Shown piece after piece: positions 1 to 64,000 of a DNA stretch of 64,000 bases. Every line of letters starts with the position of its first letter. Position 1 is the stretch's first letter. The position numbers and the translations under genes are program-made. Below the pieces are notes generated by a model. That model saw nothing but the letters and a program-made list of their open reading frames with translations. It had not been told where the DNA came from and did no database searches. The stretch spans positions 4,092,001-4,156,000 of the forward strand of contig NZ_CP013106.1 in assembly GCF_001431725.1 (NCBI RefSeq), written 5' to 3'. Source of the stretch: Halomonas huangheensis (GTDB lineage: Bacteria; Pseudomonadota; Gammaproteobacteria; Pseudomonadales; Halomonadaceae).

Positions 1-709
1 TGCGGCGATCCATGGTCGAGGCATAGTTCCAGTGCACCGTGCTGACGTGGTAGCCATCGGCACCATTCTCGGCCTGCAGCTTCCAGTTGCCGCTGTAGGT
101 GTAGGACGAGGTACCACGCAGGATTTCCAGTCCCTCCGGTGCCTGGTCGACGATGTTGTCGATCACCTTCCTGGTTTCGCCGAGGAACTCCTCGAGCGGC
201 ATGACATCCTCGCTGAGGCTGCCGAACAGAAAACCCTTGTAGTTGGCAAAGGTCGGCACGCGCTTGAGGTCATGCGAGCCCTGCTGCTTGAAGCCCTCCG
301 GATAGGCACCGGTCTTCTCATTCTTGGCCTTGAGCAGACGGCCATCGTTCTTGAAGGTCCAACCATGGAACGGGCAGGTGAAGGTGCCCTTGTTGCCACG
401 CTTGCGCCGACACAGGGTCGCACCGCGATGGGCACAGGCATTGATCAACGCATGCAGCTCGCCATCCTTGTCACGGGTGATAAGCACCGGCTGGCGCCCC
501 ATGGTCAAGGTGAAGTAATCACCCGGCTCGGGGATCTGGCTCTCGTGAGCCATGAACAGCCAGTTGCCTTCGAAGATGTGCTTCATCTCCAGCTCAAAGA
601 ACTCGGGGTCGGTAAACATGCTGCGGTGGCAACGGAAGATGCCGTTCTCGGCGTCATCGACTACCGCTCCACGCACACGAGCTTCGATCTGATCGAGTTT
701 ATTGTTCAT
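1..709 (-). CDS. benA: Benzoate 1,2-dioxygenase large (alpha) subunit, 3' part outside the window
   Basis: This is the N-terminal 236 residues of a Rieske-type ring-hydroxylating oxygenase alpha subunit; the frame stays open to base 1. The Rieske centre is visible as CAHRG followed about 20 residues later by CPFHGW. The stretch [14 protein letters not shown], start of the mononuclear iron domain, lies near the window edge. The enzyme converts benzoate to the cis-dihydrodiol that BenD turns into catechol. The start ATG (707-709) has a GGAGACACCTG leader. It follows catA by 63 bp on the same strand, so benzoate oxidation and catechol ortho-cleavage appear to be one transcript. XylX-type toluate dioxygenase is the main alternative. 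Confidence 0.9.
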
Positions 710-772
710 CAGGTGTCTCCTCTGCCGGGAAGCTGTCCGGTCAAGGTGTTGATTGCATCGATTCGAGTCGTC

Positions 773-1729
773 TCAGGCGTCTTCGAGGGCACGAGGACGC
801 TTGTGGCGCTGCTGCAGCTCGGCGGTTTCGGTGGCTGCCAGCTCGACATCGAACACCACCTCGGTGAAGGGGCCCTCCAGACCGCGCTGCCGAGCTGTCG
901 CGGCATCCTCGATACGTGTGGCTTCCACCACCAGTTCCTCGCGGGTGGCGAAGGCAAAGTCGTCGTAGGTATAGGGATCACCGGCCAGGTTGATCTGGGT
1001 GGTCAGGTGGCGATGTCCGGGTGCGGAAATGAAGAAGTGGATATGCGCCGGGCGCTGACCGTGGCGACCCAACAGGTCCAGCACCTGCTGGGTGGGGCTG
1101 TCCGGTGGGCAGCCATAGCCGGAGGGGATGATGCTTCGGGCACGATAGCGGCCTTCGTCATCGGTCAGGATGGTGCGCCGCAGGTTGTAGTCGGACTGCG
1201 AGGGATCGAAGAACGAGTAGTTGCCATGGCTGTCGGCGTGCCAGATCTCGACCCTGGCGCCACGGATCGGCTGGCCTGAGGTATCGCGGACCTGGCCGCT
1301 CAGCCACATGACCTCCGCCTCGGCATCGCTGCCATCGTCCATGCGCGCTTCAGCGTGAGACTCCGGCGCTCCAGCCACATACAACGGCCCTTCGATGGTT
1401 CTTGGCGTACCACCGGCAAGACCACGAGCGGCATCGGCAGCATCCATGCGCATATCGAGGTAGTGATCAAAGCCCAGCCCCGGAGCCAGCAGGCCAAACT
1501 GGGTGTCCTTGCCCAGCGCATTGAGCACCGAGACGCTCTGCCAGAACTCCTCGGGCGTCACATCGAAGTCATCGATCAGGCGATAGATATCCGACAGCAG
1601 GCGATGCAGAATCTGCTTGCCTCGATCACTACCGGCCGACTTGTCGAATCCGCTGACGGTTTTGAGAAAGTCCTGCACTTCACTGCTGTCGAAGATGCGG
1701 GGCCCGTGCTGCTGAGTCATGCTGTTCAT
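773..1729 (-). CDS. catA: Catechol 1,2-dioxygenase (intradiol)
   Basis: The 318-residue protein has the usual CatA length. An N-terminal helical dimerisation domain (about 1-110) is followed by the intradiol beta-sandwich. The non-haem Fe(III) ligands can be placed as Tyr171 (GNYS), Tyr205 (SGYG), His229 and His231 (PAHIHF), with the spacing of Acinetobacter CatA. It opens catechol to cis,cis-muconate in the cytoplasm. The ATG at 1729 has GGAG six bases upstream; a second ATG three codons later is possible. It lies between catC and benA in a catBCA-ben order on the minus strand. Confidence 0.95.
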   Translation of the reverse strand: MNSMTQQHGPRIFDSSEVQDFLKTVSGFDKSAGSDRGKQILHRLLSDIYRLIDDFDVTPEEFWQSVSVLNALGKDTQFGLLAPGLGFDHYLDMRMDAADAARGLAGGTPRTIEGPLYVAGAPESHAEARMDDGSDAEAEVMWLSGQVRDTSGQPIRGARVEIWHADSHGNYSFFDPSQSDYNLRRTILTDDEGRYRARSIIPSGYGCPPDSPTQQVLDLLGRHGQRPAHIHFFISAPGHRHLTTQINLAGDPYTYDDFAFATREELVVEATRIEDAATARQRGLEGPFTEVVFDVELAATETAELQQRHKRPRALEDA

Positions 1730-1788
1730 GTTGCGCTCCTCACGGTATGGCGTGTCATTTGTTGTTATTGCTGCGGAATGTCACCGCT

Positions 1789-2079
1789 TCAGGAATCGTC
1801 CCCGCGGACCGAGGATGGATGCCGACACAGCGGCTTGACGCTGATGTCCATGTACGGGAACAGCGGCAGGTTCGAGACCAGCTCCTGCAATTCCGCGTTG
1901 TCCTCGACATCAAAGATACTCACGTTCGAATAGCTACCCGCCACGCGCCACAGATGACGCCACTTGCCGCTGCGTTGCAGCTCCTGCGAATAGGCTTTCT
2001 CGGTTGCCTTGATCTCGGCGGCTTTTGCAACAGGCATATCCACCGGCAATTTGACCGTCATTTCCACTTGAAAAAGCAT
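1789..2079 (-). CDS. catC: Muconolactone delta-isomerase
   Basis: This 96-residue protein opens with MLFQVEMTVKLP and contains RVAGSYSNVSIFDVEDN and LPLFPYMDISVKPL, the hallmarks and length of CatC, which forms ring-shaped homo-oligomers. It isomerises muconolactone to beta-ketoadipate enol-lactone, the point where the catechol and protocatechuate branches meet. The downstream enol-lactonase is supplied by pcaL elsewhere in the window. It starts 26 bp after catB and has GGAGAG before the ATG, consistent with co-transcription in catBCA. Confidence 0.95.
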   Translation of the reverse strand: MLFQVEMTVKLPVDMPVAKAAEIKATEKAYSQELQRSGKWRHLWRVAGSYSNVSIFDVEDNAELQELVSNLPLFPYMDISVKPLCRHPSSVRGDDS

Positions 2080-2105
2080 TGGCTCTCTCCTGTTCTCGCC
2101 GCGCT

Positions 2106-3221
2106 TCAGCGCGCAAATTCCCTGAGTCGATCTTCATCCAGCTCGACACCCAGTCCGGGGCCCGATGGCAGCTCAACGCCAAATTCTGCGAAGCGCAGTG
2201 GCCGGGTCACGATGTCGTCGGTCAGCAGCAGCGGACCGAACATCTCGGTGCCCCACTGCATGGCCGGAAGAGTGGCCCAGGCGTGCAGTGCCGCGACGCT
2301 GCCGATGGTGCCTTCGAGCATGGTGCCGCCATACAGGCCGATGCCCGCCGCCTGAGCGAGGTGTGCCAGCTGCAGGGCACCAGAGGGACCACCGCTCTTG
2401 GCGATCTTCAGCGCGAAGGCGCCGCTGAAACCCTGTTTGATCAACGCCAGACCATCGGCGCTGTCCTGCACGCCTTCATCGGCGAGCATCGCCACCTCGA
2501 AACGCCGTGACAGGCGCGCCATACCGGCATGCTGGTGGGCGGGGATCGGCTGCTCGATCAATTCCACTCCGGCTTCCTGCAGGGCGGCAATCGCTCGCAC
2601 CGCGGTGTTTTCATCCCAGGCCTGATTGACATCGACCCGCACGCTGGCGTCATCTCCCAAAGCCGCCTTGATCGCGGCCACATGGCGCAGATCCTCAGCG
2701 ACAGGGCGCAGCCCGATCTTGAGTTTGAAATCACGGTGGCGACGCTCATCAACCAGCCGTTGGGCTTCCTCGATATCACGCTCGGTATCGCCGCTGGCCA
2801 GCGTCCACAACACTGGTAGATGGCTGTGACGATCTCCGCCCAGCAAGGTGGCGACCGATACTCCAAGGCGTTTGCCCTGAGCGTCCAACAACGCGGTCTC
2901 GAGGGCCGACTTGGCAATCGCATTGCCCTTCGCCACCTTGTTCAGCCGCGCCATCAGCAGATTGATGTTGCTGGCATCCTCGCCAACCAGGACTGGGGCG
3001 AGATAGGTATCGAGATTGACCTTCATGCTTTCCGGGCTTTCCGGGCCATAACTCAGTCCACCGATGGTGGTCGCCTCACCGAGCCCTTCGATGCCATCGG
3101 CGCAGCGCAGGCGAACGATCACCATGGTCTGGGTGGCCATGGTGGCCATCGACAGCTTGTGCGGACGGATGGTCGGCAGATCGACCAGCAGCGTCTCGAT
3201 GGATTCGATCAAACAGGACAT
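2106..3221 (-). CDS. catB: Muconate cycloisomerase
   Basis: This 371-residue enolase-superfamily enzyme converts cis,cis-muconate to muconolactone. Catalytic positions match Pseudomonas CatB shifted by one: KLK motif Lys166 and Lys168, metal ligands Asp197, Glu223 and Asp248, and Lys272 in ALKIAKSGG. A longer reading frame runs upstream to 3404, but the ATG at 3219-3221 has a good GGAGT leader and gives the family N-terminus (MSCLIESIETLLVDLPTIRPH). It is the first gene of catBCA-ben and diverges from catR across a 197-bp intergenic region. Confidence 0.95.
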   Translation of the reverse strand: MSCLIESIETLLVDLPTIRPHKLSMATMATQTMVIVRLRCADGIEGLGEATTIGGLSYGPESPESMKVNLDTYLAPVLVGEDASNINLLMARLNKVAKGNAIAKSALETALLDAQGKRLGVSVATLLGGDRHSHLPVLWTLASGDTERDIEEAQRLVDERRHRDFKLKIGLRPVAEDLRHVAAIKAALGDDASVRVDVNQAWDENTAVRAIAALQEAGVELIEQPIPAHQHAGMARLSRRFEVAMLADEGVQDSADGLALIKQGFSGAFALKIAKSGGPSGALQLAHLAQAAGIGLYGGTMLEGTIGSVAALHAWATLPAMQWGTEMFGPLLLTDDIVTRPLRFAEFGVELPSGPGLGVELDEDRLREFAR

Positions 3222-3382
3222 TGACGTTACTCCTGACGGGCTTGGCCTGACGGGCACTGGAGAGGACATCCCGCCATCTGCCATCAACCACCATTGCCAT
3301 GGGGCGAGGCTGCCTATCGGTCGGTGGCGGTGTTGTCCTCGGAACTGCTCGCATTCTGGTTGCGGGAGCGGGCGCCAACCAA

Positions 3383-3400
3383 TATGGTTTGAGTGCCATA
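3383..3400. promoter_or_regulatory. Inverted repeat, candidate CatR operator
   Basis: TATGG-N8-CCATA lies in the catB/catR intergenic region, 19 bp before the catR start codon. A dyad of this size is what LysR regulators of the CatM/BenM/CatR group bind, and the position suits autoregulation plus divergent control of catB. The dyad is seen directly; its function is inferred. It does not match the Acinetobacter ATAC-N7-GTAT consensus exactly. Confidence 0.45.
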
Positions 3401-3418
3401 CCATACCCAGGAGGTATC

Positions 3419-4321
3419 ATGGAGCTTCGTCATCTACGCTACTTTCGTGCCGCTGCAGAAGAGTTGAACATCACGCGAGCAGCACAGCGCCTGCATATGG
3501 CACAGCCACCACTGACTAGACAAATCAATCAGTTGGAAGAGGAACTTGGAGCAAAGCTGTTCGAGCGCGGCCCACGAGGACTGACCCTGACCCCGGCAGG
3601 GCAGTTCTTCTACGAGCACTCGTTGCAGATACTTGAAAAGTTGGACACCACCGTCACCGCGGTACGCCGGATGGTGCGGCACAACCGCGAGCTGTTCGGC
3701 ATTGGCTTCGTGCCCTCGCTGTTCTACGGCCAGTTGCCGCTGCTGGTGCGTGGGTTACGACAAAAGGACGATGTGGAACTGACGCTGGCCGAGATGACCA
3801 CCGTCGAACAGGTCCAGGCGCTGAAGGCCGGACGTATCGATATAGGCTTCGGTCGTCTGCGCATCGATGACCCGGAAGTCGAGCAGGAAGTGTTGTTCGA
3901 GGAACCGATGATGGCAGCAGTGCCTGTCGGCCATCCGCTGGATGGCAGCATGCCGACGCTGGAAGAACTGGCTCAGTATCCGCTGGTGCTCTACCCCGCC
4001 AGCCCGCGGCCGAGTCTGGCCGATATCGTACTGGGGTTATTCAGGAGACGCGGGCTCAAGGTCGAGGTCGCCCAGGAAGCCCACGAGATGCAGACCGCGC
4101 TGGGGCTGGTGGTCTCTCACTTCGGCATTACCCTGGTGCCGGAGCAGGTCAAACGTCAGAATCGCGATGGCATCAGCTACCTGTATCTCGCCGAGAAGCA
4201 CATCACCTCGCCCATCGTCTGTAGCCGTCGACGTGGTGAAGTTCCCAGCGAAACCATGAAGGAAGCCAACGCCATCCTCAAGGTATTGGTCGAGAACCGT
4301 ATCAGCGGGAAGTATCCGTGA
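3419..4321 (+). CDS. catR: LysR-family regulator of catechol/benzoate catabolism (CatR/BenM type)
   Basis: This 300-residue LysR protein begins MELRHLRYFRAAAEELNITRAAQRLHMAQPPLTRQI, the characteristic helix-turn-helix of the CatM/BenM/CatR group. The effector domain (about 90-295) includes FGIGFVPSLFYGQLPLLVR. The frame is open upstream to 3299, but the ATG at 3419 carries AGGAGGT and gives the correct N-terminus. Family members bind cis,cis-muconate (BenM also benzoate) and activate cat/ben genes. Divergent placement from catBCA-ben agrees with that role. CatR versus BenM cannot be decided from sequence alone. Confidence 0.85.
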   Translation: MELRHLRYFRAAAEELNITRAAQRLHMAQPPLTRQINQLEEELGAKLFERGPRGLTLTPAGQFFYEHSLQILEKLDTTVTAVRRMVRHNRELFGIGFVPSLFYGQLPLLVRGLRQKDDVELTLAEMTTVEQVQALKAGRIDIGFGRLRIDDPEVEQEVLFEEPMMAAVPVGHPLDGSMPTLEELAQYPLVLYPASPRPSLADIVLGLFRRRGLKVEVAQEAHEMQTALGLVVSHFGITLVPEQVKRQNRDGISYLYLAEKHITSPIVCSRRRGEVPSETMKEANAILKVLVENRISGKYP

Positions 4322-4337
4322 ACGTGCCGCAGGCGTA

Positions 4338-4850
4338 TCAGAGTGGCAGGGCCATCGCGCAGCGACTGTCCCTGCGGAAGCCATGGGCGACCTCAGTATC
4401 AAGGGTGTTGCGCAAGACCGCCGACAGTTCATGGTCCTCGAGGATGCGAAATCCCAGGCGGGCGTAGAACGGCGCATTCCAGGCGATATCACGAAAGGTG
4501 GTCAGGGTCAGCTCTACCACACCCTGCTGCCGCGCCACCTCGATCACATGCTGCATCAGCGCACGCCCCAATCCCTGACGCTGGCGATCGGCATGCACCG
4601 CCAGTTCCTCGATATGCAGGCCATCCTCGCCAGGCCGCACGGCGATGAAGGCACATGGCCGGTCGTGCTCATCAGCCACCACCCAACACTGCCCAATCCT
4701 CAGTAATTGCCGATGCTGCGCCTCGGAAAGCACAGCATCATCGGCAACCCACGCAAGCTCCGGAATTACCAGGAAAGCCTGGCCCGCCGAGCTCTCGATC
4801 ATGGGAAGATCGGGGATATCGCAATATCGAGTCGCACGAATACTGATCAC
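4338..4850 (-). CDS. GNAT-family N-acetyltransferase
   Basis: A 170-residue Gcn5-related acetyltransferase. The acetyl-CoA pyrophosphate loop is RQRQGLGRALM near residue 95, preceded by the beta strand HIEELAVHADR and followed by NAPFYARLGFRIL, the typical C-terminal GNAT element. The GTG at 4850 is chosen because GGAGAGG sits just upstream; a GTG at 4874 would add eight residues without a good leader. It converges with catR (16-bp gap) and lies downstream of pcaG. The substrate is unknown and nothing ties it to aromatic catabolism apart from location. Confidence 0.8.
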   Translation of the reverse strand: MISIRATRYCDIPDLPMIESSAGQAFLVIPELAWVADDAVLSEAQHRQLLRIGQCWVVADEHDRPCAFIAVRPGEDGLHIEELAVHADRQRQGLGRALMQHVIEVARQQGVVELTLTTFRDIAWNAPFYARLGFRILEDHELSAVLRNTLDTEVAHGFRRDSRCAMALPL

Positions 4851-4922
4851 GGAACCCTCTCCATAGCTGAGCACGAATTGAAGCCACGACTATCAGGCAT
4901 CGAGACAGGCAGCGTAAAGGCA

Positions 4923-4955
4923 ATGGGGCCAGGCACACACTGGCGCTGGCCCCAT
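4923..4955 (-). terminator. Hairpin downstream of pcaHG
   Basis: Ten-base arms ATGGGGCCAG and CTGGCCCCAT with a 13-base loop, 17 bases past the pcaG stop. On the minus strand the stem is followed by TGCCTTTACG, a weak T tract. Probable transcription end of the pcaH-pcaG unit. Confidence 0.6.
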
Positions 4956-4971
4956 CGGGTGTGTCATTCAC

Positions 4972-5607
4972 TCAGTAGTCGAAGAATACCGTCTCACCTT
5001 CACCCTGCAGCACGATATCCAGGCGGTAGCGCGTGCCACCGGATTCATCCGACTCCCTGCAGGCAATCAAGGTCTGGCGGCGCATTGGTGATTCGACGGC
5101 ATTGAGCACCGGGCATTGGGCATTGGCCTCGCTCTCATCCTCGAAATACAACCGCGTCTGCAGTTGAATGTTCACGCCACGGGCAAACACCGCCAGATTG
5201 ATGTGCGGTGCCATGATCTTGCCATCGGCGCGAGAAATGGCGCCAGGCTTGATGGTGTGCAGCGTCCACTCACTGTTGCCTTCAGCGGTGGTTGCGGTGC
5301 GCCCGAAACTGTTGAAGTTTGCCTGACTGTCATACACGGGTTGATAGTCACCGTTGCCATCGGCCTGCCAGGCTTCGAGCAAGGCATCACGCACCAGGTC
5401 GCCGTTGCCGTCGATCACCCGACCAACCACGGTGATGCGCTCGCCATCCGCGCTGTCGCTGGCCATGCGATTCCAGATTTCGTCATCGCGCTCGGGCAGG
5501 CCAGCGACATCCAGCGCCAGACCGATATGTACGTAAGGCCCTGCGGTCTGGGACGCGGTCTCGCGCAGCATCAACTCGGCGGTAGGCTTGAAATTAGGCT
5601 GTTCCAT
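4972..5607 (-). CDS. pcaG: Protocatechuate 3,4-dioxygenase alpha subunit
   Basis: This 211-residue intradiol dioxygenase-fold protein has the length of known PcaG. It contains the N-terminal signature ETASQTAGPYVHIGLA and the sandwich segment PHINLAVFARGVNIQL, but lacks the metal-binding Tyr/His set, as alpha subunits do. It pairs with PcaH to cleave protocatechuate to beta-carboxy-cis,cis-muconate. ATG 5605-5607 is chosen because AGAGGAG lies six bases upstream; upstream in-frame ATGs would overlap the end of pcaH. It starts 32 bp after pcaH. Confidence 0.94.
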   Translation of the reverse strand: MEQPNFKPTAELMLRETASQTAGPYVHIGLALDVAGLPERDDEIWNRMASDSADGERITVVGRVIDGNGDLVRDALLEAWQADGNGDYQPVYDSQANFNSFGRTATTAEGNSEWTLHTIKPGAISRADGKIMAPHINLAVFARGVNIQLQTRLYFEDESEANAQCPVLNAVESPMRRQTLIACRESDESGGTRYRLDIVLQGEGETVFFDY

Positions 5608-5639
5608 GGTCATCTCCTCTTGCATCACTGATTCTCGCA

Positions 5640-6365
5640 TCACTGATTTTCGAACCAGGTCTGCAGTTCGCCACGCACCACCAGATCGAAGCGCCAGGCC
5701 AACGCGTCCATGGGACGCGAACGCGCCATGTCGAGGCGACCGATCATGGTTTGTACCGCTTCAGGATCGTTGAGGGTCTGGACGATGGGACAGATTGGAA
5801 TCAATGGATCACCCTCGAAATACATCTGGGTAATCAAGCGTGTGGAGATCGACGGCCCCATGACGCTGACGTGGATATGCGCCGGGCGCCAGCTATTGAT
5901 GCCGTTGGGCCAGGGGTAGGGGCCCGGCTTGATGGTGCGGAAGCGATACCAGCCATCCTCATCGGTCAGGCAACGCCCGACACCGCCGAAGTTGGGATCG
6001 AGCGGCGCGAGGTAGGCGTCCTTCTTGTGACGATAGCGACCACCGGCATTGGCCTGCCACATCTCGACCAACGTATGCGGCACCGGCTTGCCGAACTGAT
6101 CGACAACACGGCCGAACAGGATTATCCGCTCACCGACCGGCAGCCCCGGTTGTTCAGCATCACGGAAGTTCATCAACAGGTCGTTGTCATGCGCTCCCAT
6201 GCGCAGCTTGCGGAAGTCAGGTCCGGTCAGCTCGGAGACACTGGGGTTCTGCAGGCTGACCAGTGCCTGAGAGGGAGAACGGGGAATACTGGTCTTGTAG
6301 CCAGGCGCATAGGCGGGTGGATGCCAATTGCGATCACGCTCGACGAAGCGGCGTTGAGTTGTCAT
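5640..6365 (-). CDS. pcaH: Protocatechuate 3,4-dioxygenase beta subunit (iron-binding)
   Basis: This 241-residue protein is the catalytic partner of PcaG. The Fe(III) ligands are Tyr111 (GGRY), Tyr150 (PGPY), His163 and His165 (RPAHIHV), three residues later than in Pseudomonas PcaH but with the same spacing. The frame extends 30 codons upstream, but the ATG at 6363-6365 gives the family start ([19 protein letters not shown]); the upstream extension would cover the PcaQ box. Its leader is weak (CGAGTGACC). It is transcribed in the same direction as pcaQ. Confidence 0.94.
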
Positions 6366-6453
6366 ATCGGTCACTCGGGATGATTGTTGGTTATGTTTCA
6401 CCGAGTGTGACGCCGAATGCAGCGCATGCCAATTGAGGCTTTCACAGCCCACC

Positions 6454-6469
6454 ATAACCTATGGGTTAT
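6454..6469. promoter_or_regulatory. PcaQ binding box upstream of pcaH
   Basis: ATAACC-N4-GGTTAT, a perfect dyad 88 bp before the pcaH start codon. It matches the binding site described for PcaQ of rhizobia (ATAACC-N4-GGTTAA) in all but the last base. The pcaQ gene itself lies 50 bp away, so regulator and target agree. Confidence 0.85.
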
Positions 6470-6519
6470 AGGAGTATCGGATTGGCGTGGCGAAATATCG
6501 GGCAGCGAGTCCCGCCAGA

Positions 6520-7443
6520 CTACTGGGGCCTTTCCAGTGCTGCCAGGCGCAGCACCTCACAGAAGCCATGCAGCGCCGTGGTCGGCTGCATACTGGCATT
6601 CAGACACAGCCCCACCGAGCCGCCCTGCTGCTCGAACGCCAGGCTCAATTCCACCAGACTGCCGTCGTCCAGCGCTTCTGCCACCGCCTCGAAGGGCGCG
6701 ATCCAGATGGCATCGGTGTCCTGCACATAGCGTCGGCTGATCGGCAATGACAGGGTTTCCAGGCATGGGCTGGGCACGCTGATCGCATGACGCGCGCAGA
6801 AGCTGTCGACCTGCTGGCGCAACGTGGTGCGTTGCGGCGGTAGCGCCCAGGGGTAGTCGATCAGCGGTTCGGCACCTTGCAACGAGACTCCCGCCAGCGG
6901 ATGGGCAGCGCGCACCACCAGCCGCAATGATTCGTAGTAGAGATGCTCGAACGCCAGCTCACGGATCTCGCGTGCAGCGGTCATGCGCCCCACCACTATA
7001 TCGAGCTCCCCCGAGGCCAGTCGCGAGAGCAGAAAGGCACTGGTGCCGGTGACCACCTGGATGCTGACATCCCGTCCCAGGGGCGAGCTCTGCCAACGTT
7101 GGATGGCGGTGGGCAACAAGCGACTCTCGACGGTGGATAATGCACCGACTCGCAACCAACGCTGTCCATTATGCGCATCGGCCAGTGCCTCAACCCCCTC
7201 CTCCAGCGCACGCACTGCAGGCCCGGCATGCCGCAACAGGGTCAAGCCCGCCTGAGTAAGACTGACACCTTGAGCGGTGCGCTCGAAAAGCACCGCACCG
7301 ACATGTTCCTCAAGCTCGCGAATCGCCTTGGAAATCGCAGGCTGACTGATCGCCAGCGATTCGGCGGCACGCGCAAAGCTACGCCGCCTCGCCACCTCGA
7401 GAAAGGCATTGAGATGGCGCAGCTTGATGCGTTGGTCAAGCAT
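6520..7443 (-). CDS. pcaQ: LysR-family regulator PcaQ
   Basis: A 307-residue LysR protein. The N-terminal winged helix (MLDQRIKLRHLNAFLEVARRRS, then FARAAESLAISQPAISKAIRELE) is typical of PcaQ. The effector domain includes ELDIVVGRMT and DYPWALPPQRTTLRQQVDSF, both characteristic of that subfamily. PcaQ activates protocatechuate genes in response to ring-cleavage intermediates such as carboxymuconate. It stands directly upstream of pcaH in the same orientation, not divergent as in rhizobia, with the PcaQ box in the 154-bp gap. No strong leader precedes the ATG at 7443. Confidence 0.85.
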   Translation of the reverse strand: MLDQRIKLRHLNAFLEVARRRSFARAAESLAISQPAISKAIRELEEHVGAVLFERTAQGVSLTQAGLTLLRHAGPAVRALEEGVEALADAHNGQRWLRVGALSTVESRLLPTAIQRWQSSPLGRDVSIQVVTGTSAFLLSRLASGELDIVVGRMTAAREIRELAFEHLYYESLRLVVRAAHPLAGVSLQGAEPLIDYPWALPPQRTTLRQQVDSFCARHAISVPSPCLETLSLPISRRYVQDTDAIWIAPFEAVAEALDDGSLVELSLAFEQQGGSVGLCLNASMQPTTALHGFCEVLRLAALERPQ

Positions 7444-7472
7444 GGAGAAGACCGGAATCCGTCAGCAGATGA

Positions 7473-7910
7473 CTAGCCACGACAAGCGGCAAGAACCCGG
7501 TCGATCGGCGCAGAAGCGCCCTGGAGAGAAAAGCGGGCAGGATCGCCCTGATGCGGTGTCACCACGGCCACCTTGCCTCCCTGCAGCGTGGTCAGCAGAC
7601 CGCGGGGCGCATCGGCGATCCAGATATCGGCCGATGACGAATGGTGTGACTCGAGACGATAGCCAATGCCATCGACCAACACATCCAACGGACGATTGAG
7701 GTCGCTACGCGACTCAGCACCGTAACCGCTGAGGGTCAGCGTCGTTTCTCCCTCACGGCACATCAGCGCCAGAGTATGCCCACCGCTGTCCGATGACTGG
7801 GCTGTCGCCCCGTCACCCAACGCTTGATGAGAGTCGGCAGAACGCCAATCCGCCCATGCGGATGTCGTCCAACCGGTAATCAGCAGCAAGAGCAGAGTTC
7901 TCAACCACAT
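7473..7910 (-). CDS. Secreted hypothetical protein upstream of pcaQ
   Basis: A 145-residue protein with a clear signal peptide (MWLRTLLLLLITGWTTSAWA) and a strong GAGGAGG leader. The mature part is a small beta-rich domain with two cysteines, one in LMCREG and one in LAACRG at the C-terminus, which could form a disulfide. The C-terminal pattern RFSLQGASAPIDRVLAACRG resembles small periplasmic proteins of the invasion-associated locus B kind, but I do not claim the family. It ends 29 bp before pcaQ and may be co-transcribed with it. Function unknown. Confidence 0.75.
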   Translation of the reverse strand: MWLRTLLLLLITGWTTSAWADWRSADSHQALGDGATAQSSDSGGHTLALMCREGETTLTLSGYGAESRSDLNRPLDVLVDGIGYRLESHHSSSADIWIADAPRGLLTTLQGGKVAVVTPHQGDPARFSLQGASAPIDRVLAACRG

Positions 7911-8163
7911 ATTGCCTCCTCACCTCGAGAAAAGGGCAAACACGTCAGCGGCGGCATTGCGATGACCACCGGTGCTCGTATCGTCGCCGGCATCATAGCG
8001 CAGACGGTCAATGGATTCCCTTCCGGTGTCCGGGGCAGATGCTCGGCCCCGTGTAGTCGCCTACGGCTTGCGTCGTTGGTGCCTACCATAACGACTTCCA
8101 TGAAAAGAAAACAGTGTTCTGTTAGTCCATTTTCTTCTCTCGAGGTTCCCTGGTCGCTACTCG

Positions 8164-8213
8164 CCCCAGCCCAGTTCCTTATCCCTTACCCCAGCCCAGT
8201 TCCTTTGCCAGCG
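8164..8213. repeat. 17-bp direct repeat spanning the pcaL stop codon
   Basis: CCCCAGCCCAGTTCCTT occurs at 8164-8180 and again at 8189-8205, a 25-bp period. The second copy encodes the C-terminal KELGW of PcaL; the first overlaps and follows the stop codon. It looks like a recent tandem duplication at the gene end. Confidence 0.8.
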
Positions 8214-9381
8214 CAAAGGCGTGGTTGGCCGCAGGCACTCCAGCATAGATCGCGACATGCATCAGTACCTGACGCAGTTCCGCTTCACTCAAGCCTATAC
8301 GCTTCGCCGTCTTCAGGTGCAACGTCAATTCTTCACGTCCCAGCGCAGCGAGAATGCCAGTGGTGATCATGCTGCGTTCGCGACGTGTCAGGTCATCGTT
8401 GCTCCACAGCTCGCCCCAGGCGAGACGAGTGATCATCTGCTGGAAGGGTGCATCGAGTGACGAGGCATTGCGTGTCGAACGCTCGACGTGTTCCTCTCCC
8501 AGCACCTGCTTGCGCGTGACCAGCCCGGTATCATAGGCCACGCCCTGAGCGCCGACGTCGCCCAGATCAACGGCCAGCGAATCCAGCAGCCAGGCCGCCA
8601 TACGTTCCGGAACTTCCACCGAGGGCACGTGGCCGACCTGATCGAATATCTCGACACCAATCTCGACACCAATCTCGACACCACTCCCGGCGCACTCCTC
8701 ACTCAACGCCTGCAAGCTCTCCGGTGGTGTGGCGAGATCTTCACTGCCTGCCAGCAACTGCACCTTCAGCTCTGCGGCCGCCGATAGTCGGCCTCGAAAA
8801 TCACTGCGCCCGAGCATTTCGCACAGCTGGGCATAGGACTCATCATCGCCGCAGGCCATGCTGGTCTGCCATCCCGCCTTGAGGGCCGGCTGCGCCTCGA
8901 ATGCCGCCGGGGCGAACCAGCGCGGTACGATCTCGGCAGACATCGCCGCCAGCCCTTGCTGGCGCACACGCTGGGCGCGGGTGTTCCACATCTCACTGTT
9001 GCCGATCACCGCACCGGTATTGGTCAGCGTCACCGACAACAGCCGCTCGGCATGCTGTTCGATCAAGGTCTGGCCAATCACACCGCCGATGGACGTGCCG
9101 ACATAGTGAAACTGCCCCGCGCCGATATGATCGACCAGCGCCAGCAGCTCCTCAGCCAGCTGTCCCGGGCTGATGTCACCACCTTCTGCCAGCGGTGCAC
9201 TGGCCCCGTGCCCGGGCAGGTCCCAACTGAGTACACGATAACGCGGCAGCAGACGTGGCAGCAGGTCATCCCATACCGACTGGTTCATCCCCAATGGATG
9301 ACCCAGCACCAGCACCGGCAGCGCCTCGGCGCCCAGAATACGATAGGCCACACTGCGGCCATTGATCTCGACAAATGCCAT
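8179..9381 (-). CDS. pcaL: Fused beta-ketoadipate enol-lactone hydrolase / 4-carboxymuconolactone decarboxylase
   Basis: This 400-residue protein joins two enzymes. Residues 1-270 are an alpha/beta hydrolase (PcaD) with nucleophile Ser97 in GTSIGG, acid Asp215 in SEDLATPP and His251 in QVGHVPS. Residues 285-400 are a carboxymuconolactone decarboxylase (PcaC) with RNASSLDAPFQQMITRLAWGELW. It decarboxylates gamma-carboxymuconolactone and hydrolyses the enol-lactone to beta-ketoadipate, so it serves the cat branch too. An in-frame triple GVEI repeat (234-245) sits just before the catalytic His. It is the last gene of pcaIJFL, 47 bp after pcaF. Confidence 0.93.
   Translation of the reverse strand: MAFVEINGRSVAYRILGAEALPVLVLGHPLGMNQSVWDDLLPRLLPRYRVLSWDLPGHGASAPLAEGGDISPGQLAEELLALVDHIGAGQFHYVGTSIGGVIGQTLIEQHAERLLSVTLTNTGAVIGNSEMWNTRAQRVRQQGLAAMSAEIVPRWFAPAAFEAQPALKAGWQTSMACGDDESYAQLCEMLGRSDFRGRLSAAAELKVQLLAGSEDLATPPESLQALSEECAGSGVEIGVEIGVEIFDQVGHVPSVEVPERMAAWLLDSLAVDLGDVGAQGVAYDTGLVTRKQVLGEEHVERSTRNASSLDAPFQQMITRLAWGELWSNDDLTRRERSMITTGILAALGREELTLHLKTAKRIGLSEAELRQVLMHVAIYAGVPAANHAFALAKELGWGKG
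8648..8683. repeat. Three 12-bp tandem repeats inside pcaL
   Basis: ATCTCGACACCA is repeated three times exactly. On the coding strand each copy adds four residues, giving GVEIGVEIGVEI in the strand leading to catalytic His251 of the PcaD domain. Copy-number change would stay in frame. Confidence 0.9.
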
Positions 9382-9428
9382 GCTGACTCTCCGTTGGCAA
9401 AAGCACTGCAGTTATTTCCGAATCAAGC

Positions 9429-10637
9429 TTACTCGACACGTTCGATCAGCGTAGCAATCCCCTGCCCCACGCCAACACACATGGTGCACAGTGCGTAGCG
9501 CTTGTGCTGGCGATGCAGTTCATGGGCCGCGGTCATCAGCAGGCGTGCCCCGGACATGCCCAGCGGGTGACCCAGGGCGATGGCACCGCCGTTGGGATTG
9601 ACCCGTGGATCATCATCGGCAATATCCAGATCGCGCATGCAGGCCAGTGCCTGGGCAGCGAACGCCTCGTTGAGTTCGATAATATCGACCTCATTGATGC
9701 TGACGCCGGTACGTTCCAGCAGGCGGCGTACCGCGGGTACCGGGCCATAACCCATGATGCGCGGCTCGACACCGGCGGTGGCCATGCCGATGATCCGTGC
9801 CATCGGCTGCAGACTGTGCTGTTTGACCGCCGCTTCGCTGGCGACCAGCATCGCCGCCGCGCCATCGTTGACCCCGGACGCATTGCCCGCGGTCACCGTG
9901 CCGTTGTCACGAAACGGTGTCGGTAGCCTGGCCAGTTTCTCGAGACTGGTGCCGGCACGCAGGTGCTCATCCTGATCGAAGCTCAACGGCTCCTGCTTGC
10001 GGCGCGGTATCTGGATGGCAACGATTTCCTCGGCAAAACGTCCAGCCTGCTGCGCGGCTTCGGCTTTCTGCTGGGAACGCACGGCAAAGGCATCCTGGTC
10101 CTCGCGAGAGATGCCGAACTGCTCGGCGACATTCTCGGCGGTTTCCGGCATCGAATGCGTACCATGCGCCTTGTCCATCAGTGGATTGACGAAGCGCCAG
10201 CCGATGGTGGTGTCCTCGATCTTCTGGCCACGAGTGAAGGCACTATCGGCCTTGCCCATCACATAGGGCGCGCGTGACATGGACTCCACGCCACCGGCCA
10301 GTGCCAGGTCCATTTCCCCGGCCTTGATCGCGCGGAAGGCGGTGCCCACCGCATCCATGCCTGAGCCACACAGACGGTTCATGGTCGTGCCGGGCACCGA
10401 GCTCGGCACACCGGCCAGCAACGCCGACATGCGCGCCACGTTGCGGTTATCTTCGCCGGCCTGGTTGGCACAGCCCATGAAGACTTCCTCGATGGCAGCA
10501 GCATCAAGCCGCGGCGCACTCTCGAGCACCGCCTTGAAGATATCGGCGGCGAGGTCGTCGGGGCGTACACTCGACAGACTGCCACCGAAACGTCCGATGG
10601 CACTGCGGCGCGGGTGACAGATATACACAGCGGTCAT
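9429..10637 (-). CDS. pcaF: Beta-ketoadipyl-CoA thiolase
   Basis: This 402-residue thiolase cleaves beta-ketoadipyl-CoA to succinyl-CoA and acetyl-CoA. The active-site Cys90 lies in [11 protein letters not shown], His357 in [13 protein letters not shown] and Cys387 in CVGVGQG near the C-terminus. The N-terminus [19 protein letters not shown] is typical of PcaF. The ATG at 10635-10637 has AAGGAG; the frame upstream overlaps the end of pcaJ and is not used. It starts 19 bp after pcaJ. Confidence 0.94.
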
Positions 10638-10656
10638 GTTTCTCTCCTTGCTGCCA

Positions 10657-11460
10657 TCACTGGCCGGCATGGGCACGCGCGGTGCGCGCCTTCAACTCAC
10701 GCAGCACTTCGAGTTCGTGCGCATCGGGTTCCGGGGTCTGTTCGAGGTTGTCGGCAAAACGAATCTCCCACCCGGTGGCTTCCTGCACCTGCTCGCGGGT
10801 CACGCCGGGATGCAGCGAGACCACCGTCAGTTCGCGATCTTCGGGGTCAGGCTTCATCACACAAAGATCGCTAATGACCCGAGTCGGGCCGCGCCCGATG
10901 TTGGGCACGTTGTCGCGACCCTTGCCATCACGGCCGAAGCCCAGGGTGGTGATGAAGTCCACGTCACGCACGAAGGCACGCGGTGAGTGCTTGAGGGTGA
11001 TGAACACCTCACCGGCATTGGTGGCGATTTCAGGCGCACCGCCGCCGCCGGGCAAACGTACCTTGGGAGCCTTGTAATCGCCAATCAGGGTGGTGTTGAG
11101 GTTGCAGTAACGATCGATCTGCGCGGTGCCGAGGAAGCCGACATTGACCTTGCCGCCCTGCAGCCAGTAGCGAAACATCTCGGGGACCGACACCGTGGTC
11201 AACGCGGACTCGCAGAGTTCGCCATCCCCGATGGATAACGGCAGCACTTCCGGGCGCGTCTGCAGGGTGCCGGATTCATAGATCAGCACCACTTCAGGAG
11301 CGTGGGTCAGGCGCGCCAGATTCGCGGCCTCGGACGGCAGGCCGATACCCACAAAGCAGGTCATGCCGTTTTCCAGCGCCCGGGCGGCGGTGACGGTCAT
11401 CATCTCGGCAGAGCTGTATTCAGGAGAGCGATTTTCAAGAAAACTGCTTTCAAGGCTCAT
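10657..11460 (-). CDS. pcaJ: 3-oxoadipate CoA-transferase subunit B
   Basis: A 267-residue CoA-transferase family I beta subunit. It contains the glycine-rich loop RLPGGGGAPEIATNAGEVF and the segment IYESGTLQTRPEVLPLSIGDGEL, where the Glu is the likely CoA-ester carrier. Length and sequence fit the longer CatJ form of this enzyme rather than the about 213-residue Pseudomonas PcaJ. With PcaI it moves CoA from succinyl-CoA to beta-ketoadipate. Its ATG shares one base with the pcaI stop (TGATG), suggesting translational coupling. Confidence 0.9.
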   Translation of the reverse strand: MSLESSFLENRSPEYSSAEMMTVTAARALENGMTCFVGIGLPSEAANLARLTHAPEVVLIYESGTLQTRPEVLPLSIGDGELCESALTTVSVPEMFRYWLQGGKVNVGFLGTAQIDRYCNLNTTLIGDYKAPKVRLPGGGGAPEIATNAGEVFITLKHSPRAFVRDVDFITTLGFGRDGKGRDNVPNIGRGPTRVISDLCVMKPDPEDRELTVVSLHPGVTREQVQEATGWEIRFADNLEQTPEPDAHELEVLRELKARTARAHAGQ

Positions 11461-12278
11461 CAGGCATTCCCTCCGGTATTCATGATGTTGTCCTCGATCC
11501 AGCGCGTAAAGGCATCGCGGTCGCGGGAAATGCTGTCCCACTCCTTGTAGAAGCGGTTGTCACGCGGGTAGTAGCCATGGGCGTAGGATGGCAGCGAGCC
11601 CTTCTCGGCCACGGCAATGGCATCGATTGCCCAGCCCGGAATCACGCAGGCATTGGGATGGGCCTGCAGATCATCGACGATCTCCTCGACGGTCACGATG
11701 CTGTGCTTCGCGGCCAGTACCGCCTCCTTCTGCACGCCAACGATGCCCTCGACCAGCACATTGCCGGCACGATCGGCCTTCTGTGCGTGCACGATCGACA
11801 CATCCGGGCGCACCGAGGGCACCGCGGCCAGGCGCTCGCCGCTGAAGGGGCATTCGATGAAACGAATCTGGTCGTTGACACTGGGCAGCTCACTGCCGAC
11901 GTAACCACGCAGTACCGCCAGCGGTAAGCCAGCGGCACCGGCTTCGAAGGCACAGGCCATGGCGGCATGGCTGTGTTCGAGAATCTCGATCTGATGGGGC
12001 CAGCCCTTCTCGACGGCATCACGCAGACGATGCAGGGAGCCGACACCGGGATTGCCTCCCCAGGAGAAGATCACCTTCTTCGCACAGCCAGCACCGATCA
12101 TCTGGTCGTAGACCAGGTCAGGGGTCATGCGAATCAGGGTCAGGTCACGCCTGCGCTGACGGATGATCTCGTGCCCGGCGGCAACGGGAATCAGATGGGT
12201 AAAACCCTCCATGGCGACGGTGGCTCCGTCCTCGACGTAGCGCGCGACCGCGTCATGCAGGCTGAGAATCTCGGCCAT
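11460..12278 (-). CDS. pcaI: 3-oxoadipate CoA-transferase subunit A
   Basis: The 272-residue alpha subunit begins MAEILSLHDAVARYVEDGATVAMEGFTHLIP and includes FSWGGNPGVGSLHRLRDAVE, typical of CoA-transferase subunit A of the CatI/glutaconate type. It is the first gene of pcaIJFL; AGGCG precedes the ATG at 12278. The upstream 250 bp carry two tandem copies of the IclR-type operator. The product completes activation of beta-ketoadipate from either ring-cleavage branch. catI is an equally valid name. Confidence 0.9.
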   Translation of the reverse strand: MAEILSLHDAVARYVEDGATVAMEGFTHLIPVAAGHEIIRQRRRDLTLIRMTPDLVYDQMIGAGCAKKVIFSWGGNPGVGSLHRLRDAVEKGWPHQIEILEHSHAAMACAFEAGAAGLPLAVLRGYVGSELPSVNDQIRFIECPFSGERLAAVPSVRPDVSIVHAQKADRAGNVLVEGIVGVQKEAVLAAKHSIVTVEEIVDDLQAHPNACVIPGWAIDAIAVAEKGSLPSYAHGYYPRDNRFYKEWDSISRDRDAFTRWIEDNIMNTGGNA

Positions 12279-12397
12279 GATGGTTCGCCTCTGTGCTGTT
12301 CACCCGCTGCGATCGGTACAGGACGCCAGCGATTCCGGTCACTCTCGTTGCCGGCCTGGCTACCGCATCATCCATCGATTCTCGTATCGATCAATGA

Positions 12398-12433
12398 TGT
12401 TCGCTATGTGAACATAGGTTTGTGATACGAACA
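12398..12433. promoter_or_regulatory. Tandem IclR-type operator before pcaIJFL
   Basis: Two 17-bp sites start 19 bp apart: TGTTCG-CTATG-TGAACA (12398-12414) and GGTTTG-TGATA-CGAACA (12417-12433), about 120 bp before the pcaI start. They match the dyad at 13981 and the tandem sites at 21497 and 21640. PcaR/PcaU-type regulators bind GTTCG-containing repeats, and pcaR lies nearby. Confidence 0.75.
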
Positions 12434-12475
12434 AAATAATCCTGTGTTTGAGGCGCGTCAAATGCACAAACAACA

Positions 12476-12502
12476 GCGGGGGTGGCCCATTGCCACCCCC
12501 GC
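12476..12502 (-). terminator. Terminator of pcaB
   Basis: Perfect ten-base arms GCGGGGGTGG and CCACCCCCGC with a seven-base loop, about 30 bases past the pcaB stop. On the minus strand TGTTGTTTGTGC follows. It separates pcaB from the pcaIJFL promoter. Confidence 0.75.
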
Positions 12503-12532
12503 ATTCATGTTTAAACCATTATTTTCAGATAG

Positions 12533-13885
12533 TTAAAAAGAATCCAACCACTCGACGGCACGCTTGACCTGGGCCTCGCTGCTACCAAGGTATAAAGCGG
12601 GGTCGCTCGCTTTTTCCAACTCAGCCAACGAAACCCGCCCAGCAACATCGGGATATTGCTCGGCAAGCAGTCTCTCCAGCACCTGGCTGTAGGCCTCTGA
12701 ACTCTGCCGAGCCTGTTCGGAGGCCAGTGAGGCCAGCATCCTGGCCTTGTCCACTCCCAGTTGCGGTGCCAGCAAGCCTGCGACAGGCTCGGCCATGATC
12801 GCCCCTCCGGTAATCGCAAGGTTGGCGCGCATGCGCTCCGGAAACACTTCCAGACCTTCCAGCAGCTCGGCACTCAACTCCAGTGCGCCTTCCAGCAACA
12901 GGACCATTTCACTCAGCGGTGCCCACTCGGCATGCCATTCTCCCAAACCTCGCTCCAGTGGCTGCGCCATGGCGTTGATGATCACGCCTGTATGACCATG
13001 GATGCGCCTTGCCGCCGTACGAATGCGCGCACAGCGCACCGGGTTACGCTTGTGCGGCATGGATGACGACTCACCCATTCCCGGCGCTGAAGGCTCGCTG
13101 ACTTCCCCCACCTCCGTCTGGGTCAGCAGAGCGATATCCAGCGCCAGGCCATCAGCAGCGCCAGCGATGGCATCCACGGCAGTAGCCAATGCATGTACCG
13201 GTTGTCGATCGGTATGCCAAGGCAACACCGGCGTCGCCAGGCCCATACGCTGGGCAACATCATCCATCAACGCCAGGCCTTGCTCTCCCCAGCCGGAATG
13301 CACGCCAACGGCACCGCCGAACTGCACCGGCAGTCCCGCTGTACTCAGCGCTGCCAGACGCCGCCGTGCGCTCTCCAATCCCATGGCCCATTGTGCCACC
13401 TTGACGCCGAAGGCCATCGGCAGTGCCTGCTGCATCAGCGTGCGACCGACCATCGGCGTCTTCGAGTGGCAGCGCATCAACGCAATAGCCGACTCACGAC
13501 AGCGCAGCAATAACTCATCAATGCGCGCCAGACGTGGGGTCAGCAGGTGCATCAAGGCCGAATCGATCACGTCCTGGCTGGTCGCACCGAGGTGCCAGTA
13601 GCGCCGCAGCTCTTCAGGCAGTGTCGCACGCGCTTGTTTTACGAAGGGAATCGCCGCATTACCTCCGCTGGCGACACCGGCGGCGATGCGCTCGACATCG
13701 AATTCATGAGCCTCGAGAACTTCGCGCATCCGCTGACTCGTTCCGTCGGGCATATGACCGTGCTGCTCATGCGCCTCGGCAAGCGCCAGCTCAAAGGCCA
13801 GCATCGACTTCACCAGCGCTTCGTCACGGCAGGATTCGAGGGCAGCCTGACTCATGAAGGGGCGGCTCAACAGGGCTGAAGGCAT
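12533..13885 (-). CDS. pcaB: 3-carboxy-cis,cis-muconate cycloisomerase
   Basis: The 450-residue protein belongs to the fumarase/aspartase superfamily, with the signature GESSSMPHKRNP at residues 271-282 and HLGATSQDVIDSA near 98-110. Bacterial PcaB of this type forms gamma-carboxymuconolactone, the substrate of the PcaC domain of PcaL. ATG 13885 has GGAG nine bases upstream. It is transcribed alone, away from pcaR, ending at a strong terminator. A shared intergenic operator (13981-13997) probably controls both genes. Confidence 0.94.
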   Translation of the reverse strand: MPSALLSRPFMSQAALESCRDEALVKSMLAFELALAEAHEQHGHMPDGTSQRMREVLEAHEFDVERIAAGVASGGNAAIPFVKQARATLPEELRRYWHLGATSQDVIDSALMHLLTPRLARIDELLLRCRESAIALMRCHSKTPMVGRTLMQQALPMAFGVKVAQWAMGLESARRRLAALSTAGLPVQFGGAVGVHSGWGEQGLALMDDVAQRMGLATPVLPWHTDRQPVHALATAVDAIAGAADGLALDIALLTQTEVGEVSEPSAPGMGESSSMPHKRNPVRCARIRTAARRIHGHTGVIINAMAQPLERGLGEWHAEWAPLSEMVLLLEGALELSAELLEGLEVFPERMRANLAITGGAIMAEPVAGLLAPQLGVDKARMLASLASEQARQSSEAYSQVLERLLAEQYPDVAGRVSLAELEKASDPALYLGSSEAQVKRAVEWLDSF

Positions 13886-14191
13886 TGATGAATCTCCACA
13901 AGTCGTAATGCTGTTGGGCGAGTTGGAAGTAGAGCTATCGGGCAGTCTGGGAACAGGCTACTGGAAAAAAGTCGTACACATGTTCGCACTTCGAACAACT
14001 ATGCTAGATTACCCGATAGACTCCGGGCAAGCGCCCGGACTGATGTCCTTATCACTGATACCTCTATCACTGATGCTCTTATCAACACGGGGTCAGGGCA
14101 TGCACAGTACAGCGGTCACCAGCGACGAGAGGCAGGTCACCGCGATTGTTTCTGTGTTTCCCGACCCGCGTAAACCTTGCAGGATGCCAGT
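13886..14191. other. pcaB/pcaR divergent intergenic region
   Basis: This 306-bp region holds the divergent promoters of pcaB and pcaR. The only strong structure I see is the perfect operator dyad at 13981-13997, plus a degenerate right half (CGTACA) at 13973-13978 in the same 19-bp register as the other operators. No gene is evident. Confidence 0.6.
13981..13997. promoter_or_regulatory. Perfect IclR-type operator between pcaB and pcaR
   Basis: TGTTCG-CACTT-CGAACA is a perfect six-base dyad with a five-base spacer, 95 bp before the pcaB start and 195 bp before the pcaR start. It is the best example of the motif found at four promoters in this window, and fits pcaR autoregulation together with control of pcaB. 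Confidence 0.8.
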
Positions 14192-14980
14192 ATGGATACG
14201 GCCCAACAGGATGCCTTGAGCCCCGATGATCGCGACTTTGTGACCGCACTGGCCAGCGGTCTGGATGTCATCCTCGCCTTCGACGACAGCCACCCACGCA
14301 TGACACTCAGCGAAGTGGCGTCGCGTACCGGCATGAATCGCGCCCGGGCCAGACGCTTTCTGCTGACCTTGCATGCGCTGGGCTATGTGCGCAAGGACCA
14401 GCGATACTTCGAACTCGCCCCTCGGGTACTACAGCTCGGTTATGCATTTCTCTCGGCCAACAATTATCGAAGTGTCATCCAGCAGGTACTGGAGGACATT
14501 ACCGCCGAATCAGGGGAATCCTCATCGCTCGGCGTGCTCGATGGCAATGACATTACCTATGTCGCGCGTTCAGCTTCTCGCCAGCGACTACTGGCCATCA
14601 CCCTCTCCGTAGGCACGAGACTACCCGCGGCCTACACCTCCATGGGCCGTGTACTGCTGGCCCAGTTCAGCGATGCTGAATTGGACACATGGCTTGAGGG
14701 TGTGCAGTTGGAAGGCCACACCGACAAGTCGATCACTGACCCGGTGGAGCTGAAGAAGGCCATCCTGGAAGTGCGCCAGCAAGGCTATGCCATCGTTGAT
14801 CAGGAACTGGATTCCGGTCTGCGTTCATTGGCGGTGCCATCCTTCGACGCCCATGGTCAACTGATCGGGGCCATCAACATCAGTACCAATGCCGCTCGCG
14901 TCAAGATCGACACCCTGCTGCGTCAGTATCTGCCGATGTTGCAGGACAAGGCGCGCCAGATTCGTGCCCATGTCAGCTAA
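14192..14980 (+). CDS. pcaR: IclR-family regulator PcaR/PcaU type
   Basis: A 262-residue IclR protein. The N-terminal winged helix (about 10-75) includes LSEVASRTGMNRARARRFLLTLHALGYV. The C-terminal effector domain includes YVARSASRQRLLAITLSVGTRLPAAYTSMGRVLLA, the signature of the PcaR/PcaU/PobR group. These activators sense beta-ketoadipate (PcaR) or protocatechuate (PcaU). The ATG at 14192 follows AGGA; a TTG at 14177 is less likely. It diverges from pcaB and is the best candidate to bind the TGTTCG-N5-CGAACA sites. The effector cannot be told from sequence. Confidence 0.88.
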   Translation: MDTAQQDALSPDDRDFVTALASGLDVILAFDDSHPRMTLSEVASRTGMNRARARRFLLTLHALGYVRKDQRYFELAPRVLQLGYAFLSANNYRSVIQQVLEDITAESGESSSLGVLDGNDITYVARSASRQRLLAITLSVGTRLPAAYTSMGRVLLAQFSDAELDTWLEGVQLEGHTDKSITDPVELKKAILEVRQQGYAIVDQELDSGLRSLAVPSFDAHGQLIGAINISTNAARVKIDTLLRQYLPMLQDKARQIRAHVS

Positions 14981-15048
14981 CGACGCCCTGAAGAGCCAGT
15001 GTCTACTGAATAGCCGATGTCTGCTGAAGAAGCACAGGAGCTGATAGC

Positions 15049-16008
15049 GTGCTCGATATCCTGACGATCACCGCTCCCATCTTCCTGTTGATTGGCATCG
15101 GTTATCTGGCTCGTTGGCGCGGCTTGCTGTCGCCCGTACAGCTCTCGGGAGTCGGCACCTTCGTGCTGTATTTCTCGCTACCCGCTCTGGTCATCAAGGC
15201 GCTGACCCAGAGCCCGCTTGAAGACGTGATCAATGCTCACTTCCTGCTCGCCTATGGCATGGGATCCTTGATTACTCTAGCCCTGGTTCTGTACGCCGCG
15301 CGCCACTTCATGCGAAAACCGCTTGGCGAGGCAGCAATCCAGGCTCTGGGCATGTCGGCATCCAACAGCGGCTTTATCGGTTACCCGGTGGCAGCGCTGG
15401 TGCTCGGCCCTGTCGCTGCGGGCAAGTTTCTGGCGATGTGCATGATGGTCGAGAATCTGCTGATCATTCCTGGCGCGTTGATTCTGGCCGAAGCGGGTCA
15501 GCAGCGCGATGTCAGCGCCGGCGTCCTGGTACGCCACACATTACAGCGCCTGGCACGTAATCCGATAATGATCGGCCTGGCCTTTGGGCTTACCGTGGCC
15601 ATCAGTGGTATATCCCTACCATCGCCGATCGAGAGGGTCATCGAGATGCTGGCTTCCGCCTCGGCTCCTGCTGCGCTGTTTGTCATCGGCGGGACGCTGT
15701 ATGGGCTCAAGCTCGGCGGTATGTGGCGCGATATCGTCACCATCGCCAGTGGCAAGCTACTGCTCCATCCGCTACTGATCATCAGTTGCTTTCTCGCACT
15801 GACACTAGTGGTGCCGGATCTCGACGTCATGTTGCTGGCCGGTGCTCTATTGTTTGCCAGCTGTCCGATGATCAGTGTCTACCCTCTGCTGGGGGCGCGC
15901 TTCAACATGGAGGGTGTTGGCTCCGCGGCACTGATGGTCAGCACCCTGGGCAGCTTCATCACATTGAGTGCAGCGATCTGGTTGGTCAACCAACACCTGC
16001 TCAACTGA
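15049..16008 (+). CDS. AEC-family (auxin efflux carrier type) transporter
   Basis: A 319-residue membrane protein of about ten helices in two similar halves. The N-terminus (LDILTITAPIFLLIGIGYLARWRGLL) and GMSASNSGFIGYPVAALVLG are AEC family features. The GTG start is preceded by CAGGAG. It begins 68 bp after pcaR and could be co-transcribed. Family members move organic acids such as malonate or malate. An aromatic or dicarboxylic acid substrate is plausible from the context but unproven. Confidence 0.85.
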   Translation: MLDILTITAPIFLLIGIGYLARWRGLLSPVQLSGVGTFVLYFSLPALVIKALTQSPLEDVINAHFLLAYGMGSLITLALVLYAARHFMRKPLGEAAIQALGMSASNSGFIGYPVAALVLGPVAAGKFLAMCMMVENLLIIPGALILAEAGQQRDVSAGVLVRHTLQRLARNPIMIGLAFGLTVAISGISLPSPIERVIEMLASASAPAALFVIGGTLYGLKLGGMWRDIVTIASGKLLLHPLLIISCFLALTLVVPDLDVMLLAGALLFASCPMISVYPLLGARFNMEGVGSAALMVSTLGSFITLSAAIWLVNQHLLN

Positions 16009-16168
16009 CAACGAGCGCCACTCAGCAGAACACTCAATATAGATTCACCTGATGCCCACAATCTTCATCTCACCAACATAAAGATGAACACAGAAAGATG
16101 CATTGCTAACGACTTTACCTTACGCTGCGAATTGCATTTCCTGTCACCGCACCATGCTTCGGAGCCTT

Positions 16169-17110
16169 ATGCCCAGTTCTCGCTCTCCTGCCCCCGAAGC
16201 GACTCCGATTCAAGATTCAGCGGCCTCCCTTCCGCCCCCCCAAATCGTCAATCGCGACCGTCCTCTCAAGGGCATCGGTTACATGCTGGCGGCGGGACTG
16301 CTGTTCACCATGCTCGACACCGGCGTCAAGACGCTGGCTCAGGACTATTCACCGGTACAGGTCGTCTGGGCGCGCTATATCGGCCATGTGGTGATTCTGC
16401 TCGGCTACTTCCTGTGGCTGGGAAGAAGTGCTGGCGGAGCCATGCTCAAGACCACCTCTCTGACCGGTCAATGCCTGCGTGGTCTACTGCTGCTCGGCGC
16501 CAGCACCTTCGCCTACCTGGCCTTCCGCAGCCTGCCGTTGCTGCAGGTCTACGTCATCAATTTCAGCTCACCGCTGCTGGTCACGCTACTGGCCATCCCG
16601 CTACTCAAGGAACGTGTCAGTTGGCGTCAGGCGCTGGCGATTGTAGTCGGATTTGCTGGTGTGGTGATCTGTGTCGGCCCGGTGGATTGGCGCAGCGAGC
16701 CCGCCATCCTGCTGCCCTTCGGCCTGACGCTATGCTTTGCGCTCTACCAGTTGACCACCCGACGCTTCGGGCGCGAGGATCATCCGCTGACCTCGCTGTT
16801 CTACGCTGGGTTGGCAGGCGCCATCGTCAGTAGTCTGGTAGTGCCTGCGTTCTGGTCGAGCATCGACCCACGGCATCTGCCGCTGTTCATGTTTGTCGGC
16901 CTGATGGGAGCAGGAAGCCAGCTAACACTGATTCTGGCGATGCGCTATGCGCCTGCATCACTGGTATCGCCCTTTCTCTATCTGCAGATCATCTGGGCAG
17001 CACTGTTCGGATTCGTGTTCTTCGGCGACATTCCGCGCTCTGAAACCTGGATTGGAGCCGCGCTGATCAGCGTGGCAGGCGTGGTGTTAGCGGTGAGCAA
17101 GCGGCGCTAA
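16169..17110 (+). CDS. DMT-superfamily (EamA) transporter
   Basis: A 313-residue, ten-helix protein with two EamA repeats (about residues 35-165 and 180-310). The first starts GIGYMLAAGLLFTMLDTGVKTLAQ and ends in GFAGVVICVGP. The second ends in GAALISVAGVVLAVSKRR. The ATG at 16169 is chosen for GGAG five bases upstream; the frame is open further upstream. Metabolite export is usual for the family. It lies between the AEC gene and the convergent Gfo/Idh gene, with no direct evidence for a substrate. Confidence 0.85.
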   Translation: MPSSRSPAPEATPIQDSAASLPPPQIVNRDRPLKGIGYMLAAGLLFTMLDTGVKTLAQDYSPVQVVWARYIGHVVILLGYFLWLGRSAGGAMLKTTSLTGQCLRGLLLLGASTFAYLAFRSLPLLQVYVINFSSPLLVTLLAIPLLKERVSWRQALAIVVGFAGVVICVGPVDWRSEPAILLPFGLTLCFALYQLTTRRFGREDHPLTSLFYAGLAGAIVSSLVVPAFWSSIDPRHLPLFMFVGLMGAGSQLTLILAMRYAPASLVSPFLYLQIIWAALFGFVFFGDIPRSETWIGAALISVAGVVLAVSKRR

Positions 17111-17143
17111 CCTGCCAGCGACACCTGACACCAGCACCAGCCG

Positions 17144-18193
17144 TCAGTCGACCAGCATATCGCTGACCAGAACCCGACCACCCTCACCAGCAGCCCGGCT
17201 CACCGCCAGCGTCGCGGCAAGCGTCATCACGCCTTCTCGGGCGCTGACGACAGGCGCGGCCTCGCCACGTGCCACAGCAATGAAATGTGCCAACTGCTCG
17301 GGATAACAGTGAGTGCGCGGCGGCTGTAGCCTCTCCTTGAGCAACGCGCCCTTCCAATCCCCTCCACGGTCATGCCGCCAGAGCTCCATGCCCGGCACAC
17401 TCAAGCTCGCCTGACGCCCGCCAATCACATAGCAGTCATTGGGATAATGTGGAAAGGAAGGAGACTGTCCGGATGCCACGTCCCACATGAAAGGGGATGG
17501 CACTGCATCACTGCCGAGGAAGGTACCGATGGCTCCGTTGGCGAAGTTGATGACCACGGCAAAACTATCTTCAACCTCGAAACCACGAGCCCTGGAGCCC
17601 GTCGTCGCCTGAACACTTTCTACTTCGCCGCACAGGAAGCGCAGGATATCGATCTCGTGAATCAGGTTGATCAGGATCGGGCCGCCTCCCGCTTCACGAC
17701 GCCAGGCCTGGTCGAAGTAGTCATCGTTCTTGCGGCATAGCCACATGCCATTGACGGCAATCAGATCGCCGAGCTCACCGGCCTGAATCGCCCGCCGAGC
17801 TTCCACCATGTCCGGGCTATGGCGACGGTGATGCCCCACCAGCATGGGCACTCCTGAGGCCTCACTGGCTTCGGCGAGCTCCCGGCCTGCGGCAAGAGTA
17901 TCAGCAATCGGCTTTTCCATCAGTGTCGGCAGGCCGCGCTCGATACAGGCAAGACCCGCCTCGCGGTGCAGCGCGTTGGGCAGCGCCACAATCACCGCAT
18001 CCAGTTCCACACTATCGAGCATGGCGTGATAGTCAGCGAAGAAGGCGACACCGGGCTCTGTCGCCAGGGCCCGGCCTTCCTCGGTAACATCGGCAATCGC
18101 CGCCAGTTGCGCATCGGCCGATGCCTGTACTAGAGCGATATGCTCACGACCGATGATACCCGCGCCCATCACGCCAATACGTAGCAGTGACAT
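17144..18193 (-). CDS. Gfo/Idh/MocA-family NAD(P)-dependent oxidoreductase
   Basis: This 349-residue protein has an N-terminal Rossmann fold with GVMGAGIIGREH, then the family motif MEKPIADTLAAGRE containing the conserved Lys of EKP. The C-terminal alpha/beta domain contains GGGPILINLIHEIDILRFLCGEVE, whose His is the usual catalytic residue. It is the last gene of the quiC operon, 33 bp after aroQ, with AGGAAATC before its ATG. The context suggests oxidation of quinate, shikimate or a related cyclitol acid. The family also oxidises inositols and sugars, so the substrate is open. Confidence 0.85.
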   Translation of the reverse strand: MSLLRIGVMGAGIIGREHIALVQASADAQLAAIADVTEEGRALATEPGVAFFADYHAMLDSVELDAVIVALPNALHREAGLACIERGLPTLMEKPIADTLAAGRELAEASEASGVPMLVGHHRRHSPDMVEARRAIQAGELGDLIAVNGMWLCRKNDDYFDQAWRREAGGGPILINLIHEIDILRFLCGEVESVQATTGSRARGFEVEDSFAVVINFANGAIGTFLGSDAVPSPFMWDVASGQSPSFPHYPNDCYVIGGRQASLSVPGMELWRHDRGGDWKGALLKERLQPPRTHCYPEQLAHFIAVARGEAAPVVSAREGVMTLAATLAVSRAAGEGGRVLVSDMLVD

Positions 18194-18226
18194 TGTTGAT
18201 TTCCTGTAATCAGCGTTTTTCCCGAA

Positions 18227-18667
18227 TCAGTTTTCCCGAATCAGTGCGTCCAATGCCGCATGGTAGCCCTGACTACCTAGACCCGCGATAACACCATCGG
18301 CACGCAGCGAGACATAGGAGTGATGACGGAAGCTCTCGCGCTTGTGGACATTGGAAAGATGCACCTCGATGACCTTGCCGTCGAAGGCGTTGAGCGCATC
18401 GAGAATCGCCACCGAGGTATGGGTATAGGCCGCCGGATTGATGATGATCGCGTCGCTGCCATCGAGGCGCGCCGCATGAATGGCATCGATCAACTCCCCC
18501 TCGTGATTGCTCTGCAGGGTGTTGATATCCCATTCCTCGAGCAAGGCATGCTCACGCAGGGCATTATCGATATCGGCCAGCGTCTGATGGCCGTATATCT
18601 CCGGCTGACGAGTTCCCAGCAGGTTGAGATTCGGTCCGTGCAATACCAGAACCTTGCCCTTGCTCAT
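18227..18667 (-). CDS. aroQ: Type II 3-dehydroquinate dehydratase
   Basis: This 146-residue protein has the full active site of type II dehydroquinases: [17 protein letters not shown] with catalytic Tyr25, [16 protein letters not shown], and [17 protein letters not shown]. It interconverts 3-dehydroquinate and 3-dehydroshikimate. Its ATG shares one base with the stop of the upstream dehydrogenase gene (TGATG), after a GGAGA leader. Placement between quiC-aroE and a Gfo/Idh gene points to the catabolic direction. A separate biosynthetic dehydroquinase may exist elsewhere. Confidence 0.95.
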
Positions 18668-19530
18668 CACAGATTCTCCTTCAACAATTCTCGCCGGTAG
18701 TGGGCAAACAAGGCCATTGCCTGTTCTTCGGCAGCGGCACGCTTGCTGTCATCCTCACAGAAGTGCTTGAAGGCGTCCACGCCCTGGAACACGAACAGGC
18801 TGACTCCACTGATCACCGAGGCCCCCACCGCTTTCGCTGCGGCAATGAATTCCGTCACCGCCGGCACATAGACGGCATCGAAAATCCAGTGATGGGCCTG
18901 CACCAGTTCGGGTGGCAAGGGGCAGCCAGGACTCTTTTCATGACCAACTGGCGTGCAGTTGATCAGGCCATCGCAGCGCGGGGCCTCGTCGACGAGCTGC
19001 TGTGTCGGCAAGGCTCGAGCCTTGAACCCGAAACGCTGCAGTTCGGCCGCCAGTTGCTTTGCCCGGTCATGATCGAGATCCACCAGCAATACCTCGCTGG
19101 CCCCCAACTGGGCGATGCCAAAGGCTACCGCCTTGCCGACACCACCGGTGCCGATCAACAGCACTCTACCGGGCGCACGTTCACCGAGCGTTGCCCGATA
19201 ACCACGCATGAAGCCGGTAAAGTCGGTGTTCTCGGCGACCACACCATCGGCCTCGAAGACCAGCGTATTGGCGGACCCAACCATGCGGGCACCATCACTG
19301 ACACGGCCCGCCAGTCCGACCGCCTGCTCCTTGAAGGGATAGGTGACATTGACGCCGCGATAGCCCGCCGCCATGACATCACGCACGGCGGCCTCGAGAG
19401 ATTCGATGGGCTGCTCATTGGCGTCGAACAGGTCATAGCTGGCTTCGACACCAATCAGCTTACCGAGCCGTACATGCAGGTCTGGTGAACTGGAATTGAG
19501 AATCGCCTTACCGATCAGTCCAAGTTTCAT
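18667..19530 (-). CDS. aroE: Quinate/shikimate dehydrogenase, probably NAD-dependent
   Basis: A 287-residue member of the AroE family. Catalytic Lys67 lies in [10 protein letters not shown] and Asp103 in ENTDFTGF. The substrate Ser region is NSSSP (12-16) and the dinucleotide loop GTGGVGKA begins at 127. The second Rossmann strand ends in [11 protein letters not shown], with Asp residues where NADP-specific AroE has NRT. Acidic residues there mark NAD-dependent quinate/shikimate dehydrogenases such as QsuD. With its operon partners, this suggests oxidation of quinate/shikimate rather than biosynthesis. GGGAGAG precedes the ATG. Confidence 0.85.
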
Positions 19531-19557
19531 CGCATCTCTCCCGATTCAGTTATCGAC

Positions 19558-21402
19558 TCAGTGCCGAGCAGATTGCGCCGCTAGACGGATACCGGCGTTG
19601 GCTTCGCCATAGCGTTGGTAGTTGCCACGCCGCTCGACGATCTCGAAGAAGAAGCGTCCAGAGAAGGTATCGGTGTAGGCATGCAGAAAGTCACCATCAT
19701 CGCGACGGTCAAAGAGGATATTGCGTGAGCGCAACCCCTCGACAAACTCGGGGTCCAGATCGAAGCGAGCTTCCAGATCATCGTAATAGTTGGCGGGGAT
19801 ACGCAGCAGCGGTAACCCTCTGGCCTGTAACTCGTCCACCGTGGCGTGGATGTCATCACTGGCGAAGGCAATCTGCTGCACCCCTCCCCGGAACTCGCTC
19901 AGGAAGCGTCCTGGAGAAGTGTCCCGGGCCTGAGAAACGGTCAGCGGAATACGGATGCTGCGATCAGGGCTATTGACGGCCTGACTGACCATCATTCCAT
20001 GGGGATCAACTATCTCGTGCTCTGTCTCGGCCTCGAAGCCGAGAACGGTGTGATAATAGAGCTGCCAACCCAGCAACTGAGTGGCCGGCAACACATAGGA
20101 AAGATGGTCGATGCGCTGCAACCCCGCCTCGTCACGACTGGCCTGGTCGAACAGTTCGAAGTCAGTCCGCCATTGATGGTCCTTCGCCGACGGCTCATCG
20201 ACCAGATAGATCAAGCTACCCTCGACACCGCGCAATGCCGGAATTTCCATCTCGCCTTCGGCAACCTGGCCGCGATAGACCGGAGCCTTGTAGGCACGCG
20301 CACGGGCCAACGCCGTATCGACATCATCGACTCGGAAGCCCACCGCACATACTGAGGTACCGTGCAGTAGACGGAAGGTGTGGGCAAAGCTGTCGGTTTC
20401 GAAGTTGAGCACCAGATGGATATCACCCTGCTTCCATAGTTCGACATTCTTCGAGCGATGGCGACCAACATGTCGAAAGCCCAGCGCACCGATGAACTCG
20501 CCAAGCGGCGCGGCACTGTCCTCATCAAGAGTGAACTCGATGAAGTGTATCCCGCGATAATCACTCGCGGCAGGAAGCGCGTCAGCCCAATGCCCCTCCG
20601 GCACCAGGTTCTCGAGATAGATCAGTGAACGCATGCCATCCATGGCGGTGACATCTGCCGGCGCAGCACGAAAGGCGTCGCTGAATATTTCGTGGGACAG
20701 TGGTCCGCGATAGCCAGTCTTCGCCAGCGCTGACATGAAGCTCTTGAGTGGCAACCTGCCCTGACCAGGAAAACAGCGAAAATGGCGGCTCCACTGCAAC
20801 ACGTCCATATCCAGCAAAGGCGCATCCGCGACCTGCACAAAGAAGATCTTCTCGACGGGAATATCGGCAATCGCCGCAGGGTCATGGCCACGCGAGAGAA
20901 TATGAAAGCTATCGAGCACCAGGCCCAACGCCGGGTGGTCGGCTCGCCTGACCACATCCCAGGCATCACGGTAATCGGAGATATGCCGCCCCCAGGCAAG
21001 CGCCTCATACCCGATGCGAAGACCTCGAGCGGCGGCCCGCTCTGCCAGCTCATACAAGTCGGCAACCATCTGATCACGATCATCGAGTGCCTGGGGCGAA
21101 ACATTGCTGCACACCAACATGAAGTCGGTGCCCAGTTCCTGCATGACATCAAACTTGCGCTCGGCACGTTGCAGATTACGTGTCCGAGCAGGCTCTGGCA
21201 TGGCCTCGAAGTCTCGGAAAGGCTGGAAGGCGACGATTGCCAGACCCAGTCGCTCACAGAGCAGCCGCACATCGCCGGGCGAGCCATCGAAGGAAATCAG
21301 ATCATTCTCGAATATCTCGACGCCTTCAAAACCTGCGCGAGCAATGGCTTCAAGCTTGGAGCGCAGGTCGCCACTCAAACACACCGTCGCAATAGCGCGC
21401 AT
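19558..21402 (-). CDS. quiC: 3-dehydroshikimate dehydratase, two-domain QuiC/QsuB type
   Basis: This 614-residue protein has two parts. Residues 1-275 form a sugar-phosphate isomerase-like TIM barrel with metal-ligand candidates in GYEALAWG, VLDSFHILSRG and PLSHEIFSD. Residues 285-614 form a vicinal-oxygen-chelate/HPPD-like domain ending in GRFFFEIVERRGNYQRYGEAN. This fusion makes protocatechuate from 3-dehydroshikimate. ATG 21400-21402 has GGAGGA; the frame upstream to 21444 is not needed. It heads a quiC-aroE-aroQ-Gfo/Idh operon. Automated tools often mislabel it as 4-hydroxyphenylpyruvate dioxygenase. Confidence 0.9.
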   Translation of the reverse strand: MRAIATVCLSGDLRSKLEAIARAGFEGVEIFENDLISFDGSPGDVRLLCERLGLAIVAFQPFRDFEAMPEPARTRNLQRAERKFDVMQELGTDFMLVCSNVSPQALDDRDQMVADLYELAERAAARGLRIGYEALAWGRHISDYRDAWDVVRRADHPALGLVLDSFHILSRGHDPAAIADIPVEKIFFVQVADAPLLDMDVLQWSRHFRCFPGQGRLPLKSFMSALAKTGYRGPLSHEIFSDAFRAAPADVTAMDGMRSLIYLENLVPEGHWADALPAASDYRGIHFIEFTLDEDSAAPLGEFIGALGFRHVGRHRSKNVELWKQGDIHLVLNFETDSFAHTFRLLHGTSVCAVGFRVDDVDTALARARAYKAPVYRGQVAEGEMEIPALRGVEGSLIYLVDEPSAKDHQWRTDFELFDQASRDEAGLQRIDHLSYVLPATQLLGWQLYYHTVLGFEAETEHEIVDPHGMMVSQAVNSPDRSIRIPLTVSQARDTSPGRFLSEFRGGVQQIAFASDDIHATVDELQARGLPLLRIPANYYDDLEARFDLDPEFVEGLRSRNILFDRRDDGDFLHAYTDTFSGRFFFEIVERRGNYQRYGEANAGIRLAAQSARH

Positions 21403-21496
21403 ACTATCCTCCAGGCGCTGGCCCCGCGCATGCCGCAGAGACACGCCAGTTTGTCATGGGTCCCGTATATAGGGCATTTGCCGCCACAGACACAAA

Positions 21497-21532
21497 TGTT
21501 CGTATAGCGGCCTTGTGTTCGCATTATGCACG
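21497..21532. promoter_or_regulatory. Tandem IclR-type operator before quiC
   Basis: Two TGTTCG half-sites, at 21497 and 21516, lie exactly 19 bp apart, each followed at the expected spacing by a degenerate right half (CGGCCT, TGCACG). They are about 95 bp before the quiC start. The left halves are identical to those at pcaB and pcaI. Confidence 0.65.
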
Positions 21533-21639
21533 ACAAACAGGGCGTGATGGCAAGCCTACCCTTTCAATACCCTTATGCTTCACGACCATGGTAGAAGATG
21601 GGGCGACGAAGCATTGACACACTGCTGACGCCAACCTAA

Positions 21640-21675
21640 TGTTCGCATAAAGCACTTTAGTTCGATAGGCGAACT
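21640..21675. promoter_or_regulatory. Tandem IclR-type operator before the TTT transporter
   Basis: TGTTCG at 21640 with degenerate right half AGCACT, then the perfect dyad AGTTCG-ATAGG-CGAACT at 21659-21675. The starts are again 19 bp apart. It lies 158 bp before the receptor start codon, matching the arrangement at quiC and pcaI. Confidence 0.7.
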
Positions 21676-21832
21676 TAAATTCATACAGGTACGCTATTTA
21701 TACAGCTACGCTGGATCGCTATCGAAGCACACCTTCAACACTCACCATCTGCCCCATAAGAAGGGCACTGCCGGATACAGCAAATACTCGTTTCCCCTAC
21801 GGCAGAATCAACAAGATATCCCGGAGGATTCC

Positions 21833-22861
21833 ATGTTTCATTCCGTCTTGAAGACGCTGGCCATACCGATGGCAGCGACACTCAGTACCATGGCTATGAG
21901 TAGTCAGGCACTTGCCGAATATCCTGAGCGCAACATCACCGGCACGATTCAGTGGGGCGCCGGCGGCGCCACCGATAATGTTGCACGTAGCCTGACACCG
22001 CATGTCGAGGAAGAGCTCGGCACCAGCGTGATACTGACCAATCGTCCAGGCGGCACCGGCGTGATCGGTATGAACTACGTCATGACCCAGCGCCCTGATG
22101 GTTACAGCCTGCTCTACGGCGCCGAGAACCCCCAGCTCTATCGCTTGATGGGACTGGCCGATTTCGGCTACGACGACATGCATACCATCAATATCATCGG
22201 CCAGGGACTGGTGGTCATTGCCGCCCCCGCGGATAGCCCGTTCGACAACCTGTCCGAACTGCTCGAATACGCCCACGAGCATCCGGGTGAGTTGCGTATG
22301 GGGGGTACCGGAGCCGGTGGGCTGCCAAGCACCGTGCACGCGATGATCAACTCGGTTGATGATCTCGACGTACGCACCGTGACGTTCGGTGGCGACGGCC
22401 CCGGCATCACTGCCATGCTTGGCGATCACATCGACTTCATGCCACTCAGTCTCGCTGCCGCTGGCGAACAAATCCGCAGCGGCAAGATGAAGGGACTGGC
22501 GGTACTGACCAGCGAGGAAATCGAGGCTCTGCCCGGAGTCCCCCCGATCACCGAGGCACTGCCGGACATCGACGCCTTCCTGCCCTGGGGCCCGTTCTGG
22601 GGTGTCTTCGTCCGCGAGGAAACACCGGATGAGGTCAAGCAGCAACTCGAGGATGCTTACCGCAACGCCGTGGACAACGAGCAGTTCCAGACGTTTCTGG
22701 ACAACTTCGGTGCCGAACCGCTCAATCTGAGCGGTGAAGAAGCCCAGCAGTATCTCGACAACTGGCAGTCAGTGACCGGATGGTCGATGTTCGAGGCGGG
22801 CAGCGTCGAAGTCTCTCCAGAAGAACTGGGGATTCCGCGTCCCGGTAAAAGCGCTGAGTAA
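21833..22861 (+). CDS. tctC: Tripartite tricarboxylate transporter substrate-binding protein
   Basis: A 342-residue periplasmic receptor of the Bug/TctC family. A signal peptide ends near SSQALA (26-28). The mature protein starts EYPERNITGTIQWGAGGATDNVAR, the family carboxylate-binding segment, and has NRPGGTGVIGMNYV. GGAGG precedes the ATG. It heads a receptor-TctB-TctA operon divergent from the quiC operon and shares its operator type. I infer quinate, shikimate or another hydroaromatic or aromatic acid as ligand; TTT systems are also known for citrate, terephthalate and adipate. Confidence 0.88.
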   Translation: MFHSVLKTLAIPMAATLSTMAMSSQALAEYPERNITGTIQWGAGGATDNVARSLTPHVEEELGTSVILTNRPGGTGVIGMNYVMTQRPDGYSLLYGAENPQLYRLMGLADFGYDDMHTINIIGQGLVVIAAPADSPFDNLSELLEYAHEHPGELRMGGTGAGGLPSTVHAMINSVDDLDVRTVTFGGDGPGITAMLGDHIDFMPLSLAAAGEQIRSGKMKGLAVLTSEEIEALPGVPPITEALPDIDAFLPWGPFWGVFVREETPDEVKQQLEDAYRNAVDNEQFQTFLDNFGAEPLNLSGEEAQQYLDNWQSVTGWSMFEAGSVEVSPEELGIPRPGKSAE

Positions 22862-22952
22862 ACCGTGATGAAGGTCGGCGCTGCCCTCAGCGCCGGCTGG
22901 ATACTCACAGGCACCTGAGCCGAGCATCGCTCGGCCATCCTGGAGTTGAGCA

Positions 22953-23429
22953 ATGAAAGACAGATACGAACGCGTCCAGCCTGGCGAGAAGGTCTTCGAC
23001 TGGCTGCTGCTGCTTTTCAGCGGTGGTCTGCTCTACGAAGCATGGCGAGTCGACGGCATACCGTCGCTGAACTCACCCGGCACGTTTCCCGTCGGCCTGG
23101 CCTTGATCATGATTGCCGCCTGCCTGGTGATTCTGTTCAGCCACCGGCGTAAACGTCGTGCCCCCGAGTTGACCACCGCAGGTGATGAACTCAAGGCCTT
23201 TGTCGCCGAGCACTTCCAGCCACATATCATCGTGTTCTCGGTAATCTCGATCATCTACCTGGTTGCCATATCGTGGCTGAGCTTCTATCTCAGCACCTTT
23301 ATCTTCCTGGCCGCGATGTTCATCTATTACCGAGGCGGCAAAGTACTGAGTTCGCTGATCATTTCCAGCGTATCCATCGCCATCATCTACGTCCTGTTCA
23401 CGCTGGTTTTCCGCGTCTATCTGCCGTGA
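22953..23429 (+). CDS. tctB: Tripartite tricarboxylate transporter small membrane subunit
   Basis: A 158-residue protein with about four hydrophobic helices. The first is FDWLLLLFSGGLLYEAWRV; the last two lie in the C-terminal third (FYLSTFIFLAAMFIYYRGG, then a helix ending FTLVFRVYLP). Length and topology are those of TctB. GGAG precedes its ATG. It lies between tctC and tctA and would complete the importer. Confidence 0.85.
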   Translation: MKDRYERVQPGEKVFDWLLLLFSGGLLYEAWRVDGIPSLNSPGTFPVGLALIMIAACLVILFSHRRKRRAPELTTAGDELKAFVAEHFQPHIIVFSVISIIYLVAISWLSFYLSTFIFLAAMFIYYRGGKVLSSLIISSVSIAIIYVLFTLVFRVYLP

Positions 23430-23457
23430 ACCCCAGCAGTGAACTCGGAGCCCTGCC

Positions 23458-24963
23458 ATGACTGACACTCTCCACTATTTCCTGATGGCCTGGATCGATC
23501 CGCACCTGCTGTTGCTGACCGCTCTAGGCACACTGGGCGGCATCTATATCGGAGCCATTCCTGGCCTGTCCGTGACCATGGCCGTGTCCATCCTGATCTC
23601 CTTTACCTTCGCCTGGGACATCAATGATGCACTGGCGCTGATGGTGGGTATCTATGTAGGTGGGGTCTACGGCGGTTCACGAACCGCGATCCTGCTCAAT
23701 ATCCCCGGCGCCCCCTCGGCGGTGACCACTGCCTTCGATGGCTACCCACTGGCCCAGCGTGGTGAAGCGGGGCGCGCCATCGGCCTGAGCACTGTGATGT
23801 CGGTCATCGGCGGCCTCCTCGGCACCTTGATTCTGGCCGGAACCGCGCCATATCTGGCCGACATGGCGCTGGAGTTTGCGCCTCGCGACTACTTCCTGAT
23901 TGCCGCACTCGGTCTGCTGCTGGTCAGCACCCTATCCGGCAAGTCATTGGCTAGAGGTATATTTTCTGTCGCACTGGGCTCCGCGATTGGCCTGGTCGGT
24001 CTCGACCAGGTGACGGCACAGCCACGCCTGACCATGGACAACATGCAGTTGTTGGGTGGCATTCATTATGTGGTGGTAATGATTGGACTGTTTGGCGTCG
24101 CCGAAGCCTTCTACCAGTTGCATAACCTCAACAAGGTGCCGATCAAGCAGAAGGTCGACAAGATCATTCCGCCCCTCAAGCTGGTGTTGAAGTTCCTGCC
24201 ACTATCAATGCGCTCGGGAGTCATCGGGGTCGTCGTCGGTGCACTTCCGGGAACCGGTGGCGATATCGCCTCGCTGTTCGCCTATGACCACGCCAAGCGC
24301 AGCGTCAAGAATCCCCGGGTTCCTTTCGGAGAAGGTGCCTACGAGGGGCTGGTAGCACCGGAAACCGCCAACAATGCGGCGGTAGGTGGTGCCTACGTAC
24401 CGATGCTGACCCTCGGCATGCCGGGTGATGCGGTCACGGCGGTGATCATCGGTGCACTGGTCATCCACGGCCTCAATCCCGGCCCGATGCTGATGATCGA
24501 GACACCGCATATCTTCTGGTTCACCGTCGGCAACCTGATGCTGGCCAACATCTTCCTGCTGATCTTCGGCCTCACCGGCATCAAGATCTTCACCAAGGTC
24601 GTCGAGGTTCCCAAGGCGATCCTCATCCCCTTGATCCTCGTGCTGTGTGTGGTCGGCACCTACTCGATCAACAGCAATATGACCGAGGTGTACTGGATGC
24701 TTGGCTTTGGCCTGCTTGGCTATTGGCTCAAGGTGTTCGGCTTCCAGATGGGTCCGATCATCCTCGGGGTAATCCTCGGCCCATTGCTCGACAAGACCTG
24801 GCGCCAGGCGATGTCCTCGGTCGGTGACAGCGGCAGCGCATTTCTTCTCGAACTGGTCAGCAATCCGCTATCGCTGGTGCTGACTAGCGTCATCGTGCTG
24901 GTATTGATCGGTCAGACACCACTTCCGGCCTGGCTACGCAGCAAATTGAGCCGTCAATCCTGA
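23458..24963 (+). CDS. tctA: Tripartite tricarboxylate transporter large membrane subunit
   Basis: A 501-residue polytopic protein of the TctA family. The glycine-rich signature GVYGGSRTAILLNIPGAPSA, followed by VTTAFDGYP, is at residues 65-90, and the second repeat has GALPGTGGDIASLFAYDH near 260. It forms the proton- or sodium-coupled channel part of the importer. GGAG precedes the ATG, 28 bp after tctB. The next gene (HAD) starts 65 bp later and may be read through. Confidence 0.92.
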   Translation: MTDTLHYFLMAWIDPHLLLLTALGTLGGIYIGAIPGLSVTMAVSILISFTFAWDINDALALMVGIYVGGVYGGSRTAILLNIPGAPSAVTTAFDGYPLAQRGEAGRAIGLSTVMSVIGGLLGTLILAGTAPYLADMALEFAPRDYFLIAALGLLLVSTLSGKSLARGIFSVALGSAIGLVGLDQVTAQPRLTMDNMQLLGGIHYVVVMIGLFGVAEAFYQLHNLNKVPIKQKVDKIIPPLKLVLKFLPLSMRSGVIGVVVGALPGTGGDIASLFAYDHAKRSVKNPRVPFGEGAYEGLVAPETANNAAVGGAYVPMLTLGMPGDAVTAVIIGALVIHGLNPGPMLMIETPHIFWFTVGNLMLANIFLLIFGLTGIKIFTKVVEVPKAILIPLILVLCVVGTYSINSNMTEVYWMLGFGLLGYWLKVFGFQMGPIILGVILGPLLDKTWRQAMSSVGDSGSAFLLELVSNPLSLVLTSVIVLVLIGQTPLPAWLRSKLSRQS

Positions 24964-25028
24964 GACTGACCCGCAGGCTGCTGTTGAACGGCAGCCTGCG
25001 GGTACCAGCGCATGATCAAGGATTTCCC

Positions 25029-25730
25029 GTGTTCGACTGCCCTTCCCTTGCCACGCCAGGCCCAGCACTGCCTTCGGCTCTGGTATTTGACTGCGATGGG
25101 GTCATTCTCGATTCGGCCACCCTCAAGCGTGATGCCTTTGCGGCGCTCTATGACGACCAGCCACGCGTCATTCGCGAGGCAGTTCGTGCCTACCTGGAAC
25201 GGCGTGGCGGTCAACCACGTGAGGTCAAGTTCCAGCATATCGAAGGACAGATTCTCGGCCGACCGCCGAGTAACCAACGCATCGAAACCCTGTGTAGATG
25301 CTTCAGGACAGTCGTTGCCGAGCGCATTGCCCAGGCGCATTTGATTGGTGGTGCCTTGGCAACTCTGCAACATTGGCATGGCCAGTGCCCGTTGATCCTG
25401 CTGTCGGCAACACCACAGAGAGAGCTTGATGAAACCGTGGAGCAACACGCTCTGACACTCTGGTTCGATGAAGTGATCGGTGCTCCACCCGACAAGGTCA
25501 CGGCGCTCGGCAACCTGCTGGTTCGTCGCCAACTGCCGCCCTCACGAACAGTGATGATTGGCGATTCCTACAATGACTTCCGCGCCGCACGTTCCAATGG
25601 GACGGCATTCATCGGCGTCGTCGCGGCGGACAGCGACATGCCCTTTCCTTCCGACACAGCCATCGTCAGCGACCTGTACGAACTCAATGCCCAACTCAAG
25701 GAGCTGCTTGGCCAAGGATCCTCCGAATAA
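25029..25730 (+). CDS. HAD-superfamily hydrolase
   Basis: A 233-residue protein with HAD motif I VFDCDGVILDS (nucleophile Asp near residue 20), motif II LLSATP, a Lys in PPDKVTALG and motif IV MIGDSYNDFRAARSNG. The small helical cap resembles the phosphoglycolate phosphatase group. GTG at 25029 is chosen because AAGGA lies six bases upstream; a TTG at 24984 is the alternative. It follows tctA and ends in a hairpin. Substrate unknown. Confidence 0.8.
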   Translation: MFDCPSLATPGPALPSALVFDCDGVILDSATLKRDAFAALYDDQPRVIREAVRAYLERRGGQPREVKFQHIEGQILGRPPSNQRIETLCRCFRTVVAERIAQAHLIGGALATLQHWHGQCPLILLSATPQRELDETVEQHALTLWFDEVIGAPPDKVTALGNLLVRRQLPPSRTVMIGDSYNDFRAARSNGTAFIGVVAADSDMPFPSDTAIVSDLYELNAQLKELLGQGSSE

Positions 25731-25783
25731 TTCCATCCGTGGAATTATTCAGTGACACCAGCCCACAACAAGTGATGGGCTGG
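25725..25783 (+). terminator. Two hairpins after the HAD gene
   Basis: The first has perfect arms GAATAATTCC and GGAATTATTC (25725-25750) and includes the HAD stop codon. The second has arms CCAGCCCA and TGGGCTGG (25758-25783) followed by TTCACATTTTC. Together they probably end the tct-HAD transcript. Confidence 0.6.
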
Positions 25784-25907
25784 TTCACATTTTCAATGAC
25801 TTGCAGCCGCCAGAAGGCGGGTAAGCATCGAAAATGCCTGGTGCGTCCCTGCTACCAGCGGGATGCTCTGAGTTGCTCAGGTCATCCCTGAAGCAGTTTC
25901 GCCATCT

Positions 25908-28889
25908 TTATCCTTGCTGCTCCGGCTCCATCCACTTCCGCCAGGCTTTGATCACGACGTCGCGATGATCACGAAACGCTTCGCTATCGCCGCGAGCAGG
26001 TTCCCGGGTCAGTGCTGAGCTGTGGTTGGCGGCACGCGCGGCGAGATACGCATCACGCAACGCCTGAGCCTCGTCTGCGGACAGGTATTCTGCTTCCTCG
26101 AGAGTTTCGAGGATGCGCATGTTGTCGCTGAAGCGCAGCAATCCCGGAGCCTCGTGCGCGAGCGCCAATACCGCGTACTGGCAGAGGAATTCGATATCGA
26201 CCATACCACCCGGGTCGTGCTTGAGATCGAAACTGCCAGCGCTGTCTTGAGCTGAGGTTGAGCCCAGATGCTCTCGCATCTTGTGGCGCATCTCGACGAC
26301 TTCCGTGCGTAATGCCTTACGCTCGCGCTCGCGTCCGAGAATCTCGCGCCGGATGTCCTCGAAACGTTCGGCCAGGCGCTCGTGCCCCGCCACCACTCGC
26401 GCCCGAACCAGCGCCTGATGTTCCCAGGTCCAGGCCTGATCGCGCTGATATTCAGCGAAAGCCGTCAACGAGCTGACCAGCAATCCCGAATTCCCCGAAG
26501 GTCGCAAACGCATATCGACTTCATACAGGGACCCCGCCGGTGTCACCGCCGACAGCAGATGAATGATCCGCTGCCCAATACGGGTAAAGAACACGCTGTT
26601 GTCGATGGGGCGTGCACCGTTGGTTTCGCCCTGACCCGCGGCATCGTGCAGGAACACCAGATCAAGATCCGAGCCATACCCCAACTCGATGCCACCCAAT
26701 TTGCCGTAACCGACGATCAGAAACTCGGGAACCTCTCCCTGGGGCTCGCCATCCTCGCCCAGAGGGTAACCATGCTTGCGCGTCAGTGCCTTCCACGCCA
26801 TCACCAGCACCGCATCCAACACCACCTCGGCGATATAGGTCAGATAATCGCTGACTTTCATCAGATGGCGTGTACCCGCAATATCCGAGGCGGCGACGTG
26901 GAGGAGTTGGGCGTGCTTGAACACTCGCAGCGCCTCGAGCTGAGCTTCTTCATCGTCCTCGGGAATCCGTGCCAGGGTCTGGCGCAGCTCATCGGCGAGA
27001 CGTGCCTTGTCGGCCGGGGTATAAAGCGTATCCGGGGTCAGCAGTTCATCGAGCAGCACCGGATAGCGGGCAATCTGTTCGGCAATCCATGGGCTGGCAC
27101 TGCACAGCCGCATCAAGTGTCCCATTGCATCGGGGTTCTCTCGCAGCAGAGCCAGATAAGCCGTCCGCCGCAATACTGACTCGATCAACGGCAATACGCG
27201 TTCCAGAGCAATATCCGGCGAATCACTCTCCGCTACCGCCTCAAGCAACATTGGCATCAAGGCGTCGAGGCGTTCATAGCCAATGCGCTGCATGCTTTGC
27301 ACCTGACGTGAACCGGACAGTCCGGTAAGACGTTTGAGTGCGGTATCACCATCCTCAAAGCCTGCCTGACCAAGGATTTCCAGCGCCTCGGCAGCTTCCG
27401 GCTCGCCTCGCCACAACTGACGCCAGCCTTCCAGTCCATTGCTGGTAGCGGAATCTTCGCCAGCCTCATCCTCGGGATCACTGATCACGGCATCGAAGTG
27501 CCGCCGCACTCGTTCACGCACCTCGTCGAGCCGTTCCATCAACGCTATCCAATCGTGCTGACCAAGCGCAAAGGCCACACGCTGGCGATCCAGGTCATCA
27601 TCCGGCAACGCCTGGGTCTGGCGATCCTCGAGTGCCTGAATGGTATGCTCCAGATCGCGCAGGAAGGCGTAATCCGGCAGCAGTTCATCGACGACAGGTT
27701 GAGGCAACAGCCCCAGTTCGGGCAGACGCTGCAATGCCGTCTTCAACGAGGTGACCTGCAGTTCGGTATCGCGACCGCCCCGTATCAGCTGGAACGCCTG
27801 GACCACGAACTCGACCTCGCGAATCCCCCCCGGACCGAGCTTGATGTTGCTCTCCATCCCCTTGCGCTTGACCTCGCGGTTGATCATCGCCTTGAGTTCG
27901 CGCAACGATTCAATGGCACCAAAATCGAGATACTTGCGATAGACGAAGGGGCGGATACTCGACAGCAACTCATAGCCGGCATCGAGGTCACCGGCTACCG
28001 GGCGCGCCTTGAGCATCGCGTAACGCTCCCATTCGCGTCCTTGATCCTGGTAGTAGCTGGCCAGCGAGGCAAAACTTCCGACCAGTGGCCCGCCATCGCC
28101 CAGCGGTCGCAGGCGCATATCGACACGAAATACGAAGCCTTCGTTGGTCACGGCATCCAACGCAGCAATCAGTTTCTGGCCAAGCCGAGTGAAATACTCG
28201 GCATGATCCAACGACTTACGGCCGCCTTCGGTCTCGCCCTTTTCCGGATAGGCGAAGATCAAATCGATGTCTGAAGACAAGTTCAGCTCACCAGCACCAA
28301 GCTTGCCCATCCCCAACACCACGAGGCGTTGATCACCGCCATCTCGCCGCGCTGGGCGGCCCCACCGAGCCTCCAGCCAGTCCTCCAGCCAGCTCAGTGC
28401 CGCTTCGAGACAGACCTCGGCCAGGCGCGACATGGCCGCACCGGTCTGCCAGGCATCGACACCCGGCGGCCGCGTAAGATCGCGCCATACAATGCCCAGC
28501 ATGCGAGCACGGCGAAAACGGCGCAGCACTGCATGCATGGTCGCTTCGTCCTCGGCACCGTCCAGCGCTTCATCCAGCAACTGTCGCAGATCATCGGCGT
28601 TCAGCGCTCGATCCAACTCACCGCTGGAGTCCAGGCTGGCCAACCAGTCAGGATGGCGTACCAGGGTTTCGCCGGCAAAGCTGGATATCGCCAGCACTCG
28701 CGCCAACTGTTCGCGTCGATGGGATTCCAGCGCCTGGTAGACATCCGAAGGTGGCTCCATGCCACGCATCTCAGCGAGGTTATCAGCTTGCTCCAGGCTG
28801 GCCATCAGGCGCTCCCGAACCTTGTCCAGATCGCCGATCAGGCTGGCCGGAATATCATCGCAGTGCAGTGTCTCCAGGCTGGATGGCAT
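25908..28889 (-). CDS. glnE: Bifunctional glutamine synthetase adenylyltransferase/deadenylase
   Basis: A 993-residue protein with two nucleotidyltransferase domains: one with MGKLGAGELNLSSDIDLIFAYP in the first third, the other with YGKLGGIELGYGSDLDLVFLHD near residue 675. Each carries the G-x-D-x-D catalytic pattern and is followed by a GlnD UR-type helical region. It adenylylates glutamine synthetase and removes AMP, linking ammonia use to PII signalling. The frame runs upstream to 29021, but ATG 28887-28889 has GGGAGAG and gives the family length. The upstream stretch is the repeat array at 28937. Confidence 0.93.
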   Translation of the reverse strand: MPSSLETLHCDDIPASLIGDLDKVRERLMASLEQADNLAEMRGMEPPSDVYQALESHRREQLARVLAISSFAGETLVRHPDWLASLDSSGELDRALNADDLRQLLDEALDGAEDEATMHAVLRRFRRARMLGIVWRDLTRPPGVDAWQTGAAMSRLAEVCLEAALSWLEDWLEARWGRPARRDGGDQRLVVLGMGKLGAGELNLSSDIDLIFAYPEKGETEGGRKSLDHAEYFTRLGQKLIAALDAVTNEGFVFRVDMRLRPLGDGGPLVGSFASLASYYQDQGREWERYAMLKARPVAGDLDAGYELLSSIRPFVYRKYLDFGAIESLRELKAMINREVKRKGMESNIKLGPGGIREVEFVVQAFQLIRGGRDTELQVTSLKTALQRLPELGLLPQPVVDELLPDYAFLRDLEHTIQALEDRQTQALPDDDLDRQRVAFALGQHDWIALMERLDEVRERVRRHFDAVISDPEDEAGEDSATSNGLEGWRQLWRGEPEAAEALEILGQAGFEDGDTALKRLTGLSGSRQVQSMQRIGYERLDALMPMLLEAVAESDSPDIALERVLPLIESVLRRTAYLALLRENPDAMGHLMRLCSASPWIAEQIARYPVLLDELLTPDTLYTPADKARLADELRQTLARIPEDDEEAQLEALRVFKHAQLLHVAASDIAGTRHLMKVSDYLTYIAEVVLDAVLVMAWKALTRKHGYPLGEDGEPQGEVPEFLIVGYGKLGGIELGYGSDLDLVFLHDAAGQGETNGARPIDNSVFFTRIGQRIIHLLSAVTPAGSLYEVDMRLRPSGNSGLLVSSLTAFAEYQRDQAWTWEHQALVRARVVAGHERLAERFEDIRREILGRERERKALRTEVVEMRHKMREHLGSTSAQDSAGSFDLKHDPGGMVDIEFLCQYAVLALAHEAPGLLRFSDNMRILETLEEAEYLSADEAQALRDAYLAARAANHSSALTREPARGDSEAFRDHRDVVIKAWRKWMEPEQQG

Positions 28890-28936
28890 GACGGCTCTCC
28901 CTGTCGAGTGGCAGCGTAGTCGCGTGCCATGTTTTC

Positions 28937-29005
28937 GTGAGCGTATTCTTGTGAACGATTTCTGTGAACGTATTTCTGTAAACATGGTTTTGTAAACATG
29001 GTTTC
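28937..29005. repeat. Five degenerate 14-bp tandem repeats upstream of glnE
   Basis: Units beginning GTGAGCG, GTGAACG, GTGAACG, GTAAACA and GTAAACA start at 28937, 28951, 28964, 28978 and 28992 (spacing 14, 13, 14, 14). The fuller consensus is GTGAACGTATTTCT. The array lies 48 bp before the glnE start codon and is AT-rich compared with its surroundings. Confidence 0.75.
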
Positions 29006-29077
29006 CCTTGAGCATACTCAACCCTATCGGGGAAACCTACATCTTCACCTGTGCACTGACCTTCAAGAGCCATTTTC

Positions 29078-29115
29078 AAAAAAAAAAGCCCGGCACCTCA
29101 CCAGAGATACCGGGC
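29078..29115 (-). terminator. Rho-independent terminator of dgkA
   Basis: Stem GCCCGG/CCGGGC (29110-29115 with 29088-29093) followed on the minus strand by ten T. It lies 18 bases past the dgkA stop and is a textbook intrinsic terminator. Confidence 0.9.
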
Positions 29116-29133
29116 CCTGTTTTCGTGTGTCGC

Positions 29134-29508
29134 TCAGATACTCAGATACTTGTCCGCCGCCAGCAGTACCCAGGTCAGTGCGGCCATGATCAGCGCCAGC
29201 ATCACCGCAGCGGAACCGATATCCTTGGCCCTGCCGGACAGCACATGGCGCTCGGGCCCGATGCGGTCGACCACACTTTCGATGGCAGAATTCACCAGCT
29301 CAACGATCAACACCATGAAACAACTGCCCACCAGCAGAATCCATTCCACCGGTGTATCCCCGATCCACCACGCCAGCGGAATCAGCACCAGGCATAGCCC
29401 GAGCTCCTGTCGAAAGGCCGATTCATTGCGAAAAGCCGCCTTGAGCCCCTTCAGAGAATAGCGAGTGGAGTGCACCAGGTGACGCCAACCGGTATGTCCA
29501 GGTTTCAT
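29134..29508 (-). CDS. dgkA: Diacylglycerol kinase (prokaryotic, membrane)
   Basis: A 124-residue three-helix membrane enzyme. Family motifs are GLKAAFRNESAFRQEL near residues 21-36, VELVNSAIESVVDRIG near 69-84 and AKDIGSAAVML near 93-103. It phosphorylates diacylglycerol released in periplasmic glucan and lipopolysaccharide modification. GGAAAG precedes the ATG. It starts 32 bp after the dacB stop on the same strand and ends at a strong terminator. Confidence 0.95.
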   Translation of the reverse strand: MKPGHTGWRHLVHSTRYSLKGLKAAFRNESAFRQELGLCLVLIPLAWWIGDTPVEWILLVGSCFMVLIVELVNSAIESVVDRIGPERHVLSGRAKDIGSAAVMLALIMAALTWVLLAADKYLSI

Positions 29509-29540
29509 CTTGCTTTCCTTATGCGCAGCTCAATCGCGTA

Positions 29541-31019
29541 TCAGTGGTTGGCGATCATGCGGTCTAAATCAAGCGACACCAGGTCGAGCACCCTCGACCA
29601 ACTGATATAGGGCGTACTCGAAGTCCCATTGACCATTACCGTAAATACCCCCCAACGGTTACTGCTGGTGCGGAAATACCCGGTGACCGCACGTACGGCG
29701 ACCGGTTGGTTCAAGGTTCCGGTCTTGAGCATTACATGGCTCTGGAACGTCGAAGACCCGCGGCGAATGAAGCGCATCGGCCCATTGGTTGGCGTCTGAA
29801 GGCCGGCGAGATACAACGGGAACAAGTCTGAGCGCTGGAACATATACTCGTTCAAGGCATTGACGCCCTGGGCTGAGGTGCGGTTACCAACCGTCAGACC
29901 ACTGCCACTTTCCAGCACCACTGGACCATGGCCGGGCACTCCTGCCACAAAGGCCTCGAGTGCGGCTCCAGCGTCATCGAGCTGCGCTTGAGGGGCCTCC
30001 ACCAGATCCAGGGCCAGCATATCGGCCATATAGTTGTTGGAGTAATTGAGCATGCGCAACAGGATTTCCTGCAACGGCTTGCCATCCACCGCGGCTAGAC
30101 GAGTTGCACCGCCAGGCGCCGGATCGCTGGTGACCGAAACGGTCCCCTCGATATCGATACCCACCAGTTCAAGCATCGACTTCAGCGTTGCAGCGGTCTG
30201 GCGCGCCGGATCGCCACTAGCGCGATAGACTTCCTGTGGCAGGGCGTTGGAGGCGATACTGCCTCTGAGTACCAGACGCTCCTGACCATCCTCGACAACG
30301 CGCACTGCACCAAACCCCGACGTCGAACTGGCGGCACCGGTAGTTACATGGTTATCGACGCCAAACAGCGGCTCATGGCTGTTGCAGCTGGTCACCCGAG
30401 CGGGCCCACCCACGGCTCCAGGTGCGACCTGAACACACCAGCTACCGTAGTTGACGCCTGCCGAGGTCAACAGCGCACTGTAGGCATTATCGGAACGCTC
30501 CAGAGCATCACAGCGATCAGTGGTGCGGCAGTTTACCGGGCCAAACAGTGCCTGACTGACGACCAGATTACCTGTCACCCGGCGTACACCTGTCTGGTAT
30601 AAACGCTGCGTGAGACGCCAGAGGTCTTCGCTGACCAGGCTCGGGTCACCACCGCCCTCAAGAATCAGATCACTGTTCAGGGTGCCATCGGTCGACGGCC
30701 GAGCGGCACTCTTGAGTTCCGTGGTGAAGCGATACTGCGGCCCCCATGCGTCCAGCGAGGCGGCGGCGGTGTAGACCTTGGTGACGGAAGCTGGTGTCAG
30801 CATCAGATCCGGGGTGATACTGCCGAGGACCTCTCCCTGCTGATCCCCGGTTCCCAGCAGACGGGCTTCGGCACTGATCCGGTAACCCTGACTGGACAGT
30901 TCGGCAAGATGATCGAGGCCTGCCGCTCTGGAAGGTGAGGCCATAGCTGTCAAACTCAGGACAGCCATGGCGGCGGAAAGAGCGATATATGACCAGAACG
31001 GCATTGATCGACGCGACAT
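29541..31019 (-). CDS. dacB: D-alanyl-D-alanine carboxypeptidase/endopeptidase (PBP4 type)
   Basis: A 492-residue class C penicillin-binding protein with a signal peptide ending near SPSRAA (28-33). Active-site motifs are SVTK (Ser78, Lys81), YSNNYMAD with the SxN element, and KTGT near the C-terminus (LKTGTLNQPVAVRAVTGYF). The insert between motifs 1 and 2 is long, as in PBP4. It trims or cleaves peptidoglycan cross-links in the periplasm. ATG 31019 has GGGAAG; the frame upstream to 31088 lacks support. Confidence 0.92.
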   Translation of the reverse strand: MSRRSMPFWSYIALSAAMAVLSLTAMASPSRAAGLDHLAELSSQGYRISAEARLLGTGDQQGEVLGSITPDLMLTPASVTKVYTAAASLDAWGPQYRFTTELKSAARPSTDGTLNSDLILEGGGDPSLVSEDLWRLTQRLYQTGVRRVTGNLVVSQALFGPVNCRTTDRCDALERSDNAYSALLTSAGVNYGSWCVQVAPGAVGGPARVTSCNSHEPLFGVDNHVTTGAASSTSGFGAVRVVEDGQERLVLRGSIASNALPQEVYRASGDPARQTAATLKSMLELVGIDIEGTVSVTSDPAPGGATRLAAVDGKPLQEILLRMLNYSNNYMADMLALDLVEAPQAQLDDAGAALEAFVAGVPGHGPVVLESGSGLTVGNRTSAQGVNALNEYMFQRSDLFPLYLAGLQTPTNGPMRFIRRGSSTFQSHVMLKTGTLNQPVAVRAVTGYFRTSSNRWGVFTVMVNGTSSTPYISWSRVLDLVSLDLDRMIANH

Positions 31020-31133
31020 GAAGACTTCCCTGCGATGAACGGACACAACCCGGCAAAGTCTACCGTCTGGCGGTTCGCTATTCGACACCCCGTTGATGAC
31101 AGACAGGTGACAGCACAGTTGCCTGGCGGCAGA

Positions 31134-31463
31134 TCAGTGCGCTGATACCGATGAGAACACCTGAATCACGGCGACACCGCCAATGATCAATGTCATGCCG
31201 ATGATCGCCGGCAGATCCGGCTTCTCGCCGTAAATGACGATCCCCACCAACGTGACGAGCACGATGCCCAGACCCGCCCATAACGCATAGGCGATACCGA
31301 CTGGCACGCTACGCAGCACCAGCGTCAGCAGGTAGAAAGCCGAAAGATAGCCGACCACCACCAGTACGCTGGGCCATAGGCGTGTGAACTCGTTGGAGGC
31401 CTTGAGTGCCGAGGTCGCAATGACCTCAGCAACAATCGCCAGAGCCAGATAGAAGTAGCTCAC
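31134..31463 (-). CDS. Small multidrug resistance (SMR) transporter, EmrE/QacE type
   Basis: A 109-residue four-helix protein. Glu13 in IVAEVIATSALK is the proton/drug-binding glutamate (Glu14 of EmrE). The fourth helix has IIGMTLIIGGVAVIQVFS. The start is GTG at 31463, with AGGAG overlapping the end of the PACE gene, so the two are translationally linked. It exports quaternary ammonium or other cations as a dimer. Guanidinium exporters of the same family cannot be excluded. Confidence 0.88.
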   Translation of the reverse strand: MSYFYLALAIVAEVIATSALKASNEFTRLWPSVLVVVGYLSAFYLLTLVLRSVPVGIAYALWAGLGIVLVTLVGIVIYGEKPDLPAIIGMTLIIGGVAVIQVFSSVSAH

Positions 31464-31465
31464 GC

Positions 31466-31879
31466 TTATGTACTCCTTTTCAGACGGCTGAGCATGATGC
31501 GGTCAAAGGCGCTATTGAACACCATGGCGTAGACAAGAAAGAACAGCAAAAATCCGAAATCCAACCAGAAAGCCTCCACCAGCCCGACATTCAGCCACCA
31601 GGCAACCGCCGGTAAGGTCATGATCAACAACCCCAGCTCGAAACCGAGAGCCTGAACGAAGCGCTGCGTCAGGCTACGCTTGCGAGACGGTACCATACGA
31701 TCAAAACCCCAGTTCCAGATCAGGTTCCACAGCATGGCAGCGGTGGCGATACCTGCCGCCAGAATACCGATCTCCCCCATATCATGGCCGCTCAGCCAGG
31801 CAGCCAGCGGTGTAACAATCACCAGTCCACCCAGCTCGAACAGTGTCATATGAGTCAGACGCTCCTTGAACGAACGCAT
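31466..31879 (-). CDS. PACE-family efflux transporter (AceI type)
   Basis: A 137-residue, four-helix protein made of two tandem bacterial transmembrane pair domains (about 5-65 and 70-135). Starting at ATG 31879 puts the conserved glutamate of LFELGG at position 15, as in AceI (Glu15). Family members export chlorhexidine and short diamines. It is the first gene of a PACE-SMR pair, divergent from a LysR gene as aceI is from aceR. A GTG at 31885 would add two residues. Confidence 0.88.
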   Translation of the reverse strand: MRSFKERLTHMTLFELGGLVIVTPLAAWLSGHDMGEIGILAAGIATAAMLWNLIWNWGFDRMVPSRKRSLTQRFVQALGFELGLLIMTLPAVAWWLNVGLVEAFWLDFGFLLFFLVYAMVFNSAFDRIMLSRLKRST

Positions 31880-31960
31880 CGCCACCCTCTCCTCTTGGAA
31901 AACAATATTTGGCTGTTGGCGGCTATTCTAGGGATTATTGCGATGGTATCGAGTTAGAAG

Positions 31961-31979
31961 CTATCGTAATTTACGATAG
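31961..31979. promoter_or_regulatory. 19-bp perfect palindrome, candidate LysR operator
   Basis: CTATCGTAA-T-TTACGATAG is a perfect nine-base dyad around one base, in the gap between the PACE gene (82 bp away) and the divergent LysR gene (54 bp away). The size and position fit the binding site of the adjacent regulator. Confidence 0.7.
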
Positions 31980-32033
31980 ATCAAAGAGCATCAGCGGCCA
32001 GCCACCCGCCCTCCGTACCAGGGAGTACCCGAC

Positions 32034-32960
32034 ATGCACTGGACCCTCGATCAACTGACACTGTTCGTGGCTTGTGCCGACCATGGTTCCTTTTCCGCTG
32101 CCGCGCGCCATGCAGGGCGTGCGCAGTCGGTAGTGAGCACCGCCATCGCCAATCTCGAACTCGATCTCGACTGCGAGCTGTTCGACAGAAGTACGCGTTC
32201 ACCGACCCTGACCAATGCTGGCCAGGCGCTACTGCCGGAGGCCCGAGCGGTAATCGCACAGTGCCAGCGCCTGACGGCCAGGGCTGAGATGCTGGAACGC
32301 GGTGAGGAAGCACAGTTGGTTGTGGCAATTGATGAAGCATTGGTGGAAATGCCTCCAGTGGACGCCACTCTCGAAGCACTGGCGGAACGATACCCCTCAC
32401 TGGCACTGACACTGCTATACGGCGGAGAAGGTGATGTCGCCAACTGGGTCGAGGAGCGAACCGCCAACCTCGGAGTCCTGCTCAGCCAGGAGCGTTCGCC
32501 GGGTGACCTGGATGCCACTCGAATCGCCCTGCTGCGACAGCACTGGGTTGTCGGCTCCCGACACCTCCTGGCACAACACCGCAATATCGGCCCACAGCAA
32601 CTGATGCGGCACCGCCAGCTGATGATTGCCTCCCGCCGCACCTCAGGCCGCTCTGCAGAAGCCGCACCAATGAGTACTCAGTGCTGGCGCCTGAACAGCT
32701 TCTACTCCATGGCGGAGCTCGCCACACGAGGCCTGGGCTGGGCCATTCTCCCCGAGCATATTGCCCACTACCCACCATTTCGCGATCGACTGGTGCGTTT
32801 GACCAGCAGCGCACTCGGCCAGGCGCCCAGTATCGAGGTGGAAACCGTTATCCGCCGCGATGCCGGACAGGGACCGATTGCACGCTGGCTGACAGCGCAG
32901 CTGGGCGAACGCTTTCGGGCGGTAAGTGAAGAAGAGAAGGAAGAGAGAAGGGGTAAATAA
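32034..32960 (+). CDS. LysR-family regulator divergent from PACE-SMR
   Basis: A 308-residue LysR protein. Its helix-turn-helix region begins LDQLTLFVACADHGSFSAAA and continues to SVVSTAIANLELDLDCELFDR. The effector domain ends in SMAELATRGLGWAILPEHIAHYP. The ATG has CAGGGAG upstream. The C-terminus is a charged tail (EEEKEERRGK) encoded by a polypurine run. By position it is likely the AceR-like controller of the neighbouring efflux genes through the palindrome at 31961. Confidence 0.85.
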   Translation: MHWTLDQLTLFVACADHGSFSAAARHAGRAQSVVSTAIANLELDLDCELFDRSTRSPTLTNAGQALLPEARAVIAQCQRLTARAEMLERGEEAQLVVAIDEALVEMPPVDATLEALAERYPSLALTLLYGGEGDVANWVEERTANLGVLLSQERSPGDLDATRIALLRQHWVVGSRHLLAQHRNIGPQQLMRHRQLMIASRRTSGRSAEAAPMSTQCWRLNSFYSMAELATRGLGWAILPEHIAHYPPFRDRLVRLTSSALGQAPSIEVETVIRRDAGQGPIARWLTAQLGERFRAVSEEEKEERRGK

Positions 32961-33027
32961 GAATGCAGAGCCGTCTTGCGGATAACAGCACCTCTTGTAA
33001 CTTACCTTTCTCTTCTTCCAACTACTC

Positions 33028-33726
33028 TCAGCCCTCCGTGCTCTGAGGCATCAGCCCCGGCCGGTAATCGAGGTCGACTACCAGGTGCCACAGCGGTTGT
33101 CCGCTGTCGTGATACTTGCGCTCGAAATGAGTCAGCGGGTCGTCATCGGGATCGAAGGGACCCAGCGGAGCGGAGATGCCGGTGGCCTGAGCAATGGCGA
33201 TGGCGAACTCTTCGATGTAGATGCGCCAGTTGGACCGCACTTCGAGTCGTCCCCCTAGTCCGACAATGGCCGGAAACACGGGATGCCCCTGCCAGCGCAT
33301 CTTGAGCTGTACGGATTTGGGATAGGGGTTGGGGTAAAGCAGGTAATGACGCTCTGGCTGCCACTCGGCAGCAATGGCCAGACGCCAGAAATCCACCAGA
33401 TCAGCACGCACCAGCAATGCGTTGTCAGGTAATGCCCCATGGTCACGCGATAACCGATCGGCACTGCGATCGACTCCGATCACACAGTGCTCGGGAAAAC
33501 GCTCAGCCAGCTTGCGCGTCGACATGCCGACACCGCAGCAGGCATCGAGAATCAAGCCTCGCGACCCCTGAGTCTCGCGCCAGCGCTCGGCCTGTTGAAA
33601 AGCTTCGCGTGTATGCTCGGCAATCGGCTTTCGCCAGACATGCGACAGCGAACGTGACACCCTCCTGTTCAAGTCCTCATGAGGCCCAGCCTGGCTGGTG
33701 GAAATACTGCGCGATGCCTGGTGCAT
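33028..33726 (-). CDS. TrmB-superfamily SAM-dependent methyltransferase, divergent member
   Basis: A 232-residue class I methyltransferase. Motif I is LILDACCGVGMSTRKLAERFP, followed by VIGVDRSADRL. Motif IV is YLLYPNPYPKSVQLKMRW, comparable to DPWPKKRH of tRNA (m7G46) methyltransferase TrmB, then GGRLEVRSNWRIYIEEF, which matches TrmB's post-motif region. The proline-rich motif has lost the acidic residue and several basic residues of true TrmB, so a different substrate is possible. ATG 33726 has AGAGAG; an ATG at 33774 lacks any leader. Confidence 0.75.
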   Translation of the reverse strand: MHQASRSISTSQAGPHEDLNRRVSRSLSHVWRKPIAEHTREAFQQAERWRETQGSRGLILDACCGVGMSTRKLAERFPEHCVIGVDRSADRLSRDHGALPDNALLVRADLVDFWRLAIAAEWQPERHYLLYPNPYPKSVQLKMRWQGHPVFPAIVGLGGRLEVRSNWRIYIEEFAIAIAQATGISAPLGPFDPDDDPLTHFERKYHDSGQPLWHLVVDLDYRPGLMPQSTEG

Positions 33727-34257
33727 GACAACTCTCTGCTGCTGACTCTGGAACGGTGACCCGAGATTGGCCATTCAATCGCTGAAGTGTAACAGCCCAA
33801 CCGCCAGTGCGCTGGTACTCCCCGTCAGGCTACCGATGGCGCCAGTACTGTTAGTCACCCCGAATTGAAGGCCAGCTGTGTCAGACATACAGCATATCGC
33901 GTTGCCACAACCCGCATGACGTTCACAGACTCAAATGCTAAGATCGCTGGCCTCAAACCCTCTCCCATGGCAATATCGAACGGTGTTTTTGCTTGGGGCA
34001 TATGACCAGGCGCTCGGTTCGAGGCTTCAGCGTATGTACTCGTCTCAGCAGTGCCCCGGCAACAAGGGAAAAACCGGTCATGGCGTGATCGCCGAGAGGC
34101 TGTCCGCGGTCAGCGTGAAGACGCCGGAGTCTACACGCGAGCCAGGGGAAATGGTCGAGATCATCTACGATCTCCCATATCAACGCCAGGGTAGCAAGCG
34201 AGGCCATTGACCAGTGACACCCTGTTTTTTTTACTGCTTGATTACGAGGACTCCGGC
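33727..34257. other. Non-coding region before fabY
   Basis: About 530 bp between divergent genes. Two overlapping frames (33935-34210 plus, 33953-34264 minus) give low-complexity proteins without recognisable features, and neither has a convincing leader. A T8 run at 34225 lies just before the fabY leader. Probably the fabY promoter and 5' region. Confidence 0.4.
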
Positions 34258-36168
34258 TTGTCACATTTACCGGTGATCGTGGGCATGGGCGGCATCAATC
34301 CTGCCGGTCGAACTTCAGGCCATCAGGCCTTTCGTCGTACCGTGTTCGACGCCCTGTCCGAGACCCAACAGGCCAGTACTCTGCTTGGGCTGGCGGCGTT
34401 GATGCGCCTCGCCAGCCGAGATGCTGACGAACGCTGGCATGATGCTTCCGGCCAGGTGCTGGATGCGCAGACGCTCGTCGCCCAGTCTCGCGACCTGATA
34501 CTCAACCACACGCTGATCCGACGTAACGAGGACCCGCGCTTCGGTGCCGAGGGCATTCCCGGTAACCGCCGTGCGAGTCTTGAGCTGGAAGCGCCACTGA
34601 CCTTCCGCCTGCGCCGCCGCGAACTTCCGAAAGACCTGCCGCCTACCTGGCAGGTGCGTGAGGTCGATCGTCAACACCTCGAAGTCACCGTGCCGGCCGG
34701 CAATATGGATGTCATGCTGCCCGAGGCTCGACCGGCTCAGGTACGTGCCGCCGGCCAACTGCCAACGGGGTTTGATCCCAGCCAACTCTATCGCAGTGTC
34801 CACCACCCGCGAGGCCTGTCGATGTCAGTGTTCGCCGCCAGCGATTGTCTCGGCGACAGTGGACTGGATTGGGACAATCTCCGCGACCAACTCGACCCGG
34901 ACAGCGTTGGGGTCTATGCCGGCAATTCCATCGGTCAGCTCGATGAGGAAGGCTGGGGAGGGTTGATCAAGAGTTTCGTTTCAGGCAAGCGCGCCACCTC
35001 CAAGCAGATGCCACTGGGCTACGGTCAGATGCCTGCTGACTTTCTCAATGCCTATGTGATCGGTAGTGTGGGAACCACCGGCGCCGCCCTCGGTGCCTGT
35101 GCCAGTTTCCTGTATAACCTGCGTCTCGGTGTCCAGGATATTCGCAGCGGTCGTTGCCGGGTGGTTATCGTCGGCACCTCTGACGCACCCATCACTCCAG
35201 AGATCGTCGAAGGCTTCCGCACCATGGGTGCGCTTGCCGATGACGATGGCCTCAAGGCACTGGATGCGCTGGAACTGCTTACCGACGCCGACTATCAGCG
35301 CGCCTGCCGTCCGTTCGCGCGCAATTGCGGCTTCACCATCGGTGAAGCAAGTCAGTTCATCATGCTGATGGATGATGCACTGGCAATAGAGAATGGTGCC
35401 GAGATTCTCGGTAGCGTGCCCGACGTGTTCGTCAATGCCGACGGCTGGAAGCGTTCCATCTCGGCACCGGGCATCGGCAACTATGTCACCCTCGGCAAGG
35501 CCTGTGCGCTGGTTCGCGACATGCTTGGTGAGAAAGCCCTGCGTGAACGTACGTTCGTGCATGCGCATGGCACCTCGACCCCCAAGAACCGTACTACCGA
35601 ATCCCACGTTTTTGACGTGGTCGCCCAGGCCCACGGTATCGAACAGTGGCCAGTGGTGGCCATCAAGGCCTATGTCGGCCATTCCCAGGGAACCGCAGCT
35701 GGCGACCAGTTGACCAATGCTCTGGGTAGCTTCGCCCACCACCTGCTCCCGGGTATCAGCACCGTCGACACCATAGCTGATGACGTGCATGCCGAGCGCC
35801 TGCGCTTCTTCCAGCAACCGCTGGCCTTCGAAGCCGATGCAGCCTTCATCAATGCCAAGGGCTTCGGCGGTAACAATGCCACCGGAGTGGTGCTGTCACC
35901 CGATGCCACTGAGCGCCTGCTGCGCAAGCGTCATGGCGAGGCAACCCTCGACAAGTGGCGTGTCCGTCGCGAGGAAGTACGTGCCCGAGCCGGTCGCTAC
36001 CATGCAGCGGCCGATACAGGCCACTTCGATGTTCGCTATCGTTTCGGTGAAGGCGTGCTGGAAGGCCCGGAACTGAGTGTGGGGATCGAAAGCATCCATA
36101 TCCCGGGTTATGCTCGGCCAGTCTCGTTGAACGTCGATAACCCCTTCGGGCGTCTCGACGACGATTGA
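34258..36168 (+). CDS. fabY: Beta-ketoacyl synthase FabY (fatty acid initiation type)
   Basis: A 636-residue condensing enzyme whose start (SHLPVIVGMGGINPAGRTSGHQAFRR) and length match Pseudomonas aeruginosa FabY, which condenses acetyl-CoA with malonyl-ACP. The catalytic Cys near 281 lies in TTGAALGACASFLYNLR. The two His are in FVHAHGTSTPKNRTTES and IKAYVGHSQGTAAG. The start is taken as TTG 34258, seven bases after GAGGA; a TTG at 34207 would add 17 unmatched residues. It leads a fabY-coaD-ferredoxin cluster. Confidence 0.88.
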   Translation: MSHLPVIVGMGGINPAGRTSGHQAFRRTVFDALSETQQASTLLGLAALMRLASRDADERWHDASGQVLDAQTLVAQSRDLILNHTLIRRNEDPRFGAEGIPGNRRASLELEAPLTFRLRRRELPKDLPPTWQVREVDRQHLEVTVPAGNMDVMLPEARPAQVRAAGQLPTGFDPSQLYRSVHHPRGLSMSVFAASDCLGDSGLDWDNLRDQLDPDSVGVYAGNSIGQLDEEGWGGLIKSFVSGKRATSKQMPLGYGQMPADFLNAYVIGSVGTTGAALGACASFLYNLRLGVQDIRSGRCRVVIVGTSDAPITPEIVEGFRTMGALADDDGLKALDALELLTDADYQRACRPFARNCGFTIGEASQFIMLMDDALAIENGAEILGSVPDVFVNADGWKRSISAPGIGNYVTLGKACALVRDMLGEKALRERTFVHAHGTSTPKNRTTESHVFDVVAQAHGIEQWPVVAIKAYVGHSQGTAAGDQLTNALGSFAHHLLPGISTVDTIADDVHAERLRFFQQPLAFEADAAFINAKGFGGNNATGVVLSPDATERLLRKRHGEATLDKWRVRREEVRARAGRYHAAADTGHFDVRYRFGEGVLEGPELSVGIESIHIPGYARPVSLNVDNPFGRLDDD

Positions 36169-36193
36169 CTCGCGATTCGTGCCCTCCCCCTAG

Positions 36194-37066
<873 letters not shown>

Positions 37067-37639
37067 TATTCGCTGACCGAGCCATCGCTCAAGCCAGCAC
37101 TACATAGAGCACAGCGCCTGTCAACGGGCTGGAACAAGAGCCCCGGGGAGCAGGAAGAGCGGGCAGAACTGGAAGCATGAGGGAGAGGATCTTCTTCGCT
37201 CAGGTGTCCGCTCTCTCGATGTCAGTCGCAGTGCTCAGGCTCTCGTCGAGCATATCGTTCTTGCCTCCGCCTTCGAGCAGAATCGCAATCGCTGCGAGCG
37301 AGCCATGGCCAATATCAGCAACGAACTCGCATAACCCCGCACAAAACCAACCCCTTCCAGAATGTATCCAGCACACCTATTACAGCCGCCCCTTCGCGAC
37401 AGCATGAGCTCATGGTGAAAATCACCAGCCCTACAGATGACAAGGTGTGCTGGCAAACATCGGGGAAATTCCCTTGAACGACTCACGACACCCTCCACAA
37501 GGCCTTTCCGTACCCACACAGCTGTCAGATTCACGGATCTCGCATCGGATTCGACCGTAGCCCGGCCAGTATTGCTCTGTTGGCTTGCAGCCAGCCGGAC
37601 ACAACGCGATCATGTGAGCCCTTTACCCAGAGCCAGACC
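37067..37639. other. Region without a recognisable gene
   Basis: About 570 bp between the ferredoxin and MATE genes. Small frames on both strands (37177-37407 plus, 37235-37534 minus) have no leader, no homology I recognise and unusual composition. I see no strong hairpin or palindrome. Confidence 0.4.
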
Positions 37640-38974
37640 GTGCACACCTTCAAGGACGCCCTCTCCAGCTTTCCACGCATCGCCACCATTGCCTGGCCGA
37701 TCATTCTGTCCAATATCACCGTTCCGCTTCTCGGCCTGGTGGATACCGCTGTGGTTGGGCATCTTGAGGATTCTCGCTACCTCGCCGGCGTTACCCTTGG
37801 GGCGATGCTGTTCAGTTTCCTGTACTGGGGCTTCGGCTTTCTGCGTATGGGCACCACCGGACTGACCTCACAGGCCATGGGACGTGAGCAGCACGACTCG
37901 GTTCGTCATCTGCTGGGGCAGTCACTGATCATGGCGGCCCTGATCGGTGTACTGCTGATCGCGCTGGGCGACCCTCTTGTCGCACTTGGCCTGTACTTGC
38001 TTGACGGTAGCGAAAGCGCCTCACAACTGGCACAGAGCTACGCTGCCATTCGCCTACTCTCGGCCCCCGCGGTACTCGCCAACTATGCCATCCTCGGCTG
38101 GTTCCTCGGCCAGCAGAACAGCCGCGTTACCCTGGCACTGTTGCTGGTCAACAATGGCGTCAATATCGTCCTCGATCTGGTATTTGTCGTCGGCCTGGAG
38201 ATGACCAGCGATGGCGTGGCCTGGGCCTCGGTGATTGCCGACTATAGCGCCTGTGGCCTGGGCCTATGGCTGTGCCGCCGTCGCCTGCTATGCCTTGGCG
38301 GTCGTTTCGTGAAAGCCCGCCTGCTGCGACTCTCGGCCTATGCCGAACTGTTCTCGGTCAATGGCAATCTATTCGTGCGTACCATGGGCCTGCTGTTCGC
38401 CCAGGCTTTCTTCACCGCCCAGGGAGCGGCTCAGGGCGATACCATTCTTGCCGCCAACGCCGTGCTGCTGCAGTTCATCATGCTGACCTCCTATGCGCTG
38501 GATGGCTTTGCCAATGCTGCAGAGGCCTTGACTGGACATGCCATTGGCCGACGGCGTTTTGACCAGTTCGCCACTGCCGTGCGCGGTGCCGCACTCTGCT
38601 CGCTGGTAACCGCAGGCGTTGCCAGCCTCGCCTTCGCCTTTGGTGGTAATGCGCTGATCGCCCTACTGACAGGGCTTCCCGAAGTGCGCGCCGCGGCGGC
38701 GGACTACATGCCCTGGATGGTCATGATGCCGCTGATAGCCGTATGGAGCTATCTGCTGGATGGCGTTTTCATCGGCGCCACGGCCATTCGTGAAATGCGC
38801 AACTCGATCTTCATCGGACTGATCGTCTATCTTCCGCTATGGTGGCTAACGCAAGGTCTCGGCAATCATGGACTATGGCTGGCCTTCATGACCTTTACCG
38901 CAGTTCGCTCGGCGGTATTGATCGGCTACTACCTGCGCTACCGACATTCGCGCTGGAGCGACAGTAGTCTTTGA
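37640..38974 (+). CDS. MATE-family efflux transporter (DinF type)
   Basis: A twelve-helix protein of about 444 residues. The N-terminal repeat has AWPIILSNITVPLLGLVDTAVVGHL with the conserved Asp, then GFLRMGTTGLTSQAMG. The C-terminal half has LDGFANAAEALTGHAIGRR. These are DinF/YdhE-branch features; such pumps export drugs or metabolites with sodium or protons. The start is uncertain: GTG 37640 gives the family N-terminus, TTG 37580 adds 20 residues, and neither has a clear leader. Confidence 0.88.
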   Translation: MHTFKDALSSFPRIATIAWPIILSNITVPLLGLVDTAVVGHLEDSRYLAGVTLGAMLFSFLYWGFGFLRMGTTGLTSQAMGREQHDSVRHLLGQSLIMAALIGVLLIALGDPLVALGLYLLDGSESASQLAQSYAAIRLLSAPAVLANYAILGWFLGQQNSRVTLALLLVNNGVNIVLDLVFVVGLEMTSDGVAWASVIADYSACGLGLWLCRRRLLCLGGRFVKARLLRLSAYAELFSVNGNLFVRTMGLLFAQAFFTAQGAAQGDTILAANAVLLQFIMLTSYALDGFANAAEALTGHAIGRRRFDQFATAVRGAALCSLVTAGVASLAFAFGGNALIALLTGLPEVRAAAADYMPWMVMMPLIAVWSYLLDGVFIGATAIREMRNSIFIGLIVYLPLWWLTQGLGNHGLWLAFMTFTAVRSAVLIGYYLRYRHSRWSDSSL

Positions 38975-39064
38975 CTCGCCTATTGCACTGCGGCAGGGTA
39001 CGGAAGAAGCGCATTGCCGGGCCCGAGAATATCTCCTACACAACCAGAAGAAGCGAACCACGCC

Positions 39065-40375
39065 ATGCTGAGAGCTCTTTCACGTCCTGCAGTGAAACTG
39101 GTCGAGCGCTATCTGCCCGACCCTTATATCTTCGTGTTGTTGCTGACCCTGATCGCGGCTGCGGCTGCCATTGCCATCGAGCGCCAGTCACCGATGGCTG
39201 TCCTCACCTATTGGGGTGACGGGTTCTGGAGTCTATTGTCGTTCTCCATGCAGATGCTGTTGGTGCTGGTCACTGGCTTCATGCTGGCCAGTTCACCTCC
39301 GGTAAAACGCCTGCTCTCCAGGCTCGCCGGTCTGGCCAACAATGCCGGTGCAGCGATCATTCTGGTAACGCTGGTCTCGCTGGCCGCCAGTTGGATCAAC
39401 TGGGGGTTCGGATTGGTCGTGGGCGCGCTGTTTGCCAAGGAATTGGCTAGACAGATCAAGGTTGACTATCGACTGCTGGTCGCCAGCGCCTATTCCGGTT
39501 TCGTGGTCTGGCATGGTGGTCTGGCCGGTTCAGTACCTCTGACCATCGCCACCGACGGGCACTTCTCGATGGAGCAGATCGGTATCATCGGCACGTCCGA
39601 AACGATCTTTTCGGCGTTCAACCTACTGATCGTGGCAGCGCTGTTCGTCTCCGTACCATTGGTCAATCGCATGATGCTGCCGAGCGAGCGGGAAAGCGTC
39701 TATATCGACCCGACCCTGCTCGGTGAAGAGAGTGACAGCACACGTCCCCGCCTCACCCGTCCTGCCGAACGTCTGGAAAACAGCATCACACTGGCACTGC
39801 TGGTCGGCGTGCCCGGCCTGATCTACCTGGTGAGCTACTTCATCGGCGGCGGCGGGCTGAACTTGAATGTGGTCAACTTCATGTTCCTGTTCCTCGCCAT
39901 CGTGTTGCACCGTACGCCACAGAGTCTGCTCAACAGCCTCCATGAAGGCATCAAGGGCGGTGCAGGTATCGTCATCCAGTTCCCGTTCTATGCTGGGATC
40001 ATGGCGATCATGATTCAGTCTGGCCTCGCCGAGACCATGTCTCAGGCGATGATCTCCTTTGCCACCGAAAAGACGCTGCCATTCTGGACCTTCATCAGTG
40101 CCGGCATCGTCAACATGTTCGTACCCTCAGGTGGAGGCCAGTGGGCCGTGCAGGCACCGGTTGTCATCCCCGCGGCTCAAGCGCTGGGCGTCGACATTCC
40201 CCGCGCTGCCATGGCCGTCGCCTGGGGTGACGCCTGGACCAACCTGCTGCAGCCGTTCTGGGCGCTGCCCGTGCTGGGTATTGCTGGCCTCAAGGCCAAG
40301 GACATCATGGGCTTCTGCCTGATCCAACTGATCATCACCGGGATCATCATTTCCATCGGCCTGACCTGGCTATAG
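39065..40375 (+). CDS. atoE: Short-chain fatty acid transporter, AtoE type
   Basis: A 436-residue polytopic protein. It starts MLRALSRPAVKLVERYLPDPYIFVLLLT and contains WINWGFGLVVGALFAKELAR, YSGFVVWHGGLAGSVPL and NMFVPSGGGQWAVQAPV, all signatures of the AtoE/DcuC-like short-chain fatty acid carriers. It would import butyrate or acetoacetate-like acids. ATG 39065 is chosen on family alignment; its leader (AGAAGAAG) is distant. It follows the MATE gene by 90 bp and is probably separately expressed. Confidence 0.88.
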   Translation: MLRALSRPAVKLVERYLPDPYIFVLLLTLIAAAAAIAIERQSPMAVLTYWGDGFWSLLSFSMQMLLVLVTGFMLASSPPVKRLLSRLAGLANNAGAAIILVTLVSLAASWINWGFGLVVGALFAKELARQIKVDYRLLVASAYSGFVVWHGGLAGSVPLTIATDGHFSMEQIGIIGTSETIFSAFNLLIVAALFVSVPLVNRMMLPSERESVYIDPTLLGEESDSTRPRLTRPAERLENSITLALLVGVPGLIYLVSYFIGGGGLNLNVVNFMFLFLAIVLHRTPQSLLNSLHEGIKGGAGIVIQFPFYAGIMAIMIQSGLAETMSQAMISFATEKTLPFWTFISAGIVNMFVPSGGGQWAVQAPVVIPAAQALGVDIPRAAMAVAWGDAWTNLLQPFWALPVLGIAGLKAKDIMGFCLIQLIITGIIISIGLTWL

Positions 40376-40477
40376 ACTGAACCTATCTCGATAGTACATA
40401 GCGCCTTGCCTCCATTGATGGAGCAAGGCGTTTGTCATGAAGACACATATAACGAAATACACCCAAGGACCGCCCCT

Positions 40478-40951
40478 ATGGACGAACACCGTCTCCCCGG
40501 CCAGCACGAGCTGACCATGACCGTACTGATGACTCCTGATATGGCCAACTTCAGTGGCAAGGTACACGGTGGCGCAATTCTCAAGAAGCTCGACGAAGTC
40601 GCCTATGCCTGCGCCAGCCGCTATTCGGGGAACTATGTGGTCACGCTGTCGGTGGACCAGGTAACGTTCAAACAACCTATCCATGTCGGTGAACTGGTTA
40701 CCTTCCTGGCCACAGTCAACCACGTCGGTCGTTCATCGATGGAAATCGGTATCAAGGTTGTCGCCGAGGACATCCAGCAGAAGGTGATTCGTCATACCAA
40801 CAGCTGCTACCTGACCATGGTCGCCGTGGATGCCGACGGTCGCCCTGCCGCCATCGCTCCGCTGGAGCTCAAGACCGAGTTGCAGAAACGTCGCTTCGAA
40901 CAGGCTACACGACGCAAGGAACTACGCCAGCAGGCTCAGCAGCAGAAATGA
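40478..40951 (+). CDS. Hotdog-fold acyl-CoA thioesterase
   Basis: A 157-residue acyl-CoA hydrolase. The core is FSGKVHGGAILKKLDEVAYACASRYSG, with the catalytic Asp/Glu region in LDEVAY, followed by VDQVTFKQPIHVGELV, typical of the YciA/BACH subfamily that forms hexamers. The C-terminus is a basic, Gln-rich helix. ATG 40478 has AAGGA upstream. It hydrolyses short to medium acyl-CoAs; the exact chain length is not readable from sequence. Confidence 0.88.
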   Translation: MDEHRLPGQHELTMTVLMTPDMANFSGKVHGGAILKKLDEVAYACASRYSGNYVVTLSVDQVTFKQPIHVGELVTFLATVNHVGRSSMEIGIKVVAEDIQQKVIRHTNSCYLTMVAVDADGRPAAIAPLELKTELQKRRFEQATRRKELRQQAQQQK

Positions 40952-40977
40952 CTCCCGCTATACCCGCCGCTCAGTAG

Positions 40978-41018
40978 ATGACAACAACATGCATCACAAC
41001 AACATGCATCATAACAAC
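40978..41018. repeat. 15-bp direct repeats after the thioesterase gene
   Basis: ATGCATCACAACAAC at 40989 and its near copy ATGCATCATAACAAC at 41004, with a shortened unit ATGACAACAAC at 40978. The array ends directly against the hairpin at 41020. No gene covers it. Confidence 0.8.
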
Positions 41019-41019
41019 A

Positions 41020-41042
41020 AGGCCGCCCCTCACGGACGGCCT
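41020..41042 (-). terminator. Probable terminator of the I78-type lipoprotein gene
   Basis: Arms AGGCCG and CGGCCT with further internal CC/GG pairing. On the minus strand TTGTTGTTATG follows, supplied by the adjacent repeat array. It lies 29 bases past the gene's stop. Confidence 0.55.
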
Positions 41043-41071
41043 CCGGTCCTGCTGCCCTACCGAGCAGTGTC

Positions 41072-41407
41072 TCAACCACAAGTGACGTCGATGATCACAT
41101 CATTGTCGTCCAGCTTGACGTTGAGACGGTCCATACGCAGGTCCATGGTCGCAGCGGTATTCGGACGCAGCACTCGCAAGGTTGCGGCACCGCTATCGCT
41201 CAGCAATTGAGCATCCAGGCCCTGCTGATAACCCTGTCCAATCAGATTCTGGACGGCATCGACATCGCACATATCCTGACGATCGTCAGTCATGGCGGGC
41301 GGCAAGGGTGCGGGGGCCTTCTCGGCCTGACTACCGCTGGAACCCGTGGAGCATCCCACCAGGCCCAACGAGGCCACCATCAGAAATACGCAGGAAATTC
41401 GGATCAT
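41072..41407 (-). CDS. I78-type peptidase inhibitor lipoprotein
   Basis: A 111-residue lipoprotein precursor. The signal peptide ends in the lipobox LVGC (Cys19). The mature domain has CDVDAVQNLIGQGYQQ and ends in AATMDLRMDRLNVKLDDNDVIIDVTCG, the C-terminal signature of the I78 (elastase/subtilisin inhibitor-like) family, with its two cysteines. It likely sits in the outer membrane facing the periplasm. The inhibitor role is a family property and is not shown for this protein. Confidence 0.82.
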   Translation of the reverse strand: MIRISCVFLMVASLGLVGCSTGSSGSQAEKAPAPLPPAMTDDRQDMCDVDAVQNLIGQGYQQGLDAQLLSDSGAATLRVLRPNTAATMDLRMDRLNVKLDDNDVIIDVTCG

Positions 41408-41498
41408 GGTTGGCCTCCAATGCCTATCGGATCTACAGACTCATGCTCTTCAGATTCACCCTCTCAAGAGTCAGCCTGCACAAGAACAGGAAAAGTCC

Positions 41499-41520
41499 GG
41501 CGCCGCTGAACAGCGGCGCC
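41499..41520 (-). terminator. Terminator of the entericidin-like gene
   Basis: Perfect ten-base arms GGCGCCGCTG and CAGCGGCGCC around AA. On the minus strand GGACTTTTCCTG follows. It lies ten bases past the stop at 41530. Confidence 0.7.
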
Positions 41521-41529
41521 TCGCGCCGG

Positions 41530-41664
41530 CTACTTGTTGGCGCTGTTCTGAATGCCTTCACCGGCCTTTTCGATATCCTGGCCAACACCCCGCCAGGTGT
41601 TGCAGCCACTCAGCATCGCCAGTGTCAGCAGCGACACCAGCACAACAGACAGGGTTCTTCTCAT
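41530..41664 (-). CDS. ecnB: Entericidin EcnA/EcnB-family lipoprotein
   Basis: A 44-residue gene with AAGGAG before its ATG. The protein has a signal sequence (MRRTLSVVLVSLLTLAMLSGC) with lipobox LSGC, then NTWRGVGQDIEKAGEGIQNSANK, the conserved entericidin tail. Entericidins are small membrane lipoproteins linked to stationary-phase lysis or antidote function in enterobacteria; the role elsewhere is unclear. Only one entericidin is present here, without an EcnA/EcnB pair. The strong hairpin just downstream supports a separate transcript. Confidence 0.88.
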   Translation of the reverse strand: MRRTLSVVLVSLLTLAMLSGCNTWRGVGQDIEKAGEGIQNSANK

Positions 41665-41758
41665 TGTCGACTCTCCTTGAGCATATTCTGGCTTGATACC
41701 CGACTAATTTAGCATGAAGGGTCCACAAAGTGAGCCAGTTCATGGGGCACAGCTCTCT

Positions 41759-42505
41759 CTACAGCACCAGCAGCTTGAAAATGATCGCAACAATGACGGT
41801 CAGCGTCAGCCACTTGACCACCTGGGCGCCTCGCGGACTCATATTGACCTTCACCGCCAACCAGGCCCCGGTCATGCTTCCGGCTGCAAGCATCAGACCG
41901 TAGCTCCAGCGCACCTGGTCATGCCACAGGAACATTGCCAGTGCAGGCAGCGTGTAAACCAGAATGATCACAACCTTGAAGGCATTGACTTGCGCGAGAT
42001 CAATCTTCAGCGCGCGATACAGCACGATTATAAACAGAATACCTACGCCGACCTGCAGGAATCCACCATAGACACCGATCAGGAACATCACCAGATACAC
42101 CGCCGGTGTCAGGCGTTCCCTTGTGAGAGGGCGCGTATCCAGACGCGGTTGAGGGAGGATCATGATCACTGCAGCGGCAACCATCACCGTCACCAGAATC
42201 GATTCAAACAAGGCATCACTGACCTGAAGCGCCAGCCACACTCCTACCAGCGACCCCAGAACTGCCGGCATCGCCAGACGTAGACTCAGGTTGATGTGAC
42301 GAGCCCCGGCGCGGAAGAAGTTCCAGGTTGCCGACACACTCTGTAGAGCAATCGACACCCGGTTGGTACCGTTGGCCACCTGAGGTGGTAACCCAAGAAA
42401 CATCAACAATGGCAACGTCAGCATCGAGCCGCCAGCAGACAGCACATTGATGAATCCAGCAACAACGCCGATACCCAGTAGGGCAAAGGCTTCCATGTAT
42501 GTCAT
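41759..42505 (-). CDS. TauE/SafE-family sulfite/organosulfonate permease
   Basis: A 248-residue protein of about eight helices. It starts LLGIGVVAGFINVLSAGGSMLTLPLLMFLG, the TauE/SafE glycine-rich first repeat, and has GVYGGFLQVGVGILFIIVL in the second. AAGGA precedes the ATG at 42505. The family exports sulfite, sulfoacetate or related anions. No sulfur gene lies nearby to narrow the substrate. Confidence 0.88.
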   Translation of the reverse strand: MTYMEAFALLGIGVVAGFINVLSAGGSMLTLPLLMFLGLPPQVANGTNRVSIALQSVSATWNFFRAGARHINLSLRLAMPAVLGSLVGVWLALQVSDALFESILVTVMVAAAVIMILPQPRLDTRPLTRERLTPAVYLVMFLIGVYGGFLQVGVGILFIIVLYRALKIDLAQVNAFKVVIILVYTLPALAMFLWHDQVRWSYGLMLAAGSMTGAWLAVKVNMSPRGAQVVKWLTLTVIVAIIFKLLVL

Positions 42506-42596
42506 GTGTGTATTCCTTGCAGAGTCCCAACAGGGACTAAACCTCGAGTGGAACTGTCGTGTACTCTGTCAGACATCCCTGAGACTGGAGCCCATC

Positions 42597-43018
42597 ATGC
42601 CTGATATTCCGCTGGATCCGCGCCTTGTCGCCGACAGCTACCCGCTTACCGAACTGCCACTGTGCCAGTTGCGCTTGATGGACGACTCACGCTACCTATG
42701 GCTGATACTGATCCCGAGACGAGCCGGTGTCAGTGAGGTATTCGAACTCAGCCCGGAAGACCAGCATCAGCTGTGGCGCGAAGCGGCCATCATCGGCAAG
42801 GCCATCAAGGCGCACCGCGATGGCGACAAGCTCAATATCGCCAGTCTCGGCAATATGGTGCCGCAGTTGCATATCCATGTAATCGTGCGCCACCAGGGCG
42901 ACGCCGCCTGGCCCGGCCCGGTGTGGGGGCAGGGACAAGCCGAGCCTTACGACAAGGAATACCTCGCGGAAGTCCGCGAGCGAGTACTGGCCATAGTCAG
43001 CGGCATCCGTTTCAGCGA

Positions 43019-43022
<4 letters not shown>
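42597..43022 (+). CDS. HIT-domain protein
   Basis: A 141-residue histidine-triad hydrolase. The active-site motif is PQLHIHVIVRHQGD, the QxHxHxx variant in which the first His is Gln. The upstream NIASLGNMV is also conserved in this subgroup. ATG 42597 follows GGAG; the frame is open to 42447. It would hydrolyse nucleotide conjugates in the cytoplasm. It ends tail to tail with the NicO gene, overlapping it by four bases. Confidence 0.88.
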
Positions 43023-44031
<1,009 letters not shown>

Positions 44032-44035
<4 letters not shown>

Positions 44036-44679
44036 CGACAATCCACCTCACCGGTTTCCGCGAAGAAACGCCCGAGGCCTGGCGAAGCGATATCGGTTTT
44101 ATCCAGCGCCGAGGCTTCCATAACCTTCTCTGGATCAGGGTCCGCGAGCAGAATCTGATGACGGCATTGCAGGGAAGCCGGGGGCACCAGAGCTGTCGGC
44201 ATCGGGTGACGACCATCATCAGACTCGTGTACCACCTCCACGTAATAGCTGGGGTCGTAGACTTGATAGGTCAGCAAATGGCCTGCAAGCGGAACCGGCT
44301 CAGTGAGAGGCAACCGGAAATGCAGCACGATACGGCCATCGTTGTTCATCACCGAGGCTGCGGTGACCGGGTCGAACTCGACTGCCTGATCATCGACACT
44401 GGCCTCCGTGAAGAAGCCTTGTGGTGCCAGGCTCTGCAGCATGTCGCCGCCCAGCTTGTCGAGCGCGGCTTCCATGCCATCACCGTCCGCCTGCAACTCC
44501 TCAAGCAGAATGGCGCTGTAGAAGGGGTCCAGTCGCCAGGCCTCCTCAAGCGCCACCAGCCGTCCTTCGTCGTCGGCAATAACACGTATTGACAGGTCGA
44601 CCCAGGAATGGGGGTGAGCCATCGCCGTTGCCACGGGCAGCATCAGTAGCGCGAGGAACAGCACCTTGCCTGCAATCAT
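44032..44679 (-). CDS. DUF1007-family periplasmic protein
   Basis: A 215-residue protein with a signal peptide ending at ATAMA. The mature protein starts HPHSWVDLSIRV, a His-rich N-terminus typical of DUF1007, and contains FDPFY-like LDPFYSAILLEEL and YQVYDPSYYVEV. DUF1007 genes commonly precede NicO transporter genes, and the exposed HPH end suggests metal binding. It overlaps both neighbours by four bases (ATGA), so the operon is translationally coupled. Confidence 0.85.
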
Positions 44680-45038
44680 GAAGCCGGCCCGAGACGATGC
44701 TGAAGTTCGATGAACAGGGGTTCAACGACATCAGCCGACAAACGCTGTCCGCCACGGAAACCCTGCAGCGCAATATCGGCGCCGGTTGCGCTCTCGCTGA
44801 CTCGTACCTCGACACGATAGATCGGCCAACGCGCCAGGCTGGCATCAATGCGTCTCAGGTTGCCATCCGCCGAGGTAATGACATAGCCCTGCTCCATCAG
44901 AAGCGCCAGCGTTTCACGAATGGCGACATCGGCACTGGCTGTCGTCGGCATGCTACGTACCGGCGCCGATGGCGGAGGGCTGGTAACACACCCCGCCAGC
45001 AACACCGATACAAGGAGTACGGGTAGCAGTCGTCTCAT
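44676..45038 (-). CDS. Small lipoprotein in the NicO operon
   Basis: A 120-residue lipoprotein precursor with lipobox LLAGC (Cys17), then a Ser/Pro-rich linker and a compact domain with LALLMEQGYVITSADGNLRRIDA and YRVEVRVSESATGADIALQGFRGG. I do not recognise the family. It overlaps the genes on both sides by four bases, so expression with the DUF1007-NicO pair is near certain. Function unknown. Confidence 0.78.
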   Translation of the reverse strand: MRRLLPVLLVSVLLAGCVTSPPPSAPVRSMPTTASADVAIRETLALLMEQGYVITSADGNLRRIDASLARWPIYRVEVRVSESATGADIALQGFRGGQRLSADVVEPLFIELQHRLGPAS

Positions 45039-45619
45039 TTGCTCACCTCGACACCGCCGGTGGATACAGGTCTGCCCTCGAGCTGTGCCCGCAAGTCCTG
45101 ACAGAAATGCGCATCGCTGGCGGTACGCGACTCACGCAACTCACCAGCCCAATCATAGAGACGAATATCCCGCGTCACCCGCACATCGGTATCGGAGACG
45201 GCTACCGAGACGCGTTCAATGCGAGTCGCATCATCATTGGTTCCCCAGCCACCGCCACCAATACCGATGCCAATACCGGTACCTACGCCGATATAGCCAC
45301 CCGAGCCACCCACAATCACGCCGCCAATATGCGGCCGCATGGCGTCGGCATTATGATAGACCGCACGTTCCGAGCGATCGGCGCTGACCACGCCCAGAGC
45401 GGTATCGGTATCGCGCACCAGGAAATCACGGTTCTCGAGCACATTGACCACATCCGCGAGGTCGACACTATCGGGGGTAATGGTCCAATGACAGCTGGCC
45501 GCAGGGGCAGGCTCAGCGACAGGCATGCTGCTGGGAGCCGTCTGGCAGCCGGACAACACCAGCGCCAGACCGGCAATCGTCCAGCAGACGATCCGACCGC
45601 CTCGATCGGAAACGTGCAT
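45035..45619 (-). CDS. Glycine-rich lipoprotein, first gene of the NicO operon
   Basis: A 194-residue lipoprotein precursor with lipobox LSGC (Cys24). The mature domain has VVNVLENRDFLVRDTDTALGVVSADRSE. A Gly/Ile-rich stretch (GGVIVGGSGGYIGVGTGIG and onward to GGGGWG) follows in the middle, then a beta-rich end with SDTDVRVTRDIRLYDWAGEL. ATG 45619 has a strong GAGGAGG; the long frame upstream is not used. Family not recognised. Its start of domain resembles the next lipoprotein in theme but not clearly in sequence. Confidence 0.78.
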   Translation of the reverse strand: MHVSDRGGRIVCWTIAGLALVLSGCQTAPSSMPVAEPAPAASCHWTITPDSVDLADVVNVLENRDFLVRDTDTALGVVSADRSERAVYHNADAMRPHIGGVIVGGSGGYIGVGTGIGIGIGGGGWGTNDDATRIERVSVAVSDTDVRVTRDIRLYDWAGELRESRTASDAHFCQDLRAQLEGRPVSTGGVEVSK

Positions 45620-45881
45620 GGCAACCTCCTCGTACCTGGTTGATTGAGCCTTGCAGACAGCGGAACCGGCCGCCATCCAACGTGGCCGACGTTCCGGCCC
45701 GGTTGAGTCCTGATTGTGCAGCAGGCAGCTCTCTTCGCCTGCTCTGTGAAATTGGCTTAATGTGGAGTTTACGCGCAACGGAGCCCTCGGCAAATCCACA
45801 CTGGCCGATACGCCCGGACGTCGGATAGACTGAAGAAACGGAAACTTTTTCCAAAAACAACACCGAACGAGATCATTGTCC

Positions 45882-47048
45882 ATGAAATTGCTTATCTGTC
45901 CCGATAGCTTCAAGGATGCTCTGCCTGCCAGTGAGGCCGCACGCGCCATTGCCGAAGGTGCACTCCGCGCCGACCCTTCCATCGAGATTGACGAGTGCCC
46001 GATGGCAGATGGTGGCGAAGGTAGCCTCGACGCCCTGCTCGCTGCCACCGATGCCGAGCGTCGTAGCACCCGAGTTCAGGATGCCCTGGGTAGGCCCTGT
46101 GATGCAGCCTGGGGCTGGCACGCCAGTTCCCGCACCGCCTATATCGAATTGGCCGAGGCCAGTGGTCTGCAGGCCTTGACCCGTGAGGAACGCACGGCCC
46201 TGCACAGCACCACTCACGGTGTCGGGGAACTGATTCTCGCCGCACTCGATGCGGGGGCAAAGCGCCTGCTGGTCACACTCGGCGGCAGCGCCACCAACGA
46301 TGGTGGCGCGGGCATGCTCACTGCGCTGGGCGCGCGTCTACTCGATGCCCAGGGTCAGCCACTGGCTCCTGGTGGCGCGGCACTGGAGGACCTCGCTCAA
46401 CTGGATCTTGCCGATATTGACCCACGCCTCGCCGAGCTGGATGTCGAGGCCGCGGTCGACGTCGACAACCCACTACTCGGGGAGAATGGTGCGAGTGCGA
46501 TCTTCGGCCCCCAGAAAGGTGCCAGCGAAGCCGATGTGAAGCGACTCGATGCTGCTCTGGCACGGCTTGCCGATCAGGCCCGTGAGGCAACCGGTCAGGA
46601 TCTGCGCGACCAGCCCGGAGCGGGAGCTGCGGGCGGCATGGGCTTCGCCGTGGCAGCGTTCCTTGGTGGCCGCATGCGCCCGGGAATCGAGATGATCATG
46701 GAACAGGCCGGGATGGCGGAGCGCCTGGAGGCTGCCGACCTGGTGATTACCGGCGAGGGCCAGCTTGATGGTCAGAGCCTGTCAGGCAAGACGCCTATCG
46801 GTATTTCACGCGCTGCACGTGCTCAAGGTGTCCCGGTGATCGTCCTCGCCGGACGCATGGCGCCAGGTTGGCAAGCTGCACTGGAGGAAGGCGTCAGCGC
46901 CGCCTTCGCGCTGGCAGATGGGCCGATGGACCTCGATGAAGCCCTGAGCCGTTGTGCGGATTTGCTGCGAGACCGTACGGAAAACCTGATTCGTCTGATC
47001 CAGGCCACCGGACTTTCGACAACCGGGCTCTCGAATTCAGGTCGCTGA
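45882..47048 (+). CDS. garK: Glycerate 2-kinase (GarK/GlxK family)
   Basis: A 388-residue kinase. It begins MKLLICPDSFKDALPASEAARAI and contains PMADGGEGSLDALLAA, TLGGSATNDGGAGMLTALGARLL, QPGAGAAGGMGFAVAAFLGG and VITGEGQLDGQSLSGKTPIG, the full set of family I glycerate kinase motifs. It makes 2-phosphoglycerate from D-glycerate. ATG 45882 is preferred over an in-frame TTG two codons earlier; the leader is weak. It diverges from the lipoprotein/NicO operon. Confidence 0.93.
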   Translation: MKLLICPDSFKDALPASEAARAIAEGALRADPSIEIDECPMADGGEGSLDALLAATDAERRSTRVQDALGRPCDAAWGWHASSRTAYIELAEASGLQALTREERTALHSTTHGVGELILAALDAGAKRLLVTLGGSATNDGGAGMLTALGARLLDAQGQPLAPGGAALEDLAQLDLADIDPRLAELDVEAAVDVDNPLLGENGASAIFGPQKGASEADVKRLDAALARLADQAREATGQDLRDQPGAGAAGGMGFAVAAFLGGRMRPGIEMIMEQAGMAERLEAADLVITGEGQLDGQSLSGKTPIGISRAARAQGVPVIVLAGRMAPGWQAALEEGVSAAFALADGPMDLDEALSRCADLLRDRTENLIRLIQATGLSTTGLSNSGR

Positions 47049-47196
47049 CCGCCAAACAATGGCATTGGGTTGAAATACGCTAGCGTCGTCGGCATGTCAT
47101 CAATTGCCACTATGGTGATGATCGAAGGATTTTGCTTACCTCACCGCGATCAACCCCATACACTGGCTACAGATTACGCGATCAAGGAGGTTCCGC

Positions 47197-47670
47197 ATGA
47201 GCAACACCAATGCAATCGGTCTGCACGAAGGCAGCGCCAGCGATCTGGCCACCAAACTCAATGAGCTACTGGCCAACTACCAGCTCTTCTACATGAACGT
47301 GCGTGGCTACCACTGGAACGTGAAAGGCCCCAACTTCTTCGAACTGCACGAGAAGTTCGAGGAGTTCTACACCGACCTGCTGCTCAAGGTCGATGAAGTG
47401 GCCGAACGTATCCTGACTCTGGGTCACAAGCCGGTACATGCCTACAGCGATTACATCGAGCTTGCGCGCATCAAGGAAGACAAGGATACCAACGACGGCG
47501 AAGCCTGCGTGCGCGGTGTCGTCACCGGCTTCCAGACGCTGATCGAGCTGCAACGCGAGATTCTCTCCGTGGCATCTGACGCCGACGACGAAGGCACTGC
47601 GTCTCAGGTGGGCGACTACATCCGCGAGCAGGAAAAGACCATCTGGATGCTCAACGCCTGGCTGGGATAA
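47197..47670 (+). CDS. dps: Dps/ferritin-like DNA-protecting protein
   Basis: A 157-residue Dps-family protein. The ferroxidase region is NYQLFYMNVRGYHWNVKGPN with FELHEKFEEFYTDLLLKVDEVAERI, giving the inter-subunit His/Asp/Glu set. It forms twelve-subunit shells that store iron and consume peroxide. AAGGAGG precedes the ATG. A strong intrinsic terminator follows at 47694. It has no long basic N-terminal tail, so DNA binding may be weak. Confidence 0.93.
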   Translation: MSNTNAIGLHEGSASDLATKLNELLANYQLFYMNVRGYHWNVKGPNFFELHEKFEEFYTDLLLKVDEVAERILTLGHKPVHAYSDYIELARIKEDKDTNDGEACVRGVVTGFQTLIELQREILSVASDADDEGTASQVGDYIREQEKTIWMLNAWLG

Positions 47671-47693
47671 GCATCCTGCAGCGTTGCATACCC

Positions 47694-47718
47694 GAGGCCC
47701 GTTTCCCTAACGGGCCTC
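47694..47718 (+). terminator. Terminator of dps
   Basis: Perfect ten-base arms GAGGCCCGTT and AACGGGCCTC with loop TCCCT, followed by ATTTCGTT, 23 bases past the dps stop. Confidence 0.85.
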
Positions 47719-47739
47719 ATTTCGTTGCTTCTCTCTCGC

Positions 47740-47784
47740 ACTGAATCACCCACCTGTCATGTCTCTCCTGGTGGGTGATTCAGT
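47740..47784. repeat. 15-bp perfect inverted repeat between dps and rmuC
   Basis: Arms ACTGAATCACCCACC and GGTGGGTGATTCAGT with a 15-base loop. It lies 50 bases past the rmuC stop on the minus strand and after the dps terminator. No T tract follows on either strand. Possible rmuC transcript end or other structured element. Confidence 0.7.
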
Positions 47785-47833
47785 GTTGATGAAAGGACCG
47801 TATGGGTAAAAGGGGTAAGCTGTCTGCCGGCGG

Positions 47834-49246
47834 TCAGTCCTGATCCGGTCCAGTAAGGCCATTGTCCTCGGCATTGCGCCGCAGTTCATCGGGCAAGGGC
47901 TTCTTCATGCGTGCTCCCAGTCGCTCCAGCTCCATGGCCTGCGCGACCAGGCTACCCTGCCCTCGCGACAGACGGTTCATGGCCTGGTGATGGCTATCAC
48001 GAGCCCGTTCGAGGTGCTTGCCGACATCCTCGATACTGGTGACGAAGCCTGAGAACTTGGCCAGCAGCCGCTCCGCTCGGGCGACGATGATGCGTGCGTT
48101 CTCGTTCTGGCGCTCCATGCTCCACAGACCCGATACGGTCCTCAGACTGGCAAGCAGCGTGGTGGGGGTCACCACCACCACCTGACGGTCGAAGGCTTCC
48201 TGAAACAGCGAGGGATCACGCTCGAAGGCAGCGGCAAACGCCGGCTCCACCGGGATGAACAGGAACACGAAATCAGGAGAGTTCAAACCGGGCAGTGCCG
48301 GATAATCACGCGCCGCCAGACCACGGATATGGCTGCGCAATGACTGCAGGTGCGCGGCCATGGCGGTTTCCCGCTCCACGTCATCCTCGGCATTGACCAC
48401 TCGCGTCCAGGCCGTCAACGAGACCTTGGCATCGATGATCAGATGACGATCCTCCGGCAGATAGATCACCGCGTCGGGGCGCTGGCGTCCGCTATCGCCA
48501 TCGATCGACACTTCACGTCGGTATTCGATATCGCGCCGCAGGCCACTGCGTTCGAGCACGGTCTCGAGCATCAGCTCTCCCCAGCCGCCCTGAGCTTTCT
48601 GATCGCCCTTGAGCGCGCGTGCCAACCCGGCAGCCTCGTCACCAAGGCGTGCATTGAGGTTGGCCAGTTGCTCGATCTGCGACTTGAGCGAGATACTGTC
48701 GCGACTCTGCTGACCGCTCAGTTCCTCGACGCGCCGACGGAAATGATCAACCTGCTCGCGGAACGGCTGCAGCAACGACTCGATGCCTTCGCGGCTCTGC
48801 GCCTGCCAGTTCTGTTGACGTTCCTCGAAGATCTGCCCCGCCAACTGGCGGAACTCGCTCTTGAGCCGTTCCCGTGACTCCTCGATCAGCGCCAGCTGCT
48901 CACGATGGCGCTCGCTCAGTTGGGAGCGTTCAGTTTCGAGCCGCGCATTGTGCTCGCGGGCATCACCCAGCCGTTGGCGCAGCTCTTCCAACGACGACTG
49001 GAGCGCCTGGGCCTGCTCACGGCTGGCATCGAGTTGCGAGTCACTGACGGTCAGTTCCTGTTCCAGCTGGCGCGTCAGTGTCTCGCGGTCACGGGCAAGG
49101 GAGCGCTGCTGCTCGACCTCCGTCAACGCGTGGCGCAGTCGCTTGTACGTGAACAACAATGCACCAGCCATCAACAGCAGCCCAACAGCAAGCGCCAGGC
49201 TTAGCGGCTCACTGACGATGCGTTCAACGTACTGTAATGGTGTCAC
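47834..49246 (-). CDS. rmuC: DNA recombination protein RmuC
   Basis: A 470-residue protein with one N-terminal membrane helix (about 15-33), a long coiled coil (35-200) rich in Glu/Arg/Gln, and the RmuC nuclease-like domain (about 205-430) with GWGELMLETVLERSGLRRDIEYRRE, RPDAVIYLPEDRHLIIDAKVSLTAW and SPDFVFLFIPVEPAF. RmuC limits DNA inversion and restricts foreign DNA in E. coli. GTG 49246 has GGAG upstream and lies one base past the pepD stop, so the two are tightly linked. Confidence 0.93.
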   Translation of the reverse strand: MTPLQYVERIVSEPLSLALAVGLLLMAGALLFTYKRLRHALTEVEQQRSLARDRETLTRQLEQELTVSDSQLDASREQAQALQSSLEELRQRLGDAREHNARLETERSQLSERHREQLALIEESRERLKSEFRQLAGQIFEERQQNWQAQSREGIESLLQPFREQVDHFRRRVEELSGQQSRDSISLKSQIEQLANLNARLGDEAAGLARALKGDQKAQGGWGELMLETVLERSGLRRDIEYRREVSIDGDSGRQRPDAVIYLPEDRHLIIDAKVSLTAWTRVVNAEDDVERETAMAAHLQSLRSHIRGLAARDYPALPGLNSPDFVFLFIPVEPAFAAAFERDPSLFQEAFDRQVVVVTPTTLLASLRTVSGLWSMERQNENARIIVARAERLLAKFSGFVTSIEDVGKHLERARDSHHQAMNRLSRGQGSLVAQAMELERLGARMKKPLPDELRRNAEDNGLTGPDQD

Positions 49247-49247
49247 A

Positions 49248-50714
49248 TCAGCTCCGTGCGTCGGCGAGGTCGCGAATCAACACCCGCAATAGCCCGTAGA
49301 ACTCGGCCACCGAAGCGATCTCGACACGCTCATCCGGCGAGTGGGCGCCACGAATCAGCGGGCCAAAGGAGATCATCTCAAGATGAGGATACTTGCCACC
49401 CAGAATGCCGCACTCAAGGCCGGCGTGAATCACCTTGATCTCCGGATCGGCATCGAGACGCTCGCGATGCAGCGCGCAGAAACGTTTGAGCAGATTGCTG
49501 TCAGGCTGAGGCGTCCAGCCGGGGTAGCCATTCTCGACTCGAGTTTGCGCACCAATCAGTTCGAACAGGGCACGGAAACGTTCGGCCATGTCCTGAGTGG
49601 CACTATCTCGCAGCGAACGAACCAGAGCGCAGAGGTGGAAGCGGCCCTTGTCGAGACTGACCACTCCGAGGTTATTGGAGGTTTCGACCACCCCGGGGAC
49701 CTCGACACTCATCCGCTCCACACCACAGGGAGCGGCGTGCAGCGCCGCCACCAGCAGGTGGGTAGCATGTCGCGATAATGCCTGATCCGGCATCGCTTCA
49801 GCCCGATCCAGCGTGAGCGCCAGGCCATCGTCGATTCCGGTCAATTCCTTACGCATGACCTGCTGCAGTGCCTCGACACGAGACTCCGCAGCCGACACCT
49901 CGGCCTCAGGCAAGGCCAACACTGCAAAGGCCTCACGGGGCAGGGCATTGCGTAATGTACCGCCACGGTACTCGACCAGCCGTACATGGCAATCTTCCAG
50001 CGTACGCAGCGCACGAACCAGCAAGCGGTTGGCATTACCCAGCCCCTTGTGAATATCGATCCCGGAGTGTCCGCCACGCAATCCGGTCAAGCTCAGGACC
50101 AGTGCGACTTCATCCTCAACCAGCGGCTCCTCGGGCAACATGGCTTCCACCTTGACGTCCGCGCCACCGGCACAGCCGATATACACCTGCCCGCGATCCT
50201 CTGAGTCGAGATTGAGCAGCAGCGAACCCTGCAACCAATCTTCGGCCAGATTCAGCGCGCCTCCCATCGATGTCTCTTCTTCGAGTGTGAACAGCGCTTC
50301 GATGGGACCATGCTCGATATCGTCCTCTTCAAGGATCGCCAGCGCCGCGGCAACGCCCAGACCATTGTCAGCACCAAGCGTAGTGTGGCGTGCCGTCAAC
50401 CAACCATCACGAATCTCGGTTTCAATCGGGTCGCGGGTGAAGTCGTGCGGATGGTCGGCGTTGGCCTGGGCAACCATATCGAGGTGCCCCTGCAGGATCA
50501 CCCCTGGCGCATCCTCGTGGCCGGAGGTTGCGGACTTGCGGATGCGCAGATTACCGAAGGCATCACGGTCATGAGCCAGCCCTCTGGCATCGGCCCATTG
50601 CTCCAGCTTGCCGACCAGTTCGGCTTCATGGCCCGAAGGGCGCGGTGTATTGCAGAGTGTACGGAAATGTCGCCATACCACCGTTGGTGCCAGGGTTTCG
50701 AGGTGCGCGTTCAT
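49248..50714 (-). CDS. pepD: Aminoacyl-histidine dipeptidase (carnosinase, M20)
   Basis: A 488-residue M20 metallopeptidase. Metal-site motifs are LQGHLDMVAQ, TLGADNGLGVAAAL and LFTLEEETSMGGALNL, with the distal His in ECGILGGKYPHLEMISFGPLIRGAHSPDE. Length and motif order match PepD, which hydrolyses Xaa-His dipeptides with zinc. It lies between tmcA (45-bp gap) and rmuC (1-bp gap) on the same strand. Confidence 0.94.
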   Translation of the reverse strand: MNAHLETLAPTVVWRHFRTLCNTPRPSGHEAELVGKLEQWADARGLAHDRDAFGNLRIRKSATSGHEDAPGVILQGHLDMVAQANADHPHDFTRDPIETEIRDGWLTARHTTLGADNGLGVAAALAILEEDDIEHGPIEALFTLEEETSMGGALNLAEDWLQGSLLLNLDSEDRGQVYIGCAGGADVKVEAMLPEEPLVEDEVALVLSLTGLRGGHSGIDIHKGLGNANRLLVRALRTLEDCHVRLVEYRGGTLRNALPREAFAVLALPEAEVSAAESRVEALQQVMRKELTGIDDGLALTLDRAEAMPDQALSRHATHLLVAALHAAPCGVERMSVEVPGVVETSNNLGVVSLDKGRFHLCALVRSLRDSATQDMAERFRALFELIGAQTRVENGYPGWTPQPDSNLLKRFCALHRERLDADPEIKVIHAGLECGILGGKYPHLEMISFGPLIRGAHSPDERVEIASVAEFYGLLRVLIRDLADARS

Positions 50715-50759
50715 GTCAGGTTCTTCCAGATCTGGCTGTGCAGGAATGATGCTGGCACT

Positions 50760-53084
50760 CTACCCTCGCCGGCTGTTCGAGGAAAGCTCAGAGACCACCC
50801 TCAACAGCCGCTCAGCCCTGCCACGCAGCCAGTGTTTGACTTGTGCTCGACCACTGAGCGCCAGCCCCCGAGCCAATTGTGCCTCGCTGCGGCCCTGGAA
50901 TGCCCAGGCGCTCAGCCAGGCGTCCTCAACTTCCAACATTCCCACCCCGGAAGCGACATGTATCAGCTGCTGGATGGCCGGGCGTACCAGGGCCAGGTCG
51001 CGATGCCCAGTCGTGACATCGTCAAGATCCGCCTGATCGAGGTCATCGAGTGCATCCCGACCAGCACAAGCGCACAACAGCGCCAGTACCATGCTTGGTG
51101 CCAGTTCGCGGAGTTCAAAGGCCAGCAAACGCGGAAGAAGGCGTCTAAAACGCCTTTCGAGACGTTCCAGCTGCATGGCTCCTCGCTCGGTACAGGCCTT
51201 GAGTACCATCAATGCATGCTCACCCGTCGCGGTTTCTCGCGTCAGTCCCAGGCGCACCACGCGATACCCCTGGCTACGCCAGAAGGCCAACAACTCGGCA
51301 TCACCACCAAAACTGGCACCCAGCAGGTCCATACCATCGGCGCAGGCCTGCTGGAACGCGGCCTCCAGCAACTGTGATCCCGCTCCCTGACGTCGCACAC
51401 CGGGATGCACCGCAACCCGGGTAATACGGCGCACGCGCGCCGTGAGGGCCCCGGGTTCACCGGCATGTACCGCCAGCGATTGCGCCAGAAGATGACCTCG
51501 TGGACGGCGTCGGCCACAGGCGACCTGCTCCGCCAACGCGGTATCGAAGCCTCCTTCATCACCCCATACCACAACGCCTGCCGGGGCAGACGGTGAACCC
51601 AGCGTCATCAGTGCGCCTTCGGGGGCATCCAGCAACGCCCGCAGGTCCGCCGGAGTCGTTCGGTAGTGCGCCTGAACCAACAAACCGAAGATGCCCCGCA
51701 ACGCGGGTTCATCGGTAGCGAGATTCGCGCGGTCAACGAGTGTCGTCTGTGTGGACGGCCTGGGTGTGTCGACCAGATCGGCATCCAGCATCAGCAGTTG
51801 GGTTATCGCCTCTTCCAGCGGGTCGCCGACAGCCCAGCGAATCGGTGACTCCATCTTCAAACTGCGCCACTGTGGCGTCAGCGTATCGAGACGGCGGCGG
51901 AAACGCAGAGCAAAACCGCGGCCCGAGCCCTCATAACCATGCTCGGTGGTGGCAAAGGCTATGCGCGGAAAGGCTTCCAGCCATTCCCCAAGTAGTGCCG
52001 CCGGGATCGCCGCCGCCTCATCGACCAGCAACAGGCTTCCCGGCCCGCCTGCTTCCCCCTCGGCAACCTGCGCCGAAAGTGCATCAGCTGCCACAAAGCG
52101 CAACACGCCGCCTGCCGTTTCCACGCGATTGACTGATCTCATCGCCGCCGGGCGAAGTCTCACGCAGTGTTCAAATACCGCTTCCACTGCTGCCGGACGC
52201 GGCGCCGTCAGTAGAATCTGCACCGGTTCACCACGCTGTTCGGCCTCGGCCAGCATGTGCCCGCAGGCAATACCCAGCGACGCCGACTTGCCACGTCCAC
52301 GGTCGGCTGTCAGTACCAGCGGCCGACGACGGCGCAGCCGCACCAGTTGTGCCACGGCGGTGGCCTGATCTTCTGTCAGGCAATCGTCATACATCGCTGT
52401 CTCACCATCGCAGCCCGGCGGCTTGTCAGGCGCCAGTTCAGGTACCTCAAGGGCATGCCCTGGTCGCCAGCGAGCAATACCATCCATGCTCTGCAACAGG
52501 TGATGGCAGCGTGCCAGATAATGACTCGTCAGTTGTGGCACGCGCCAGGGCCAGGCCGCGAGGCGTTGATAATCAGCATCGGCCACGCTCCCGCCATCAT
52601 CGGCGGTCAGCAGTACCAGAAGGCCTCCCGCAACCACGGTACCCGCCACCGCCCCCAGCGCATCCGGGTCCAGCCCCGCGTCGGGGCCGACAGCATCGAT
52701 AATCACCAGCTCGTGTTCTGCCCCCAGTCGTGTCCGTGCCTGGCCGCTACTCAGAAAAGTGATGGTTGATTGGTCAAGCCCCGAGTCAGCCCCAGCGAAT
52801 TCTGCGGTCTCCGCTCCCCCAGCTTCTCGCTTTTCGACTTCTGGTTTTTCAACTTCTCGCTTTTCAACTTCTGGTTTCTCGACTGCTGACTTTTCGACCG
52901 CGGTTTTGCCAATCCATAGCGGCGAGCACCAGTCACGCGAGGCCAGTAGATCCTGCGCGGCGCGGCGCGCCTCGGAGACATCACCTGTTATCCACACCAG
53001 TCCGCGCCAGCGACGTGCCGCCAACAGACTCCGCCAGGCATTGAGCCGAGCAATGGCTCGAGACGGTAACAAGGCTGACATCAT
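50760..53084 (-). CDS. tmcA: tRNA(Met) cytidine acetyltransferase
   Basis: A 774-residue protein, about 100 longer than E. coli TmcA (671). It has an N-terminal DUF1726 domain, a helicase-like ATPase with Walker A TADRGRGKS and Walker B SLLLVDEAAAIP, a GNAT domain with VAVHPGVRRQGAGSQLLEAA, and a C-terminal tRNA-binding domain. It makes N4-acetylcytidine at wobble C34 of elongator tRNA(Met). A Lys/Glu/Val pentad repeat (about residues 63-87) interrupts DUF1726. GGGAG precedes the ATG. Confidence 0.93.
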   Translation of the reverse strand: MMSALLPSRAIARLNAWRSLLAARRWRGLVWITGDVSEARRAAQDLLASRDWCSPLWIGKTAVEKSAVEKPEVEKREVEKPEVEKREAGGAETAEFAGADSGLDQSTITFLSSGQARTRLGAEHELVIIDAVGPDAGLDPDALGAVAGTVVAGGLLVLLTADDGGSVADADYQRLAAWPWRVPQLTSHYLARCHHLLQSMDGIARWRPGHALEVPELAPDKPPGCDGETAMYDDCLTEDQATAVAQLVRLRRRRPLVLTADRGRGKSASLGIACGHMLAEAEQRGEPVQILLTAPRPAAVEAVFEHCVRLRPAAMRSVNRVETAGGVLRFVAADALSAQVAEGEAGGPGSLLLVDEAAAIPAALLGEWLEAFPRIAFATTEHGYEGSGRGFALRFRRRLDTLTPQWRSLKMESPIRWAVGDPLEEAITQLLMLDADLVDTPRPSTQTTLVDRANLATDEPALRGIFGLLVQAHYRTTPADLRALLDAPEGALMTLGSPSAPAGVVVWGDEGGFDTALAEQVACGRRRPRGHLLAQSLAVHAGEPGALTARVRRITRVAVHPGVRRQGAGSQLLEAAFQQACADGMDLLGASFGGDAELLAFWRSQGYRVVRLGLTRETATGEHALMVLKACTERGAMQLERLERRFRRLLPRLLAFELRELAPSMVLALLCACAGRDALDDLDQADLDDVTTGHRDLALVRPAIQQLIHVASGVGMLEVEDAWLSAWAFQGRSEAQLARGLALSGRAQVKHWLRGRAERLLRVVSELSSNSRRG
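52823..52897. repeat. 15-bp minisatellite inside tmcA
   Basis: Five 15-bp units with consensus CTTCTSGYTTTTCRA; alternating units (TCGC versus TGGT) also give a 30-bp higher-order repeat. On the coding strand they encode pentads such as VEKRE and VEKPE. A sixth diverged unit begins at 52898. Confidence 0.9.
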
Positions 53085-53401
53085 GGCACTCCCAATGGAT
53101 CAACTTTGGTCTAACAAAACACGTCATTAAACGCAGATCAGCTTTTTGCGATGCAACACAGTGTATCGATAAAACCTGTTGATTTAGTTGATATAAAAGA
53201 ATTTTGCCAGTGTGATGAGCTCTGTGCATATGCACCATAAATCCCTTTGACTCACCTGCGCAAAGCATCGAACAAGTTGTCAGGCCCATGCTAGCTTGAG
53301 GGAACCATTCCCCCTTGCCTACCCGGCGAGGGTGCCTCGAGCAGTATTCCCACGGGACTGATCGTCCCGAGTATCACAACAACCAGAATGGAGCTATCTG
53401 C
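53085..53401. other. tmcA/TRAP divergent intergenic region
   Basis: 317 bp, notably AT-rich between 53110 and 53215, without a credible gene. It holds the tmcA and TRAP promoters. A perfect 12-bp palindrome GTGCATATGCAC lies at 53224-53235, 167 bp before the receptor start, and may be an operator for the TRAP genes. The regulator is not evident in the window. Confidence 0.45.
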
Positions 53402-54523
53402 ATGAAGCAAACGACCAAGTTTACCCTGAGCGGGCTGGCCACCGGCATTGCCGTCGCTTCCCTCTCCGCGTCCCTCTCCACTACGGCCATGGCTCAGGAA
53501 CGCTGGACCATGACCTCGACCTGGCCGGATAACCTCGATCTGATCCAGATCGACCGCCACTGGGCAGAGCTGGTCAACCAACTGGCAGGCGATGAGATAA
53601 CCATCGACTTTCATGCCGGTGGCACGCTGATGCCCGGCACCGAGGTATTCGATGCCACCGAGACCGGGGCCATTCAAGCGGCTGGCGACTGGCCCGGCTA
53701 CTGGGCGGGACGCAGCCCGGCCTTCTCGCCGCTGGCCACTACCACCAGCCTGTTCAACGGCGTCGACTACCTGAATTGGATCAACCAGTGGGGCGGCTTC
53801 GACCTCTATCAGGAGGTCTACGGCGAGTACAACATGGTCTATCTGCCTTATGGGATCACCAATAACGAATCCGGCTTCCGTGGCGGCACACCAATCGAGA
53901 GTCTCGCCGATCTGGAAGGCAAACGTCTGCGCCTCTCCGGGCGTGACCAGGGCCGGGTGCTCGAGCAGTTGGGTGGCTCTCAGGTAACGCTGGCCGGTGG
54001 CGAGATCTACCAGGCCATCGAGCGTGGCGTGGTCGACGGTGCCGAGTTCTCTACTCCCGGCGTTGATTACAAGGCCGGTTTCGGAGAGGTCGCTGACTAC
54101 TGGATGACGCCAGGCTGGCACCAGTCGGCCAGTGTCTTCGGCGTGATGATCAACAAGGATTCATGGGACTCGCTGTCGCCGGAAACCCAGGAAAAGCTGA
54201 AGATCGCTGCCCAGGCCACCATGACCTGGTCCCTGGCATGGTCCGAGAAGCAGTCCACCGAAGGTACCGAGAAGTTCCTGGCTGACGGCACCACCATCAA
54301 CCAGCTGTCTGAGGAAGACCTCGCACGCATTCAGGAAATCACCAATGAAGTGATCGTGCAGGGTGCCTGTGAAGACCCCATGCACGCCAAGGTCTACCAC
54401 TCAATGATCAGCTACCTCGAGAACTACGCCCAATGGCGCGATATTTCGGTGCCCTACAACATGAGCCGAGTCACCGATAATCTGCCGTCTCTGGAAGACA
54501 TCGAGGCTTGTATGGGCGAGTAG
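53402..54523 (+). CDS. dctP: TRAP transporter solute-binding protein (DctP type)
   Basis: A 373-residue periplasmic receptor with a signal peptide ending at TTAMA (28-32). The mature domain starts QERWTMTSTWPDNLDLIQID and has LEGKRLRLSGRDQGRVLEQLG, with the conserved substrate-binding Arg, and GEIYQAIERGVVDGAEFSTPG. The Trp-rich start and GAEFSTP segment fit the subgroup that binds 2-oxoacids and related carboxylates. GGAG precedes the ATG. First gene of a P-Q-M operon. Confidence 0.88.
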   Translation: MKQTTKFTLSGLATGIAVASLSASLSTTAMAQERWTMTSTWPDNLDLIQIDRHWAELVNQLAGDEITIDFHAGGTLMPGTEVFDATETGAIQAAGDWPGYWAGRSPAFSPLATTTSLFNGVDYLNWINQWGGFDLYQEVYGEYNMVYLPYGITNNESGFRGGTPIESLADLEGKRLRLSGRDQGRVLEQLGGSQVTLAGGEIYQAIERGVVDGAEFSTPGVDYKAGFGEVADYWMTPGWHQSASVFGVMINKDSWDSLSPETQEKLKIAAQATMTWSLAWSEKQSTEGTEKFLADGTTINQLSEEDLARIQEITNEVIVQGACEDPMHAKVYHSMISYLENYAQWRDISVPYNMSRVTDNLPSLEDIEACMGE

Positions 54524-54615
54524 ATCTCGCCTGATCATTCCTTGAGTTGCCGACGACGCCCCCATATAAAGTCGCGTCGTCGGCTTTCATTGCTCTCCCC
54601 ATGAGACTTGCCACC

Positions 54616-55134
54616 ATGAATGCCATTGCCAAGGCCATCGACTGCCTGAATGAGTGGTTCGGCCGTTTGATCGCCCCGCTGATCGCGGTCATCACCCTTG
54701 TGGTGGTCTATGACATCGCGATGCGATTCTTCCTCGGTCGCCCCAGCGACTGGGCTTTCGATGTCACCACCATGCTGTTCGGTACTCACTTCATGCTGAT
54801 GACCGCCTATGGTATGCGCCATCACGCGCATGTCGAGGTCGATGTATTGAAGCGCCTGCTGTCGCGCCGAGGCCAGGCGCTGGTCGAGCTGCTCGGTTAT
54901 CTGCTGTTCTTCACACCATTCATCATCATGCTGCTGATCTACAGCTGGACGTTCTTCGAGCGCTCCTGGAGTCGTTCGGAATCCACCTACGGAATTGTGT
55001 CGATCCCGGTCTACCCGGTGAAGGCAGTGCTGGTCATCGCAGCAGTGCTGATTCTGCTACAGGCCCTTGCCATCGTTATCCGCACCTTCAGCGAGTTACG
55101 CCACGATGAACCGCCCGCGGAGGACGCTGCATGA
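54616..55134 (+). CDS. dctQ: TRAP transporter small permease (DctQ type)
   Basis: A 172-residue four-helix protein. The first helix is followed by IAMRFFLGRPSDWAFDVT, and TAYGMRHHAHVEVDVLKRLLSRR is the characteristic segment between helices. The start is ambiguous between ATG 54601 and ATG 54616; neither has a strong leader. Its stop overlaps the start of the large permease gene (ATGA). Confidence 0.85.
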   Translation: MNAIAKAIDCLNEWFGRLIAPLIAVITLVVVYDIAMRFFLGRPSDWAFDVTTMLFGTHFMLMTAYGMRHHAHVEVDVLKRLLSRRGQALVELLGYLLFFTPFIIMLLIYSWTFFERSWSRSESTYGIVSIPVYPVKAVLVIAAVLILLQALAIVIRTFSELRHDEPPAEDAA

Positions 55135-56501
55135 TCTCCAGTATCCTGTCGTCGATCAGTCATTCGCTGACGCCTGAACTACTCACCATATTCATGTTCG
55201 CGGGCCTGCTGATTGGCCTGTTCATGGGCCACCCGCTAGCCTTTGTGCTGGGCGGCACCGCGGTACTCGCCGCCTGCCTGGGCCCGGGTTCCAATGTGCT
55301 AGGCATCATCATCAACAACATCTATGGCCGCGCCATGGATAACTATGTACTGGTGGCTATTCCGCTGTTCATTCTGATGGCGCGTTTTCTGAATGACTCC
55401 GGGGTCACCGAGCGCATGTTCCAGGCGATGCGTCTGTTGCTGGGTCGTGTCCGTGGTGGCCTGGCGCTCACCGTAGTTATTGTCTCAGTGCTGCTGGCAG
55501 CGACCACCGGTATTGTCGGTGCCTCTATCGCCGTGATGGGTCTGATCGCCCTGGCTCCGATGCTCAAGTACGGCTATCACAAGGGCCTTTCCGCGGGTGT
55601 CATCATGGCCAGTGGCTGCCTGGGCATACTGATTCCACCCAGTATCATGCTGATCCTGATGGCCAGTTACTCTCCGGTCTCGGTCGGCGCGCTGTTCGCT
55701 GGAGCTCTGATCCCCGGCCTGATGCTGGGCGCCATGTATGCGCTCTACGTGCTGGTCATCTGCCTGATCAAGCCGGAATACGGCCCGCCAGTGGGAGCCG
55801 AGGAACGTGCGGACACCTCTACCGGTGAGTTGCTGCTGATGCTCGCCAAGTATGTACTGCCGCCCATGAGTTTGATCCTCGGCGTTCTCGGTGCGCTCTT
55901 TACCGGTATCGCCACGGCGACTGAAGCCTCCGCGATCGGCGTCACCATCGCCTTTGTGCTGTTCCTGATCTTCGGTGATCGCAAGCTGTCGACCTGCTAC
56001 AACACCTTCCTCGAAGCGAGCAAGACCACTACCATGGTGATGTTCGTACTGGTCGGGGCTACCGCCTTCACCGGGGTGTTCTCGATTGGTGGCGGTACCG
56101 AAGTCATCAGTGACCTGGTACTGGCGATTCCAGGCGGCACCCTCGGGGCCCTGCTGCTGATGTTCCTGCTGGTATTCGTACTGGGCATGTTCCTCGACTG
56201 GACCGGTATTGTGCTGCTGAGCTTCCCGATCATGCTACCGATCATCGAGATCATGGGCGTCGACACGCTGTGGTTTGTGGTGATGGTCGCGGTGGTGCTG
56301 CAGACCTCTTTCCTGACGCCACCATTCGGCTATGCACTGTTCTATCTCAAGGGCGTAGCCCCGCCCGAGGTGCAGACATTGGATCTGTACAAGGCGGTGA
56401 TACCATTCTGCCTGTTGATCATGCTCACCTGCGCGCTGCTGGCCTGGTTCCCGTGGCTGATCACCGGGTTGCCGCAGATGATGGTCGGCTACGGAGGCTA
56501 G
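55131..56501 (+). CDS. dctM: TRAP transporter large permease (DctM type)
   Basis: A 456-residue, twelve-helix membrane protein. Typical DctM segments are FMGHPLAFVLGGTAVLAA near 30, NYVLVAIPLFILMARFLNDSGV near 75, ATTGIVGASIAVMGLIALAPML near 125, SGCLGILIPPSIMLILMA near 160 and GMFLDWTGIVLLSFPIMLPII near 350. It is the sodium-coupled transport subunit. The ATGA overlap with dctQ supports stoichiometric synthesis. A strong hairpin follows. Confidence 0.93.
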   Translation: MISSILSSISHSLTPELLTIFMFAGLLIGLFMGHPLAFVLGGTAVLAACLGPGSNVLGIIINNIYGRAMDNYVLVAIPLFILMARFLNDSGVTERMFQAMRLLLGRVRGGLALTVVIVSVLLAATTGIVGASIAVMGLIALAPMLKYGYHKGLSAGVIMASGCLGILIPPSIMLILMASYSPVSVGALFAGALIPGLMLGAMYALYVLVICLIKPEYGPPVGAEERADTSTGELLLMLAKYVLPPMSLILGVLGALFTGIATATEASAIGVTIAFVLFLIFGDRKLSTCYNTFLEASKTTTMVMFVLVGATAFTGVFSIGGGTEVISDLVLAIPGGTLGALLLMFLLVFVLGMFLDWTGIVLLSFPIMLPIIEIMGVDTLWFVVMVAVVLQTSFLTPPFGYALFYLKGVAPPEVQTLDLYKAVIPFCLLIMLTCALLAWFPWLITGLPQMMVGYGG

Positions 56502-56542
56502 TCACCTTGCCGCAGCCGGCCTTGCGACAACAGCGGTAGTCA

Positions 56543-56587
56543 CCACAACAGCAAACCCCGCCAATCCGGCGGGGTTTGCTGTTGTGG
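56543..56587. terminator. 20-bp-arm hairpin between TRAP and RND genes
   Basis: Perfect 20-base arms (56543-56562 and 56568-56587) around AATCC. The arms contain AAACCCC/GGGGTTT, so T-rich sequence lies within the stem on both strands. It likely ends both the TRAP transcript and the convergent RND transcript. Confidence 0.8.
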
Positions 56588-56610
56588 ACGACGAACCAGG
56601 ACAACGAACA

Positions 56611-59600
56611 CTATCTGCTGCGATGACTCCCATCACCAGCGGGTGCGAGCTCACTGGCCGGTATCCGCATCAGGGTACAGAAGACCACCGGCAGCACCAC
56701 CAGCGTCAGTAGCGTGGCCACACCGAGACCAAAGATGATCACCACCGCCATGCTGGCAAAGAAGGCATCGGTCAGCAGTGGCAACATCCCGAGCATGGTA
56801 GTCACCGCGGCCATCGCTACCGGACGCACACGACTGACGGCCGCCTGCACCACGGCGTCGAAGCGATTCTGATCGGTGCGCAATTGCACATTGATTTCCT
56901 CGACCAACACGATGGCATTCTTGAGTACCATGCCGATCAAGCTCAGCGTGCCGAGCAATGCCATAAAGGTAAAGGGCGCCCCGATCAGCACCAGGCCACC
57001 GACAATACCGATCATCATCAGCGGTACGATCGACCAGATCGATAGTGCCTGGCGCAGGTTGCCAAACAACAGCACAGTGATGATGAACATCCCCAGCAGT
57101 CCCATCGGCAAAGACGACAACAGCGCGCTCTGGGCATCACTGGCGGTTTCATATTCGCCACCCCACTCGATGTGGTATCCCGACGGCAATGGCAACGCAT
57201 CGACCCTGGGGCGAATACGCGCCAGCACACTGGCGGCAGTCTCACCGGAGAGCGGCATCGGCTCGGCATAGACTGCCATCATGCGTTGACGATCGCGGCG
57301 TTTGATCAGCGGGTCACGCAGCTCGACATTCGGTTCCGCGAGCACATTGGCGGCACTGACATAGCGACCCTGCTCCTCGCTCCAGACATTGATTGCCCCG
57401 AGATTGTCGATGTCATAACGCTGGTCCTCACGAGAACGCATCACAATCGGTATCAGATCGCTGCCTTCGCGATAGACTCCTACGCGTTCGCCATCGTTGT
57501 TGAGCAGTAGCGCCTGATGCAGCGCATCGCGAGTCACACCGACACGACGCGCCTGCTCATCGAGAAACTCGGGCACCATGACACTCTCACGGTTGCTCCA
57601 GGAAAGACGCACGCCATCCGCCATCGGCTCAGCATGAAAGATGTCACGCACCTCGGCCCCCAGACGACGTAACGTATCGGCATCCGGGCCATAGATACGC
57701 GTCTCGAGACTGGCCTTGGCGGAAGGGCCGACCTGAAGCGCCTTGACCTTGTACTGGATCTGCGGATATTGCTGACGCAGCGCCGTAATGACGTCCGCCA
57801 TTCGCGCCGAACGCGACTCTTGATCCGTGGTCTCGACGATCAACTGTCCATAGGACGCGTAACGATCCTCCGGCGCGTAGGTCAGCGTAAAGCGTTGTGC
57901 GCCACCACCGACCACACTGGTGACGCGGGTCACGTCCTGCATGGCCAGCACCTGCTGTTCCAGCTCGGCGGCGATACGCTCGGTCTCGAGAATATCAGTG
58001 CCCTCCGGTAACCACAGATCAGCGAAGAACAACGGTGTGGTCGCGTCGGGGAAAAAGGCGTTCTTGACCTGACCACCCAGCGACAGCACGCCGATCAACA
58101 GCAGCACAGCCAGCCCCAGTGTCAGGTAACGCAGGCGAATGGCCAGACGCAGCAGTGAGCGAAAGGCCCGGTAAATCACGCCTCGGTAGGGGTCGACGGG
58201 CTCGACATCACTCGCCTCACCACCTTCGCTGTCCTTGCGATAGACCAGATCGAAAAAGAAAGGCGTCAGCGTCAGAGCAGTAATCCAGCTGAGAAACAGC
58301 GAGTAGCACAGTACCCAGAACAACGAGCCGATGAACTCGCCGGTAGCATCCGGCGACAGACCGATCGGTGCGAAAGCGGTGATCGCGATCACCGTGGCAC
58401 CCAGCAGCGGCAACCGGTTCTGCCCGACCACCTCAAGCGCTGCCTGGCGCTTGGTTCGGCCTCGCTGCAGACCGATCATCATGCCCTCGGTAACCACGAT
58501 GGCATTGTCGACCAGCATCCCCAGCGCAATGATCAACGCGCCCAGCGATATCTTCTGCAGTTGGATGCCATGTATCGACATCATGATGAAGGTACCGAGA
58601 ATCGTCAGCAGCAGCACCAGCCCCATCAACAATCCGCTGCGCACCCCCATGAACACCAGCAGGACGATGATGACGATGGCCACGGCTTCGGCAAGATTGA
58701 TCAGGAAGCCATTGACCGCCTCCTCGACCACCTCCGGCTGGTGGTAGACCGTGGTCAACTCCATGCCCAGCGGCATTCGCGGTTCGAGCTCGGCCAGACG
58801 CTGCTCGACGCGTTCACCGACCTCGACGACATTGACGCCGGCGGCGAAGGACACGCCGATCGACAACGCCGGCCGGCCATCAGCGTGATAGAGCAGTTGC
58901 GGACTGTCGCTGAAGCGACGTTCGACTTCGGCAATATCGCCGAGGCGAATCAGGCCATTGCCCGGGCGCCCGATCACCAGTTGCTCGAGGGCCTCGACAC
59001 TCTTGAACTCACCGCTGGGCTGGATGGACAACGACAGGCCATCCAGCCTGATATGGCCAGCATCCGCGACCACATTCTGAGCATTGAGCAGGTTCGCCAG
59101 TTGCTCGGGCGACACCCCCAGTGCTCTCATGCGATCGCGATCAAGCAGCACCACCACTTCCTCGTCACGGGTGCCGCCAATCGCGACCTTGTTGACGCCC
59201 TCGACCAGCCGCAACTCACGCTGCAGCAAATCAGCATGATCCTCGATATCACGCTGGCTGTACCCTTCACCGCTCAGAGTCAGCAGCAGGCCGAACACAT
59301 CACCGAAGTCATCGTTGACGATCGAAGCCCCCGCGCCAGGTGGCAACGCTGCCTGGGCGTCATTGATCTTGCGCCGCAGACGATCCCAATATTGATCGAG
59401 CTCGAATTCACGGACCTTGTCATCCAGTTCGACGATGATCTGTGACAGCCCATCGGAGCTGACCGAGGTGACATTATCGAGATTCGGTATCTGCTGGATG
59501 GCCTTTTCCAGCGTCAGAGTGACCTCTTCTTCCACCTGTTCAGGCGTGGCGCCGGGGTACTGGGTGGTGATGACCGCGTTGCGGATGGTGAACTCTGGGA

Positions 59601-59703
59601 ACTCCAGCTGGCCGAGCCCGAGGAAACTCACCATGCCTCCCACTGCCAGCAACAGTGTCACCATCCAACTGATCACTTTCTGGCGCAGGAAATAGTCGAC
59701 CAT
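56611..59703 (-). CDS. RND-family efflux transporter inner-membrane subunit
   Basis: A 1030-residue HAE1-like RND pump with twelve helices and two large periplasmic loops. Helix 4 has IIALGMLVDNAIVVTEGMM, with a single Asp followed by Asn where AcrB has Asp-Asp. The second half has LIGMVLKNAIVLVEEIN. It exports drugs or metabolites with protons, through a separate outer-membrane channel not encoded here. GGAG precedes the ATG. It is the third gene of TetR-MFP-RND, 165 bp after the fusion protein gene. Confidence 0.92.
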   Translation of the reverse strand: MVDYFLRQKVISWMVTLLLAVGGMVSFLGLGQLEFPEFTIRNAVITTQYPGATPEQVEEEVTLTLEKAIQQIPNLDNVTSVSSDGLSQIIVELDDKVREFELDQYWDRLRRKINDAQAALPPGAGASIVNDDFGDVFGLLLTLSGEGYSQRDIEDHADLLQRELRLVEGVNKVAIGGTRDEEVVVLLDRDRMRALGVSPEQLANLLNAQNVVADAGHIRLDGLSLSIQPSGEFKSVEALEQLVIGRPGNGLIRLGDIAEVERRFSDSPQLLYHADGRPALSIGVSFAAGVNVVEVGERVEQRLAELEPRMPLGMELTTVYHQPEVVEEAVNGFLINLAEAVAIVIIVLLVFMGVRSGLLMGLVLLLTILGTFIMMSIHGIQLQKISLGALIIALGMLVDNAIVVTEGMMIGLQRGRTKRQAALEVVGQNRLPLLGATVIAITAFAPIGLSPDATGEFIGSLFWVLCYSLFLSWITALTLTPFFFDLVYRKDSEGGEASDVEPVDPYRGVIYRAFRSLLRLAIRLRYLTLGLAVLLLIGVLSLGGQVKNAFFPDATTPLFFADLWLPEGTDILETERIAAELEQQVLAMQDVTRVTSVVGGGAQRFTLTYAPEDRYASYGQLIVETTDQESRSARMADVITALRQQYPQIQYKVKALQVGPSAKASLETRIYGPDADTLRRLGAEVRDIFHAEPMADGVRLSWSNRESVMVPEFLDEQARRVGVTRDALHQALLLNNDGERVGVYREGSDLIPIVMRSREDQRYDIDNLGAINVWSEEQGRYVSAANVLAEPNVELRDPLIKRRDRQRMMAVYAEPMPLSGETAASVLARIRPRVDALPLPSGYHIEWGGEYETASDAQSALLSSLPMGLLGMFIITVLLFGNLRQALSIWSIVPLMMIGIVGGLVLIGAPFTFMALLGTLSLIGMVLKNAIVLVEEINVQLRTDQNRFDAVVQAAVSRVRPVAMAAVTTMLGMLPLLTDAFFASMAVVIIFGLGVATLLTLVVLPVVFCTLMRIPASELAPAGDGSHRSR

Positions 59704-59868
59704 GCCAGTGCTCCTTCAACCTGATATTTTCCTGTTCAGTCAGCCCTGAGACGGCTCACTGCGAGGCGTTTTCTCGATGACATGGTGGTGCCATGCCGAG
59801 AGGGAACAACGAAGTAATGGGCCGACGCCAGGCTGACCCGAAGGGCGCCATGCAGGCATGAAGGAGCA

Positions 59869-61041
59869 CTACAGCCCCTCTTCCTTGCGCCACGGCTGGA
59901 CACGAGTGTCCTCTCGCAGCGCCTGGCTACCCGCTGCCACCAGTCGATCTCCCACGGCGAGATCGCCCTCAACGAGAATGCCCTGCCCGGTGATCCTACC
60001 CGGTGTCACTGCAACGGGTTCCACCTGTCCCGGGGACCTCGGATCCGAGGAGTCATCGGGAATATAACGCCAGACAAGAGCCTGATCCGGTGCCTCATTG
60101 CGGGCCGTAACTGCCGTCACCGGCACTCGCCAGGGGCGTACCTGCTCGCCTGTCAGTGCCTGGATATCCATCAATACCGTAGCGCTCATGCCGGACAGCA
60201 CGGTGATATCATCCGGTTCCGGCAACGTCAGTGTGACCTCATAACTCAACGAGCCCTCACTGACACTACTGTCATGCTCGCGGTAATGCGCCGGATAGCG
60301 CCGGCCGTCATTGGAAAACTCGATCCACACTACCTCGGTGCCACTTTCACGCACCTCTTCAGCCCGCTGTTTGTCGATGCGCCGCACCTGCTGTTCCGGT
60401 AGCTGGAAGGTCACATCAATCGAGCCCGGCTGCTGCAGCACGGCGACAGTCTGCTGGGCACCCACCACCTGGTAGTTGTCCACCGGCACACTGGCAATCA
60501 CGCCATCGAATGGCGCACGCAGTACGGTATAGCTGAGCTGATCCTCGGCCTGGGCGAGGTTGGCTTGTGCCGATAGATACTCGGCACGCGCTTCGTCGTA
60601 ACGTGAGCGGCTGATGGCGTTCCGCTCCAGCGAGACACGCATACGTTCATGGGTCGCCGCTGCCAGCTCGAAGCTCGAACGCGCGTTATTCACCTGGCTG
60701 CGGGCATCACGTTGATCGAGTCTGGCGATTACGTCACCAGCCTGTACTTCATCCCCCGCATTGACGGCCAACTCCTGAAGCTCGCCGCCTACACGAAAAG
60801 ACAGGTCTGAGCGCTCGGAGGCCTTCACTTCCCCCGGATAGCGCAACAGGCTCGCTTCACCGCCAGCATCCAGCGTTATCAGCTTGACCGGAAACACCTG
60901 CTGCTTCTCCAGCGGCGGGGCTGCTTCACTGCAGCCCGCCAGGCTTACGCTGGCCAGGGAGATGATGACCAGACTCATCAGCCCCCATAGGCCCTGTCTT
61001 CGTATAGCAGCCACAAGAGACACTGGATGGAAAGCGGTCAT
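59869..61041 (-). CDS. RND efflux periplasmic adaptor (membrane fusion lipoprotein)
   Basis: A 390-residue adaptor. The signal peptide ends in the lipobox SLAGC (Cys37). The order is barrel-sandwich half-motif LQELAVNAGDEVQAGDVIARLDQRD, a helical hairpin (about 115-165), the second half LSYTVLRAPFDGVIASVPVDNYQVV, then beta-barrel and membrane-proximal domains. It links the RND pump to an outer-membrane channel. Its ATG overlaps the TetR stop (ATGA). Confidence 0.9.
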   Translation of the reverse strand: MTAFHPVSLVAAIRRQGLWGLMSLVIISLASVSLAGCSEAAPPLEKQQVFPVKLITLDAGGEASLLRYPGEVKASERSDLSFRVGGELQELAVNAGDEVQAGDVIARLDQRDARSQVNNARSSFELAAATHERMRVSLERNAISRSRYDEARAEYLSAQANLAQAEDQLSYTVLRAPFDGVIASVPVDNYQVVGAQQTVAVLQQPGSIDVTFQLPEQQVRRIDKQRAEEVRESGTEVVWIEFSNDGRRYPAHYREHDSSVSEGSLSYEVTLTLPEPDDITVLSGMSATVLMDIQALTGEQVRPWRVPVTAVTARNEAPDQALVWRYIPDDSSDPRSPGQVEPVAVTPGRITGQGILVEGDLAVGDRLVAAGSQALREDTRVQPWRKEEGL

Positions 61042-61643
61042 GGCGTGGACTCCGGAGATGAAGCTCGATGATCGAGGGCCACGGCATCCCAGGCCATGGC
61101 GAAGGCCATATCGATGTTGGCGCGACTCGGCGAGAAGGGATGGCAGCCGCGGCTCTGCACCAGATGGTGAATCGGACGAAACAGGAAGGCTTCCAACAGC
61201 GACAGCTCCACCGACTTGATCACACCCTGCCGTTGCCCCTCCGCCACGGCATCGAGCAAGGGAGCCAGACGCTGATCATTGCGCTGGGTCAGCTCATCCG
61301 TCATCCAGGCCGAGTGGCTGAACATATCGTGGAAACGAAACAGCCGGGGCGACTCCACCGCAACCTCGAACAGCGCCACCCATACGCGGCGCAACTGTTC
61401 ACGCAGACCGAGACGGGAATCGACCTGCTCAATAGCGGTATCGATCAACCGATCACAGACATCGAGGAAAGTGGCAATCAGCAGCGCATCCTTGTCGGCG
61501 TGATAGATATAGACCGTCCCCGGCGAGACTCCCGCGCGACGCGCAATCATCGCCACAGACGTCGCCGAGAAGCCCTGTTCGGTCACCAGTTCCAGCGTTG
61601 CCTCGAGCAGTGCAAGGCGTTTGTTGTCGTCGCGTTGGCGCAT
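61038..61643 (-). CDS. TetR-family repressor of the RND operon
   Basis: A 201-residue TetR protein. The helix-turn-helix is GFSATSVAMIARRAGVSPGTVYIYHADKDALL (split here: motif core AGVSPGTVYIYHADKDALL, about 37-55). The ligand domain is helical. It lies first in the operon, so it probably represses itself and the pump through the dyad at 61678. The inducer is unknown. Confidence 0.88.
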   Translation of the reverse strand: MRQRDDNKRLALLEATLELVTEQGFSATSVAMIARRAGVSPGTVYIYHADKDALLIATFLDVCDRLIDTAIEQVDSRLGLREQLRRVWVALFEVAVESPRLFRFHDMFSHSAWMTDELTQRNDQRLAPLLDAVAEGQRQGVIKSVELSLLEAFLFRPIHHLVQSRGCHPFSPSRANIDMAFAMAWDAVALDHRASSPESTP

Positions 61644-61677
61644 GCAGTCTCACCCTGAAAAGTCTCCATGAAAAATA

Positions 61678-61697
61678 AATGAACAGTCATTCATTTT
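61678..61697. promoter_or_regulatory. TetR operator candidate
   Basis: AAATGAA-CAGTCA-TTCATTT is a perfect seven-base dyad 34 bp before the TetR start. Its core, ATGAACAGTCATTCAT, resembles operators of AcrR/FadR-like TetR regulators. Confidence 0.7.
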
Positions 61698-61802
61698 CAA
61701 TACCCAGTTTCAGCGTCAGGCGTCTCAACGACGTGCCCGGCAATGACTTGCTATCATCAGAAGCCCGCAGCGTCGCACCAACTGTTGTCAGGAGTTCACC
61801 GG

Positions 61803-63479
61803 TTGACCACATCCACAACTTCCACGGCCCGTTCCCGCGCGCGCCGCACGCTATCCGGCTGGACCTGGCTGACCTTTGTCGTCGCTGCCGTAGTCGCGCT
61901 GCCTGTGCTGGTGATCCTGAGCTATCTACTGGTGCCGTCCGCCGAGGTATGGCAACACCTGGCCAGCACGGTCCTGCCGCGTTACCTGAGCAATACACTG
62001 ATACTGGTTGCATGTGTCGGCCTGGGTACGCTGTTGATCGGCACCGGGACCGCGTGGCTGGTGGTGATGTGTCGCTTTCCCGGCAAGCGCCTTTTCGAGT
62101 GGGCGATGCTGCTGCCGCTGGCAGTACCTACCTATGTCATCGCCTACGCCTATACCGATTTCCTGCAGTACTCCGGCCCCTTGCAGAGCGCACTACGCGA
62201 ACTGTTCGGCTGGACTCGTCATGACTACTTGTTTCCGGATGTTCGTTCGCTGTCTGGCGCCGCAGTACTGATCACGCTGGTCCTCTACCCCTATGTGTAT
62301 ATGCTGGCCCGCGCGGCGTTTCTCGAGCAGTCGGTATGCATGCTGGATGTCGGGCGTACGCTGGGGCGCGGTCCGTGGCAAATGTTCCGTCAGGTCGCGG
62401 TGCCACTGGCCAGGCCAGCATTGGTCGGCGGCGTCTCACTGGCGCTGATGGAAACTCTCAACGAATTCGGCGCGGTGCAGTACTTCGGTGTCGATACCTT
62501 CACCACCGGCATCTACCGCACCTGGTTCGGCCTCGGCGAGCAGGTTGCTGCCGCACAGTTGGCGGCCTGTCTGCTGGCATTGGTCATGGTGCTGGTACTG
62601 CTGGAACGTTGGTCTCGCGGCCAGCGCCGCTATCACCATACTTCTCATCGCTATCAGCAACTGCCCGAGTATCAATTGCGCGGCTGGCGAGCCAGCCTTG
62701 CCACCCTCGCCTGCGCCCTGCCGGTGATAATCGGCTTTGTACTGCCGTGCTTGATTCTCGGCGAGATGGCCCTGCGCAAGGGTGACTCGGTGCTTGGCAG
62801 CAACTTCCTCAGTTTCGCTGGCAACAGCCTGCTGTTAGCAGTGGCCGCCTCACTGGTGGCGGTCGCCATGGCAGTGATCCTCAGCTACGGAGCCAGGTTG
62901 CAGCCGGGAGTCTGGACACGCACCGCGACCCGTATTGCCTCACTGGGCTATGCCATCCCCGGCTCGGTGGTAGCCGTCGGTATCCTGATTCCCTTTGCCT
63001 GGCTCGATGGACAGATCAACCATTTCTACAAGGGATATAGTGGAGAGGTGCTGGGCCTGGTCTTCAGCGGCACCGCCTTTATCCTGATCTACGCCTATGT
63101 CGCGCGCTTCCTGGCGGTATCGTTCAATGCAGTAGAAGCCAGCCTTGGCAAGGTGACGCCATCCATGGATGCCGCGGCACGTACTCTGGGAGAAACCGCC
63201 ACCGGCACGCTACGCAAGGTACATACCCCGATCATGCGCGGCAGCCTGATGGCGGCGGCGATTCTGGTATTTGTCGATGTCATGAAGGAACTGCCGGCGA
63301 CGATCATCCTGCGTCCCTTCAACTTCGACACCCTCGCCGTACGCGCACACAATCTGGCCGCCGACGAACGCCTTGCCGAAGCCTCCACGGCCTCACTGAC
63401 CATCGTCGCCGTAGGTATCGTGCCGGTGATCCTGTTGAGCCTTGCCATGCGCCGTTCGCGCCCCGGGCAGGCAAGGTAA
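61803..63479 (+). CDS. fbpB: Iron(III)-type ABC transporter permease (FbpB/SfuB family)
   Basis: A 558-residue fused permease with two binding-protein-dependent transport domains. The first has the EAA-like loop DVGRTLGRGPWQMFRQVAVPLARPAL near 190-215; the second has DAAARTLGETATGTLRKVHTPIMRGS near 460-485. About twelve helices. This duplicated form is typical of FbpB-type ferric iron permeases, with thiamine permease ThiP a relative. The start is taken as TTG 61803 after CAGGAG; ATG 61743 has no leader. Confidence 0.87.
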   Translation: MTTSTTSTARSRARRTLSGWTWLTFVVAAVVALPVLVILSYLLVPSAEVWQHLASTVLPRYLSNTLILVACVGLGTLLIGTGTAWLVVMCRFPGKRLFEWAMLLPLAVPTYVIAYAYTDFLQYSGPLQSALRELFGWTRHDYLFPDVRSLSGAAVLITLVLYPYVYMLARAAFLEQSVCMLDVGRTLGRGPWQMFRQVAVPLARPALVGGVSLALMETLNEFGAVQYFGVDTFTTGIYRTWFGLGEQVAAAQLAACLLALVMVLVLLERWSRGQRRYHHTSHRYQQLPEYQLRGWRASLATLACALPVIIGFVLPCLILGEMALRKGDSVLGSNFLSFAGNSLLLAVAASLVAVAMAVILSYGARLQPGVWTRTATRIASLGYAIPGSVVAVGILIPFAWLDGQINHFYKGYSGEVLGLVFSGTAFILIYAYVARFLAVSFNAVEASLGKVTPSMDAAARTLGETATGTLRKVHTPIMRGSLMAAAILVFVDVMKELPATIILRPFNFDTLAVRAHNLAADERLAEASTASLTIVAVGIVPVILLSLAMRRSRPGQAR

Positions 63480-63484
63480 CGGGA

Positions 63485-64000
63485 TCAAGGTGTCGCGGGA
63501 AAGACAAATGCCTGAGCGGGATCGAGACTGATCTGTACCGGCTGATCCTGCTCAGGAAGGAACACGCCGGGCATCCGTGCGTGCAGGTGAGCCTGTTGGC
63601 CATCCATACCATGCGCGCACAGGTGCAGCAGACTGCTGCGCCCCAGCAGACGTGCCATCAACACATGGCTGTGATGTTCATGTGTCTCTCGACTGGCGAT
63701 CTCTACCACCCGCAATGCCTCGGGCCTGACCAACACTTGAACCTGACTACCTTCCGGCAGGTGGGTAGGCACGGGACCAACCACGGTATGCACATAGCCG
63801 TTGCTCACCAGTCCCTCGAGCCGATTGACCTCTCCGAAGAACGTCACCACGAAGGGATCCATGGGTCGGCAGTAGAGTTCCTGAGGGGTACCGGCCTGAA
63901 CCACCTGTCCATCGCGCATCAGCACGATACGATCAGCCATGAACATGGCTTCTTCCGGATCGTGGGTGACCAGCAGCGCTCCGGCTCCAACCTTCTTGAG
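63485..64000 (-). CDS. fbpC: ABC transporter ATP-binding protein (FbpC type), 5' part outside the window
   Basis: The C-terminal 171 residues of an ABC ATPase; the frame stays open to the window end. The visible part starts in the H-loop LLVTHDPEEAMFMADRIVLM and continues with GQVVQAGTPQELYCRPMDPFVVTFFGEVNRL and a TOBE-like regulatory domain (VQVLVRPEALRVVE). The FbpC/PotA-type layout suits the iron permease next door, but the gene converges with it five bases away and is not in one operon. Confidence 0.85.
   Translation of the reverse strand, partial: LKKVGAGALLVTHDPEEAMFMADRIVLMRDGQVVQAGTPQELYCRPMDPFVVTFFGEVNRLEGLVSNGYVHTVVGPVPTHLPEGSQVQVLVRPEALRVVEIASRETHEHHSHVLMARLLGRSSLLHLCAHGMDGQQAHLHARMPGVFLPEQDQPVQISLDPAQAFVFPATP

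Follow-up and report, generated by a model that had tools for sequence, protein, structure and literature searches.

One regulator and one repeated operator appear to control jointly how Halomonas huangheensis takes up and degrades plant aromatic acids

In the window, i.e. the whole stretch of 64,000 nucleotides that was analysed, a dyad of the form TGTTCG-N5-CGAACA recurs at four promoters of genes for aromatic-acid metabolism and transport, and one regulator and this one operator appear to control both functions jointly. Overall, the sites are best explained as PcaR operators of one aromatic-acid regulon, a reading that we consider highly probable; we infer the identity of the binding protein from sequence data. 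With even greater confidence, the predicted regulon is taken to comprise pcaIJ-F-DC, pcaB, pcaR, quiC plus the shikimate genes downstream of it, tctCBA and a DctPQM TRAP transporter.

Operators and the promoters they overlap

A perfect dyad without mismatch resides in the pcaB/pcaR intergenic region (13981-13997), and the identical 17-mer is found in relatives L039, L049 and L053. Tandem pairs are located upstream of pcaI (12398..12433, minus strand; dyads at 12398 and 12417 with one and two mismatches; TGTTCG-N5-CAAACC-N2-TGTTCA-N5-CGAACA in gene orientation), quiC (21497..21532, minus strand; dyads at 21497 and 21516 with three mismatches each, the left halves being perfect and the right halves degenerate) and tctC (21640..21675, plus strand; dyads at 21640 and 21659 with three and two mismatches). 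All these positions had been given correctly in an earlier note on this DNA, and the exact 19-bp offset claimed there was re-measured at each of the three pairs. The degenerate half that the same note placed at this offset at pcaB also exists, as a right half alone: CGTACA is present in the -19 register (13973-13978; CGCACA in L039, L049 and L053), with no left half to complete that dyad. A model of four half-sites at most, with a minimum of three retained at every promoter, describes the operator better. With their six-base halves and 5-bp gap, and by the consensus of 46 sites from relatives, the dyads conform to the TGTYCRYW3RYGRACA type, although the W3 centre is not preserved in every site. 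The 19-bp distance, found at three promoters and in relatives, falls within the range of 18-22 nt between centres that defines tandem operators.

The first gene of pcaIJ-F-DC encodes a pcaI-like CoA-transferase subunit (11460..12278, minus strand; CoA_trans domain, TIGR02429 below cut-off). Its predicted promoter consists of a -35 TTGACG (12456..12461, minus strand), an N17 spacer and a -10 TATTTT (12433..12438, minus strand), its last base being also the operator's first; TTGAC[GT] or TTGCCA occurs at -28/-29 from the pcaI operator in ten of ten sequences. The pcaB gene (12533..13885, minus strand) encodes a protein of the 3-carboxy-cis,cis-muconate cycloisomerase family that scores below the equivalog cut-offs. 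A possible -10 TAGCAT (14001..14006, minus strand) ends 3 bp before the operator, with TTGCCC 18 bp further upstream (14025-14030, minus strand); the promoter scan picked this combination in the window and in L039 and other pairs in L049 and L053. The quiC product (19558..21444, minus strand) is a 3-dehydroshikimate dehydratase with an HPPD-like C-terminal half (NF042435 763.8 bits, below the cut-off of 1200; TIGR01263 over residues 298-616, under its cut-off). Here, the -10 CATAAT (21523..21528, minus strand) lies inside the first dyad and occupies the first box, TTGCCA is situated 19 bp upstream (21548-21553, minus strand), and CATAAT at N19 is found in 13 of 15 sequences analysed; a 16th, from L072, is without it. 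Transcribed in the opposite direction, tctC-tctB-tctA (21833..24963, plus strand; PF03401, PF07331, PF01970) encode a transporter of the tripartite tricarboxylate type (TTT). The -35 of tctC is TTGACA (21614..21619, plus strand; of 23 sequences carrying the site, 22 have TTGACA and one has TTGACT), and the -10 TAATGT (21637..21642, plus strand) overlaps the first three operator bases, with TA...T at N17 in all 23.

Repeats at the 5' end of a presumed mRNA could also form an RNA hairpin serving as an attenuator, and the outer boxes can indeed pair at pcaI (z -2.07) and tctC (z -1.73). This explanation was set aside as most improbable: folding of the quiC site does not exceed that of shuffled sequences (z 0.23), box 2 of tctC is conserved as a sequence unable to pair with box 1, and much of the quiC site would stay untranscribed because the -10 lies inside it.

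Significance, genome-wide ranking and conservation of the paired sites

Taken alone, the single dyad is no evidence, because its counts are at chance level both in the window (24 with up to three mismatches vs. 25.8 expected) and in the genome (118 with up to two mismatches vs. 129 for a reversed control). Likewise, loose half-site pairing alone is unspecific, since the direct repeat TGTTCG-N13-TGTTCG with up to two mismatches occurs 429 times in the genome vs. 279 times in the reversed control; the exact repeat is found once, at quiC. The 19-bp pairing of dyads is significant and far above chance. When all spacings from 10 to 40 bp were counted, the window gave three pairs at 19 bp and zero at each of the others; in 150 windows simulated with a first-order Markov model the mean number of pairs at 19 bp was 0.0067 and the largest 1, the largest count at any single spacing from 17 to 40 bp being 2. 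Chance similarity, to which the frequency of the single dyad would point, is thus refuted for the paired sites by these simulations and also by the genome ranking, the conservation, the co-occurrence with PcaR and the dctP sites described below, and we regard its probability as negligible.

A 36-bp matrix was built from sequence only, using 46 sites from relatives and none from our own genome. Further sites left out were those of L071 (judged to be the same genome as L039), the tctC site of L079 and the pcaI site of L048 (20-bp register), the degenerate quiC site of L081, and all single dyads, that of pcaB/pcaR included. The training sites for quiC and tctC stem from the same intergenic regions. 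The genome scan proposed in the earlier note as a check was run with this matrix on the 4.76-Mb genome (150 of 584 first-look candidates scored, matches taken at E<=10) and recovered the three tandem sites and, in addition, a single new one. Among the candidates scored, ranks 1-3 are held by tctC (R1 27.0 bits, E 2e-5 genome-wide, the best match in the genome), pcaI (R1 25.7 bits, E 5e-5 genome-wide) and quiC (R1 20.5 bits, E 0.0024 genome-wide). Rank 4 goes to the promoter of the DctPQM TRAP operon, the sole additional independent location, which lies outside the window at 4.018-4.019 Mb next to pobA (TIGR02360 692.6 bits, cut-off 538.7). The list ends at rank 5 with a shifted match that overlaps the tctC site. 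On the 36-bp matrix the perfect pcaB/pcaR dyad scores low (6.2 and 3.7 vs. 32.5-41.4), close to the value of 5.1 for a match next to one IclR paralogue (L004) that looks unrelated. A class-wide scan yielded a match in one of 273 other genomes, which does not show absence elsewhere because 25 candidates per genome were scored under strict filters and our own quiC site was lost.

Operators of this kind are kept in many Halomonadaceae, mostly beside genes for β-ketoadipate, quinate or 4-hydroxybenzoate metabolism. The pcaI operator has the 19-bp register in nine of ten relatives with the region and a 20-bp register in L048. Where quiC stands beside tctC, its operator is present in 15 of 20 relatives and missing in five. 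For tctC, 29 relatives divide into 21 with the 19-bp register, one with 20 bp and seven without the site; all seven have aroE, not quiC, beside tctC, and a weak remnant persists in three of these. Upstream of dctP, a three-box site occurs in 27 of 29 relatives and is lacking in two (30 loci, our own included, among 63 genomes with a dctP match), the matrix scores being at least 2.4, whereas 300 random pieces of similar length scored no higher than -4.2. The TRAP promoter type is absent from the training set, yet its sites were recovered in relatives.

Across 101 genomes, the site is present in 55 of 57 with PcaR vs. one of 44 without; the corresponding Fisher values overstate the association, since genomes from the same family do not count as independent observations. 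Without the 16 genomes providing tctC/quiC training sites and our own, the figures are 38 of 40 vs. one of 44, and the remaining 84 genomes may include named training genomes (pcaI, other TTT sites). Two genomes with PcaR, G016 and G017, have no site at E<=0.05, and G002 has a weak site and no PcaR match. G010, with sites and no PcaR, was rejected as a counterexample, because a PcaR gene divided between two reading frames lies near the cluster; it is the one PcaR-negative genome that was re-inspected, and counting it as negative would give 54 of 56 vs. two of 45. Among the 132 distinct sites listed, out of a larger number of matches, with training sites from 16 genomes included and both strands of a site counted once, 116 have pcaR, tctC or dctP at a distance of 15 kb or less. 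Of the other 16, six directly precede pcaI, one pcaB, one quiC and three a gene for a beta-keto-acid cleavage enzyme (BKACE), which in L187 scored as 3-oxoadipate:acetyl-CoA acetyltransferase; five lie at other genes.

PcaR and its probable mode of action

The regulator gene (14177..14980, plus strand; ATG at 14192) is located among pca genes and diverges from pcaB. The family assignment of PcaR is not in doubt: it features IclR HTH and IclR_C domains, reaches 295.1 bits against TIGR02431 (PcaR/PcaU/PobR; cut-off 284.75) and is the only protein in the genome to exceed this cut-off. Nine further TIGR02431 matches, all below it, leave room for the idea that another IclR-family protein reads the sites, and the half-site is common to several IclR groups described by Suvorova and Gelfand (2021, PMC8222616). 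We consider this very unlikely, because the perfect dyad stands before pcaR itself, PcaR co-occurs with the sites and, in the distant genome G321, a site is again located between pcaR and pcaF. In seven of the nine paralogue neighbourhoods that were scored, the best values ranged from -10.8 to 5.1, the latter (L004) without the box pattern. The proposal of the earlier note that PcaR coordinates quinate/shikimate entry, a transporter and the shared lower pathway is supported by the genome scan and by the co-occurrence of PcaR and sites.

PcaR may bind a 36-bp site composed of inverted half-sites, four at most (TGTTCG-N5-CGAACA-N2-TGTTCG-N5-CGAACA); the binding form would probably be two adjacent dimers separated by about two helical turns. 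Regulators of the PcaR/PcaU/PobR group respond to protocatechuate or beta-ketoadipate, and one of these pathway intermediates would release PcaR. PcaR of P. putida and PcaU/PobR of Acinetobacter are activators; the former activates pcaIJ and binds at -35/-10. It is conceivable, though in our view unlikely, that PcaR acts likewise in H. huangheensis. Its resemblance to this family, the imperfect -10 sequences of pcaI and tctC and the 19-bp spacer conserved at quiC can go with promoters needing help. On the other hand, the -35 elements of pcaI and tctC are near-perfect or perfect and lie 17 bp (18 in L039) from a TA...T-like sequence. Judged from predicted promoters, the operator does not take an activating position: at pcaI and tctC it runs downstream from the -10, at quiC it overlaps the -10, and unlike that of A. 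baylyi PcaU, with its activator position, it lies at the predicted start site. A bound activator at pcaI and tctC would collide with RNA polymerase because the operator extends from the -10 to the presumed start; for the same reason repression is the likelier mode. We thus regard repression at pcaI and tctC as probable, and pcaB is probably repressed as well.

More tentatively, and with rather less than even confidence, the PcaR branch of the Halomonadaceae might be a wide repressor of beta-ketoadipate supply, with the four-half-site module at or near the start of each entry point and promoter strength set by the half-site that is dropped. The entry points would be quinate/shikimate, the TTT importer, 4-hydroxybenzoate import via TRAP, pcaI and pcaB, to which genus g11 would add the 3-oxoadipate-cleaving BKACE. 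Uptake of quinate/shikimate-type acids is a likely role for the TTT system beside quiC, and uptake of 4-hydroxybenzoate-type acids for the TRAP system beside pobA. The Halomonadaceae lend themselves to a clean test of a possible switch from activation to repression among PcaR-type regulators, and the promoters could supply a defined inducible set for halophilic hosts.

Comparison with known systems

Going by the listings of literature searches, no paper among those listed dealt with PcaR regulation in Halomonadaceae, and none was listed for quiC together with the TTT transporter and shikimate. Compared with P. putida PcaR, the regulon here extends to quiC, a TTT transporter and a TRAP transporter. 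The regulator family and the pca targets are shared, and half-sites and gap resemble the P. putida PcaR operator, WWWRKTCGATWATCGSAYRRW, as given in PMC8222616. The A. baylyi PcaU operator listed there, TTTGTTCGATWATCGMACAMA plus an external direct half-site, likewise combines TGTTCG/CGNACA half-sites, a 5-bp gap, an extra half-site and protocatechuate targets; unlike it, some promoters described here carry two full dyads at 19 bp, and the gap is not ATWAT (PMC8222616). For IclR-family tandem sites, with the subgroup TGT-11-ACA, that study reports palindromic sites whose centres are 18-22 nt apart in 94 orthologous groups and three-box sites in 32 groups; aromatic-acid genes are over-represented in the subgroup (PMC8222616). 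Its main text contains no mention of "Halomonas". The spacing of the H. huangheensis tandem sites falls within this range, and the 19-bp register is a general property of the IclR family that has been published before (PMC8222616). The operator is thus a genuine feature, shared with relatives, of a regulator-site type that has already been described.

Tandem operators at the pca-qui-tct locus

Every site of the TGTTCG-N5-CGAACA operator reported in the earlier note was found at its place in the window, as tandem pairs upstream of pcaI (12398/12417), quiC (21497/21516) and tctC (21640/21659) and as a single perfect dyad between pcaB and pcaR (13981-13997). Single dyads are not in excess, neither in the window with up to three mismatches (24 found versus 25.8 expected) nor in the genome with up to two (118 versus 129 for the reversed control). 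In contrast, three dyad pairs spaced by exactly 19 bp occur in the window as opposed to a mean of 0.0067 in 150 Markov simulations, and the other spacings between 10 and 40 bp yielded no pair there. It is the pairing and not the lone dyad that exceeds chance, which bears out the 19-bp tandem register.

The genome consists of a single contig of 4,757,486 bases, with the window at 4092001-4156000. Genes pcaH/G, pcaQ, pcaDC, pcaF, pcaJ, pcaI and pcaB reside on the minus strand, pcaR (14177-14980, plus strand) is divergent from pcaB, and aroQ, aroE and quiC follow farther along on the minus strand, with tctCBA divergent from quiC. Several genes score below equivalog cut-offs and owe their names to context and best match. 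Among 15 fetched loci, the closest match of the IclR-family regulator PcaR is that of Halomonas cupida (85% identity); by sequence, the PcaR of the window is closest to the solved structures 2ia2 and 8eju/8ejv, of which 8eju/8ejv is named a Pca-regulon regulator. The C-terminal half of QuiC (19558-21444) resembles 4-hydroxyphenylpyruvate dioxygenase (TIGR01263 over residues 298-616, below cut-off). With 272 and 294 aa, the products of pcaI and pcaJ (10657-12278) are long. PcaI scores 41.9 against its model (cut-off 128.5) and PcaJ matched no NCBIfam model at E<=1e-20; the two appear to be a divergent CoA-transferase pair. LysR-type PcaQ exceeds its own cut-off and adjoins pcaGH (6520-7443). 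As the 20 best PcaR-matrix matches in the window include none at pcaQ/pcaGH, PcaQ alone may control ring cleavage.

The sites are conserved in relatives. Ten of the 15 loci fetched for a PcaR relative include the region upstream of pcaI, and the tandem pair is spaced by 19 bp in nine and by 20 bp in one (L048). A close tctC is present in 30 of 151 family genomes, our own counted in. Among the 29 relatives, its site shows 19-bp spacing in 21 and 20-bp spacing in one (L079); it is missing in seven, where tctC neighbours aroE instead of quiC and three of which (L089, L092, L093) carry a weak remnant. The quiC site is present in 15 of 20 relatives with quiC adjoining tctC and absent in five. The pcaB/pcaR 17-mer is identical across L039, L049 and L053.

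Promoter placement

At tctC, the -35 element is TTGACA in 22 of 23 sequences and TTGACT in one, followed after 17 bp by a TA...T -10 element ending 0-3 bp inside the operator. At pcaI, TTGAC[GT] or TTGCCA lies 28-29 bp before the operator in all ten sequences and a -10-like hexamer ends 0-1 bp inside it; automatic pairing chose another pair for L053 and a hexamer unlike TA...T for L047. The pcaB promoter is less certain, because TTGCCC-N18-TAGCAT, three bp short of the dyad, was picked in the window and in L039 but another promoter in L049 and L053. In 13 of 15 quiC sequences the first dyad contains CATAAT, spaced by 19 bp from a preceding TTGNCA or TTGCTT; this would account for the degenerate first box. 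CATAAT is absent from L073, L081 and the later-found L072. This 19-bp spacer, seen in 13 of 15, is unusually long for a sigma-70 promoter. The common element is a module of four boxes, at least three of which are retained at each promoter: all four at pcaI, boxes 1, 3 and 4 plus a conserved weak box 2 at tctC, boxes 2-4 at quiC and most dctP promoters, and three at pcaB. An operator placed from the -10 box across the predicted start site would fit repression by PcaR. PcaR of P. putida, PcaU and PobR are activators.

Further targets in the genome and the family

A sequence-only matrix model (R1) was trained exclusively on 46 sites of 36 bp from relatives (9 from pcaI, 20 from tctC, 13 from quiC and 4 from other promoters divergent from pcaR). 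With 150 of 584 first-look candidates scored, five matches with E up to 10 were obtained in our genome: tctC (27.0 bits), pcaI (25.7), quiC (20.5), a shifted overlap with the tctC site, and a new site near pobA at 4019318-4019346 (17.9 bits, E 0.016). The scan thus returned the three tandem sites. The new site is upstream of dctP-dctQ-dctM (TRAP locus, genome 4018190-4019346, outside the window; loci L145, L147, L148), adjoined by PobA and an AraC-type regulator, a promoter type absent from the training set. A three-box site precedes dctP in 28 of 30 loci, own included, and was not found in L150 and L177. Box 1 is absent in 25 of these 28 and box 4 in three (L156, L160, L176). The lowest of the 28 scores is 2.4; 300 random 260-bp pieces reached at most -4.2. 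DctPQM is probably a 4-hydroxybenzoate importer under PcaR.

Across the family, R1 matched (E up to 0.05) in 56 of 101 genomes, 55 of 57 with PcaR versus one of 44 without, counting G010 with its split pcaR as PcaR-positive. Leaving out our own and the 16 tctC/quiC training genomes, the numbers are 38 of 40 versus one of 44; p-values for this co-occurrence are overstated because the genomes are related. Among the matches listed, 116 of 132 distinct sites are no more than 15 kb away from pcaR, tctC or dctP. The other 16, fetched as 15 stretches, are located directly 5' of pcaI (six), quiC (one) and pcaB (one), and in three cases (L185, L187, L188) directly before a gene for a beta-keto-acid cleavage enzyme (BKACE), with a same-strand DASS-type transporter gene on the other side of the site. 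The L187 enzyme scores 491 as 3-oxoadipate:acetyl-CoA acetyltransferase (cut-off 350); those of L185 and L188 were assigned from ORF similarity and gene order. Possibly, an alternative beta-ketoadipate exit is under PcaR control here. All three loci belong to genus g11, and salicylate monooxygenase is encoded nearby. The L189 site is flanked by aldehyde dehydrogenase and benzoylformate decarboxylase genes, ABC-transporter genes follow those of L183 and L186, the L190 site precedes a TTT operon near an IclR gene that shares 30% identity with PcaR, and that of L191 (G002) has no evident link. In G010 (L131/L132, L185), PcaR is spread over two reading frames with the tctC and quiC operators intact; since the BKACE gene of this genome likewise looks split, sequencing errors are a likelier cause than a natural pcaR mutation.

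Comparison with known systems

The operator is real and conserved, and the earlier reading of it as serving one PcaR regulon is supported. The analysis adds a putative fifth target, the pobA-side TRAP transporter, candidate targets across the family and a promoter placement that predicts repression. The regulon is ordinary in kind and strong in evidence. According to PMC8222616, aromatic-acid genes are over-represented in the TGT-11-ACA subgroup, the centres of tandem sites are separated by 18-22 nt in 94 orthologous groups, so that the 19-bp register is not new, and 32 groups have three-box sites. The Burkholderia "PcaR" reported in PMC3572157 is of LysR type, a different protein under the same name, and the PcaU and PcaR motifs listed in PMC8222616 share the half-site found here.
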